A DNA stretch of 52,076 bases from positions 1-52,076 of the forward strand of contig JAIBFA010000102.1 in the NCBI GenBank assembly GCA_019459325.1. Direction: 5' to 3'. Positions 1-52,076 of this stretch are shown here, one piece after another (within the stretch, counting starts at the first letter, position 1; every line of letters begins with the position of its first letter). Source of the DNA: Thiobacillus sp. (GTDB taxonomy: Bacteria > Pseudomonadota > Gammaproteobacteria > Burkholderiales > Thiobacillaceae). Under the pieces are notes generated by a model, which saw only the letters and a program-made list of their open reading frames with translations, had not been told where the DNA came from and made no database searches. A program made the position numbers and the translations under genes.

Positions 1-20
1 AAAGTTGCGTTGAAATTCAT
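1..20 (-). CDS. atpF: ATP synthase Fo subunit b, 5' end only
   Basis: Only the first seven codons are inside the window (MNFNATL on the minus strand, ATG at base 20). Subunit b of many betaproteobacteria starts with a very similar MN-x-NATL sequence. An AAAGGTG ribosome binding site precedes the ATG, and the gene follows atpE directly, which is the normal atp operon order. The rest of the gene lies beyond the left edge. The identification rests on seven residues plus context. Confidence 0.75.
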
Positions 21-72
21 ATCCGCACCTTTTAATGACGGGGGTTAGACAAGTTCCGTATCAACCCGTGAA

Positions 73-321
<249 letters not shown>

Positions 322-377
322 CTAAAAGTAAAAATCAAAGTTGAAAACAAGAAACCAATTAATCGATACAGCTGAAA

Positions 378-1235
<858 letters not shown>

Positions 1236-1315
1236 TTAAGTGGGTTTTGGATGGACGCGCCGTGCGCTCCCATTCAAAACCAACCTTGGCAGCACCTGCC
1301 GAATGGACAGGCTGT

Positions 1316-1708
1316 TTACTTCTCGTTACGGCTTGTTGTTGCTGCGGCCAGCCAGGCAAACTGCGCCAGCACCAAGCCCAGCAGCATCGGCAGGGGCGCC
1401 AGCTTCAGCACGCCGAGGCCCACCAGCAGCAGGCCCACCAGCAGCACCAGCCGCTCGATCCCGGCACGAATGAACACCTTGAACAAACGGTGCTGATCCC
1501 ACTCGGGGTGCCGCATCGACTGCCGTTCGCGCCAGACCAGCACCGTGCTGACCGCCAGCGCGACCACCACGCCATATAGCACGGCCAGTCCCGCGCCCAC
1601 TCCGGCAAACAACCACCCTGACAACGCGGCGATCGGCGCCAGTATTGCCTGCGCCAGGGCCACCTTCAGGGTGCCAGAAATGCCGATACGGCGGATGCCG
1701 GTAAACAT
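1316..1708 (-). CDS. atpI: ATP synthase assembly protein AtpI (subunit I)
   Basis: A small membrane protein of about 130 residues with four predicted hydrophobic segments and a central basic, polar stretch (WRERQSMRHPEWDQHRLFK). This matches the AtpI family, which heads many atp operons and helps assemble the c ring or import Mg2+. Identification relies on topology and position ahead of atpB more than on motifs. I chose the ATG at base 1708. A TTG six codons further upstream is possible. No Shine-Dalgarno sequence precedes the ATG, and a promoter-like -10 box lies only about ten bases upstream. Confidence 0.85.
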   Translation of the reverse strand: MFTGIRRIGISGTLKVALAQAILAPIAALSGWLFAGVGAGLAVLYGVVVALAVSTVLVWRERQSMRHPEWDQHRLFKVFIRAGIERLVLLVGLLLVGLGVLKLAPLPMLLGLVLAQFAWLAAATTSRNEK

Positions 1709-1717
1709 TAGCCGGCG

Positions 1718-1747
1718 ATGATACAAGAATTAGTGAGGTCTATGCAA
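1718..1747 (-). promoter_or_regulatory. Candidate sigma-70 promoter of the atp operon
   Basis: On the minus strand TTGCAT (1742-1747) and TATCAT (1718-1723) are separated by 18 bases. Transcription would start about three bases before the chosen atpI ATG, so atpI would be leaderless or nearly so. This is consistent with the missing Shine-Dalgarno sequence. It is a pattern match only. Confidence 0.35.
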
Positions 1748-1767
1748 TCATCAAACAGCTTGATGAT
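1747..1767. repeat. Perfect 8-bp inverted repeat in the parB-atpI gap
   Basis: ATCATCAA and TTGATGAT flank a five-base loop, directly upstream of the candidate -35 box of atpI. A second, smaller inverted repeat (TCACTA-TG-TAGTGA, 1773-1786) follows. The pair could be a regulator site for the atp operon or a weak parB terminator; there is no strong U-tract. Confidence 0.45.
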
Positions 1768-1828
1768 GAATTTCACTATGTAGTGATGTTGTAAAGCCGA
1801 GAATGGCCCGCCCGTCGGGGGCGCTTCC

Positions 1829-2683
1829 TTACAGCTGGATTCCCAGCCTTTGCAGCAGGCCCTGCAGCTCGTCCGCGCTCGCAAATTGTAGGGTCAGCTT
1901 GCCGCTGCCCTTGCTGCTGGTTTGCACGTGGGCCGTCATGCCCAAGGCATCCGACAGCGCCTCTTCCAGCCGCAGGATATCGCGCGACACCGCTTGCTTG
2001 GCCGGCGTGGCGGTTGTGTGATCCTTCAGCCGCGCCACGCGGCGCTCGACTTCGCGCACCGACAGGCCGCGGGTTTCGATTTCGTGCGCCAGTTCGCGCT
2101 GTGCCCCCGCATGCAGGGGCAGCAGCGCCCGCGCATGGCCCATTTCGATGAGACCGGCAGTCAGCATGTCCTGCACCGGGCGCGACAGGTTGAGCAGACG
2201 CAGCAGGTTCGACACCGCCGCGCGCGACTTGCCGACCGCCTGGGCCACCGCGTCGTGGGTCATGCCGAATTCCTGGATCAGACGCTGCAGGCCATGTGCC
2301 TCGTCGATCGCATTGAGATCTTCGCGCTGGATGTTTTCGATGAGCGCCATCGCTGCCACCGCGTCGTCGGCGACTTCGCGAAGCAGCACGGGGATTTCGG
2401 TGAGGCCTGCCAGTTGCGCCGCGCGCCAACGCCGCTCGCCGGCGATGATTTCGTAACCGCCGGCGATCTCGCGCGCCAGGATCGGCTGCATCAGCCCCTG
2501 CGCGCGGATCGAATCGGCCAGCTCCTGCAGCGATTCGCTGTCCATCTGGGTGCGCGGCTGGTATTTGCCGGGCGCCAGATGTTTCACATTCATCATGCGC
2601 AGGTCGCCCTGCGGCGGGGCGGCATTGTCTTCGCCGCCCAAGAGCGCGTCGAGTCCGCGCCCCAATCCCTTAAGCTTGGCCAT
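1829..2683 (-). CDS. parB: Chromosome partitioning protein ParB
   Basis: ParB binds parS sites, spreads along DNA as a CTP-dependent clamp and stimulates ParA. The 284-residue protein has the N-terminal GLGRGLDALLG motif, the CTP-binding GERRWRA motif (82-88), the ENIQRE motif (116-121), a helix-turn-helix around residues 140-170 and a C-terminal dimerisation region. The start is MAKLKGLGRG, preceded by GGGAG; the reading frame extends further upstream but without family similarity. The first 14 bases overlap the end of parA, so translation is probably coupled. Three parS-like sites lie in the same window. Confidence 0.96.
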   Translation of the reverse strand: MAKLKGLGRGLDALLGGEDNAAPPQGDLRMMNVKHLAPGKYQPRTQMDSESLQELADSIRAQGLMQPILAREIAGGYEIIAGERRWRAAQLAGLTEIPVLLREVADDAVAAMALIENIQREDLNAIDEAHGLQRLIQEFGMTHDAVAQAVGKSRAAVSNLLRLLNLSRPVQDMLTAGLIEMGHARALLPLHAGAQRELAHEIETRGLSVREVERRVARLKDHTTATPAKQAVSRDILRLEEALSDALGMTAHVQTSSKGSGKLTLQFASADELQGLLQRLGIQL

Positions 2684-3467
2684 CTGTTTTCTCCCTGGCT
2701 GTGAGGCCGGAACGCTTGAGCATTTCCTCGGCCAGTTCCATATAGGCTTTTGCCCCGCGGCACTGACGGTCGTAGGCCAGCACCGGCAGACCATGGCTGG
2801 GCGCCTCCGCCAGCCGCACGTTGCGCGGAATCACGGTGTCGTACACCTTGTCGCCGAAATGCTGCTTGATCTGCTCCGACACCTGCTGCGCCAGCGTGCT
2901 GCGCGGATCGAACATCACGCGCAGCAAGCCTTCGATACGGATATCCGGATTCAGCCGCTGCTTCACCTTCTTGATGGTGGCGACCAGATCGGTCAGCCCC
3001 TCCAGCGCGTAGTACTCGCACTGCATCGGGATCAGTACCGACTCCGCCGCCGCGAACGCGTTGACGGTCAGCAGATTCAGCGTCGGCGGGCAGTCCATCA
3101 GGATGAAGTCGTAATCGTCGGCCACCTGCGCCAGCGCCACCTTCAGGCGCAGGTCGCGCTGCTCCAGGTTGACCAGATCGATTTCCGCGCCCGCGAGTTC
3201 GCGGTTGGCCGGGATGACATCGAAATGGCCCGGGCCGGAGCGCATCCGCGCGTCACGCAGCGTCACCTGATTGAGCAGGATCTGGTACACGGTCGGCAGC
3301 GCGGTGCGCTTTTCGATGCCCGCGCCCATGGTCGCGTTGCCCTGCGGATCGAGGTCGGCCAGCAGCACGCGCTGACCGAGTTCGGCCAAGCTCGCGGCCA
3401 GATTCACCGCCGTCGTCGTCTTGCCGACGCCGCCTTTCTGGTTGGCGATCGCCACAATTTTTGTCAT
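2670..3467 (-). CDS. parA: Chromosome partitioning ATPase ParA (Soj type)
   Basis: A 265-residue deviant-Walker ATPase that binds nonspecific DNA as an ATP dimer and is driven by ParB to position origins. Visible motifs are the deviant Walker A KGGVGKTT with signature Lys11 and catalytic Lys16, DLDPQGN, and the Walker B region FILMDCPP. There is no N-terminal DNA-binding domain, so it is the short chromosomal Soj class rather than a plasmid type Ia ParA. Its ATG overlaps the rsmG stop (TGATG), and its end overlaps parB, giving a tight rsmG-parA-parB cluster. Confidence 0.96.
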   Translation of the reverse strand: MTKIVAIANQKGGVGKTTTAVNLAASLAELGQRVLLADLDPQGNATMGAGIEKRTALPTVYQILLNQVTLRDARMRSGPGHFDVIPANRELAGAEIDLVNLEQRDLRLKVALAQVADDYDFILMDCPPTLNLLTVNAFAAAESVLIPMQCEYYALEGLTDLVATIKKVKQRLNPDIRIEGLLRVMFDPRSTLAQQVSEQIKQHFGDKVYDTVIPRNVRLAEAPSHGLPVLAYDRQCRGAKAYMELAEEMLKRSGLTAREKTDGQA

Positions 3468-4090
3468 CAAGCAGACTCCAGGACTATCAAATGGCGGCTC
3501 GCTTCCAGCCCCGGCACATGCAGTGCGTGGTCAGCGCTCACTTTCACGCCAGCCGGCAGCAGGGCGATCTCTTCATTCGGATACAAGCCCTTCATCGCCA
3601 GCCAGAGTCCGCCCGGCTTGAGCAGATGGCGGGTCAGCGTGACGAATTCCCTGAGGTCGGAAAACGCGCGCGAGGTGACGATATCGAATCCGGTTTCCGG
3701 ACGGAAATCCTCCACGCGCCCAGTGACCACCTGCAGGTTGGCCAGCCCCAGCTCGGCCTTGGCCTGCAGCAGAAAAGCGGTTTTCTTGGCGATGCTGTCG
3801 ATCAGCGTCACCTGCAATTCCGGCCGCGCAATCGCCAGCGGAATCCCAGGCAGGCCGCCGCCGCTGCCGACATCGAGCACCGCCTCACCCTGAAAAAAAG
3901 GCACGGCCGCCAGCGAGTCCAGCAAATGATGGCTGACCATGCGTTCGGTGTCGCGCACCGCGGTCAGGTTGTACACGCGGTTCCATTTGTCGAGCAGCGC
4001 CAGATAGGCCATGAGCTTCGCCTCGGCACCCTCGGGCAATGCCAGTCCCAGGGCGGCGACACCCGCCGCAAGCTGTTGCTCGACGTTCAT
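3467..4090 (-). CDS. rsmG: 16S rRNA (guanine-527-N7) methyltransferase RsmG
   Basis: RsmG uses S-adenosylmethionine to methylate G527 of 16S rRNA. The 207-residue protein has the class I methyltransferase loop [14 protein letters not shown] (71-84), the acidic LIDS strand end, and the SRAF motif seen in this family. Length matches E. coli RsmG (207). The start overlaps the end of mnmG (ATGA), and its stop overlaps the parA start, so four genes from mnmG to parB are translationally chained. The older name is gidB. Confidence 0.96.
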
Positions 4091-5997
4091 GCGCTTTTCT
4101 TTTCCTGATCGGGCCTGAACCCGCGCTTGGCATACACCATCAGCACCGAGATCGCCGCCGGCGTGACGCCTTGCAGCCGCGCCGCCTGGCCCAGCGTCTC
4201 CGGGCGCGCCTTCTGCAGGCGCTGGCGCACTTCCATCGACAGCCCGGTGAGGAGACTGTAGTCGAGATCCGCAGGCAGGCGCAGGGTTTCCTGCTCGCGC
4301 TGGCGGCCGACTTCCTCGTTCTGGCGGTCGATATAGCCCTGGTATTTGGCGGCGATCTCGACCTGCTCGGCCACGCGCGGATCGGCCTCCCCTGCCCCGC
4401 CGCCGGGCAGCGCGAGCACCTGCGCGTAGCTCAGGTTGGGCCGGCGCAGCAGCTCGAACAGGTTGTATTCGTGATCGATCGGTTGGCCGATCAGACGAGT
4501 CGCCTCGTCGGCCGGCAGGATGGCCGGGTTGACCCAGGTATCCTTGAGCCGTTCGGTTTCGCGCGCGACCGCGTCGCGCTTGCGGTTGAACGCGTCCCAG
4601 CGCGCGTCGTCGACCACGCCCAGCGCGCGACCGGCTTCGGTCAACCGCATGTCGGCGTTGTCCTCGCGCAGCTGCAGGCGGTATTCGGCGCGGCTGGTGA
4701 ACATGCGGTAGGGCTCGGAGACGCCGCGGGTGATCAGGTCGTCGACCAGCACACCGAGGTAGGCCTCGTGCCGACCGGGGCGCCAGGCGTCTTTGCCCTG
4801 AACCTGCAAACCGGCATTGATGCCGGCCAACAGGCCCTGCGCGGCGGCCTCCTCGTAGCCTGTGGTGCCGTTGATCTGCCCGGCAAAGAAGAGGCCGGCG
4901 ATCGACTTGGTTTCGAGCGAGGCCTTGAGGTTGCGCGGGTCGTAGTAGTCGTATTCGATGGCGTAGCCGGGGCGCAGGATGTGCGCGTGTTCCAGTCCGG
5001 GAATCGAGCGCACGATGGCCAGCTGCACGTCGAAGGGCAGCGAGGTCGAGATGCCGTTGGGATAGATTTCGTGGGTGGTCAGCCCCTCCGGTTCGAGGAA
5101 GATCTGATGCGAAGCCTTGTCGGCGAAGCGCGTGATCTTGTCCTCGATCGACGGGCAGTAGCGCGGCCCCACCCCTTCGATGACGCCGGTGTACATCGGC
5201 GAGCGGTCGAGCCCGCCGCGGATGATCTCGTGCGTTTCCGCCGTGGTATGAGTGATCCAGCACGGGCGCTGCTCGGGGTGCATCGCCGCATCGCCCATGA
5301 ACGAGAACACCGGCGCCCGGGCGTCGCCGGGCTGCACCGGGGTGGGGGTGAAATAGATTCTGCGGCCGTCGATGCGCGGCGGGGTGCCGGTCTTCAGCCG
5401 TCCCGCCGGCAGGTTCAGTTCGCGCAGCCGCGCGGCAAGCGACACCGCGGGCGGGTCGCCCATGCGCCCAGCCTGGAAGTTTTCCAGCCCCACGTGCACC
5501 AGGCCGGCGAGGAAGGTGCCGGTGGTCAGCACCACCGCGCGGCCGCTGAACACGATGCCGAGCTGGGTCTTCACGCCGACGACGCGGTCGCCGTCGAGCA
5601 GCAGGTCGTCGACCGCCTGCTGGAAGATCGTGAGGTTGGGCTGGTTTTCCAGGCGTTGGCGAATCGCCGCCTTGTACAGCACCCGGTCGGCCTGCGCACG
5701 GGTGGCGCGCACCGCCGGACCCTTGGAGGAATTGAGGGTACGGAACTGGATCCCCGCCTCGTCGGTGGCGATGGCCATGGCACCGCCCAGCGCATCGACC
5801 TCCTTGACCAGATGCCCCTTGCCGATGCCGCCGATCGAAGGATTGCACGACATGGCACCCAGGGTCTCGATGTTGTGCGTCAGCAGCAGCGTCTTCACGC
5901 CCACGCGCGCAGCCGCCAGCGCGGCCTCGGTGCCGGCATGGCCGCCACCGATGACGATGACATTGAAGGATTCGGGGTATTTCATGATGGGCGCCAT
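4087..5997 (-). CDS. mnmG: tRNA uridine-34 5-carboxymethylaminomethyl modification enzyme MnmG
   Basis: MnmG is the FAD/NADH component of the MnmEG complex that installs cmnm5U at the tRNA wobble base. The protein (636 residues from this start) has the Rossmann motif GGGHAG (17-22), the conserved [17 protein letters not shown] segment, the TGTFLAG segment and a helical C-terminal domain, as in E. coli GidA. I chose the ATG giving [11 protein letters not shown] because AGG lies a few bases upstream; MKYPESF, four codons later, is also plausible. The open frame runs upstream through a parS site, but those residues are not family-like. The partner gene mnmE is also in this window. Confidence 0.96.
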
Positions 5998-6016
5998 TCT
6001 ACCTGTTGCCGACTTC

Positions 6017-6032
6017 GGTTTCACGTGAAACA
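6017..6032. promoter_or_regulatory. parS-like site 1, upstream of mnmG
   Basis: The 16 bases GGTTTCACGTGAAACA differ at one position from the canonical bacterial parS TGTTTCACGTGAAACA. The inner 14 bases are a perfect palindrome. It lies in the short uup-mnmG gap, about 16.7 kb from the candidate oriC and 3.3 kb from parB. It is presumably a ParB loading site. Confidence 0.88.
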
Positions 6033-6069
6033 CGGCTTCGTGGGCATCCTGCCCGGAGAAAACACCCGC

Positions 6070-7977
6070 TCACACCGCGGCGGCCTTGGCTTCCAGCAAC
6101 TCCCAGCGCGCCAGTGCGTCGAGCAGCTCGACCTCGATCGCTTCGCTTCGGGCCTGCAATGAAGCGGCCTCCTCAGGATTGGACTGGTACAGCGCAGGGT
6201 CGGCCAGCCGCTGGGCGATCTGCGCCTGCTCGGCTTCCAGTGCCCCCAGTTGCACTGGCAGGGCTTCAAGTTCGCGCGCCTCCTTGTAGCTGAGCTTGCT
6301 CTTGGGCGAGGGCTTCGCCTGCGCGGGCTGGGCGGACGCCTTGGGCGCGGCCGCCTGCGCGCTTTCGGACGCGGCGCGTTGCTGGCGTTGCCGCCAGGCG
6401 AGCCAGTCGGCGTAGCCACCGACGATTTCGGTCAGCTTGCCATCGCCCTCGAACACGATGGACTGGGTGACAACGTTGTCCAGGAAGGTGCGGTCGTGCG
6501 AAACAATGAGCACGGTGCCGCTGTAGTCCTGCAACAGCTGCTCCAGCAACTCCAGGGTGTCGATGTCGAGATCGTTGGTCGGCTCGTCCAGCACCAGCAG
6601 GTTGGCCGGGCGCGCAAACAGCCGCGCCAGCAGCAGCCGGTTGCGCTCGCCGCCGGAAAGTGCCGATACCTTGGCCCGCGCCCGCTCGGGAGGAAACAGA
6701 AAGTCCTCCAGATAGCTGATGACGTGCTTTTTCTGCCCCGCAATTTCCACAAAGTCGGAGCCGGGCGAAATCGTGTCGATCAGCGTCGCCTCGTCGTTCA
6801 GCTGGTTGCGGAACTGGTCGAAGTAGGCGACTTCCAGCTTGGTGCCCTGCTTGATCTTGCCGGACTGCGGTTGCAGGTCGCCCAGAATCAGGCGGATCAG
6901 GGTGGTCTTGCCGGCGCCGTTGGGGCCGAGTAGTCCCAGCTTGTCGCCACGCAGAATGGTGGTGGAGAAATCACGAATCAGCACGCGGTTGTCGTAGCCG
7001 TAGGTGACGTGGTCGAGCTCGGCCACTACCTTGCCGGAACGATCGCCCGCGTCGATCTGGAAGCCGACCTGCCCGGTCTGGTTGATGCGCGCTTCGCGGG
7101 TAAGCCGCAAGGCTTCCAGTCGCCGCACCCGGCCTTCGTCGCGACAGCGCCGGGCCTGCACGCCTTTGCGGATCCAGATTTCCTCCTGCTTCCAGAATTT
7201 GTCGAACTTGCGGTTGTGGACCGCCTCGATTTCGAGCTGCTCGGCTTTCTTAGCCTGATATGCTGTGAAATTGCCCTGATATTCGCGCAACTGGCCGCGA
7301 TCGAGCTCGATAATGCGGTTGGCGACGTTGTCCAGGAAGCGCCGGTCGTGAGTGATGAACAGCAGCGCGCCCTTGAAGTCCTTGAGCAGGCCCTCCAGCC
7401 ATTCGATGGCCGCAAAGTCGAGGTGGTTGGTGGGCTCGTCCAGCAACAGCAGCTCGGGGTCGGTGACCAGCGCGCGCGCCAGCGCGACGCGCTTCTTGAG
7501 TCCGCCGGACAGCGTGTCGACCGCGCGGTCGGCGTCCAGGCTCAGGCGCTGCAAGGCCTCCTCCACCCGGCTGTTGAGCCGCCAGGCATCGGCCACTTCC
7601 AGTTCATGTGACAGCCGCTCGAAGTCGGCGTACACGGTCTCGTCGCCTTCCGCCATCGCATGCGCCACGGCATGGTATTGGGCCAGCAGCGTCTGCGCCG
7701 CACCGACACCCTCGGCCACCGCCTCGAACACCGTATGCCCGGGTTCAAACTGCGGCTCCTGCGGCACATAACCCAGCTTCAGGGCGGGCTTGCGCCACAC
7801 TTCGCCCGCATCCGGCGGATTGATTCCGGCGATGATCTTCAGCAGGCTCGACTTGCCGGTGCCGTTGCGGCCGATCAGGCCGATGCGTTCTCCCGGCTCG
7901 ATCACCAGCGAGGCGCCGTCGAGCAAGGGCCAGTGGCCGTAGGCCAGTTCGAGACGGTCAAAGGTAAGGAGCGGCAT
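6070..7977 (-). CDS. uup: ABC-F family ATPase Uup
   Basis: A soluble ATPase with two ABC cassettes and no membrane domain. The first Walker A is GRNGTGKS (36-43), the first signature is LSGGLKKR, the second Walker A is GPNGAGKTT and the second signature is LSGGERNR. The C-terminus begins KLSYKEARELEALP and is coiled coil, which is the Uup C-terminal domain rather than the EttA or YheS type. Its 635 residues match E. coli Uup. Family members act on ribosomes and affect transposon excision and branched DNA. It is followed leftward by parS site 1 and mnmG. Confidence 0.93.
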   Translation of the reverse strand: MPLLTFDRLELAYGHWPLLDGASLVIEPGERIGLIGRNGTGKSSLLKIIAGINPPDAGEVWRKPALKLGYVPQEPQFEPGHTVFEAVAEGVGAAQTLLAQYHAVAHAMAEGDETVYADFERLSHELEVADAWRLNSRVEEALQRLSLDADRAVDTLSGGLKKRVALARALVTDPELLLLDEPTNHLDFAAIEWLEGLLKDFKGALLFITHDRRFLDNVANRIIELDRGQLREYQGNFTAYQAKKAEQLEIEAVHNRKFDKFWKQEEIWIRKGVQARRCRDEGRVRRLEALRLTREARINQTGQVGFQIDAGDRSGKVVAELDHVTYGYDNRVLIRDFSTTILRGDKLGLLGPNGAGKTTLIRLILGDLQPQSGKIKQGTKLEVAYFDQFRNQLNDEATLIDTISPGSDFVEIAGQKKHVISYLEDFLFPPERARAKVSALSGGERNRLLLARLFARPANLLVLDEPTNDLDIDTLELLEQLLQDYSGTVLIVSHDRTFLDNVVTQSIVFEGDGKLTEIVGGYADWLAWRQRQQRAASESAQAAAPKASAQPAQAKPSPKSKLSYKEARELEALPVQLGALEAEQAQIAQRLADPALYQSNPEEAASLQARSEAIEVELLDALARWELLEAKAAAV

Positions 7978-8008
7978 GGATCAGCGGTTCAAAAACACAG
8001 GGGCGGAA

Positions 8009-8719
8009 TTATCCGTGATTCAGCGCCGCGTGGACGGCCCGGGCAATATTTAATGCGCCCGGGGTATCGCTGTGCAGGCAGATCGTGTCGGCGCGGACGC
8101 GAACTGCGCCGCCGCCCAGCGTTGCGACTGCCCGGCCCTCGGCCAGCACGCGGGCCTGGGCGGCGGCGGTCGCGGGGTCGACGATCAGCGCGCCCGCGGT
8201 TTCACGTGAAACAAGCCGGCCGCTGGGCTGGTAGCGGCGGTCGGCAAATGCCTCGTTCAGCACCGCAAGTCCCGCGGCCTGCCCGGCCGCAATCAGCTGC
8301 GAACCGGCCAGGCCGACCAGCGCCAGCGCCGGATCGACCGCCACCACCGCTCGCGCGATCGCCCGCGCCACACCCGCATCACGCGCCGCGACGTTATAAA
8401 GGGCGCCGTGCGGCTTAACATGTGCCAGTCGCAGCCCCAGCCGTGCCGCCTGCTCGGCCAGCGCCTCGGTCTGCTGCGTCACCCAGGCCGCAATCTCATC
8501 CCCGGACGCCGCCAGCGCCCGCCGCCCGAACTGGCTGCGATCGGGATAGCTCGGGTGTGCGCCGGCCGCCACGCCATGTTCGGCGGCCAGCCGCAGCGAT
8601 GCCGTCATACTGGCGGCATCGCCGGTGTGGCCACCGCAGGCTATCGACACCCGTGCCAGATAGGGCATCAGGCTAGTGTCGTCACAGCCTTCGCCGATGT
8701 CGGCATTCAGTTCGATCAT
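8009..8719 (-). CDS. pxpA: 5-oxoprolinase subunit A (LamB/YcsF family)
   Basis: PxpA, with PxpB and PxpC, forms the ATP-dependent prokaryotic 5-oxoprolinase that opens pyroglutamate to glutamate. The 236-residue protein begins with the family signature [14 protein letters not shown] and contains SIACGGHTGD, HPSYPDR and KPHGALYN, all typical of LamB/YcsF. The first four bases overlap the end of pxpC (ATGA). The codons for LVSRETAG are written so that they contain a parS-like site, so this stretch is under two constraints. Confidence 0.94.
   Translation of the reverse strand: MIELNADIGEGCDDTSLMPYLARVSIACGGHTGDAASMTASLRLAAEHGVAAGAHPSYPDRSQFGRRALAASGDEIAAWVTQQTEALAEQAARLGLRLAHVKPHGALYNVAARDAGVARAIARAVVAVDPALALVGLAGSQLIAAGQAAGLAVLNEAFADRRYQPSGRLVSRETAGALIVDPATAAAQARVLAEGRAVATLGGGAVRVRADTICLHSDTPGALNIARAVHAALNHG
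8198..8213. promoter_or_regulatory. parS-like site 2, inside pxpA
   Basis: GGTTTCACGTGAAACA, identical over all 16 bases to site 1, lies inside the pxpA coding sequence. Intragenic parS sites are well known. A 16-base exact copy 2.2 kb from the first, next to parAB, is unlikely to be chance. Confidence 0.88.
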
Positions 8720-9627
8720 GCGATATCCTCAATGTCCCACCGGGCGGCGGCCAGCGCCCTAGCCATTTCAAGCTCGATCGTCACGAATCGCACGGGGTCG
8801 CCCGGCCGCAACTGCGCAACTCTCGGCATATCCGCGGCAATCACCCCGGCAATCACCGGGTATCCGCCGGTCACGGGTCCGTCCCAACCCAGGATGATCG
8901 GCTGGCCGTCAGGCGGGATTTGTACCGCGCCGGGCAGCACGCCTTGTGATGGCAACGCCGTCCGTGCATGCGTGACCAACGGTCCCGCCAGGCGCAATCC
9001 GCGTCGATCGGACGCCGCGCCCACGCGGTAAGTTCCAGCAAAAAACGCCGCCAGACCGGCGTCGTCGAACAGGTCAGCCTGAGGACCTGCTACCACCCGC
9101 AGCGGTGTATCGCGCTCGCCCAAAGGCATGCGCGCGCGCAGCAAATGGATCCCCTCCGCCTGCGGGCCGCTAGCCAGCACATCGCCCGCCTGCAATGCAC
9201 GGCCAAGATACCCGCCGAATCCGGCGGGCAGAAACGTGCTGCGACTGCCCATCACGGGGGGCACCGCCAGCCCACCGCGCACCGCCAGCCAGCAGCGGCA
9301 ACCCACCTCAGCCTCTTCCAGGCGCAGGGTTTCGCCGGCTGCCAGCACCAGGGTTTCGTTCCACGCCAGCGCGGCACCGCTGCTGCGGGTTGCCGCAAAA
9401 CGCGCGCCGGCGAGCGCCACCACCCCTCCTACAGGAAACCGCAGGCCGGGTCCCCGCAAAACGATTTCCAGCCCGGCCGCCGCCGCATCGTTGCCCACCA
9501 GCCGGTTGGCGGCCGCCAGTGCCGCCGGGTCGGCCGCGCCCCCTGCGGGCACGCCGAGCGCAGCCCAGCCAGGTCGCCCCGGATCCATCACCAGATCGCA
9601 CAGGCCGGCGTGCAGCACCTCGATCAT
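8716..9627 (-). CDS. pxpC: 5-oxoprolinase subunit C (carboxyltransferase/KipA type)
   Basis: A 303-residue protein of the allophanate hydrolase subunit 2/KipA family, the partner of PxpB in 5-oxoprolinase. Recognisable segments are [18 protein letters not shown] at the N-terminus, NRLVGND, and the C-terminal [17 protein letters not shown]. Length is normal for the family (about 300-310). Four-base overlaps with both pxpB and pxpA indicate one transcript with coupled translation in the order B-C-A. Confidence 0.93.
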
Positions 9628-10268
9628 AGGGACACAAACCGCACGCGGTCGCCCGGCATCAACAGGGCGGGAGCGTCACGTTGAGGATCGAACAATACGG
9701 ACCGGGTGCGGCCGATGATTTGCCAGCCACCCGGGCCGCAGGCCGGGTAAATGCCGGTGTAGCCACCGCCGATCGCCACGCTGCCCGCCGCCACCCGCAG
9801 CCGGGGTGACGCCCGGCGCTGCGCATGCAGCGCGCGAGGCAGCCCGCGCAAATACGGGAAGCCGGGCTGAAACCCCAGAAAAGCGACCGCATAGTCCGCG
9901 GCAGTATGGCTATTGATATAGGCGGCTAAGCTCATTCCCGCCAAGTCGGCCATCAGGGGCAAATCCGGCCCGGCGGCTCCACCGTATTCGACCACGATCT
10001 CATGCAGTTTTCCGATTGCCGCCTGCGTGCCCAACAGGGGCGCCATCAGGACAGCGCGCAAGTCGGCCGACACTGCAGCCCCCCGTTGCAACACCAGCAA
10101 CAGGCTCTCATCTGCCAGAATAATGTCGTCTATTTCCGCAAAGTTCTGCGAAACCAACGCAGCGTAATACGCCAGCGTCGCATCGCCCGTCGCCACCCGC
10201 AAGCCGCGTTCGCTCACCCAGCGCCAGGTGGGATGGACGTGCGATTGACCCCTCGTATACTTTCCCAT
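9624..10268 (-). CDS. pxpB: 5-oxoprolinase subunit B (KipI type)
   Basis: Allophanate hydrolase subunit 1/KipI family protein of about 214 residues, first gene of the pxpBCA operon. Family signatures visible are the central [15 protein letters not shown] and the glycine-rich [12 protein letters not shown] followed by [11 protein letters not shown]. The reading frame extends 113 codons further upstream, but that part lies antisense to the divergent exported-protein gene. The ATG giving MGKYTRGQ matches usual family length; an ATG ten codons upstream cannot be excluded. Only about 31 bases separate this start from the divergent gene, so the promoters must overlap. Confidence 0.92.
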
Positions 10269-10299
10269 AGGGTGAAGTCCCTTATCGGAGTTTTGCATA

Positions 10300-11013
10300 A
10301 TGCGGCGAATAGTCGGTGCAATGGTGCTGGTGGCAGCAAGTGTAATGGCAAGCCCTGCGCTTGCCGCCATGAGTGCGATCAATCCGGCATTGTCGCAAAA
10401 CCTCGCGGCCCGCCCGAAAAAAGTGGTCCTGCTACCGCCGCAGGTGTTCGTGTTCGAACTATCGGCCGGCGGTGTGCCCACCCGCATGCCCGAATGGGAA
10501 ACCGCCGCGCGCAGCAACCTGGTCACGGCGGCCACCCGGCTGGCACGTGAGTCCGGCCCGTTTGACGTGGTGCCCACCCCTCCGCTTGGGTCGACCGACC
10601 TCGACACGCTCGACGCCCATATCGGTCTGTATGACCGCGTTGCGCAGTCGGTGTTCGTCTACGGCCGCGGCGACCAAACTGCCTGGGCGCACAAGAAAAA
10701 CGAGTTCGATTACACCCTCGGCCCCGGCCTTGCCTTCCTGCGCGAGCAGACCGGCGCCGATGCCGCGCTGATCGTGCTGGGATCCGACTTCATTTCCTCC
10801 GGCGGACGCAAGGCCGCTTTCATTGCCGGGCTGGCGCTCGGCATCGTCATGCCGCTGGGACAATCCTTCATCACCGCGGGGATCGTCGACCTGAAGACCG
10901 GCGACGTGCAATGGATGAGCTTCGATTCCAGCAGCAGCATGGATACGCGCAAGCCCGCCGACGTCGACAGCCTGATGCGCAGCCTCTACCAGACCTGGCC
11001 GGGGCCGCGATGA
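10300..11013 (+). CDS. Exported protein of unknown function
   Basis: I do not recognise the family. The 237 residues begin with a clear signal peptide ([22 protein letters not shown], cleavage near residue 22). The mature part is soluble-looking except for a hydrophobic, Gly-rich stretch around residues 170-195. A GGAG lies about ten bases before the ATG. The gene's end overlaps the start of the BepA-like protease (ATGA), suggesting a shared envelope role. It starts the rightward four-gene island inserted among leftward genes. Confidence 0.8.
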
Positions 11014-12170
11014 AACCCCTGCTGATCCCGCTGCTCGTTTGCGTGCTGACGGTGCCAGCCCATGCCGGCGAGCTGCCGCCATGGGCCAGCGCAGCCGACA
11101 TCCGCGAACTGGCGCCGGGCGAAAAGGGCCTGTGGCAGGAAGCCGACGAGTTCGATCGCGCGCTCGTGCGCGCCGGCAAGGTCAACGACGACCCGGTCCT
11201 GACAGCCTATCTGAAAGGCATCATGGACCGACTCTATCCCGAATTCGGCGGCCGCCTCAAGGTGCGTCTGCTCAACGCCCCGCAGATCAACGCCTTCGCC
11301 CTGCCCAACGGCAGCATCTACGTGAACGCCGGGCTGGTCGCCCGCTTCGAGAACGAAGCCCAGCTCGCCACCGTGCTGGCGCACGAGGGCGCACACTTCA
11401 CCCACCGGCATTCGCTGCAGCAGGCCGAACGCGTCAAAAACGCGGCGGCGTTTGCCTTGGTGGTTGGCATGCTGGGCGTGCCGCTTGTAGGCGACATCGT
11501 CGCACTGTCGTCGATGTTCGGCTACTCACGCGAGCACGAGCGCGAAGCGGACGAAATCGGCTACCAGCGCCTGATCGCTGCCGGTTACGCGCCCCGCGAA
11601 AGCATCCGTACCTTCGAGCATCTGCAGGCCGAAATCAAGGCCGCCGACATCAACGAACCCTTTTTCTTTGCCAGCCACCCCAAACTGCAGGAACGCATCG
11701 ACAACTTCAGCGCGCTGGCCAAAGACGCCAACAGCGGCGAAACAGCACGCGAGCGCTTCATCGAAACCACCGCCCGGCTGCGTCTGGACTCGCTTGAAGC
11801 CGATCTGGCGGCCTACCGCTACAAGCAGATCATCCTGATACTGGGCAAGCCGGAATCCCGCAGCGACTACCCCGCCGAAGCCTCGTACTATCTGGGTGAA
11901 GCCTATCGCCAGCGCAATGAGTCGGGCGATCTGGACGCTGCCGAACGCGAATTCAACCGCGTGATCGAAACCGTGCCACAATTCGCCCCCGTTTACCGGG
12001 CGCTCGGCCTGCTGCATTACAAACGTGGCGACACCGCCCGCGCCGCCGCCCTGCTGCGCCGCTATCTCGACCTTGCGCCCACCGCAGCCGACCGCGGCTA
12101 CGTCGAATATTATCTCGCCACCATGAACCAACACGGCGCTCCGGAAGCAGCCCCGTCTGCATCGCCCTGA
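11010..12170 (+). CDS. Periplasmic M48 metalloprotease with TPR repeats (BepA-like)
   Basis: A 386-residue protein with a signal peptide (about residues 1-19), an M48 peptidase domain and a C-terminal TPR region. The zinc motif is HEGAH (125-129), with the third ligand in the EAD motif at Glu179. From about residue 265 to 365, helical repeats with spaced Ala/Leu/Tyr positions (AEREFNRVIETVPQFAP, LLRRYLDLAP) look like TPRs. This architecture is that of BepA/YfgC, which degrades stalled outer-membrane proteins and helps LPS-transport assembly, but the protein is about 100 residues shorter than E. coli BepA. Start overlaps the upstream gene (ATGA). Confidence 0.9.
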   Translation: MKPLLIPLLVCVLTVPAHAGELPPWASAADIRELAPGEKGLWQEADEFDRALVRAGKVNDDPVLTAYLKGIMDRLYPEFGGRLKVRLLNAPQINAFALPNGSIYVNAGLVARFENEAQLATVLAHEGAHFTHRHSLQQAERVKNAAAFALVVGMLGVPLVGDIVALSSMFGYSREHEREADEIGYQRLIAAGYAPRESIRTFEHLQAEIKAADINEPFFFASHPKLQERIDNFSALAKDANSGETARERFIETTARLRLDSLEADLAAYRYKQIILILGKPESRSDYPAEASYYLGEAYRQRNESGDLDAAEREFNRVIETVPQFAPVYRALGLLHYKRGDTARAAALLRRYLDLAPTAADRGYVEYYLATMNQHGAPEAAPSASP

Positions 12171-12195
12171 CCCCGTTTCTCTCACCTGAACTTTG

Positions 12196-13161
12196 ATGAA
12201 CGTCTATCAACGCATCTTCGAATACACGCCCGACGCCTTGCTCCTGGTTGATCAGGCAGGTCACATCACCCTGGTGAACGCCCAGGCCGAAACCCTGTTC
12301 GGCTATGACCGCAGTGAGTTGATCGGCCAGCCCGTTGAAATGCTGGTTCCACCCCGCTTCGCCACGCACCACGCCCGCCACCGTAACGGGTTCATGGCCG
12401 AAGCGCATGGCCGGCAGATGGGCGCCGCCGTCGAACTCTTTGCCCAACAGAAGCATGGGGACGAGTTGCCGGTTGACATCATGCTGAGCCCGATGATCGT
12501 GGACGGCCACCATTTCACCCTTTGCGTCGTGCGAGACATCACCGAGCGCAAGGCAGCGGAAGACAAACTCCGGCAGCAGACTGCGGAACTCCAGAAACTG
12601 CACGCCGAGCTGAAAGAACTCGCCAGCCATGATGGCCTGACCGGCCTGTACAACTGGCGTGCCTTTTACGAGCACGCCGGGCAAATGCTCAAAACAGCAC
12701 ATCGCAGACAGGAATACACCACCCTGTTGATGCTCGACTTGGATCACTTCAAACAGATCAATGACGGTTTCGGCCACGCGGAAGGCGACCGCGTGCTGCG
12801 GGCGGTCGCGTCCACGCTCAATGTCACCGCACGGGAAAACGACATTGTGGCGCGCCATGGCGGAGAAGAGTTTGTCGTGGCCATGATCGGCCTGAGCGAA
12901 GCCGAGGGACTGGTGGCGGCAGAACGCCTGCGCGCGGCCATTGCCGCGATCGAAAACATGAAGACCCCGATCACAGTGAGCATCGGCGTCGCCACGCTCG
13001 CGCCCCAGGCGGACAAACACGAGCCGTCCCGTGTGCTGGCAGACCTGCTCGACAAGGCAGACCAGGCCCTGTACGCCGCCAAGAACAACGGCAGAAACCA
13101 GGTGTGCCACTTCGACCATCTTGCCGACCTGACCCACCCCTGTAATCAATCACGGCCTTGA
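12196..13161 (+). CDS. PAS-GGDEF diguanylate cyclase
   Basis: A cytoplasmic protein of 321 residues making the second messenger c-di-GMP. A PAS domain (about 1-120, including NAQAETLFGYDRSELIGQ and CVVRDITERK) is joined by a short coiled coil to a GGDEF domain (about 145-300). The catalytic loop is GGEEF (222-226), an active variant. An RxxD inhibitory site (REND, 213-216) sits five residues before it, so product feedback is expected. No membrane segment is seen. I use the ATG rather than the adjacent TTG. No good ribosome binding site is visible. The PAS ligand is unknown. Confidence 0.92.
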   Translation: MNVYQRIFEYTPDALLLVDQAGHITLVNAQAETLFGYDRSELIGQPVEMLVPPRFATHHARHRNGFMAEAHGRQMGAAVELFAQQKHGDELPVDIMLSPMIVDGHHFTLCVVRDITERKAAEDKLRQQTAELQKLHAELKELASHDGLTGLYNWRAFYEHAGQMLKTAHRRQEYTTLLMLDLDHFKQINDGFGHAEGDRVLRAVASTLNVTARENDIVARHGGEEFVVAMIGLSEAEGLVAAERLRAAIAAIENMKTPITVSIGVATLAPQADKHEPSRVLADLLDKADQALYAAKNNGRNQVCHFDHLADLTHPCNQSRP

Positions 13162-13189
13162 GCCGCCCCCACCAAAGGAACACAAGGCC

Positions 13190-13747
13190 ATGACTCTGCG
13201 CCGCCGTCTCGCCATCGGGCTTTTGCTTGTCAGCCTCGGCGCCTGCACGCCCTGGACGCGTGTCGATCCAGGCAGTCGGACTGAATCCCGACGCGACGAT
13301 TACACCCTCGAACTACCGCTCGGCTGGGTCAAGCGCACCACGGACACCAACGGTTTCTTCGTGACCCGCGACGGCCCCGCGCTGAATTACATCGCCGTCA
13401 ACCGTCAACCGCACGACCGCAAGCTGCCGCGCACCAAGCGGGAAACCCGCGCCGACATGCTGCCGCACGAACTGGCCGAACTTGCCATCGCCGAATGGAA
13501 AAGCAGCGAGGCCACCGCCAACCTGGCGGTGCTGTCCAGCACGCCGGTATGGGTCGGCGGCAAGCCCGCCGTGCGCGTGCACATCCGTTACAAGAACGAG
13601 CGCGGGCTGCCCATCGAGCGCGTCATGGTCGGGCTGGTCGACAGCAAAGGCCGTCTATCGATCCAGTACGAAGCCCCGGCGATCGTCTATTTTCAGCGCG
13701 GACTGGCGGATTTCGAGGCGATGGTGGCCAGCGTACGCTTCAGGTAA
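13190..13747 (+). CDS. Predicted lipoprotein of unknown function
   Basis: The 185-residue product has a lipoprotein signal: basic N-terminus MTLRRR, hydrophobic core, and lipobox LGAC with Cys19 as the lipidation site. Residue +2 is Thr, so outer-membrane sorting is likely by the usual rule. The mature domain (DDYTLELPLGWVKRTTD...) resembles small alpha/beta domains used in photosystem-PsbP-like or DUF-type lipoproteins, but I cannot assign one. AAAGGAA precedes the ATG. It is the last gene of the rightward island and faces the RNA helicase gene across a shared terminator. Confidence 0.82.
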   Translation: MTLRRRLAIGLLLVSLGACTPWTRVDPGSRTESRRDDYTLELPLGWVKRTTDTNGFFVTRDGPALNYIAVNRQPHDRKLPRTKRETRADMLPHELAELAIAEWKSSEATANLAVLSSTPVWVGGKPAVRVHIRYKNERGLPIERVMVGLVDSKGRLSIQYEAPAIVYFQRGLADFEAMVASVRFR

Positions 13748-13760
13748 GTGACAACAGCCA

Positions 13761-13794
13761 ATAAAAAAGGGGGGTTTCACGTGAAACCCCCCTT
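13761..13794 (-). terminator. Intrinsic terminator of the RNA helicase gene, built on a parS palindrome
   Basis: Bases 13767-13794 form a 28-bp perfect palindrome. As RNA on the minus strand it folds into a 12-bp stem (AAGGGGGGTTTC with its complement) and an ACGT loop, followed by a six-base U-tract ending near 13761. It begins 26 bases after the helicase stop codon. For the rightward lipoprotein gene the hairpin is the same, but the following U-tract is weak. Confidence 0.85.
13773..13788. promoter_or_regulatory. parS-like site 3, inside the terminator palindrome
   Basis: GGTTTCACGTGAAACC keeps the whole 14-base parS core and differs from the canonical 16-mer only in its outermost bases. 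It lies at the exact centre of the 28-bp terminator palindrome, about 8.9 kb from the candidate oriC. ParB binding here is inferred from the match. Confidence 0.82.
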
Positions 13795-13820
13795 CCTATT
13801 GCCGATGATGGTTCAGGCGA

Positions 13821-15455
13821 TCAGTCCTTGAAGCGACCCCGCACACCGACGCGGTTGCCACCGCCCCGGTTTTCGGGGGCGGCGCTGCGCGGCTGGCCAG
13901 GGCGCGCGCTGTTACCGCGGTCACCGTAGCTGCGGGGCGCGGCCGCCTTGGCTTTCGCCTCACGCTCGCGCTTTTCCCAGTACTCGACGCTGTTGCCATT
14001 GACTTCGGCCCTGGGCGCAGGCGCGGCGGCGGCACCGCGATAGGCTTCGTTGCGCGGCGGGCGGTCGCCCGTCATGCGCGGCACGTCGGACGGGCCGGGG
14101 GCGCGCGCGGCATTCTCAAACCGGTTGCCACGCGGCGCATCGCTGCGAGCGGGACGGTCACCGGCGGGGCGGGCATCGGCGCGATAGCCGCGGTCGCGGT
14201 TATCGCGGCTGTCGCCACGCGGCGGACGGTCGCCGTAGCTGCGCGGGGCCGCATTGCTGCGCGGACGACCCGACGACGACGGGCGGCCTGCGGGCGGACG
14301 GCCCGAAGACGGCTTCTGGGTCGGCTCCAGCCCCGGCAGGGTGTGTACCTCGATGCGGTTGCCGGTGTAGCGTTCGATGTTCTTCACCAGACCGCCTTCG
14401 CGCATGCCGGCAAAGCTCACCGCGATGCCGGTACGGCCGGCACGGCCGGTGCGGCCGATGCGGTGGACGTAGTCCTCGGCCTGACGCGGCAGATCGAAGT
14501 TGATGACATGGCTGATGCCCGCCACGTCGATGCCGCGGGCGGCAACGTCGGTGGCGACCAGCACCTTGGTGCGGCCTTCACGCAGACGCTGCAGGGCGCG
14601 GTTGCGCTGGCCCTGCTGCATGTCTCCGTGCAAGGCGTCGGAAGCAAAGCCGCTCTCGGCCAGCAGATCGGAAATTTCCTCGGTGCTGCGCTTGGTCGAC
14701 GCAAACACGATGGCCTGCGTCATGTCCACGCCGCGCAACAGCGCGTCGAGCAGACGGTTCTTGTGGTCCATGTTGTCGGCAAACAGCAGGCGCTGCTCGA
14801 TCTTGGATTCCAGATGCGGAACCGCTTCGATCTCGATGCGCTGGGCGTCGCGGGTCAGTTCGCGCGCCAAGTTGCCCACCACGCCGTCGAGCGTGGCTGA
14901 GAACAGCAGCGTCTGGCGCTCGGCCGGGCAGCGCGCGGCGATGGCCTTGATGTCATCGACAAAGCCCATGTCCAGCATGCGGTCGGCTTCGTCCAGCACC
15001 AGCACTTCCAGGCGCGAGAAGTCGATCTTGCCGCGCTCCAGGTGGTCGATCAGGCGGCCCGGCGTGGCCACCACGATGTCCACCGGCTGGCTCAAACGCT
15101 TCAGCTGCAGGCCATACGGCGCGCCGCCGACCAGGCAGGCGGTGCGGAAGCGACGCATGTCCTTGCCATAGGTCATGGCGGCTTTTTCGACCTGCAGCGC
15201 GAGTTCGCGCGTCGGGGTCAGCACCAGCACGCGCGGGCCCATGCTCTTGACGGTCGGCTCGGCCAGCATGCGCTGGATCGAGGGCAGCAGAAACGCCGCC
15301 GTCTTGCCGCTGCCGGTATGCGACGACACCAGCAGGTCGCGCCCAGTCAGCGCGGCAGGAATCGCCAGCGTTTGGACCGGGGTGGCGTTTTCGTAGCCTG
15401 CGGACAGGACGGATTTAAGGATGAGGGGATCAAGCCCCAGTTCGGAAAAGCTCAT
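13821..15455 (-). CDS. DEAD-box ATP-dependent RNA helicase, RhlE-like
   Basis: A 544-residue helicase. The start MSFSELGLDPLI matches RhlE-type N-termini and is preceded by AAAGG; the frame extends 13 codons upstream. Visible motifs are the Q motif (ATPVQTLAIP), motif I (SHTGSGKT), PTRELALQ, TPGRLIDH, DEAD (VLDEADRMLDMGF), SAT, and ARGIDVAG with HRIGRTGRAG in the second RecA domain. The C-terminal ~150 residues are a low-complexity Arg/Gly/Pro tail (many RP, RGN, GDR repeats) for RNA binding. Roles in ribosome assembly or RNA decay are likely. Its leader is long and its terminator contains parS. Confidence 0.93.
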   Translation of the reverse strand: MSFSELGLDPLILKSVLSAGYENATPVQTLAIPAALTGRDLLVSSHTGSGKTAAFLLPSIQRMLAEPTVKSMGPRVLVLTPTRELALQVEKAAMTYGKDMRRFRTACLVGGAPYGLQLKRLSQPVDIVVATPGRLIDHLERGKIDFSRLEVLVLDEADRMLDMGFVDDIKAIAARCPAERQTLLFSATLDGVVGNLARELTRDAQRIEIEAVPHLESKIEQRLLFADNMDHKNRLLDALLRGVDMTQAIVFASTKRSTEEISDLLAESGFASDALHGDMQQGQRNRALQRLREGRTKVLVATDVAARGIDVAGISHVINFDLPRQAEDYVHRIGRTGRAGRTGIAVSFAGMREGGLVKNIERYTGNRIEVHTLPGLEPTQKPSSGRPPAGRPSSSGRPRSNAAPRSYGDRPPRGDSRDNRDRGYRADARPAGDRPARSDAPRGNRFENAARAPGPSDVPRMTGDRPPRNEAYRGAAAAPAPRAEVNGNSVEYWEKREREAKAKAAAPRSYGDRGNSARPGQPRSAAPENRGGGNRVGVRGRFKD

Positions 15456-15772
15456 GGCAAACCTTTTTTCAGTGCGCTCAAACGCGCAAAACAAACCTGC
15501 GCCCGGTTCAGAACCAGACAGGTCATAAAATACGAACCGGATATAAGCGGCGTTTGAAAAACGCCCAACGGGTCGCGTCGATCACATCGGCGCCAACCAC
15601 AAGACTTGTCACTGCCGGTTGCGGAAAAACACCGGCGGCACAAAAGAGAGGTCGAAGACGATGGGGCTGTGAGAACAGTCCCGAGGCACGGTGGCAAAAG
15701 CCTAGCCTGCCCACTGCTGTATGCACAACTCAGCGAAGTGTATCAGAAAACACTGATTTTCCCCAATGGTTT
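15456..15772 (-). other. 317-base gap: long structured leader of the RNA helicase gene
   Basis: No convincing gene. Candidate inverted repeats are CCGGTTC/GAACCGG (15503-15509 and 15534-15540) and GCCGGT/ACCGGC (15614-15619 and 15631-15636). If the promoter at 15737-15766 is real, the helicase mRNA has a leader of roughly 270 bases. Short open frames here have no family similarity that I recognise. A long leader is compatible with the autoregulation or cold regulation known for some DEAD-box helicase mRNAs, but that is inference. Confidence 0.4.
15737..15766 (-). promoter_or_regulatory. Candidate promoter of the RNA helicase gene
   Basis: Minus-strand TTGGGG (15761-15766) and TACACT (15737-15742) with an 18-base spacer, beginning just after the ABC exporter stop codon. 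It is a weak -35 and a fair -10. The same stretch contains a small AGTGT/ACACT inverted repeat. Confidence 0.28.
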
Positions 15773-17539
15773 TTAGGGGTGGTGGTAAAGCTTCTGATAC
15801 AACCCGCCGCGGTGGATCAGTTCGTCGTGGTCGCCCTCCTCCACCACGCGGCCGTTTTCGAACACCAGGATACGGTCGGCCTGCCGCACCGCCGACAGGC
15901 GATGGGCAATGATGATCGTGGTGCGCCCTGCGAGGAACCCGCCCAGCGCCTGATGCAGGTGCCGCTCGGTGTCGCTGTCGAGCGCCGAGGTGGCCTCGTC
16001 AAGGATGACGATGCTGGGTTGAGCGACGATCATGCGCGCGATCGCCAGCCGCTGGCGCTGGCCGCCCGACATGCGCACGCCCTGGCGCCCCACCGTGGTG
16101 TCCAGCCCGTGCGGCAGCGCCGTAATGTAGTCCTTGAGCTGAGCGATCTCGAGCGCCTGCCACAGCGTGGCGTCGTCGGCCTCGCGCCCCAGAGTCAGGT
16201 TGGCGCGCACGCTGTCGTTGAACAGCACCGGATGCTGCAGCACCACGCCGACGTGCTCGCGCACGGTCTCCCAGCCGATCTCGGTGACCGGCGCGTCGCC
16301 ATAGACAATCTGCCCGGACTTGACCGGATACAGACCCAGCAGCGCCTGCACCAGGGTCGACTTGCCGCCGCCGGAAGCCCCCACCAGCGCCACCTTCTCG
16401 CCCGGCGCCACCGTCAGGCTGACGTCGTCGAGCACCGTCTCCCCTTCGTCGTAGGCGAAGCTCACATGTTCGAGCGAAATGCCGACGGTGGGCCGGGCGG
16501 CGAAGGGATCGCGCAGCGCCGGATGCTGCGGCTCGCTGGCGAGGCCGAGCAGGGCGTTGATGCGCCCCAGTGCGGCGTTAGCGGCATACCAGGCGTACTG
16601 CATGTTCACCAGTTCCTGCACCGGCGTCATCATGAACCAGAGGTAGCCGAACACCGCCAGCATCTCGCCGATGGTGAGGTCGGAAAACACCACCATCAGC
16701 ATCGCGCCGGCGCGGAAGGCGTCGAAGCCGGCCAGAAAAACGAAGAAGGAAAAACGGCTCATCGCATCCGACTTCCAGGCAAACGCCGCCGCGTGCTGGC
16801 GGATGTCGGCGGCCTTGTCGGTCACGCGCGCCAGGTAATGCTTCTCGCGGTTCATCGCGCGAATCTGGGTCAGCGCATCCAGCGTCTCGGAAAGCGCTTC
16901 CTGGAACACCTCGAAGGCACGGTTCTCGAACTTTTTCAGGTCCTTCACCCGCTTGCCAAGCCGGGTCGAAAACAGGATCACGACGGGGTTCAAGAGCAGG
17001 ATGAACAACGCCAGCTGCCAGTGCATCCAGAACAGCACGCCTGCGACGCCGACCAAGGTCAGCACCGACACCACAAAACCGGAAATCGATGCGCCGAGGA
17101 AGCTGTCGATGGCGTTGAGGTCGGTCACGAAATGCGAGGTCACCCGTCCCGCCCCCACCGTCTCGAACTGCGACAGGGCAATTTTTGAAAGCCGCGACAA
17201 CATGCGGACCCGGATGCGATACACCACGTCCTTCGCCAGCAGCGAGAAGCTGCGCCCCTGCCACACGTTGAGCAGGATAGCCGTCAGCCGCAGGACCACC
17301 GTCAGCAGCAGCGCCGCGCCGATAAACAGCACCGGACCGTGCCAGGCGGCCGGAAACCACGCACCGATGGCCGCGACCATCTTGCCCGGATGATGCAGCA
17401 GCACCTCGTCGACCATCAGCGGCAGCAAGAGCGGGATCGGCACCGAGGCCACCACCGCCAGCACCGCAATGATGTTGGCCAGCAGCAGGCGCCTGCGATG
17501 GCTCTTGAGTTCGTCGGCGATGCCGCGCCAGGTCAGCAT
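15773..17539 (-). CDS. ABC exporter, membrane domain fused to ATPase (MsbA/LmrA type)
   Basis: A 588-residue half-transporter. The N-terminal ~320 residues hold about six membrane helices of an ABC type IV exporter. The ATPase domain follows, with Walker A GASGGGKST, Q-loop, signature MSGGQRQRLAIAR, Walker B SIVILDEATSALDSD and the H-loop AHRLSA. The substrate cannot be read from the sequence; lipid, drug or peptide export are all possible. The ATG ten bases after the mnmE stop gives MLTWRGIADEL. It is probably the last gene of the rpmH-rnpA-yidC-mnmE transcript. Confidence 0.92.
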   Translation of the reverse strand: MLTWRGIADELKSHRRRLLLANIIAVLAVVASVPIPLLLPLMVDEVLLHHPGKMVAAIGAWFPAAWHGPVLFIGAALLLTVVLRLTAILLNVWQGRSFSLLAKDVVYRIRVRMLSRLSKIALSQFETVGAGRVTSHFVTDLNAIDSFLGASISGFVVSVLTLVGVAGVLFWMHWQLALFILLLNPVVILFSTRLGKRVKDLKKFENRAFEVFQEALSETLDALTQIRAMNREKHYLARVTDKAADIRQHAAAFAWKSDAMSRFSFFVFLAGFDAFRAGAMLMVVFSDLTIGEMLAVFGYLWFMMTPVQELVNMQYAWYAANAALGRINALLGLASEPQHPALRDPFAARPTVGISLEHVSFAYDEGETVLDDVSLTVAPGEKVALVGASGGGKSTLVQALLGLYPVKSGQIVYGDAPVTEIGWETVREHVGVVLQHPVLFNDSVRANLTLGREADDATLWQALEIAQLKDYITALPHGLDTTVGRQGVRMSGGQRQRLAIARMIVAQPSIVILDEATSALDSDTERHLHQALGGFLAGRTTIIIAHRLSAVRQADRILVFENGRVVEEGDHDELIHRGGLYQKLYHHP

Positions 17540-17549
17540 AAACGCCCGC

Positions 17550-18893
17550 TCACTTGCCGACGCAGAATTTGCTGAAGATCTCGCCCAGCAGATCGTCGGC
17601 GGTGAATTCGCCGGTGATCTCGGACAGGGCGGATTGCGCCAGCCGCAATTCCTCGGCAAACAGTTCGAGCTGCCCCGTCGTCTCGCGCGCTGCCGCGAGA
17701 TGCCCGGCGGCGCGGCCGAGTGCGTCAAGGTGGCGTGCACGTGCCATGAACGCGCCCTCACCTGCCGCCGCCTGCCAGCCGGCCGCCTCGAGCAGCTTGT
17801 CGCGCAAGAGGTCGAGCCCGGCACCGGTCTTGGCGGACAACCAGATTTCGTTGCCCACGGCGCGCGGCGCCTCAGCGGTGACGTCGATCTTGTTGTGGAT
17901 GGTCAGCCGCGCCACCTGCGGCAAGCGCTGCAGGATCGCCGCCTCGCGCTCGCCCAGCCCGTGCGCGGCATCGACCAGCAGCAGCGCCACGTCGGCCTTT
18001 TCCACCGCAGCCCAGGTGCGGGCAATGCCGATTTTTTCCACCGCATCATCCGTGTCGCGCAGGCCCGCGGTGTCGATCAGGTGCAGCGGCACACCCCGGA
18101 TCTGGATGGCCTCGCGCACCGTGTCGCGCGTGGTGCCTGCGATCTCGGTGACGATCGCCGCCTCGAATCCGGCCAGCTGGTTCAAGAGGCTCGACTTGCC
18201 GACGTTCGGCTGGCCGATCAGTACCACCGTCAGGCCTTCGCGCAGCAGCACGCCCTGTTTCGCCTGCGTTCGCACCGCGGCGAGACGGGCATCGATGGCG
18301 TCGAGCCGGCCAAAGGCATCGGCGGCGCGCAGGAAATCGATTTCTTCCTCGGGAAAGTCGAGCGTGGCTTCCACCAGCATGCGCAGACGGGTCAGTGCCT
18401 CGACCAGTTCAGCAATCCGTGCGGAAAAAGCACCGGAGAGCGAGCGCACCGCCGAGCGCGCAGCCTCGCTGGACGCCGCATCGATCAGATCAGCCACCGC
18501 CTCGGCCTGCGCCAGATCGAGCTTGCCATTGAGAAATGCGCGGCGGGAGAACTCGCCCGGCTCGGCCAGCCGGGCGCCGAGTTCGATGCAGCGCTGCAGG
18601 ATGAGATTGAGCACGACCGGGCCGCCATGGCCCTGCAATTCGAGCACATGCTCGCCGGTGAACGAATGCGGCGCAGCGAACACCAGCGCGATGCCCTCGT
18701 CGAGCACTTCGCCCCTGCTATCGAAGAAACGGGAATACGTGGCATGGCGCGGCACGGGCACACGGCCAAGGATAGCGGCAGCAAGTGGGGCAACATCCCC
18801 ACCCGACACCCGCACCACCCCCACCCCACCACGCCCGGGCGCGGTGGCGATGGCGGCGATCAGGTCAAGCCTTGCCGGAGGCGGGTTTGCCAC
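17550..18893 (-). CDS. mnmE: tRNA modification GTPase MnmE
   Basis: MnmE is the GTPase partner of MnmG in making cmnm5U34 of tRNA. The 447-residue protein has the N-terminal tetrahydrofolate-binding domain ([25 protein letters not shown]), helical domain, and a G domain with GQPNVGKSS, the G2/G3 region EIAGTTRDT and DTAGLRDT, and NKID. It ends FCVGK, the conserved C-terminal motif whose cysteine is essential. The start is a GTG preceded by GAGGGC; the first 29 bases overlap the yidC end. Its partner mnmG lies about 12 kb away in this window. Confidence 0.96.
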
Positions 18894-20505
18894 CGCCCTC
18901 GACCTGCTTGTTGATCGCCCACTGCTGCGCGATCGACAGGATGTTGTTGACCACCCAATACAACACCAGGCCTGCCGGGAAGAATACGAACATCACGGTG
19001 AACGCCACCGGCATGATCATCATGATCTTGGCCTGCATCGGATCCATCGGCTGCGGGTTGAGCTTGACCTGCAGGATCGAGGTGATGCCCATGACGACAG
19101 GCAGGATGTACCACGGGTCCGGCGCGGTCAGGTCGGTAATCCAGCCGAGCCAAGGCGCGCCGCGCATTTCCACCGCAGCGAGCAGCACCCAGTACAGCGC
19201 GATGAACACCGGAATCTGGATCAGGATCGGCAGGCAGCCGCCGAGCGGGTTGATCTTCTCGGTCTTGTACATCTCCGCCATCGCCTGATGCAGCTTGGCG
19301 CGGTCGTCGCCGTAGGTTTCCTTCAGCTTTTGCAGACGGGGCGTCAGCTTCTTCATCTTGGCCATCGACTTGTAGCCCGCCGCCGACAGCGGGTACAGCG
19401 CCAGCTTGATGAGTATGGTCAGGATGATGATGGCCCAGCCCCAATTGCCGACGATGCGCTCGATCTTTTCCAGCGACCAGAAGATCGGATACGCCAGCGG
19501 CGTCAGCCAGCCATAGTCGCGCGACAGATCGAGTCCCGGTGCGGTTTTTTCCAGCACCGTCTGGGCTTGCGGGCCGGCATACAGCGGCACGGTGAAGATC
19601 TTTTGCTGGCCGGGCGCAAGCGTGCCCTCCGCCAGAATCACCCCGGCCGAATACAGACCGTCGCCCAGCGCACGGGTGTAGTACTCGCGCTTGACGCTGC
19701 CCTCGGGCAGCCAGGCCGACACGAAATGATGCTGCACCATCCCGACCCAGCCGTTATTGGCGGTCTTTTCGAAATCGGCGTTGCCTGCCTGAATATCCTT
19801 GAACGCGACTTTCTGGAATTTCTTGGCGTCGGTGTAGAACGCCGGGCCGGTGTAGGTATAGAGGAAGAAGGATTCGCCGCGCGGTGCGTCGCCGTGACGG
19901 GTAAACTGATAGTAGGGGGTCAGATCGATGGGCTGGGTGCCGCCATTGATGACGCGGGTTCTGACCGAGATCTGGTAGCTGCCACGCTTGAAAATATAGG
20001 TTTTTTCAACCCGTACGCCGGTGGCGGGATTGCTCCACACCAGCGGCACTTCCAGTTGCGCAGCGCCGCCGGCCAGACGGTAGGTGCCGGGGTTCAGCTG
20101 AAACGCGCTGCGGTGCGTCGGCAAGCCTTCGCCGACCAAGCCGCTTTGCGCCAGATAAGGCCGGGTTTTGGCGTCCTCGAACAGGGTGAAGACCTGGTTC
20201 TTGTCTTCCGTCTCGCGATACGACAGCAGCTGCAGCTCGCGCAGATCGCCGCCATTGGCATCGATGGTGGCACGCAGCACGTCGGTTTCCACCACGGCGC
20301 GCTGGCCCTTGGCAAAGCCCCCGGTCTGTGCCGGCGTGGCGGCGGGCGCATTCAGTGCCTGACTGGGGGTGGGAGCGCTTGTTGCGGACGCGCTCGTCGC
20401 GGAAGGGGCCACAGGCGCGGGCGCGTTTTTGTCCTGCCAGGCTTCCCATAATAAAAGCAGCGAGAAGGAAAAAACGATGAAAAGAATCAGCCGCTGGTTA
20501 TCCAT
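18865..20505 (-). CDS. yidC: Membrane protein insertase YidC
   Basis: YidC inserts and folds inner-membrane proteins, alone or with SecYEG. The 546-residue protein has the Gram-negative layout: N-terminal membrane anchor ([20 protein letters not shown]), an Ala/Pro-rich linker, a large periplasmic domain (about 75-330), and the conserved C-terminal five-helix core with [19 protein letters not shown] and the [20 protein letters not shown] helix. The ATG at MDNQR matches the family; upstream codons overlap the rnpA end. It follows rnpA by 14 bases, leaving no room for yidD. Its end overlaps mnmE. Confidence 0.96.
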
Positions 20506-20519
20506 GGGACGGGACGCGT

Positions 20520-20906
20520 TTAGTTGGAAGAGAATTCCGGCACGGCATCGCCTACCGGAGCGCTGGGCCATTTTGCCATGGCCCGGTGGCCGGCACGTTT
20601 AAACGTGCGTGACAAATCGCGTGCCTCATCGCCAGCAACCGGCTTGGCGATCAGGCGAACGACGAAATCACAGGCGGGCAGTTCCGGCAAAACCTGCCGA
20701 AAGCTTTCACGCACGCATCGCTTGACGCGATTGCGGTCTACTGCACGCGCAAGCAGGCGTTTGGCAATCACCATTCCCAAGCGCGGGTAACCCACTTGGT
20801 TGGGACGTGCCATCACCATTACATAATCCGTTTTGGCGCGCTGGTTCTCGCCAAACACCCGATCGAAATCGGCCTTGTTGACCAGACGCGCGTCGCGGAG
20901 GCGCAT
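20520..20906 (-). CDS. rnpA: Ribonuclease P protein component
   Basis: RnpA assists the RNase P RNA in removing 5' leaders from tRNA precursors. The 128-residue basic protein has the RNR signature region (AVDRNRVKRCVRESFRQ) and the central hydrophobic strand DYVMVMARPNQVGYPRLGMVIAK. Length is close to the usual ~120, with a few extra C-terminal residues. The ATG giving MRLRDARLVNKADFDRVF fits the family. It sits between rpmH (29-base gap) and yidC. Confidence 0.93.
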   Translation of the reverse strand: MRLRDARLVNKADFDRVFGENQRAKTDYVMVMARPNQVGYPRLGMVIAKRLLARAVDRNRVKRCVRESFRQVLPELPACDFVVRLIAKPVAGDEARDLSRTFKRAGHRAMAKWPSAPVGDAVPEFSSN

Positions 20907-20935
20907 GCCACCCGCTATGCTGGGATGCCTGTCGA

Positions 20936-21070
20936 TCAGACAGCCAGGCGCGCGCGGCCTTTGGCGCGACGGGCATTGATCACGGCGCGGCCTGCCTTGG
21001 TTTTCATGCGGGCGCGGAAACCGTGAGTGCGCTTGCGGCGGACGGTGGACGGCTGGTAAGTGCGTTTCAT
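20936..21070 (-). CDS. rpmH: 50S ribosomal protein L34
   Basis: The 44-residue product MKRTYQPS...[17 protein letters not shown]...RRAKGR is a canonical L34, strongly basic and nearly invariant in bacteria. AAAGGATATGCC before the ATG is a good ribosome binding site. It heads the leftward rpmH-rnpA-yidC-mnmE-ABC exporter cluster and faces dnaA. Confidence 0.97.
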
Positions 21071-21150
21071 GGCATATCCTTTCTGACTGGCGTTGACGGC
21101 ATCCCCAAGCGGGACGACGCAACACAAAAAAATCTGTTGAAAAACCGCGT

Positions 21151-21180
21151 ATTAGACCTGTCCCCCTGGGGGCCTGTCAA
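21151..21180 (-). promoter_or_regulatory. rpmH promoter
   Basis: Minus-strand consensus -35 TTGACA (21175-21180) and -10 TCTAAT (21151-21156) with an 18-base spacer. The spacer contains a GC-only CCCCC/GGGGG palindrome. The predicted leader of rpmH is about 75 bases. Confidence 0.65.
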
Positions 21181-21222
21181 GCTTGGCTCAGCACGCCCTA
21201 CCTGGCCGCAGACTATTTTGCC

Positions 21223-21231
21223 TGTGGATAA
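21223..21231 (-). promoter_or_regulatory. DnaA box upstream of dnaA
   Basis: TGTGGATAA on the plus strand is a perfect match to the TTATCCACA box read on the minus strand. It lies about 30 bases before the dnaA start, where it could mediate dnaA autoregulation or form part of a split origin. Confidence 0.75.
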
Positions 21232-21259
21232 CCTCCTCGAAGGAGAGTAAGATTCGCGT

Positions 21260-22642
21260 TTGAATCCCATGCAGCTTTCCGCTTCCCTCCCCTCGACTAT
21301 GGATTCCTTCTGGGACCTTTGCCAAGAGCGCTTTCGCGCCAACCTGACCCAGCAGCAATTCAGCACATGGATCAAGCCCCTGGTGTTTGAGGACACGGGC
21401 GGCGAGGTACGGATTCTGGCGCCCAATCATTTCGTGATGGATTGGGTGCGTGAAAAATTCGCCGAGCATATCGATGGCTGGGCGCGGGAATTCTATACGC
21501 GCCCCGTCGCCATCACCTATGCCTTGGGGAAAAAAACCAGTGCGCCGCGTGCATCGGCTGCCCCGGCGTCCACGATGAACCCGACCCCCGCTCCAGTCAG
21601 CCCTGCTGCACCGGTTCAAACCGGCCTGCGCATCAATCCCGGTTTCAACTTCGACAACTTCGTTTCCGGGCGCGCCAACCAACTGGCGCGCGCCGCGGCC
21701 CTGCAAATTGCCGACAACCCCGGCACCGCATACAACCCACTGTTCGTTTACGGCGGCGTGGGTCTGGGCAAGACCCATCTGCTGCAGGCCATCGGCAACA
21801 CGGTGCGCCAAGCCAACCCGGACGCCCGCATCAGCTACATCCACGCCAACGACTATGTCGACGACGTGGTCAAGGCCTATTTGAACAAGCAGTTCGACGA
21901 CCTGAAGCGGCGCTATATGTCGCTGGATTTATTGCTGATCGACGACATCCAGTTCCTGGCCAAGAAAGACCGCACCCAGGAAGAGTTTTTCTACGTCTTC
22001 AACTCGCTGATCGAGAACAAGAAACAGATCGTCATCACCTGCGACACTTTCCCCAAGGAGATCAGCGGGCTGGATGATCGCCTGAAATCGCGTTTTGCCT
22101 GGGGCCTGACCGTGGCCGTGGAACCGCCCGAACTGGAAATGCGGGTGGCCATCCTGCTGGCCAAGGCACAGGCGGAAAACATCAAGCTCGACGAGAACGT
22201 CGCCTTCTTCATCGCCAAGCAGGTGCGCTCCAACGTGCGCGAATTGGAGGGCGCCCTGAAGCGAGTGATCGCATTCTCGCGCTTCCACGAAAAGCCCATC
22301 ACCCTGGAACTGGTGAAGGAAGCCCTGCGTGACCTCATCGCGTCGACCTCGCGTATCGTCTCGATCGAGAACATCCAGAAAACCGTCGCCGATTTTTACA
22401 AGATCAAGGTCGCCGACATGTTTTCTAAGAAACGTACGCGTAACCTGGCGCGCCCGCGCCAGATCGCCATGGCGCTGGCCAAGGAACTGACCAACCAAAG
22501 TCTGCCGGAAATCGGCGAATCGTTCGGCGGGCGCGACCACACCACGGTGATTCACGCCTGCCGCAAGGTAGCCGAATTGCGCGAGACCGAAGCCGATATC
22601 GGGCGAGATTATCTGGTGTTATTACAAAGCCTGACTGGCTGA
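21260..22642 (+). CDS. dnaA: Chromosomal replication initiator DnaA
   Basis: DnaA binds DnaA boxes at oriC and melts the origin. The 460-residue protein has domain I ([27 protein letters not shown]), a short linker rich in Ala/Pro/Thr, the AAA+ domain with Walker [17 protein letters not shown] and Walker [13 protein letters not shown], and domain IV with the signature [15 protein letters not shown]. The start is uncertain: TTG here lies 13 bases after AAGGAG, while ATG codons follow at 21269 and 21299. It diverges from rpmH and precedes the candidate oriC. Confidence 0.96.
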
Positions 22643-22650
22643 GGATGAAA

Positions 22651-22659
22651 TGTGGATAA
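22651..22659 (-). promoter_or_regulatory. DnaA box
   Basis: Perfect TTATCCACA on the minus strand, nine bases after the dnaA stop codon. Confidence 0.75.
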
Positions 22660-22718
22660 GCCAGGTCATATGCGACGGGAAGGAAAATCATCCCCAATTC
22701 TCCCGGGCTTCAATGGTT

Positions 22719-22727
22719 TTATCCACA
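22719..22727 (+). promoter_or_regulatory. DnaA box
   Basis: Perfect TTATCCACA on the plus strand, immediately before the AT-rich stretch. The near-match TTATCCCCA lies at 22773-22781 on its other side. Confidence 0.75.
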
Positions 22728-22821
22728 CCCAAAAAACAATAACAAGCTTTTGTTTCAATTCATAAAAATGGCTTATCCCCAATTCTAGGCCGCCTTTATT
22801 ATGATTCTCAGGAATATATAA

Positions 22822-26471
<3,650 letters not shown>

Positions 26472-26499
26472 ATTCGGTCTTTCCCCACCCGCAACCCAC

Positions 26500-26528
26500 A
26501 AAAAAGCCCGGACTCACCGGGCTTTTTT
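26500..26528. terminator. Bidirectional intrinsic terminator between gyrB and the rhodanese-fusion gene
   Basis: A 12-bp perfect stem (AAAAAAGCCCGG and its complement) with a five-base loop ACTCA. A/T runs on both sides make it work in both directions, so it serves the convergent gyrB and rhodanese-fusion genes. Confidence 0.92.
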
Positions 26529-26544
26529 GATGCCATGGATAGAC

Positions 26545-27690
26545 CTAGTTTTTCTTTGATTCAATGGGCAAACCGGCTTCTTTCCATTCCGGGAAGCCGC
26601 CGCGGAACCAGTAAACGTTCTTCCAGCCAGCCTCGATCGCCATGACGGCCGACTTGTAGCTCTTCCAGCAGATGGTACCGTCGCAATACATCATGAACGG
26701 CGCGTTCTTGTCTTTGGGCAGTTTGTTGAGCGCGAATTGGTCGTCTGCCTGATCAAAACCGACTTCCTTGGCGCTGCCCTCCTTGTAGGGCACGGAGAGG
26801 GCACCGGGGACATGAGCCGTGTGATATTCCTCTTCCACCCGCACGTCGTACACCGGAATCCCTTTGGCAATCAGCGCTTTGGCTTCGGCAGCGGAAATGA
26901 TCTGGGCCCCCGGCAGGGTGGTCGGGGTCGTGTTCAGCATGGAGGCCACGCTTTTGAAATCCGCCTTGCTAGCCGTGCCTAGTGCGAGATTGAGGCTGTT
27001 GCCTTTCTGCAGCGTAGCGGCGAGCTTCTGTTGGACAGCCGGCGATACAGTTTCGGGTTGCACGCTCAGTGCGCGCAGGGGCACAGCGGCGCTGGTCGAA
27101 ACGATGCGTCCGCCGTTGGCGGCAGTCCAGGTTTTGGCCTCTTCGGCAGTAGCCACGGCAAGATCGTAGCGACCCAGTTTCAATCCATACAGCGGGGCTT
27201 CTGCCATGCGATGGAACTTGATTTCGGCAAAGTCGGCTTTGGCCAGCCCGCGGCTGTTGATTTCGCTGCGCGCCATGCCACCCATCAGAGACTCATAATC
27301 GGGAACGCCCAGTCGGGCTTGAGATTTGGCCGCCAGCGTGCCCTTGTAGTTGGGGCCGGCAACGAAGGATGCCGCTGTCATTTCGCTGGATTTGAGGATG
27401 GGCTCGAATTTAAACTTGCCGATGTTGGCAATGACCTGGGCAGGGCCGAATACCATGTCCAGCGTGCCGTCCTTGGCCTGCTTGATGGCCGAAAATCCGC
27501 GCTTGTAATACTGCAGGCGCACCGGCTGGCCTATCGCGCGTTCTATATCCTTGGCAAACGCGCGATAGCGCTGATTGGTGCCGGCATCGGTGATGGATTC
27601 GTCCTGGTCCAACACCACGCCGAGCGTGAGCGGGCCTGCCTGGACAAAAGCCGTAACCAGAAGCAGCGGCAGAATGGCAAAACGCAGCAT
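26545..27690 (-). CDS. Exported PhnD-like substrate-binding domain fused to a rhodanese domain
   Basis: A 381-residue exported protein: signal peptide (about 1-18), a PhnD/phosphonate-type periplasmic binding domain (about 20-255, with DMVFGPAQVIANIGKFKFEPI), and a C-terminal rhodanese domain (about 262-378). The rhodanese part keeps Asp282 and the active-site loop CDGTIC with Cys336; a second cysteine, Cys341, is inside the loop. This loop is six residues up to that second cysteine and could support sulfur transfer or redox chemistry. GGAG precedes the chosen ATG. The binding domain has no transporter genes beside it, so sensing or delivery to a redox partner is possible. Function is inferred. 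Confidence 0.82.
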   Translation of the reverse strand: MLRFAILPLLLVTAFVQAGPLTLGVVLDQDESITDAGTNQRYRAFAKDIERAIGQPVRLQYYKRGFSAIKQAKDGTLDMVFGPAQVIANIGKFKFEPILKSSEMTAASFVAGPNYKGTLAAKSQARLGVPDYESLMGGMARSEINSRGLAKADFAEIKFHRMAEAPLYGLKLGRYDLAVATAEEAKTWTAANGGRIVSTSAAVPLRALSVQPETVSPAVQQKLAATLQKGNSLNLALGTASKADFKSVASMLNTTPTTLPGAQIISAAEAKALIAKGIPVYDVRVEEEYHTAHVPGALSVPYKEGSAKEVGFDQADDQFALNKLPKDKNAPFMMYCDGTICWKSYKSAVMAIEAGWKNVYWFRGGFPEWKEAGLPIESKKN

Positions 27691-27753
27691 GATCGTCTCC
27701 ATGGAATGACGTGTGGAGTTAACGGCCAGCCGCAAAAAAAGTTTAATTACAGC

Positions 27754-28151
27754 TCAAGAAGTTGAAGCAGGCGCATTTTCCAGCCACGCCTGCAAAGTTG
27801 CGCGCAAGCGGTCTTCCTCTACCGGCAGCACCACAGCGGCGTCGATGCGCAAACGGGCGCTCACTTTGTCGAGTATGGCCTGATGGGCCGCTTCGTAAAA
27901 AACCAGAATGCGCGTGTCGGGCGCGCTTTGCACGGCAGCCAGCAGCGACTCGAGGTTGGACAGCCGGTCGCGGAAATCCGTCTGATGGTAAAAATCCGCC
28001 ACGATGACCGCAGGCGGGGATTTGCGCACCAGGCTGATGGCCTTGCGTTCCGACCATTCGGCGACGACCGCATACCCCAGGTCCTGATACATTTTTTTGT
28101 AGCCGGCCGTGCCGATGAAGGCATTGACCATGAGCAGGCTGGGCTGCGAAC

Positions 28152-28155
<4 letters not shown>
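27754..28155 (-). CDS. CheY-like pseudo-receiver protein
   Basis: A 133-residue single-domain protein with the alternating alpha/beta pattern of a response-regulator receiver. VIVADF ends where the phosphoacceptor aspartate normally lies, but the N-terminal acidic pair is missing (LLMVNAF), and the usual Thr/Ser and Lys positions are not clear. Mg2+-dependent phosphorylation is therefore doubtful. The start overlaps the topA stop (ATGA), indicating cotranslation with topoisomerase I. I do not recognise a named family. Confidence 0.7.
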
Positions 28156-30734
<2,579 letters not shown>

Positions 30735-30754
30735 GATGGATTTAGTGTGTCGCC

Positions 30755-31201
30755 TTAATGCAGGCGCCCCGGCTCGTGGTTCAGCAGCATGTCTTCAAGA
30801 TGGGTGAAATGTTCGATCAGACCGCGGCTCCACAGCACGATCAGCGTCATCCAGCGCACGTGATCCGGTTCGATGTCCTCGCCCCCCAGCGCCATCAGCC
30901 CGGAAATCACCCATTCGCGCGATTCGGGGTCGAGCACCTGCGCGCTGACCAGATAAGCGAGCTCGTTGCGGCAGGCGTCGTTGAGGCGTTCGAGTTCTTC
31001 GGGTGCGTAATGACGGTCATACGCCTGGGCCAGCCGTTCGTGGGTGGCGCTGCCGGAGAGGTTGGCGTACCAGTCGAGCGCGGCGTTGATGTCGGCTTCT
31101 TCAAAACCGGCAGCAAACAGGCGTTTTTCCAGCGCGTCGCGATCAGGCGCCAGTTCCGCCATGCGGAAGCTTTCGTAGAGGTAAACCAGGATGTCGAGCA
31201 T
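30755..31201 (-). CDS. smg: Smg family protein (DUF494)
   Basis: A 148-residue acidic protein starting MLDILVYLYESF, the hallmark start of the Smg/DUF494 family, which lies beside dprA and topA in many beta- and gammaproteobacteria. Helical, with a conserved EWVISGLMALGGEDIE segment near the middle. The molecular role is not established. The gene is four bases after dprA and 20 bases before topA, so these three are likely co-transcribed. Confidence 0.9.
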   Translation of the reverse strand: MLDILVYLYESFRMAELAPDRDALEKRLFAAGFEEADINAALDWYANLSGSATHERLAQAYDRHYAPEELERLNDACRNELAYLVSAQVLDPESREWVISGLMALGGEDIEPDHVRWMTLIVLWSRGLIEHFTHLEDMLLNHEPGRLH

Positions 31202-31205
31202 AGTG

Positions 31206-32264
31206 TCAGTGGATTTTTTGGTAGCGCCCGCCGGGCAAGGATGCAATACGCCCATCCAGTTCAAGCGTCAACAGCTTCGCTGAAAGCGCATCCAGCGTCA
31301 ACCCGGTTCTTTGTGCCAGGGTGTCGAGGCTGGCGGGCGCGCCGTCCAGCGCGTCCAGCACCGGGTCGGGCTGGGTTTCCGACAGCAGTGGTGGTGTCAG
31401 CCGCTGCTGCCAGGCCAGTTCGTCGAGAATGTCGGCGGCGGATTCGACCAGCTTGGCCCCCTGCTTGATCAGCGCATGGCAGCCGCGTGACAGGGGCGAA
31501 TGGATCGAGCCGGGAATGGCGAACACGTCGCGCCCTTGTTCGGTCGCCACCCGGGCGGTGATGAGCGAACCGCTGTTGGGCGCGGCCTCCACCACCAGTA
31601 CGCCGCGGGAAAGGCCGCTGATGAGACGGTTGCGACGCGGAAAGTGCCCGGGCAGGGGCGCGGTGCCAAGCGCGAACTCGGAGACGATCAGGCCGTTTTC
31701 GGCCAGCTGGTGCGCCAGCGTCTTGTTGCGTGCCGGATAGATGCGGTCGAGCCCGGTACCGATGATGGCGATGCTCGATCCGGCGCCCGCCAGGCCGCCG
31801 CGATGCGCAGCCGCGTCGATGCCGAGCGCAAGGCCGCTGACGATGGTCAGCCCGGCGTCGGACAGCGCGTGGGCGAAGGCTTCGGCATCGCGCACGCCCT
31901 GGGGGGTGGCGTTGCGGCTGCCGACGATGCCGAGGCTGGGTTGGCTCAACAGGCTGCGCCGCCCCTTGCAGTACAGCACGGCGGGGGGATCGGCGATCTC
32001 CAGCAGACTTTTTGGGTAATCTTCATCCGCCAGTGTCATCAGGCTGTTGCCGGGCTGGGCGAGCCAGGCATGCGCGGCCTTGAGCCCGGCGGCGTCCGGT
32101 TCGCCCAGCAGCGTGTCGCATTGGGCGGTGGACAGATGGGCCATCAGCGCGCTGCGGCCGGATGCCAAAACGGCCTCCGGGGAACCGAAGGCCGTTAGCA
32201 GGCGGATCAGACTGGTGTTGCCGACGCCCGGTGCGAGGGCAAGGCGCAGCCAGGCGTCAAGCAC
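31206..32264 (-). CDS. dprA: DNA-processing protein DprA
   Basis: DprA binds incoming single-stranded DNA and loads RecA during natural transformation. The 352-residue protein has the Rossmann-like core GIVGSRNATPQG, SGLALGIDAAAH, GTGLDRIYPARN, and SRGVLVVEAAPNSGSLITA, then a C-terminal winged-helix region (about 285-350, SLDTLAQRTGLTLDALSAKLL). The start is a GTG with no clear ribosome binding site. It follows the LysM gene by 30 bases and precedes smg. Confidence 0.94.
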   Translation of the reverse strand: MLDAWLRLALAPGVGNTSLIRLLTAFGSPEAVLASGRSALMAHLSTAQCDTLLGEPDAAGLKAAHAWLAQPGNSLMTLADEDYPKSLLEIADPPAVLYCKGRRSLLSQPSLGIVGSRNATPQGVRDAEAFAHALSDAGLTIVSGLALGIDAAAHRGGLAGAGSSIAIIGTGLDRIYPARNKTLAHQLAENGLIVSEFALGTAPLPGHFPRRNRLISGLSRGVLVVEAAPNSGSLITARVATEQGRDVFAIPGSIHSPLSRGCHALIKQGAKLVESAADILDELAWQQRLTPPLLSETQPDPVLDALDGAPASLDTLAQRTGLTLDALSAKLLTLELDGRIASLPGGRYQKIH

Positions 32265-32294
32265 GATCGGGGCGTCTTTCGGAGGCGAGCGTGC

Positions 32295-33488
32295 TCAGGG
32301 GTTTTTCACCGTGTCGAGCAGGTAGACCGGCCCATCGGATTGCATGATGAGCGCGTAGGACACGCGTTCGTATACCCGGTAGACCATCACCAGGCCGCTG
32401 CGGGCGTCGGGCAGCTTGATGGCGCGATCGCTGTTGTTGCCGAGACAGGTGCTGCGGAAGCTGTTGCGAACATCGGCTGCCTGGTCGTAGGTGACCTTGC
32501 TGTTTTCCTTCAGGCAGCGCACGTCGTTGTAGAGCCAGGCGCCGCCGTTGGGAACGCCCGTGGATTTTTCATTGACCCAGGTCATGCGGTCTTTTTCGTC
32601 GCGGGTCAGCATGACTGCCTGGCCTTCACGAAACACCGACAGCACATGGCCGGGCTCCAGGCCGTCGCGGCTGCCGCGGTTGATCACCACGGTCTGGTAG
32701 CGGCCGCTATCGGACAGGCCGCCGTACGCCGAAATGATGCGGCCGCTGATTTGGGCCTCGGGTGCGTGCGGGATGTATTCGAAGGTGGTGCTGTCATCGG
32801 CTTCCACCAGTTTGTCCCGGGGCAGGATTTCCTGTGCCGACTGCGTGATGCGGATTTTCTGCGGGGCGCCTTCCACCAGGGTGCGTGCATCGCCCAGGTA
32901 TTCGACTTCATGGCCCAGCACCTCGCCGGTTTCCGGATCCTTGAGCGCTTTGCCGGGGCGCAGCACGTTCCAGCGCGTGACCCCGCTCTTGCCGCCGGTG
33001 GCGAAGGCGTCGTCGCCCGCCGCCAGCACGACGCGCTCGGCATTGCTGCCCAGAATGAAGGGGGCATCATCGAACGCCCCCTGGGGCACCACGCGCGGCT
33101 GCGACAGGAAGGGATGGATCACGCGGATGGGGATGGAGGTAATGGCTTCTCCGTCGATATCGGTCGTGCGCACGCCAGGCGACAGCTTGACGGTCTGCAT
33201 GCCGTTTTTGCCGCCCTTGACCAGCGACAGGCGCGGTTCCTTGCCGCTGCGGTCGAGCACGATGAGGTCGCCCGGGTAAATCCAGTGCGGGTTTTTGACC
33301 TCTTCGCGGTTGAGGTTCCAGATCTGTGGCCAACGCCATGGATCCTTGAGGAAGCGCCCGGAAATGTCCCACAGGGTGTCGCCTTTGACCACGACGTAGG
33401 TGTCAGGCGCGTTGTCCTGCAGTTTAAGGGTGTCGGCCAGCACGGGTGCAGCCAGCAGCAGGGCAAGAGTAACTACGAGTTGACGCAC
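32295..33488 (-). CDS. Exported LysM-domain protein
   Basis: A 397-residue protein with a signal peptide (about 1-18) and one LysM domain (about 30-80: YVVVKGDTLWDISGRF, DPWRWPQIW, NPHWIYPGDLIVL) for peptidoglycan binding. The remaining ~300 residues are beta-rich and not assignable to a known enzyme. Genes of this type precede dprA in many betaproteobacteria. The start is a GTG with a strong GGAGGG. It diverges from def across about 158 bases. Confidence 0.9.
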   Translation of the reverse strand: MRQLVVTLALLLAAPVLADTLKLQDNAPDTYVVVKGDTLWDISGRFLKDPWRWPQIWNLNREEVKNPHWIYPGDLIVLDRSGKEPRLSLVKGGKNGMQTVKLSPGVRTTDIDGEAITSIPIRVIHPFLSQPRVVPQGAFDDAPFILGSNAERVVLAAGDDAFATGGKSGVTRWNVLRPGKALKDPETGEVLGHEVEYLGDARTLVEGAPQKIRITQSAQEILPRDKLVEADDSTTFEYIPHAPEAQISGRIISAYGGLSDSGRYQTVVINRGSRDGLEPGHVLSVFREGQAVMLTRDEKDRMTWVNEKSTGVPNGGAWLYNDVRCLKENSKVTYDQAADVRNSFRSTCLGNNSDRAIKLPDARSGLVMVYRVYERVSYALIMQSDGPVYLLDTVKNP

Positions 33489-33509
33489 GGGGAACCCTCC
33501 ATTTAGACC

Positions 33510-33537
33510 TTGTCTAATTTTGCGTTGAAAATATACT
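33510..33537 (+). promoter_or_regulatory. Candidate sigma-70 promoter of def-fmt
   Basis: TTGTCT (33510-33515), 16-base spacer, TATACT (33532-33537). The predicted leader to def is about 100 bases. A 7-bp inverted repeat CGCTTAG/CTAAGCG (33541-33547 and 33589-33595) starts right at the expected transcription start. Confidence 0.5.
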
Positions 33538-33646
33538 GTGCGCTTAGCTTACGGCTATCCGCCGCCTTATATTTAGGGTTGTGCGCAACTAAGCGTAGAT
33601 TCTGCATCAAAGCGCACGCTCAGACCCTTCATTCGTAAAAGTTTTT

Positions 33647-34180
33647 ATGGCCAGACTCGATATTTTGCATTACCCCGATGCGCGCCTGCACACCGTCGCC
33701 AAGCCGGTGGCGGGCGTGGACGCTCGCATCCGCCAGTTGGTCGACGACATGGCGGAGACCATGTATGCCGCCCCAGGCATCGGGCTGGCCGCGACCCAGG
33801 TCAATGTCCACGAGCGCGTCATCGTCATCGACATTTCCGAAACCCACGACGAGCTGCGGGTGTTCATCAATCCCGAAATCGTCGCCCAGTCGGGCCGCGA
33901 GGAAAGCGAGGAAGGTTGCCTGTCGGTGCCCGGCGTGTTTGACAAGGTCCAGCGCGCCGAACGCGTCACCGTGCGCGCGCTCGACCGCGAAGGCAAGCCG
34001 TTCGAACTAGCAGCCGACGGCCTGCTGGCGGTGTGCATCCAGCACGAAATGGATCATCTGATGGGCAAGGTCTTTGTCGACTATCTGTCCAATCTCAAAC
34101 GCAACCGCATCAAGGCCAGGCTATTGAAGCAGGCGCGCGAACACCGGCCCGATGCTGCGCCGGTGCGCGCATCGCTCTGA
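33647..34180 (+). CDS. def: Peptide deformylase
   Basis: Removes the formyl group from N-terminal formyl-methionine of new proteins. The 177-residue protein shows all three deformylase motifs: GIGLAATQ (44-51), EEGCLSVPG with metal ligand Cys91, and QHEMDH with ligands His133 and His137 and catalytic Glu134. Length is typical. It is eight bases upstream of fmt, the opposing formyltransferase, the usual pair. Confidence 0.97.
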
Positions 34181-34188
34181 GCCGGCCC

Positions 34189-35109
34189 GTGCGCATCATA
34201 TTTGCCGGGACGCCGCCGTTTGCGGCAGCCGCCCTCAATGCCCTGACCGCCGCCGGGCACGACATCGCCCTGGTGCTGACCCAGCCCGACCGACCCGCCG
34301 GGCGCGGCATGAAGCTGACCCCCAGCGCAGTCAAGCAGGCGGCGCAGGCGCGCGCGCTGCCGGTGTACCAGCCGGTCAGCCTGAAAACACCCGAGGCCCA
34401 GGCGGCGTTGCGTGCGGTGGATGCCGACGTCATGGTGGTCGCCGCCTATGGCCTGATCCTCCCGCAGGCGGTGCTGGACCTGCCGCGCCTGGGTTGCCTC
34501 AACATCCACGCTTCGCTGCTGCCGCGCTGGCGCGGCGCAGCGCCGATCCAGCGGGCGATCCTGGCCGGCGATCCTGAAACCGGTATCACCATCATGCAGA
34601 TGGACGCCGGTCTCGATACCGGCGCAATGCTTTCAAAAACCGCCGTGCCGATCCGCGACAGCGACACCGCAGCCAGCCTGCACGACAGTCTGGCTAGCGT
34701 GGGCGCCGCTGCCATCGTCGCGGCGCTGGCGCATTACCCCGAACTGGTGCCGCAGGTGCAGGACGACACCCAGGCCACCTACGCCGCCAAGCTGAGCAAG
34801 GAGGAGGCGCAACTGGACTGGAACCAGCCTGCCGACAGGCTCGCGCGCGCGGTGCGTGCCTACAATCCGGTCCCGGGCGCATGGTCATTGCTGGATGGCG
34901 TACCGTTGAAAATCTGGACGGCGCAAACCTGTTCGGGCACCGGGACACCAGGGGAATTGCTGAGCGCCGACGCGGATCAGCTTGTCGTCGCCTGCGGCAT
35001 GGGCGCACTGGCCCTGAAGGAGATCCAGCCGGCGGGAGGCAAGCGGATGGCCGCTGCGGCGTTTCTCGCCGGCCGGCCGCTATTGCCCGGAACCCGTTTC
35101 GGTCCCTGA
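34189..35109 (+). CDS. fmt: Methionyl-tRNA formyltransferase
   Basis: Transfers the formyl group from 10-formyltetrahydrofolate to initiator Met-tRNA. The GTG start gives [11 protein letters not shown] (306 residues), like the family's MRIIFAGTP start. Catalytic residues correspond to Asn105, His107 ([20 protein letters not shown]) and Asp143 (in GLDTG). The C-terminal tRNA-binding domain is present. The GTG is eight bases after def. The open frame continues upstream within def but without family similarity. Confidence 0.96.
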
Positions 35110-35228
35110 GGCGAGGCAAGCGCGCGTATTGAAGGCGCGCCGATACGCCTATGCCCTGCTATCATCCGCCGCTTATTTCAGCGGCTGGAACCCAATGAAA
35201 CAGCTGACTAATCCGGGTAGGCCCCACC

Positions 35229-36506
35229 ATGCGTAAGCTGCAAAAACTGGCCGCCGGCGCGCTCGAAGAGGTGCTTGCCGGCGCGGCCCTGCATCAGGTG
35301 CTGCCGCGGTACCTGCAGCACCTGCATACGCCGGGCGAGCGCGGCGCCCTGCAGGACATCGTGTATGGCAGCCTGCGCCAGCTGGGACGGCTGGATACCT
35401 GGCTGGCGGCGCTGCTGGAACGTCCGCTGACCGATCCCGAACTCGGCTGGCTGCTGCGCGTGGCGCTGTATCAGCTGGCCTACACCCGCGCGCCGGCGCA
35501 CGCCGTGGTGCACAACGCCGTCACCGCGGCGGGCCAAGGCTGGCGGCGCGGGCTGGCCAACGCGGTGCTGCGCAATTTTCAGCGGCGCCGTGCCGAGCTG
35601 GAAAGTATCGCCGACGCGCAGCCGTCTGCACGCTGGTCGCATCCCGACTGGTGGATCGCCAAACTGCAAAGCCAGCATTCCGCCCACTGGCAGGGCATAC
35701 TCGATGCCAGCCAGCTGCATCCACCTTTCACCCTGCGCGTCAATTGCCGGCATGGCGATGTGGCGAGCTATCTGCGGCGCCTGAACGAGGCCGGACTGCC
35801 GGCGCATCAAACCGGCCCGGATGCCGTCACCCTCGACAGGGCCGTGCCGGTGCACAGCCTGCCCGGCTTCGATGCCGGTGACGTGTCGGTGCAGGACGCC
35901 GGCGCACAGTGGGCGGCGCGCCTGCTCTTTCCCCAGCCGGGCGAGCGTCTGGCGGCGTACCCCTTGCGGGTGCTCGATGCCTGCGCCGCACCCGGCGGCA
36001 AGACTGGCCATCTCCTGGAACGTGCCGACGTCGAACTGACCGCGCTCGACCTCGACGCCACGCGGCTGGCACGGGTGCGGGAAAATCTCGACCGGCTGCA
36101 GCTCACGGCCACCCTCATCGAAGGCGACGCCGCGAAGCCCGATGCCTGGTGGGACGGCCGGCCGTTCGACCGCATCCTCGCCGACGTGCCGTGCAGCGCC
36201 TCCGGCGTGGTGCGCCGCAACCCCGACATCAAGTGGCTGCGCCGACCCGACGACATCGCTCAATTTGCCGCGCAACAGGCCGTTATGCTGGAGGCGCTCT
36301 GGCGACTGCTGGCCCCGGGTGGTACATTGCTTTACGCCACCTGCTCGATATTCCATGAAGAAAACGACGGGCAAGTGCAGGCGTTCTTGGCGCGCCATAC
36401 CGGGGACGCCGAACGCTGTCCGCTTCCTCAACCTTTGTCCGACGGGTCGTTACTGCCTGATGCCGAGCATGATGGTTTCTTTTACGCCCTGCTGCGCAAG
36501 ACCTGA
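35229..36506 (+). CDS. rsmB: 16S rRNA (cytosine-967-C5) methyltransferase RsmB
   Basis: Methylates C967 of 16S rRNA. The 425-residue protein has an N-terminal NusB-like RNA-binding domain (about 1-140) and a RsmB/NOP-type methyltransferase domain with the SAM loop DACAAPGGKTGHL, LDLDATRL, the PCSASG motif and the TCSIF motif, which hold the two key cysteines. Length matches E. coli RsmB (429). A 119-base gap, with a weak GCCGCT/AGCGGC hairpin at 35168-35185, separates it from fmt. The older name is sun. Confidence 0.95.
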   Translation: MRKLQKLAAGALEEVLAGAALHQVLPRYLQHLHTPGERGALQDIVYGSLRQLGRLDTWLAALLERPLTDPELGWLLRVALYQLAYTRAPAHAVVHNAVTAAGQGWRRGLANAVLRNFQRRRAELESIADAQPSARWSHPDWWIAKLQSQHSAHWQGILDASQLHPPFTLRVNCRHGDVASYLRRLNEAGLPAHQTGPDAVTLDRAVPVHSLPGFDAGDVSVQDAGAQWAARLLFPQPGERLAAYPLRVLDACAAPGGKTGHLLERADVELTALDLDATRLARVRENLDRLQLTATLIEGDAAKPDAWWDGRPFDRILADVPCSASGVVRRNPDIKWLRRPDDIAQFAAQQAVMLEALWRLLAPGGTLLYATCSIFHEENDGQVQAFLARHTGDAERCPLPQPLSDGSLLPDAEHDGFFYALLRKT

Positions 36507-37083
36507 GCCGGCGTTGCGCTGGCTGGCCGCGCTGTTGCTGGGCTGCTGGCTGGCGGTCGCCGGCAGCGCACTGGCCAATGACAAAAGTGCGGTCAAGCAG
36601 GCCGTCATCCAGGCCACGCCGCAAGGCTATGTGCTGGATGCGGACATCGATATCATCCTCACCCCCACCTTGGAAGACGCGCTGACCAAGGGCATCAACC
36701 TGCACTTCCTGCTGGAGCTGGAGCTGACCCGCCCGCGCAACTGGTGGTTTGACGAAGGCATTGCCGAGCCCGTTCGTAAGATGCGAATTTATTACCACCT
36801 GTTGCTGCGCCGTTATGTCGTCGAAACCGGCTACACCACCCGGACGGCCGCCACCCTCAGCGAAGCGCTGGCCCTGTTGGGGAAGGTGGAGGACTGGCAG
36901 GTGCTGGAACGCGGTGCGCTGAAAGTCGGCCAGCACTATGACGCCCGGCTGCGTTTGCGCCTCAACACCGCACAATTGCCCAAACCCTTGTCCATCGGCG
37001 CGGTCACCGGGGACAAATGGGAACTGGCCACCCCCTGGCATGGCTGGTCGTTTGAGGCCCCCGCTTCACCGCCTGTGCCCTGA
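36472..37083 (+). CDS. Exported DUF4390 protein
   Basis: About 200 residues. A hydrophobic export signal (LRWLAALLLGCWLAVAGSALA) is followed by a beta-rich domain with INLHFLLELELTRPRNWWFDE and RIYYHLLLRRYVVE, the pattern of the DUF4390 family found between rsmB and ntrY in many betaproteobacteria. Role unknown; the neighbours suggest a link to the NtrY sensor. The start is unsure: this ATG overlaps rsmB by 35 bases, while a TTG at 36514, eight bases after rsmB, would give a cleaner signal peptide. Its stop overlaps the kinase start (TGATG). Confidence 0.8.
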   Translation: MVSFTPCCARPEPALRWLAALLLGCWLAVAGSALANDKSAVKQAVIQATPQGYVLDADIDIILTPTLEDALTKGINLHFLLELELTRPRNWWFDEGIAEPVRKMRIYYHLLLRRYVVETGYTTRTAATLSEALALLGKVEDWQVLERGALKVGQHYDARLRLRLNTAQLPKPLSIGAVTGDKWELATPWHGWSFEAPASPPVP

Positions 37084-39215
37084 TGCGAAGTCTGATTGCC
37101 GCCGCCCTCGTCATGGGCATCGCCCTGCTGGCGTTGCTGTTTTATGCCAGCGGCGACAGCGCCGTGTTTTCCGACACCCTGCCCACCCTGTTCATCGGCG
37201 GCGGCGTGCTGGGGCTGGCGTTGCTGGTGCTGTTGGGCTGGCGTCTGTGGTGGCTGCAAAAACGCATCCGCCGCGGCGTGTTTGGCGCCAAGCTCACGCT
37301 GAAACTGTTGCTGATGTTCGGCGTCGTCGCCATGCTGCCCGGCCTGGTGGTGTATGGCGCCTCGGTGTTCTTTCTCAATCGCTCGATCGAAACCTGGTTC
37401 GACGTGCGGGTGGACAATGCCCTGACTTCCGGCGTCAATCTCGGCCAGGCGGCACTCGACGACCTGCTGCGTGAACTGGACAAAAAAGCCCAGCGGATGG
37501 CGCTGAGCCTGTCGGACGAAGGCATGGGTTCGATCATCACCAGCCTCTCCACCCTGCGCGAGCAAAGCGCAGTGCAGGAAATGACGCTGTTCGACGATCG
37601 CGGCGGGGTGATCGCCCACGTCAGCGGCGAGCGCGGAACCCTGCTGCCGGTGCTGCCCGAGCGCAGTGTGCTGTGGCAGGTGCGGCAGCAGCAGCCCTAT
37701 AGCCGCATCGAGGAAGTGGCCGAACGCGGGCTCATCATGCGCGTCATCGTGCCGGTCTACACCAGTGCGCTGACCAGCGAAACACGCGTGCTGCAGCTGG
37801 TGCAGCCAGTGCCCGCCGGCCTGGCGCGCGACGCGCAGGCGGTGCAGCTGGCGTATCAGGAATACCAACAGATCGCAGTGTCGCGGCTGGGGCTCAAGCG
37901 CATCTACGGTGTTGCGCTGACCCTGACCCTGATGCTGGCGCTGCTGATGACCTTCGTGATTGCTTACCTGCTGTCGGAGCGACTCGGTGCGCCGTTGCGT
38001 TCACTGGCGCGCGGTACCCGCGCGGTGGCCAAGGGCGACTTTTCGCAGATGCCGACGGTGAAGAGCCGCGACGAGCTCGGCGTGCTGATCCAGTCGTTCA
38101 ACCGCATGACCCGACAGCTCTCCGACGCGCGCGAACAGGTGGCGCAGAACCATCAGCAGACCGAACAGGCCAAGGCCTTTCTGGAGCGCGTGCTGGCCAA
38201 CCTGTCGTCCGGCGTGGTGGTGCTGGACGATGCGCTGCGGGTGCGCACCATGAACAGTGCGGCAGCGCAGATTCTCGGGGTGGCCGCATCGGCGTTGGAC
38301 ACGCAGCGGCTCGCCGAACTGGGGCAGCCGGGCGAGGCGCTGCATGCGTTCGGCGCGACGGTTGCCGCGCGCTTCGCCGAGCACGAGGGCGAATGGCAGG
38401 AGCAGATCGACTACGCGGATCACGGCGGCAGCCAGACGCTGCTGCTGCGCGGCACCCGCCTGCCGCCGGGCGTCGAGCGCGGCTATGTGCTGGTATTCGA
38501 CGACGTCACCAAGCTAATCGACGCCGAGCGCAACGCCGCGTGGAGCGAAGTGGCGCGGCGGCTGGCGCACGAAATCAAGAACCCGCTCACCCCGATCCAG
38601 TTGGCGGCCGAGCGCATCGCGAAGAAGCTCGACGGCCGGCTGGAGGCGGCGGACGCCGAGTTCCTCGGGCGCGCCACGCAAACCATCGTCAACCAGGTCG
38701 CCGCGATGAAAAGCATGGTCGACGCATTTGCCGGCTATGCACGGATGCCGCGCGCCCGGCTCGAAGCGCTCGATCTGAACGCGCTGGTGCGCGAAGTGCT
38801 GGCGCTGTACGACGCCAAGGTACTGGGCCTGCACCTTAACCTGGAAGCTGATTTGCCGCGCATTGCGGGCGACTCCACATTATTGCGTCAGGTGATACAT
38901 AATCTGTTGCAAAATGCGCAGGATGCACTGACTGGTCACGCCACCCCGTGTGTCGAGGTCAGCACGCGCCTCAACAACAATGCAGTTTGTTTGACCGTAA
39001 CAGACAATGGAGCCGGGTTTCCGGAACACCTGATGACGCGGCTGTTCGAGCCATACGCAACCACCAAGGCCAAAGGGACGGGTCTGGGCCTGGCCATCGT
39101 CAAAAAGATCGTGGAAGAGCATCACGGTAAAATCCAGATCGAAAATCTCAAAACGGGCGGTGCCGTCATCCGCATTGCATTGCCCGTTTTCGCAGCAGTC
39201 GGGGAGCACACGTGA
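37083..39215 (+). CDS. NtrY-like membrane sensor histidine kinase
   Basis: The 710-residue protein has membrane helices near residues 4-21, 35-58, 75-98 and 276-298, an extracytoplasmic segment (about 100-275), HAMP (298-350), PAS-like (365-475), and kinase domains. The phosphorylation site is His496 in RRLAHEIKNPLTPIQLAAERIAKK, the NtrY-type H box. The ATPase part has NLLQNAQDAL, DNGAGFP and GTGLGLAIVKKI. All catalytic motifs look intact. The signal is unknown; NtrYX systems are linked to nitrogen metabolism, envelope and redox control. It is coupled to both neighbours by overlapping start and stop codons. Confidence 0.92.
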   Translation: MRSLIAAALVMGIALLALLFYASGDSAVFSDTLPTLFIGGGVLGLALLVLLGWRLWWLQKRIRRGVFGAKLTLKLLLMFGVVAMLPGLVVYGASVFFLNRSIETWFDVRVDNALTSGVNLGQAALDDLLRELDKKAQRMALSLSDEGMGSIITSLSTLREQSAVQEMTLFDDRGGVIAHVSGERGTLLPVLPERSVLWQVRQQQPYSRIEEVAERGLIMRVIVPVYTSALTSETRVLQLVQPVPAGLARDAQAVQLAYQEYQQIAVSRLGLKRIYGVALTLTLMLALLMTFVIAYLLSERLGAPLRSLARGTRAVAKGDFSQMPTVKSRDELGVLIQSFNRMTRQLSDAREQVAQNHQQTEQAKAFLERVLANLSSGVVVLDDALRVRTMNSAAAQILGVAASALDTQRLAELGQPGEALHAFGATVAARFAEHEGEWQEQIDYADHGGSQTLLLRGTRLPPGVERGYVLVFDDVTKLIDAERNAAWSEVARRLAHEIKNPLTPIQLAAERIAKKLDGRLEAADAEFLGRATQTIVNQVAAMKSMVDAFAGYARMPRARLEALDLNALVREVLALYDAKVLGLHLNLEADLPRIAGDSTLLRQVIHNLLQNAQDALTGHATPCVEVSTRLNNNAVCLTVTDNGAGFPEHLMTRLFEPYATTKAKGTGLGLAIVKKIVEEHHGKIQIENLKTGGAVIRIALPVFAAVGEHT

Positions 39216-40486
39216 GCGGGCATATTCTCGTCGTCGACGACGAAGTGGGCATTCGTGAGTTGTTGTCGGAAATCCTGACCGACGAGGGCTATGACGTGCA
39301 TCTGGCGGAAAACGCCGAGGCGGCACGCGCCTTTCGCGCACTGCGCCGTCCTGATCTGGTCCTGCTCGACATCTGGATGCCCGACACCGACGGCGTGACG
39401 CTGCTGAAGGAATGGGCGGGCGGCGGCCAGCTCACCATGCCGGTGGTGATGATGTCCGGCCACGGCACCATCGATACCGCCGTCGAAGCCACCCGGCTCG
39501 GCGCCGCCGACTTCCTGGAGAAACCGGTTTCGTTGGCCAAGCTGATCGACACCGTCAGCAAGGCGATCAAGCGCGGCGTGGCCCTGCCGCGGCGGGCGCC
39601 GAGCATGGACTTGTCGGCGCTCGGCCGCAGCCCGCTGATCCTCGAACTCAAAAAACGCCTCACCCAGATCGCCAGCAACACTGCGCCGGTCCTGTTGCTG
39701 GGTGAGCCCGGCAGCGGCTTCGAGGTCTGTGCCCATTTCCTGCACCAGCCCGCCAGCCCGTGGGTCGAAATCAAGGATCGCGCGCGCCTGGTGTCCGACC
39801 CGCTGAGCTTTGTCGAGGCGCTCGGCAACGGCACCCTCTATCTGCCCGATGCCTGCGAACTGGCGCGTCTGGAGCAAAAGGGTCTGGGACTGCTGCTCGA
39901 TCGAATCGAAGGTAGCGGCGCGCGTCTGGTGTGCGCCGCCAGCCGCAGCCTCGATGCCATGGTGGCGGCGGGCGAATTCGACAGCCGGCTGTATTACCGT
40001 CTGTCCAGCCTCGCCATCCAGGTGCCGCCCTTGCGCGAACATCGCGAAGACGTGCCCGAGATCGCCAACTTCATGCTGGCGCAGCTGATCGAGGCGGGCG
40101 TCTGTCCGGTGCGGCGACTCACGACGCCCGCCTTGAACCAGCTGCGCAACTTCGACTGGCCGGGCAACCTGCCGCAACTCAACAACGTGGTGCGCACGCT
40201 GGCGGTCACTGCGCTGGCGAGCGAAATCGACGCCGTCGACGTCAACCGGGTGCTCGCCCCGATGAAGCAGGCCGCGCCTGCCGTCGCCCACGGCATCCCG
40301 CTCGACATCCCGCTGCGCGAGGCGCGCGACGCCTTCGAGCGCATGTATTTCGAACATCTGATCCAGAAGGAAGGCGGTAGCATGACGCGGGTCGCCGACA
40401 AGTCGGGGCTGGAGCGCACCCATCTCTACCGCAAGCTCAAACAACTGAATATCCGGCATGGCCGACGTCTCGACGAAGATCTCTAA
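39212..40486 (+). CDS. NtrX-like response regulator with degenerate AAA+ domain
   Basis: A 424-residue regulator overlapping the kinase gene (GTGA). The receiver is intact: acidic pair Asp9-Asp10, phosphoacceptor Asp53, and Lys104. The central AAA+ domain is decayed. Walker A reads GEPGSGFE, with Phe170 where the lysine should be. Walker B reads LYLPD, without the Asp-Glu pair. The GAFTGA loop that contacts sigma-54 is absent and the spacing between Walker A and B is short. The C-terminus keeps a Fis-type helix-turn-helix (TRVADKSGLERTHLYRKLKQL). It probably regulates without ATP-driven sigma-54 activation. Confidence 0.88.
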   Translation: MSGHILVVDDEVGIRELLSEILTDEGYDVHLAENAEAARAFRALRRPDLVLLDIWMPDTDGVTLLKEWAGGGQLTMPVVMMSGHGTIDTAVEATRLGAADFLEKPVSLAKLIDTVSKAIKRGVALPRRAPSMDLSALGRSPLILELKKRLTQIASNTAPVLLLGEPGSGFEVCAHFLHQPASPWVEIKDRARLVSDPLSFVEALGNGTLYLPDACELARLEQKGLGLLLDRIEGSGARLVCAASRSLDAMVAAGEFDSRLYYRLSSLAIQVPPLREHREDVPEIANFMLAQLIEAGVCPVRRLTTPALNQLRNFDWPGNLPQLNNVVRTLAVTALASEIDAVDVNRVLAPMKQAAPAVAHGIPLDIPLREARDAFERMYFEHLIQKEGGSMTRVADKSGLERTHLYRKLKQLNIRHGRRLDEDL

Positions 40487-40504
40487 GCGCAAACCTCCCC
40501 TCAC

Positions 40505-41878
40505 GTGAAAATCATCATTCTCGGTGCCGGCCAGGTCGGCTCCAATCTCGCCGCAAGCCTGGTGGCGGAAAACAACGACATCACGGTGATCGATCTGGAT
40601 ATCGAGCGGTTGTCGCTGCTGCAGGACCGTTTCGACCTGCGCACCGTACGCGGCCACGCCGCCCATCCCTCGATCCTGAAAATGGCCGGGGCGGACGACG
40701 CCGACATGTTGGTAGCGGTCACCCAGAGCGATGAGACCAATCTGGTGGCCTGCCGGCTTGCGGCCACCCTGTTCAACATTCCCACCCGCATCGCGCGGAT
40801 CCGCTCGAACGATTTCCTGGAAACCGAAGCCGGTTTTCTGGCCGAGCATTTCGGCGTCGATCACATCATCAGCCCCGAGCAGGAAGTCACCGACACCCTG
40901 CGCCGCCTGATCGAGCATCCCGAAGCCCTGCAGGTGCTGGATTTCGCCGACGGCAAGTTGCGGCTGGTGGCGGTGCGGGCCTATCACGGCGGCCCGCTGG
41001 TAGGCCACGAACTGCAGGATATCAAGCGCCACATGCCGGACATCGACGCGCGGGTGGCGGCGATCTACCGGCGCGACCGCGGCATCGTGCCGAAGGGCAT
41101 CACGGTGATCGAGCCGGGCGACGAGGTGTTCTTCCTTGCCCGCAAGCAGGACATTACCGTCGTCATGCGCGAGCTGCGCCGCATGGAGCGGCCGGTCAAG
41201 CGGGTCATGATCGCCGGCGGCGGCAACATCGGCAGGCGGCTGGCGGCGGCACTCGAGCGCCACTACGACGTCAAGCTGATCGACCACAACAAGGCCACCT
41301 GCGCGCTACTGGCCGAGCAGTTGCACCGTACCCTGGTATTGCAGGGTGATGCCACCGACGAGGAGTTGCTGGAGCAGGAGAATGTCGAGTCGATCGACGT
41401 GTTCTGCGCACTCACCAACGATGACGAGGACAACATCATGTCGGCGCTCCTGGCCAAGCGCATGGGCGCGCAGCGGGTGATCTCCCTGATCAACCGCTCG
41501 GCCTACGTCAACCTGGTGCAGGGCGGCGAAATCGACATTGCCATTTCACCGGCGCAGGCGACGGTCGGCCCTTTGCTGTCGAAGATCCGCCGCGGCGACA
41601 TGGCGGCGGTGCACAGCCTGAGGCGCGGCGCCGCCGAGGTGCTCGAAATCGTCGTCCACGGCGACTTCAAGACCTCCAAGGTGGTGGGACGGCGCATCGG
41701 CGATGTGGCCCTGCCGGAAGGCGCCTCGATCGCAGCCATCCTCCGTGGCGAGGAGGTGCTGATCGCCCACCACGACATCCTGATCGAAGCCGAGGACCAC
41801 CTGATCCTGTTCGCGCTCAACAAGCGCATTATTCCCAAGGTCGAAAAACTGTTCCAGGTCGGGTTCGGCTTCTTCTGA
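40505..41878 (+). CDS. trkA: Trk potassium uptake regulatory protein TrkA
   Basis: TrkA is the cytoplasmic NAD(H)/ATP-binding gating ring of Trk potassium channels. The 457-residue protein has two RCK modules, each with a nucleotide loop: GAGQVGSNLA near the N-terminus and GGGNIGRRLA near residue 240, plus two C-terminal TrkA-C domains. Length equals E. coli TrkA (458). The start is GTG. It is followed eight bases later by trkH and is the only trkA here for two channels. Confidence 0.95.
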   Translation: MKIIILGAGQVGSNLAASLVAENNDITVIDLDIERLSLLQDRFDLRTVRGHAAHPSILKMAGADDADMLVAVTQSDETNLVACRLAATLFNIPTRIARIRSNDFLETEAGFLAEHFGVDHIISPEQEVTDTLRRLIEHPEALQVLDFADGKLRLVAVRAYHGGPLVGHELQDIKRHMPDIDARVAAIYRRDRGIVPKGITVIEPGDEVFFLARKQDITVVMRELRRMERPVKRVMIAGGGNIGRRLAAALERHYDVKLIDHNKATCALLAEQLHRTLVLQGDATDEELLEQENVESIDVFCALTNDDEDNIMSALLAKRMGAQRVISLINRSAYVNLVQGGEIDIAISPAQATVGPLLSKIRRGDMAAVHSLRRGAAEVLEIVVHGDFKTSKVVGRRIGDVALPEGASIAAILRGEEVLIAHHDILIEAEDHLILFALNKRIIPKVEKLFQVGFGFF

Positions 41879-41885
41879 GCGTTCC

Positions 41886-43343
41886 ATGAACCGTCTTGCG
41901 CCAATCCTGCACGTGCTTGGCCTGGTGATCCTGATCTTTTCCTTCACCATGCTGGCACCGCTGCTGACGGGGTTGTTTGCCCACGATGCGGCACAGTATG
42001 CGTTCGACGAATCCTTTGTTGTCACCCTGATCACAGGCTTTGCATTGTGGCTGGTCGGACGGCGCTGGCAGCGTGAGCTCAAGGTGCGCGACGGCTTCCT
42101 GCTGGTGCTGTTGGTGTGGACCGGCCTGCCCGCCTTCGCTACCCTGCCCTTCCTGATCTACGCGCCGGGCATGGGCTTCACCGATGCGTACTTCGAGACC
42201 ATCTCGGCACTGACCACCACGGGCGCCACGGTGATGAGCGGGCTCGACACCCTGCCGCCCTCGCTCAACCTGTGGCGACACCTGCTCAACTGGCTGGGCG
42301 GCATGGGCATCATTGTGCTGGCGGTGGCGATCCTGCCGCTGCTGGGAATCGGCGGCAGGCAACTCTTGAAAGCCGAGCTGCCGGGGCCGATCAAGGACAG
42401 CAAGCTCACGCCGCGCATTGCCGACACCGCCAAGCTGCTGTGGGCTATATATGCTGCGCTCACCGCACTCTGCGTCGTGGCGCTCAAACTGGCCGGTATG
42501 AACTGGTTCGACGCCATCTGCCACGCCTTCGCTGCGCTGAGCCTGGGCGGCTTTTCCACCCACGATGCCAGCGTCGGTTATTTCGACTCACCGCTGATCG
42601 AGGCCGTGTTGATCGTCTTCATGCTGCTGGCCGCGCTCAATTTCGTCACCCATTTTCTGGCCTTCCGCCAGCGCAGCCTGGCGGCCTACCGACATGACCC
42701 CGAGGTCCGTGGTGTGCTCGGGCTGGTGATCGCGAGCTGCCTCGGCATCAGCCTCTATGTGTGGCAGGCCGGCGTGTATCCGGAGTATCTGACGGCGTTG
42801 CGCCACGTCAGCTTCAACCTGGTGTCGCTGGCCACCGATTGCGGTTTTGCCAGCACCGATTTCAACAGCTGGCCGATCTTCGCGCCCATGTGGATGCTGT
42901 TGCTGAGCTGCATCACCGCGAGTTCAGGCTCCACCGGCGGCGGATTGAAAATGATCCGCAGCGTGCTGGTGTTCCGCCAGGGCGTACGTGAACTCGAGCG
43001 TCAGTTGCATCCCGCCGCGCGCCTGCCGGTCAAGATCGGCGGCCATGCCGTGCCCAACCAGATGGTGTTCGCGATCCAGGCCTTCGTCATGATGTATATC
43101 GCCACGATCGTGGCGATGACGCTGGTGCTGCTGGCCAGCGGACTCGATTTTGTCAGCGCGTTCTCCGCGGTCATCGCCTGCATCAACAACGCCGGCCCTG
43201 GTCTCAACGAGGTGGGCCCGGCAACGAACTACGCCGGGCTCAACGACTTCCAGACTTGGGTGCTCGCCTTTACCATGCTGCTCGGTCGGCTCGAGCTGTT
43301 TACCGTATTCGTATTGTTCACGCGCGCCTTCTGGCGTGGCTGA
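41886..43343 (+). CDS. trkH: Potassium uptake channel TrkH, first copy
   Basis: Membrane pore subunit of the Trk potassium uptake system, 485 residues, with the fourfold helix-loop-helix plan. The four selectivity-loop glycines appear in TTTGATVMSGLD, SLGGFSTHDAS, TDCGFASTDFNSW and NNAGPGLNEVGP. These fit a K+ pathway of the Trk/Ktr/HKT superfamily. Length matches E. coli TrkH (483). It is followed 53 bases later by a second, related trkH, and lies directly after trkA. Confidence 0.95.
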   Translation: MNRLAPILHVLGLVILIFSFTMLAPLLTGLFAHDAAQYAFDESFVVTLITGFALWLVGRRWQRELKVRDGFLLVLLVWTGLPAFATLPFLIYAPGMGFTDAYFETISALTTTGATVMSGLDTLPPSLNLWRHLLNWLGGMGIIVLAVAILPLLGIGGRQLLKAELPGPIKDSKLTPRIADTAKLLWAIYAALTALCVVALKLAGMNWFDAICHAFAALSLGGFSTHDASVGYFDSPLIEAVLIVFMLLAALNFVTHFLAFRQRSLAAYRHDPEVRGVLGLVIASCLGISLYVWQAGVYPEYLTALRHVSFNLVSLATDCGFASTDFNSWPIFAPMWMLLLSCITASSGSTGGGLKMIRSVLVFRQGVRELERQLHPAARLPVKIGGHAVPNQMVFAIQAFVMMYIATIVAMTLVLLASGLDFVSAFSAVIACINNAGPGLNEVGPATNYAGLNDFQTWVLAFTMLLGRLELFTVFVLFTRAFWRG

Positions 43344-43396
43344 GCGCAGGCACTGGTAACATCGCGCAAATTGAAGCCGGTCTGGCGTAACGTCTG

Positions 43397-44854
43397 ATGT
43401 CGCAAATACTGCCTGTCGTCCATATCCTGTCGAAAGTGCTGATGCTGTTTTCGGCCGCATTTCTGTTGCCGTTGGCCATTTCGCTGGGGCTGGAGGATGG
43501 TGCACACTGGGCCTACGACGAGGCGATCGTCGTCACGCTCCTGTCCGGAGTCGTGTTGTGGATTTTCTCCCGCAGGGGCAAGCGCGAGCTGCATACCCGT
43601 GACGGCTTCCTGCTGGTGGTGATGATCTGGACCATCCTGCCGGTGTATTCCACCATTCCGCTGCTGGCCCACATGCCGGACCTAAGCTTTACCGATGCCT
43701 ATTTCGAGGCCGTCTCGGGCTTGACCGCCACCGGCGCGACCGTGCTGTCCGGGCTCGACAACCTGCCGCCCTCGATCAACATCTGGCGCACCCAGATGCA
43801 CTGGATCGGCGGCATGGGGGTGATCGTGCTGGTGGTCGCGGTGCTGCCGATGCTGGGGGTCGGCGGACGGCAACTGTTCAAGGCCGAAACGCCCACGCCG
43901 ATGAAGGACAGCAAGCTCACCCCGCGCATGGCGGAAACCGCCAAGGGGCTGTGGCTGGTCTATGCCATCATCACCGTGTTCTGCATCCTGGCGCTGTGGT
44001 TCGGTGGCATGAGCTGGGTGGATGCCCTCGTCCACGCCTTCAGCGTGATGAGCCTGGGCGGCATGTCCTCGCATGATGCCAGCATGGCGTATTTCGATTC
44101 TGTCACGCTGGAAATCATCGTCATGGTGTTCGCGCTGATCGCCGGCATCAGCTTCTCCACGCATTTCATGGCGTTCCGAATGCGCAATCTGCTGGCGTAT
44201 CGCTTCGATACCGAAATCCGCTGGTCCTTCGGCGTGCTCGCTGCCAGCATCCTCGGCCTGACCTTCTATCTGCTGTACAAGGAGTTTTATCTGGATTTTC
44301 CGCAAGCGCTGCGCTTCGCTTCATTCCACACCATCTCTGTCGCCCTGACGCTCGGGTTTTCCACCACCGACTACAACGTGTGGCCCTATTTCGCGCCGCT
44401 GTGGATGCTGTTCCTGTCGAGCTTCATTGCAGGCTCCGGCTCCACCGGTGGCGGCATCAAGATGCTGCGGGCGGTGCTGCTGTACAAGCAGGTGTACCGC
44501 GAACTGATCAAGCTGGTGCATCCCAACGCCGCGGTCCACACCAAGATAGGCCAGCAGCCGGTGCCCAACAAGATCACCTATGCGGTGCTGGCCTTCCTGT
44601 TCATCTATGTCGCTTCGATCGTGGTGCTGTCGTTCGTGCTGTCGGCGTCGGGCCTCGATGTGTTCACCGCGTTCACCGCCGTGGTCGCCATGGTCAACAA
44701 CACCGGCCCCGGGCTCGGACAGGTCGGCCCCGCCAGCACCTATGCCGTTTTGACTGATTTCCAGACCTGGGTGTGTAGCTTTGCCATGCTGCTCGGGCGG
44801 CTGGAGTTTTTTACCTTGCTGGTGGTGCTTACCCCGGTGTTCTGGCGAAAATAG
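43397..44854 (+). CDS. trkH: Potassium uptake channel TrkH, second copy
   Basis: A tandem paralogue of the preceding gene, also 485 residues and clearly alignable throughout. Filter loops are TATGATVLSGLD, SLGGMSSHDAS, LTLGFSTTDYNVW and NNTGPGLGQVGP. All four glycines are kept, but the third loop differs (TDCGFAS against LTLGFST), and the N-terminal tail differs. It may have different affinity or ion preference. Both would share the single TrkA upstream. Confidence 0.95.
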   Translation: MSQILPVVHILSKVLMLFSAAFLLPLAISLGLEDGAHWAYDEAIVVTLLSGVVLWIFSRRGKRELHTRDGFLLVVMIWTILPVYSTIPLLAHMPDLSFTDAYFEAVSGLTATGATVLSGLDNLPPSINIWRTQMHWIGGMGVIVLVVAVLPMLGVGGRQLFKAETPTPMKDSKLTPRMAETAKGLWLVYAIITVFCILALWFGGMSWVDALVHAFSVMSLGGMSSHDASMAYFDSVTLEIIVMVFALIAGISFSTHFMAFRMRNLLAYRFDTEIRWSFGVLAASILGLTFYLLYKEFYLDFPQALRFASFHTISVALTLGFSTTDYNVWPYFAPLWMLFLSSFIAGSGSTGGGIKMLRAVLLYKQVYRELIKLVHPNAAVHTKIGQQPVPNKITYAVLAFLFIYVASIVVLSFVLSASGLDVFTAFTAVVAMVNNTGPGLGQVGPASTYAVLTDFQTWVCSFAMLLGRLEFFTLLVVLTPVFWRK

Positions 44855-44866
44855 GGAGGAAATTTG

Positions 44867-45202
44867 ATGCCGTCGATCGCCGATTTCGAAGCCATGCTGG
44901 CTGCCGGCCGCGACAATTCCTTGCTGCGCTTTTCGCTCGGCAACGAATACCTCAAGCAGGGCGATGCCGCCCAGGCGGCCGAGCATTTGCGTCGTGCGGT
45001 CGAGCATGACCCGAAATATTCCGCCGCCTGGAAACTGCTGGGCCGCGCCTTGACCGACATCGAGGCCTGGCAGGACGCGCTGGCGGCTTACCAGCAGGGC
45101 ATCGCCGTGGCCGAGGCGCGCGGCGACAAGCAGGCGGCCAAGGAAATGGGCGTGTTTGCCCGGCGCATCATGAAACGGCTTGGGTTAGAATCCGACGACT
45201 GA
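44867..45202 (+). CDS. Small TPR-repeat protein
   Basis: A 111-residue soluble protein with two tetratricopeptide repeats (LLRFSLGNEYLKQGDAAQAAEHLRRAVEHDP and AAWKLLGRALTDIEAWQDALAAYQQGI in overlapping windows). TPR folds bind partner proteins; the partner is unknown. A strong AGGGAGGAAATTTG precedes the ATG, so I use this ATG and not the TTG just before. It is 20 bases from yggX and is probably in one transcript with it. Confidence 0.88.
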   Translation: MPSIADFEAMLAAGRDNSLLRFSLGNEYLKQGDAAQAAEHLRRAVEHDPKYSAAWKLLGRALTDIEAWQDALAAYQQGIAVAEARGDKQAAKEMGVFARRIMKRLGLESDD

Positions 45203-45221
45203 ATATTTGAAGGAGCAGTAA

Positions 45222-45497
45222 ATGACGCGGATGGTGAATTGTGTGAAGCTCGGGCGCGAAGCCGAAGGCCTGGCCTTCCAGCCGGTGCCGGGCGATCTGG
45301 GCAAGAAGATTTTCGAGAACGTGTCGAAAGAAGCCTGGGCGGGTTGGCAGCGCCACCAGACCATGCTGATCAACGAAAACCGCCTCAACCTGGCCGACCC
45401 GCAGGCGCGCGGCTATCTGATGGAGCAGATGGAGCGCTACTTCTTCGGTGGCGGCAACGTCGATGCCGCCACCGGTTACGTGCCGCCCAGCAAGTAA
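45222..45497 (+). CDS. yggX: Fe(2+)-trafficking protein YggX
   Basis: A 91-residue protein of the YggX family, which protects iron-sulfur clusters against oxidative damage. The start [16 protein letters not shown] with Cys7 and the [18 protein letters not shown]-like segment are family hallmarks, as is the C-terminal MERYFFGGG. Length is typical (about 90). AAGGAG precedes the ATG. A terminator follows, shared with phoU. Confidence 0.95.
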
Positions 45498-45510
45498 GCG
45501 CTTGCCGCAC

Positions 45511-45542
45511 ACAAAAACGGGCGCCTCGGCGCCCGTTTTTGT
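45511..45542. terminator. Bidirectional intrinsic terminator between yggX and phoU
   Basis: A 15-bp perfect inverted repeat (ACAAAAACGGGCGCC with its complement) and flanking A and T runs, 13 bases after yggX. It serves convergent yggX and phoU. Confidence 0.93.
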
Positions 45543-45556
45543 TGGTGTGCTTGTGT

Positions 45557-46258
45557 TTACAGCACTTCCTTCTCGATCTCTTCCAGCGAGGTATGGCGCA
45601 CGTCCTTGCCCTTGACCATGTAGACCACGTATTCCGACATGTTCTTGGCGTGGTCACCCATGCGCTCGATCGCCTTGGTGACGAACAGGATGTCAATGAA
45701 GACCGAAATGGTGCGCGGGTCTTCCATCATGAACGTAATGAGGTGGCGCAGGTTGAGGCGGAATTCCTCGTCCACCGATTGGTCCTGGCGTGCGATTTCC
45801 ACCGCCTTGGTGGCGTCCAGGCGGGCGAAGCCGTCGAGCGCCTTGCGCAGCATGTCGAGCACCAGGTCCGACATGTATTTGACTTCGGAGAAACGCGGCA
45901 GACTGATGCGCTCGGCCTGATGAATCAGCTTGGCCATGCGTGCGATCTTGGCCGCCTCGTCGCCGATGCGCTCGAGGTCGGTAATGGTCTTCACCACCAT
46001 CATCACCATGCGCAGGTCGGATGCAGTGGGCTGGCGGCGCGCGATGATATGGGTGCAATCCTCGTCGATCGCCACTTCCAGCGCATTGACGTTGTGGTCG
46101 TTGGCATCGACCTGATCGGCCAGCTCCATATTGCCCGAGATGAGCGCCTCGATGGCGTTCGTGATTTGCTCTTCGACCAGCCCACCCATTTTCAGCACGC
46201 TGGCGCGCACGGCTTCGAGTTCGGCGTCAAACTGTTTATAGGTATGTTCGGTTGGCAT
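45557..46258 (-). CDS. phoU: Phosphate transport regulator PhoU
   Basis: PhoU dampens phosphate uptake by the Pst system and PhoR/PhoB signalling. The 233-residue all-helical protein has two PhoU repeats; metal-binding-type segments DLERIGDEAAKIA and IERMGDHAKNMSE appear, one per repeat, as in E. coli PhoU. GGAGAGGG precedes the ATG. Unusually for PhoU, no pstSCAB genes are beside it in the window, so it is a stand-alone gene here. Confidence 0.95.
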   Translation of the reverse strand: MPTEHTYKQFDAELEAVRASVLKMGGLVEEQITNAIEALISGNMELADQVDANDHNVNALEVAIDEDCTHIIARRQPTASDLRMVMMVVKTITDLERIGDEAAKIARMAKLIHQAERISLPRFSEVKYMSDLVLDMLRKALDGFARLDATKAVEIARQDQSVDEEFRLNLRHLITFMMEDPRTISVFIDILFVTKAIERMGDHAKNMSEYVVYMVKGKDVRHTSLEEIEKEVL

Positions 46259-46288
46259 CGCGTTGCCCTCTCCAATTATTCACTTTCA

Positions 46289-46294
46289 ATTATA
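46289..46294 (-). promoter_or_regulatory. Candidate -10 box of phoU
   Basis: A consensus TATAAT on the minus strand, about 30 bases before the phoU ATG. No good -35 and no clear Pho box were found, so this may be an activator-dependent promoter or coincidence. Confidence 0.35.
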
Positions 46295-46330
46295 TGCCCC
46301 GCATTATGACGGATGCATGAACGGCAGATT

Positions 46331-46744
46331 TCACCGGGTGCTGAAGGGCAGCACGTAGCGCGACCCGTCGATGTCGAGGATCAGCATCCAGTCGCGCCGC
46401 CCGCTTACGCAAACCGGCAGGGTCACGTTCGAGGCGAACGCCCCGTTTCCGGCTGGCCGCAGGTCATAACGGTTGAAGCCCATGTCCATGCCGACCATCT
46501 GGAATTCCGCGCTGATCCTGGAGGCGCCTGGGGCCGATACGCTCAATTCGAACGCCTCCAGCGGCGCTGGGGGCTTTGAAAAGCGCGCGCTCACCGTCGC
46601 GCCGCCGTGGCTGAAGGCACAGCCGGCCAGCGGGTCGGCACACGCGACCGCCACCGCCTCGGCCGGGCGCTTTAGCCACCAGCCGGCCACGGCGATCGCC
46701 ACCAGCGCGACCACCAGCAGCAGCGGGACCGCGACCCGTTTCAT
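46331..46744 (-). CDS. Membrane-anchored protein of unknown function
   Basis: 137 residues: an N-terminal membrane helix ([21 protein letters not shown]) and a small beta-rich extracytoplasmic domain containing the Met-rich [14 protein letters not shown] and the end [21 protein letters not shown]. The pattern recalls small FixH/YtkA-like or copper-related domains, but I cannot assign it. The ATG overlaps the stop of the upstream Nudix-ThiE gene (ATGA), so the two are co-translated. Metal binding by the Met residues is a guess. Confidence 0.75.
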
Positions 46745-47682
46745 GTCCACGCCCCCCGCAGCAGCGCCACGCCGTGCGCGCCGTGCGATTGCGCCAGCGC
46801 CACGTCGTCGCGCTCCAGCCCGCCCAGACCGTAGACCGGGATCGGGCTGGCGGCGGCGAGCGTGGAAAAGGTCTCCCAGCCCAGCGTGGCCGCGCCCGGG
46901 TGGGTAAGCGTGGGCAGCACCGGCGACAGCAGGGCGAAGTCGGCCTCGATGGCGGCGGCATGCGCCAGTTCGGCTGCATCGTGGCACGACACGCCGACCC
47001 AGCCGCAATCGGGGCGGGCGGAAAGCTGGGTAGCGGCGGACGAATCGAGGTGCACGCCGTCGGCGCCGGCGGCATGCGCAAGGTCCAGGCTGCCGTTGAC
47101 CAGCACGCGTGCGCCGTGCAGATGGGCGCGGCGCACGGTTTCGCGCGCCAGCGCCAGGCGGGCCTCCTCCGGCAGGGTCTTGTCGCGCAACTGGATCAGT
47201 CGCAGGCCGTCATGCAGGGCGACGTCCAGCCGAGCCAGATACGTGTCGACGCCGAGCGATTCGGCGTGCGAAATGCCCAGCACCGGCGGCAGCGATAGCG
47301 CCTTCAGGATCGGGAAATTGGCGGGCAGGAGCGGTGTGACCTCGACAGCGTCGGGCAATTGCCAGGAAAAGACTTGCCCCTCGTGCGGATGCGGTACGCC
47401 CTGCCACTCGAACACGCGGAAGAAATTCAGCCGCACGGTGGCGTGCGGGTAGTCGAATACCCGGGTGATCCAGCGGCAGGGGTGGCTGACGACGATGCCG
47501 AGCTCCTCGTGCAGCTCACGGGCGAGTGCGGCTTCCAGCGATTCGCCCGCTTCCACCTTGCCGCCGGGAAATTCCCAGTAGCCCGCGTAGGCCTTGCCCG
47601 GCGGCCGCTGTGCCAACAGCACGCGGCCGTCGGGCTGGGTTAGCACCGCCGCGGCGACTTCGGTGATGGGCTGTGTGCTCAT
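46741..47682 (-). CDS. Nudix hydrolase fused to a ThiE-like domain
   Basis: A 313-residue fusion. The N-terminal MutT-type Nudix box is complete from Gly41 to Ile63 ([20 protein letters not shown]), so hydrolysis of an oxidised nucleotide is likely. The C-terminal half is a TIM barrel related to thiamine-phosphate synthase (QLRDKTL, GVHLDSS, GLGGL). The conserved IND-type motif of ThiE reads VNGS here, and the TxTK motif reads TLTH, so thiamine-phosphate synthesis is doubtful. Such fusions are known in proteobacteria. It starts one duplicated junction away from the DUF815 ATPase gene. Confidence 0.9.
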
Positions 47683-47803
47683 TGCCTCCCCGCCCAGTCA
47701 CGGAAGGACTGTGTGCCGGACTCGGCGGGCGCGGAGCGCCGGGGGCGGGCAGGCACGCACAGTTCACGCATGAGCGTGCTCATTGCTTCCCCGCCCAGTC
47801 GCG
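47675..47803. repeat. 28-bp imperfect direct repeat at two gene junctions
   Basis: Bases 47675-47702 and 47776-47803 are the same 28-base sequence with two mismatches, 101 bases apart. Each copy holds the end of one open frame (DWAG-K/R-Q-stop) and an overlapping ATG. This looks like a local tandem duplication of the DUF815 gene end. Confidence 0.75.
47679..47783 (-). CDS. Possible 34-residue protein in the duplicated junction
   Basis: An open frame [17 protein letters not shown]...[10 protein letters not shown] whose ATG overlaps the DUF815 stop (ATGA) and whose stop overlaps the Nudix-ThiE ATG (ATGA). Its last residues repeat the end of the DUF815 protein (ARDWAGKQ). It may be a translated linker that keeps coupling, or only a by-product of the duplication. 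No own family is recognised. Confidence 0.35.
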
Positions 47804-48616
47804 CGCGAACTGCCACGCCACCCGTCCGTTGCGCGCGCCCCGGCCGAGCGACCACTGCAGCGCGGCGCGCTCGAAGCGCTCGTCCGGCGATGTGCCGAGG
47901 CTGGCGGCCCAGTGGCGGGCGATGTCGAGATAGGTGTCCTGGTCCATGGCATGGAACGATACCCACAGGCCGAAGCGATCGGACAGCGAAATCTTTTCCT
48001 CGGTCGCCTCGCCCGGATGCACCTCGCCGCCGAGATGCTTGGTCTCCAGGTTCTCGGCCATGTATTCCGGCATCAGGTGGCGGCGGTTGCTGGTCGCGTA
48101 GATCAGCACATTGTCGGAGGGTCCTGCCAGCGAGCCGTCGAGCGCGGCCTTCAGGCTGGCGTAGCCGGGCTCGTGCTCGGCGAAGCTGAGGTCGTCGATG
48201 AAGACGATGAAGCGGTAGTCGGCGTCCGCCAGCAGGTCGAACAGGTCGGGCAGGCTGGGCAGCCCGGCCTTGTCGACCTCGATCAGGCGCAGCCCCTTCG
48301 GCGCGTACTTGGCGTGCACGGCCTTCACCAGCGAGGACTTGCCGCAGCCGCGCGCGCCGGTGAGCAGCACGTTGTTGGCGGGCTTGCCGGCGACGAACTG
48401 GCGTGTGTTGGCGTCGACCCGCTGCTTCTGTTCGTCGATCGCCAACAAGTCCTTGAGCGCCACCCGCTGCGGATGCAGGATGGGCTTGAGCCCGCCCGCC
48501 TGCGCCGACCAGCGCGCCGCGCGCACGGTTTTCCAGTCCGGCACGGCGACGGACGGGGCGTCGAGACGGTCGAGCAGGTGCGCGAGGCGCGGCAGCAGGG
48601 CGGCGAGATCGGTCAT
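47780..48616 (-). CDS. AAA+ ATPase of the DUF815 family
   Basis: A 278-residue P-loop ATPase. Walker A is GARGCGKSS with Lys93, Walker B is FIVFIDDLSF with Asp141-Asp142, and an arginine-rich sensor region (NRRHLMPE) follows. The N-terminal DWKTVRAARW and IDEQKQRVDANTRQF segments fit DUF815, often found beside Nudix-ThiE genes in betaproteobacteria. Substrate unknown. Its end is duplicated downstream. It diverges from the cytochrome c gene. Confidence 0.9.
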   Translation of the reverse strand: MTDLAALLPRLAHLLDRLDAPSVAVPDWKTVRAARWSAQAGGLKPILHPQRVALKDLLAIDEQKQRVDANTRQFVAGKPANNVLLTGARGCGKSSLVKAVHAKYAPKGLRLIEVDKAGLPSLPDLFDLLADADYRFIVFIDDLSFAEHEPGYASLKAALDGSLAGPSDNVLIYATSNRRHLMPEYMAENLETKHLGGEVHPGEATEEKISLSDRFGLWVSFHAMDQDTYLDIARHWAASLGTSPDERFERAALQWSLGRGARNGRVAWQFARDWAGKQ

Positions 48617-48777
48617 GCCGTGATTCTAGCGGATGGCGCGCGCGTGCCCGACCCTCCCGCGCTTAAGAAAAATTTAGGCTCCGCCTAGCAAAGACTTAGC
48701 AACGCGCCGGCGCCGACGCGCCTAAGCTTTCGGTCATTCGGGTGCAGGGTGCGCCCGCTGACGAACGAGGAGAGGAC

Positions 48778-49263
48778 ATGAACACATCCCTGAAAATCGC
48801 CGCGCTGTTGCTCGCGGGATCGACGAGCCTGGCCTGGGCCGGTCAGGCGGACGACATCCGCCACGGTCGCTATCTGATCCAGACGTCCGGCTGCAACGAC
48901 TGCCATACCCCCGGTTACATGCAGAAGGACGGCCAGGTGCCGGAGGCCGACTGGCTGACCGGGGACGCGATGGGCTGGCAGGGCCCGTGGGGCACGACCT
49001 ACCCGGCCAACCTGCGCCTGCTGTTCCAGCAGATCGACGAGAAAACCTGGCTCGCGCGGGCGCGCCTGCCGATGCGTCCGCCGATGCCGTCGCCCAGTCT
49101 GCGGGCGATGAGCGACGACGACCTGAGGTCGATCTACCGCTACGTGAAGAGTCTCGGCCCGAAAGGCCCGGTGGCGCCGGCCTACGTGGCGCCGGGGGGC
49201 AAGGTGGCGACGCCGTATTTCGATCTGACGCCGAAGAACCTGCCTGCGGTGGCGCGCAAGTGA
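48778..49263 (+). CDS. Exported single-haem cytochrome c
   Basis: A 161-residue protein with a signal peptide (about 1-21) and one haem c site, CNDCH (39-43), near the N-terminus of the mature protein. The start is set by a strong GAGGAGAGGAC. Candidate axial methionines occur in ARLPMRPPMPSPSL. SIYRYVKSLGP resembles the closing helix of class I cytochromes. It probably carries electrons in the periplasm. It is followed 37 bases later by a sulfotransferase gene. The divergent gap upstream has a small TAGGC/GCCTA repeat. Confidence 0.88.
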   Translation: MNTSLKIAALLLAGSTSLAWAGQADDIRHGRYLIQTSGCNDCHTPGYMQKDGQVPEADWLTGDAMGWQGPWGTTYPANLRLLFQQIDEKTWLARARLPMRPPMPSPSLRAMSDDDLRSIYRYVKSLGPKGPVAPAYVAPGGKVATPYFDLTPKNLPAVARK

Positions 49264-49300
49264 ATCGCCGCCGCGCGAACAAACGAACCCGGAGCCCGAT

Positions 49301-50203
49301 ATGAACGCACCCGACCTCTGGCCCTACAAGGGCCGCGAGCTGCACAACCACCACTTCGATTCCACCATCTGGAACGATTTTGCCTTCCGCGACGACGACA
49401 TCGTCATCGCCACCTACGCCAAATCAGGCACCACCTGGACGCAGCAGATCGTCGCGCAGATGCTGTTCGGCGGCGATCCGACGCTGGCGGTGGCCGAACT
49501 CTCCCCCTGGCTCGACCTGCGCGTGCCGCCCAAGGCCGTCAAGCTCGAAGCCGTGGCGGCGCAGACGCATCGCCGCATCTTGAAGACGCACCTGCCGGTC
49601 GATGCGCTGGTGTTTTCGCCGCGCGCGAAATATCTCTACATCGCGCGCGACGCCCGCGACGTGGTGTGGAGCCTATACAACCATCATGCCAATGCCAACG
49701 CTGCCTGGTACGCGGCGCTGAACGACACGCCGGGACGGATCGGCGCGCCGATCGAGCCGCCGCCTGCCGACATTCGCCAGTACTGGCGCGACTGGCTGGA
49801 CCGCGACGGCCATCCGTTCTGGCCGTTTTGGGAAAACATCCGCAGCTGGTGGGCGATTCGTCACCTGCCCAACGTGCTGCTGCTGCATTTCGCCGATCTC
49901 AAGCACGACATGCCGGGGCAGATGCGGCGCATCGCAGCCTTCCTCGACATCCCCGTCGACGAAGCGCGCTGGCCGCAAATCGTCGAGTACTGCAGCTTTG
50001 ACTGGATGAAGCGGAACGCGACGCAAAGCGTACCGCTGGGCGGCGCCTTCTGGGATGGCGGCGCGGAAACCTTCATCCACAAGGGCGTCAATGGCCGCTG
50101 GGCCGATACGCTCACGCCCGAGGACTGCGCCGAATATGAGGCGCGCGCCGAACGCGAACTGGGGGTGGCGTGCGCGCGCTGGCTGGCGAACGGAGCGATG
50201 TAG
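49301..50203 (+). CDS. PAPS-dependent sulfotransferase
   Basis: A 300-residue cytosolic protein of the sulfotransferase family that moves sulfate from PAPS to a hydroxyl or amine. Visible are the 5'-phosphosulfate loop YAKSGTTW (Lys41), catalytic His97 in KTHLP, the 3'-phosphate-binding residues Arg116 and Ser124 in RDARDVVWS, and the C-terminal HKGVNGRWADTLTPED, a form of the RKGxxGDWKxxFT motif. This resembles eukaryotic cytosolic sulfotransferases. The substrate cannot be read from sequence. No PAPS-synthesis genes are nearby. Confidence 0.92.
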   Translation: MNAPDLWPYKGRELHNHHFDSTIWNDFAFRDDDIVIATYAKSGTTWTQQIVAQMLFGGDPTLAVAELSPWLDLRVPPKAVKLEAVAAQTHRRILKTHLPVDALVFSPRAKYLYIARDARDVVWSLYNHHANANAAWYAALNDTPGRIGAPIEPPPADIRQYWRDWLDRDGHPFWPFWENIRSWWAIRHLPNVLLLHFADLKHDMPGQMRRIAAFLDIPVDEARWPQIVEYCSFDWMKRNATQSVPLGGAFWDGGAETFIHKGVNGRWADTLTPEDCAEYEARAERELGVACARWLANGAM

Positions 50204-50217
50204 CGCGCGCCGCCGGC

Positions 50218-51525
50218 TCAGGCAGCGTTGAGGTGCAGCGGGCGGGCGAGCGCCAGCCGGAAGCGGCCGCGTCCGGTCTTTTCCAGCGCAATCTGCGGAC
50301 AGCGTTCGGCGAGCCGGCGCTGCAGCAGGATCAGCCGCGTCTCCAGGTTGTCGCCGAAGTCCGGCAGCGGCAGGCGCGGGTCGCGCCGCAGCTCGCGGTT
50401 GCAGAAGTCGCGCCGGCCGCTTGCCGCGTGTTCGTTGAGCAGCGTCCACAGGATGCTGCCCGCCACGCCCTTGATCAGGTAGTCGTTGTCGATGAACACG
50501 CTGTGGTCATGGGCGAAGTAGCGCACAGCGAGTGGCGCGCCGGAGGGCTGGGGCGCGGGCGCGGCGTGTGCAGGCTCGGCGTCGTCCGGTAGCGCCGCGA
50601 GCTGGACGATGAGTGCGCCGAGGTGACGGCCATAGACGACCAGCGCGTCCTCGTCGGCGTGGCTGAAAAAGGCGTTCTGCTCGCTCTCCGCGTACAGCAC
50701 GCCGACCAGGCGCTCGCCGTGTACGAGCGGCACGGCAATCTGGCTGTGCGGATTGGCCAGCACCGGCAGCGGAATACGCGGAGACGCAGGGTCGGCCACA
50801 CAGAGCGCGGCGTGGTAGGTGTAATCGCCGGTACGGTAGTTGATGCGCACCGGGATGGCTTCGCGTGCGGCGACGCCGATGAGGCCCTCGCCCAACGCAA
50901 CCTCGGCGCCCACGCCGGAGGCCGGGTAGCCCAGGCTCGCCAGCGTGTAGAGCGCGCCGCCGGTTTCGTCGAGCATGGCCAGAAGCGCGTGGCGGATGCC
51001 GAAACCGTGCGCAAGCGCGGTGAGTGCGCGGTCTGCCAGACGTGCAAGATCGTCGCATGCGCCCAGGTGGGCGAAGGTTCTGCGCAGCTTCAACAGTGCG
51101 TCGGGCGGCGCCGGTGGCGGCAGCAGGCGCGGATCGACGTTCTCGATGTCGAGAACGCGGTAGATATCCGCGCCGCGCAGCACAAACACCTTGGCCATGC
51201 CGCTGCGCTCCGCGATGCCCGCGAGCTGCGCCCTCATGTATTGGAACAGCGGGCCCGACGTTTCCGTGCGCAGGTAATGCAGCTTCAGACGGAAGTGGCG
51301 GAAGCTGCCCGGTTCGATCACCTGCACCTGGGCGTAGGGGTGGGCGAGCACGTTCTCGCGCGTCTTGCTGAAAAACTGGAACGACAGCGCCACGTGCTCG
51401 GGATCCACGTAATGCACCTGCGAGGCGTAGGCCACGTTGGGCGTGCCATCGGGCGAGGCGGTCGCCACCACCGCCGGGATTGCGCCGTCGAGGCAGGGCC
51501 GCAGCGATTCCAGGGAAATATTCAT
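50218..51525 (-). CDS. FMN-split-barrel, GAF and winged-helix fusion protein
   Basis: A 435-residue three-part protein. Residues 1-130 resemble the pyridoxamine-phosphate-oxidase/FMN-binding split barrel (VATASPDGTPNVAYAS, SKTRENVLAHPYAQV). Residues 150-310 are a GAF-type sensor domain. After an Ala/Pro linker (310-332), residues 335-430 look like a winged-helix with DHSVFIDNDYLIKGVAGSILW and ETRLILLQRRL. It could sense a flavin, haem or redox signal and bind DNA. The ATG overlaps the next gene's stop by four bases (51522-51525). Domain assignment is by pattern. Confidence 0.8.
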   Translation of the reverse strand: MNISLESLRPCLDGAIPAVVATASPDGTPNVAYASQVHYVDPEHVALSFQFFSKTRENVLAHPYAQVQVIEPGSFRHFRLKLHYLRTETSGPLFQYMRAQLAGIAERSGMAKVFVLRGADIYRVLDIENVDPRLLPPPAPPDALLKLRRTFAHLGACDDLARLADRALTALAHGFGIRHALLAMLDETGGALYTLASLGYPASGVGAEVALGEGLIGVAAREAIPVRINYRTGDYTYHAALCVADPASPRIPLPVLANPHSQIAVPLVHGERLVGVLYAESEQNAFFSHADEDALVVYGRHLGALIVQLAALPDDAEPAHAAPAPQPSGAPLAVRYFAHDHSVFIDNDYLIKGVAGSILWTLLNEHAASGRRDFCNRELRRDPRLPLPDFGDNLETRLILLQRRLAERCPQIALEKTGRGRFRLALARPLHLNAA

Positions 51526-52013
51526 GCGCGTGCCAGCACGCGGCCGGCATCCGGCCCCGGGGTTTGATCGAACACGATTTCCGGCACGAAGCGCAGCGCT
51601 ACCAAGTCGTCGGTCGGCAGAACCGACGTCAGCGTGGTTTTCAGCCCCGCCGCGTAGCCCAGCGCCTCCAGTTCGCTGCCGAACGCCGCGACGCAGTGTG
51701 CGCTTGCCGCGCGGTGCGCCGCGTTTACCCCTGACCGTGCGGCATGTGTAGCCTTCAACTGCAGCGTCGCGTGCGTTGCCGGGCGACTCACCACCAGTGT
51801 GATGGCGCTGCCTGCGTCCAGCGCCTCCAGCACCGCCCGCCCGCGCGAAGCCGACAACAGCACCGTCAGCGTCCGCCGGTCGCGCGCCACCACCACGCCC
51901 TGCGCCCGGCACACGTACGGCCAGCCGTCGCGTCCCACCGCGCCGACATTCATCGACAGGGGGCCTTGCAGGAAGGCGATCTGCTCGGAGGTGAGAATCA
52001 GGGGCGTCGGCAT
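51522..52013 (-). CDS. Pyridoxamine 5'-phosphate oxidase-like protein
   Basis: A 163-residue FMN-binding split-barrel-type protein (ILTSEQIAFLQGPLSMNVGAVGRDGWPYVCRAQGV, VSRPATHATLQLKATHA). It probably binds FMN or a related cofactor; the substrate is unknown. Overlap (ATGA) with the downstream fusion gene, whose own N-terminus is of similar type, indicates one operon. The upstream region is unusable because the sequence runs into poly-G/C, so no ribosome binding site can be judged. Confidence 0.78.
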   Translation of the reverse strand: MPTPLILTSEQIAFLQGPLSMNVGAVGRDGWPYVCRAQGVVVARDRRTLTVLLSASRGRAVLEALDAGSAITLVVSRPATHATLQLKATHAARSGVNAAHRAASAHCVAAFGSELEALGYAAGLKTTLTSVLPTDDLVALRFVPEIVFDQTPGPDAGRVLARA

Positions 52014-52014
52014 C

Positions 52015-52076
52015 GGGGGGGGGGGGGGGGGCCCCCCCCCCGCCCCGCCCCCGCCCCCCCCCCCCCCCCCCCCCCC
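52015..52076. other. Low-complexity poly-G/poly-C tail
   Basis: A run of 17 G is followed by about 45 bases of nearly pure C, broken only by a few single G. It does not resemble the rest of the window and lies at its end. It is most likely a sequencing or assembly artefact. Confidence 0.85.

Follow-up and report, generated by a model that had tools for sequence, protein, structure and literature searches.

One palindrome as a candidate parS site and helicase terminator near the replication origin of Thiobacillus

An oriC-proximal parS site and the intrinsic terminator of an RNA helicase gene most probably share a single palindrome in the Thiobacillus assembly studied here, without important coupling between the two uses. 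As double-stranded DNA, the palindrome would be a parS loading point for chromosomal ParB; as RNA, it would be the intrinsic terminator of the helicase gene, read by RNA polymerase. Because both elements need a short dyad, the parS core can be the top five pairs and the loop of the hairpin, and the G/C arms and the T-run would complete a terminator around it. Judging from the genomes compared below, both functions are probably real on the one palindrome, and each persists without the other. Within Thiobacillus, the terminator would be the steadier part, with a labile parS core that comes and goes while the hairpin usually stays. This reading was built on the anatomy of the sequence, its recurrence in the genus, the separability of the two elements and a tendency for letters of the core to be retained or restored.

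Anatomy of the palindrome and its surroundings

The window, that is, the whole stretch of 52,076 nucleotides that was analyzed, is the oriC region of a Thiobacillus assembly (G000; 3.07 Mb, 112 contigs, 88% complete) and carries parB, a parA-like ATPase gene, rsmG, mnmG, dnaA, dnaN and gyrB (Table 1). The palindrome sits in a 73-bp gap between the end of a convergent 185-aa ORF and the helicase stop codon, 7.5 kb from dnaA and 11 kb from parB. The true start of parB is probably about 37 codons into the ORF, at MAKLKGLGRG. The cognate ParB has all three domains intact and the GERRWRA motif present, and we infer that ParB binds site D in vivo. The frame that adjoins the helicase on its other side (15554-17188, plus strand, 544 aa) had no Pfam or NCBIfam match and may be spurious.

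Table 1. Positions of the features discussed, counted from the first nucleotide of the window.
Feature	Position	Strand	Basis
parB ORF	1829..2794	-	ParB_N, HTH_ParB, ParB_C; contains GERRWRA
parA-like ATPase ORF	2670..3470	-	AAA_31 / CbiA
parS site B, between mnmG and ABC-ATPase gene, without terminator-like hairpin	6018..6031		exact core
parS site C, inside LamB/YcsF (pxpA-like) gene, without terminator-like hairpin	8199..8212		exact core
Convergent ORF, 185 aa, without Pfam match	13190..13747	+	tblastn: beside helicase in several relatives
T-run (U-tract) after hairpin, six T, two inside palindrome	13763..13768	-	sequence; homologous T-runs in relatives
28-bp perfect palindrome, terminator-like 12-bp stem with ACGU loop	13767..13794	- (helicase strand)	sequence and folding
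parS core GTTTCACGTGAAAC (site D)	13774..13787		exact match; one of three in assembly
DEAD-box RNA helicase, gene preceding hairpin	13821..15494	-	Pfam DEAD 7e-49, Helicase_C 2.7e-32
dnaA	21260..22642	+	TIGR00362 1.7e-172; puts parS cluster in oriC region

The palindrome reads AA-GGGGGG-TTTCACGTGAAA-CCCCCC-TT and is perfect over its 28 bp, with seven more bases on each side of the 14-bp core. Site D matched the parS core at 14 of 14 positions; compared with the 16-bp consensus of chromosomal parS, TGTTNCACGTGAAACA (PMC2346475; this and the other papers are cited from excerpts), the outer T and A were replaced by G and C. Exact cores numbered three in 3.07 Mb, against none for a reversed-pattern control, and the 88%-complete assembly had no exact core beyond the three sites of Table 1. 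At a given core, seven further complementary pairs are expected by chance with P ~1e-4 per site (64% GC). A chance origin of site D is excluded.

On the minus strand, RNA of the palindrome forms the 12-bp stem and ACGU loop. A 51-nt RNA stretch had a minimum free energy (MFE) of -29.5 kcal/mol (z -6.2), none of 200 shuffles folding equally well, and in the MFE structure the U-tract was partly paired to upstream bases. Folding at sites B and C gave z values of only -0.4 to -1.5, no better than that of many shuffles. Since the plus-strand tail beyond the palindrome is only TTCCTATT, the site looks like a one-way, helicase-directed terminator in this genome, and we infer that transcripts end at the hairpin in vivo. 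The initial annotation had described a perfect palindrome centered on a parS core, a 12-bp hairpin with a U-tract on the helicase strand and a location between two convergent genes, and all three descriptions were confirmed by the coordinates, sequence and folding given here.

Distribution in the genus

The scan of the genus covered 56 Thiobacillus genomes. Exact parS was present in 51 of them, and in all 27 with at least 90% completeness and at most 5% contamination. There were 140 exact matches, or 139 sites after one duplicate with identical flanks was dropped, and all 139 fell at four positions: A, inside mnmG (23 sites); B, upstream of mnmG (44); C, inside pxpA (48, one of them in G010 probably being another duplicate); and D, at the end of the helicase gene (24). 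For sites on short contigs of G006, G010, G020, G026 and G028, the position was assigned by hand rules; the five matches of G010 included contig-end duplicates, with site D on contigs C1 and C216 within the same flanks and the pxpA site found twice. All four positions could be read in 41 genomes, 29 of which had exactly three exact sites. A palindromic extension of at least 4 bases together with a T-run of at least 4 characterized 21 of the 24 D sites, versus one of the 115 sites at A, B or C (in mnmG of G031). A pattern that required five T in the 10 bases after the core recovered 20 of the 56 genomes, and G054, with four T, supplied the 21st hairpin.

The 3' end of the helicase gene was readable in 48 of the 56 genomes (unreadable in G005, G018, G021, G034, G036, G044, G049 and G050; of these, G018 nevertheless has a row in the table of helicase 3' ends). 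The exact parS core formed the apex of a T-tailed hairpin in 21 of the 48, for which the unbiased count is 18 of 45, since three of the 21 (G006, G020 and G028) were contig fragments located via the parS string, with their helicase ends confirmed, and genomes without parS could not be rescued by that string. A parS-like variant formed the apex in four more (GTTCCACGTGGAAC in G008, G017 and G022; GGTTCACGTGAACC in G051), and 16 had a clean terminator with an apex unrelated to parS. Exact parS stood next to a separate terminator hairpin in three genomes and a one-mismatch parS next to a separate terminator in one (G047); the hairpin was cut by a contig end in one (G040), and no hairpin that qualified was found after the helicase in G011 and G013 (2 of 48). 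Altogether, a T-tailed hairpin lay directly 3' of the helicase stop in 41 of 48 genomes (21 exact, 4 variant, 16 without parS). Its position was conserved although the neighboring downstream gene varies by species, and T-runs of 4-7 T accompanied all 25 parS or variant hairpins.

In G014, G045 and G046 (L267, L209 and L211), exact parS follows the helicase stop and a separate terminator hairpin comes after it; in G045 and G046 this parS has short G/C arms and no T-run. The arrangement is possibly a former parS-terminator from which termination moved downstream.

The dual use of one sequence proposed in the initial annotation had good support from the sequence, both in the apex counts and in the concentration of arms and T-runs at D sites. 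The observation that the annotation would have taken as a refutation was made as well: 16 of 48 genomes have the terminator with an unrelated apex. These parS-free terminators refute an obligate joint conservation of core and arms; they do not refute dual use.

On a quick tree from ParB, MnmG, the ABC ATPase and the helicase (rooted at the midpoint, with 31 of its 48 inner branches starred), the parS-in-terminator trait changed at least 10 times, whether by gain or loss. A bolder scheme would make terminators near oriC a recurrent nursery for parS, with ParB-CTP loading adding pausing and sharpening termination. If true, a dyad-selected hairpin would convert to parS and back many times, and the terminator would be centromere-gated for as long as parS and hairpin coexist; we regard the scheme as improbable.

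Regulatory coupling is, in our estimate, quite unlikely: a ParB-paused polymerase would alter helicase termination, or helicase transcription would evict ParB, so that segregation and expression would be linked. The two elements do coincide base for base, repeatedly in the genus; in vitro, 200 nM ParB increased long pausing and backtracking (PMC10681803), and ParB at the intergenic parS3 and parS4 sites of P. aeruginosa represses downstream genes (PMC7022226). However, each element persists alone in related species, and 115 of the 139 exact parS sites of the genus lie elsewhere than the helicase end. In vitro, the processivity of E. coli RNA polymerase was unchanged on its way through condensates of B. 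subtilis ParB, the authors state that a ParB cluster is no transcriptional roadblock, and a slowing of about 20% with more long pauses was seen only at 200 nM ParB (PMC10681803). ParB binding was also reported to be unperturbed by active transcription (PMC6238139); in the excerpts of these two papers, parS is not placed in a terminator. Coupling is made less likely by the separability of the elements and by the passage of polymerase through ParB condensates in vitro, and the earlier suggestions that ParB affects termination here or that transcription clears ParB found no support. Shared use of the one dyad, which needs no coupling, would be the most economical reading.

The gap is a natural experiment on the origin of new centromere sites: within one genus, it contains only a terminator in some genomes, a terminator built on parS in others, and in others again parS with a distinct terminator next to it. 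The parS core is part of the terminator in T. denitrificans RG (L164), whose two exact sites are B and D, and is missing from that of T. thioparus DSM 505 (L144), which has exact parS at A, B and C and a plain terminator at D; this pair makes coupling between ParB loading and termination testable.

Constraint on the core and the arms

Outer arms varied among the 21 parS hairpins without loss of pairing: G004 was changed at pair 7 (GGGAGG/CCTCCC) and G033 at pair 9 (GAGGGG/CCCCTC), pair 10 being the junction of stem and T-run. In the 16 parS-free hairpins, the apex varied with pairing kept, and pairs 2, 3 and 4 took four, three and two Watson-Crick types, respectively. Mismatches of the apex to parS were bimodal among the 42 rows with a 14-base apex (of 46 compared): 0 in 21, 2 in four and at least 5 in 17, with none at 1, 3 or 4.

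We also compared apexes in ordered pairs of genomes according to their distance on the tree. Beyond a distance of 0.12, the apex was the same in 398 of 903 pairs whose first member had exact parS, versus 0 of 877 pairs whose first member did not; ordered pairs on a tree depend on one another, and the former count would also grow if parS had been regained repeatedly. The corresponding counts were 12 of 27 versus 2 of 34 at distances of 0.06-0.12, 10 of 10 versus 8 of 16 below 0.06, and 22 of 37 versus 10 of 50 over all distances up to 0.12. Invariance inside the exact-parS class is circular, as the class is defined by the core, a circularity that the bimodality and the pair comparison partly escape. 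The parS letters appear to be what is kept or returned to, as a tendency.

These data bear on the view that the element is a terminator only, with a parS-like apex that arose by chance or structural favor and goes unused by ParB. Such a view would accommodate the 16 of 48 terminators without parS, and segregation might need no more than sites B and C, but we find it very hard to sustain. Fourteen exact bases by chance are negligible, as the empty control indicates, the identical core recurs in 21 genomes, and three of the four variants are the same GTTCCACGTGGAAC, one half of which, GTTCCAC, is a binding sequence for ParB from P. aeruginosa and other species (PMC7022226). The parS-free apexes, on the other hand, differed in 877 of 877 distant ordered pairs, and exact parS was found outside a T-tailed hairpin in three genomes.

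Least credible of all is a parS site only, with G/C arms and a T-run that are either accidental or part of an extended ParB recognition sequence, and with transcription ending elsewhere: ParB sites may have flank preferences, and a generic terminator scan left site D off its list, but the arms and T-run mark D sites and almost no others (21 of 24 versus 1 of 115), a T-tailed hairpin occupies the same place in the 16 genomes without parS, and site D folds far better than sites B and C. The miss by the scan probably reflects A-T and G-T pairing outside the stem, which would consume the T-run in scoring, and it warns that simple terminator predictors may overlook parS-terminators.

Occurrence outside the genus and relation to known systems

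Among 61 non-Thiobacillus genomes of the family, the core followed by a T-run occurred in one, without a palindromic arm, and no parS-terminator hairpin was found in this rest of the family. A helicase match was obtained in 37 of 42 genomes from other genera of the family (best matches, 49-65% identity, for which orthology is likely), and none of 30 loci had parS within 140 bases after the helicase stop, the best having 4 mismatches. Several helicase 3' ends of these genera carry ordinary terminator-like hairpins.

In wider samples, the pattern was found in 3 of 395 non-Thiobacillus genomes of the order, none with a palindromic arm; in 6 of 274 of the class, none with an arm of at least 4; and in 16 of 298 other genomes of the phylum, of which 15 had no arm at the matched site. 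The sixteenth, G704, had a 4-bp arm and a T-run between pepQ-like and UPF0029 genes on the same strand, which may be chance. These counts are lower bounds, because each pattern restricted the base that follows the core, to G or C in the order and phylum samples and to A or T in the class sample. A second site of G776 (L302:5372-5385) was an accidental find: a parS core flanked by 5-bp arms and accompanied by a T-run (z -3.9) lies between convergent genes, amidohydrolase-like and methyladenine glycosylase, in a genome of another family of the same class, and is probably an independent parS-terminator. The parS-terminator arrangement is rare in the genomes sampled, by a partial scan with patterns that were not exhaustive, and may have arisen more than once.

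The site resembles chromosomal parS of ParABS systems in its 14-base core, its location near dnaA, the parA-like and parB genes nearby and the clustering of parS sites. It is unlike them in that G/C arms prolong the palindrome into a T-tailed hairpin, as they do at only one of the 115 other sites. Likewise, it shares with intrinsic (Rho-independent) terminators a GC-rich stem, a tetraloop, a T-run, a position after a stop codon and a setting between convergent genes, whereas in 21 of 48 genomes a fixed sequence for recognition by a protein takes the place of freely varying bases in its apex and loop.

From the excerpts of the literature, the nearest precedent is the DNA uptake sequence (DUS) of Neisseria, of which inverted pairs function as terminators (PMC2397512). 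There, too, a sequence under selection for a different role also acts as a terminator stem; however, each of the two arms is a DUS copy and such pairs are frequent (PMC2397512), whereas in Thiobacillus the apex is one palindromic parS, and the site occurs once per genome. The components are ordinary, and their combination was not found described in the excerpts: the literature matches listed held no description of parS within a terminator, which is not proof of absence, and a term search in excerpts of P. aeruginosa and review papers on ParB and parS returned no chromosomal terminator at parS.

Further observations on parS sites of the genus

Site C and its homologues keep parS within the pxpA-like coding sequence in 47 genomes. 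As this parS sits inside the coding sequence of LamB/YcsF, site C is under two codes.

Site A lies in mnmG (e.g., L252:4768), about 1.46 kb from site B; 23 of the 46 genomes readable there have it, and the window lacks it. Of 19 genomes with exact D, 4 also had exact A, versus 16 of the 24 genomes that lacked exact D (p 0.005 by Fisher's test, kinship ignored), and with variants counted as D the figures were 8 of 24 versus 12 of 19 (p 0.07). We do not claim A and D as alternative third sites: the association did not hold with kinship taken into account, where independent pairs gave a median p of 1, in a comparison of 7 supported pairs with almost no power.

A one-mismatch sequence, GTTCCACGTGAAAC, replaced the exact core at site B of G007, G035, G045 and G046 and at site C of G045. 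Its presence at parS positions suggests that C is tolerated at position 4.
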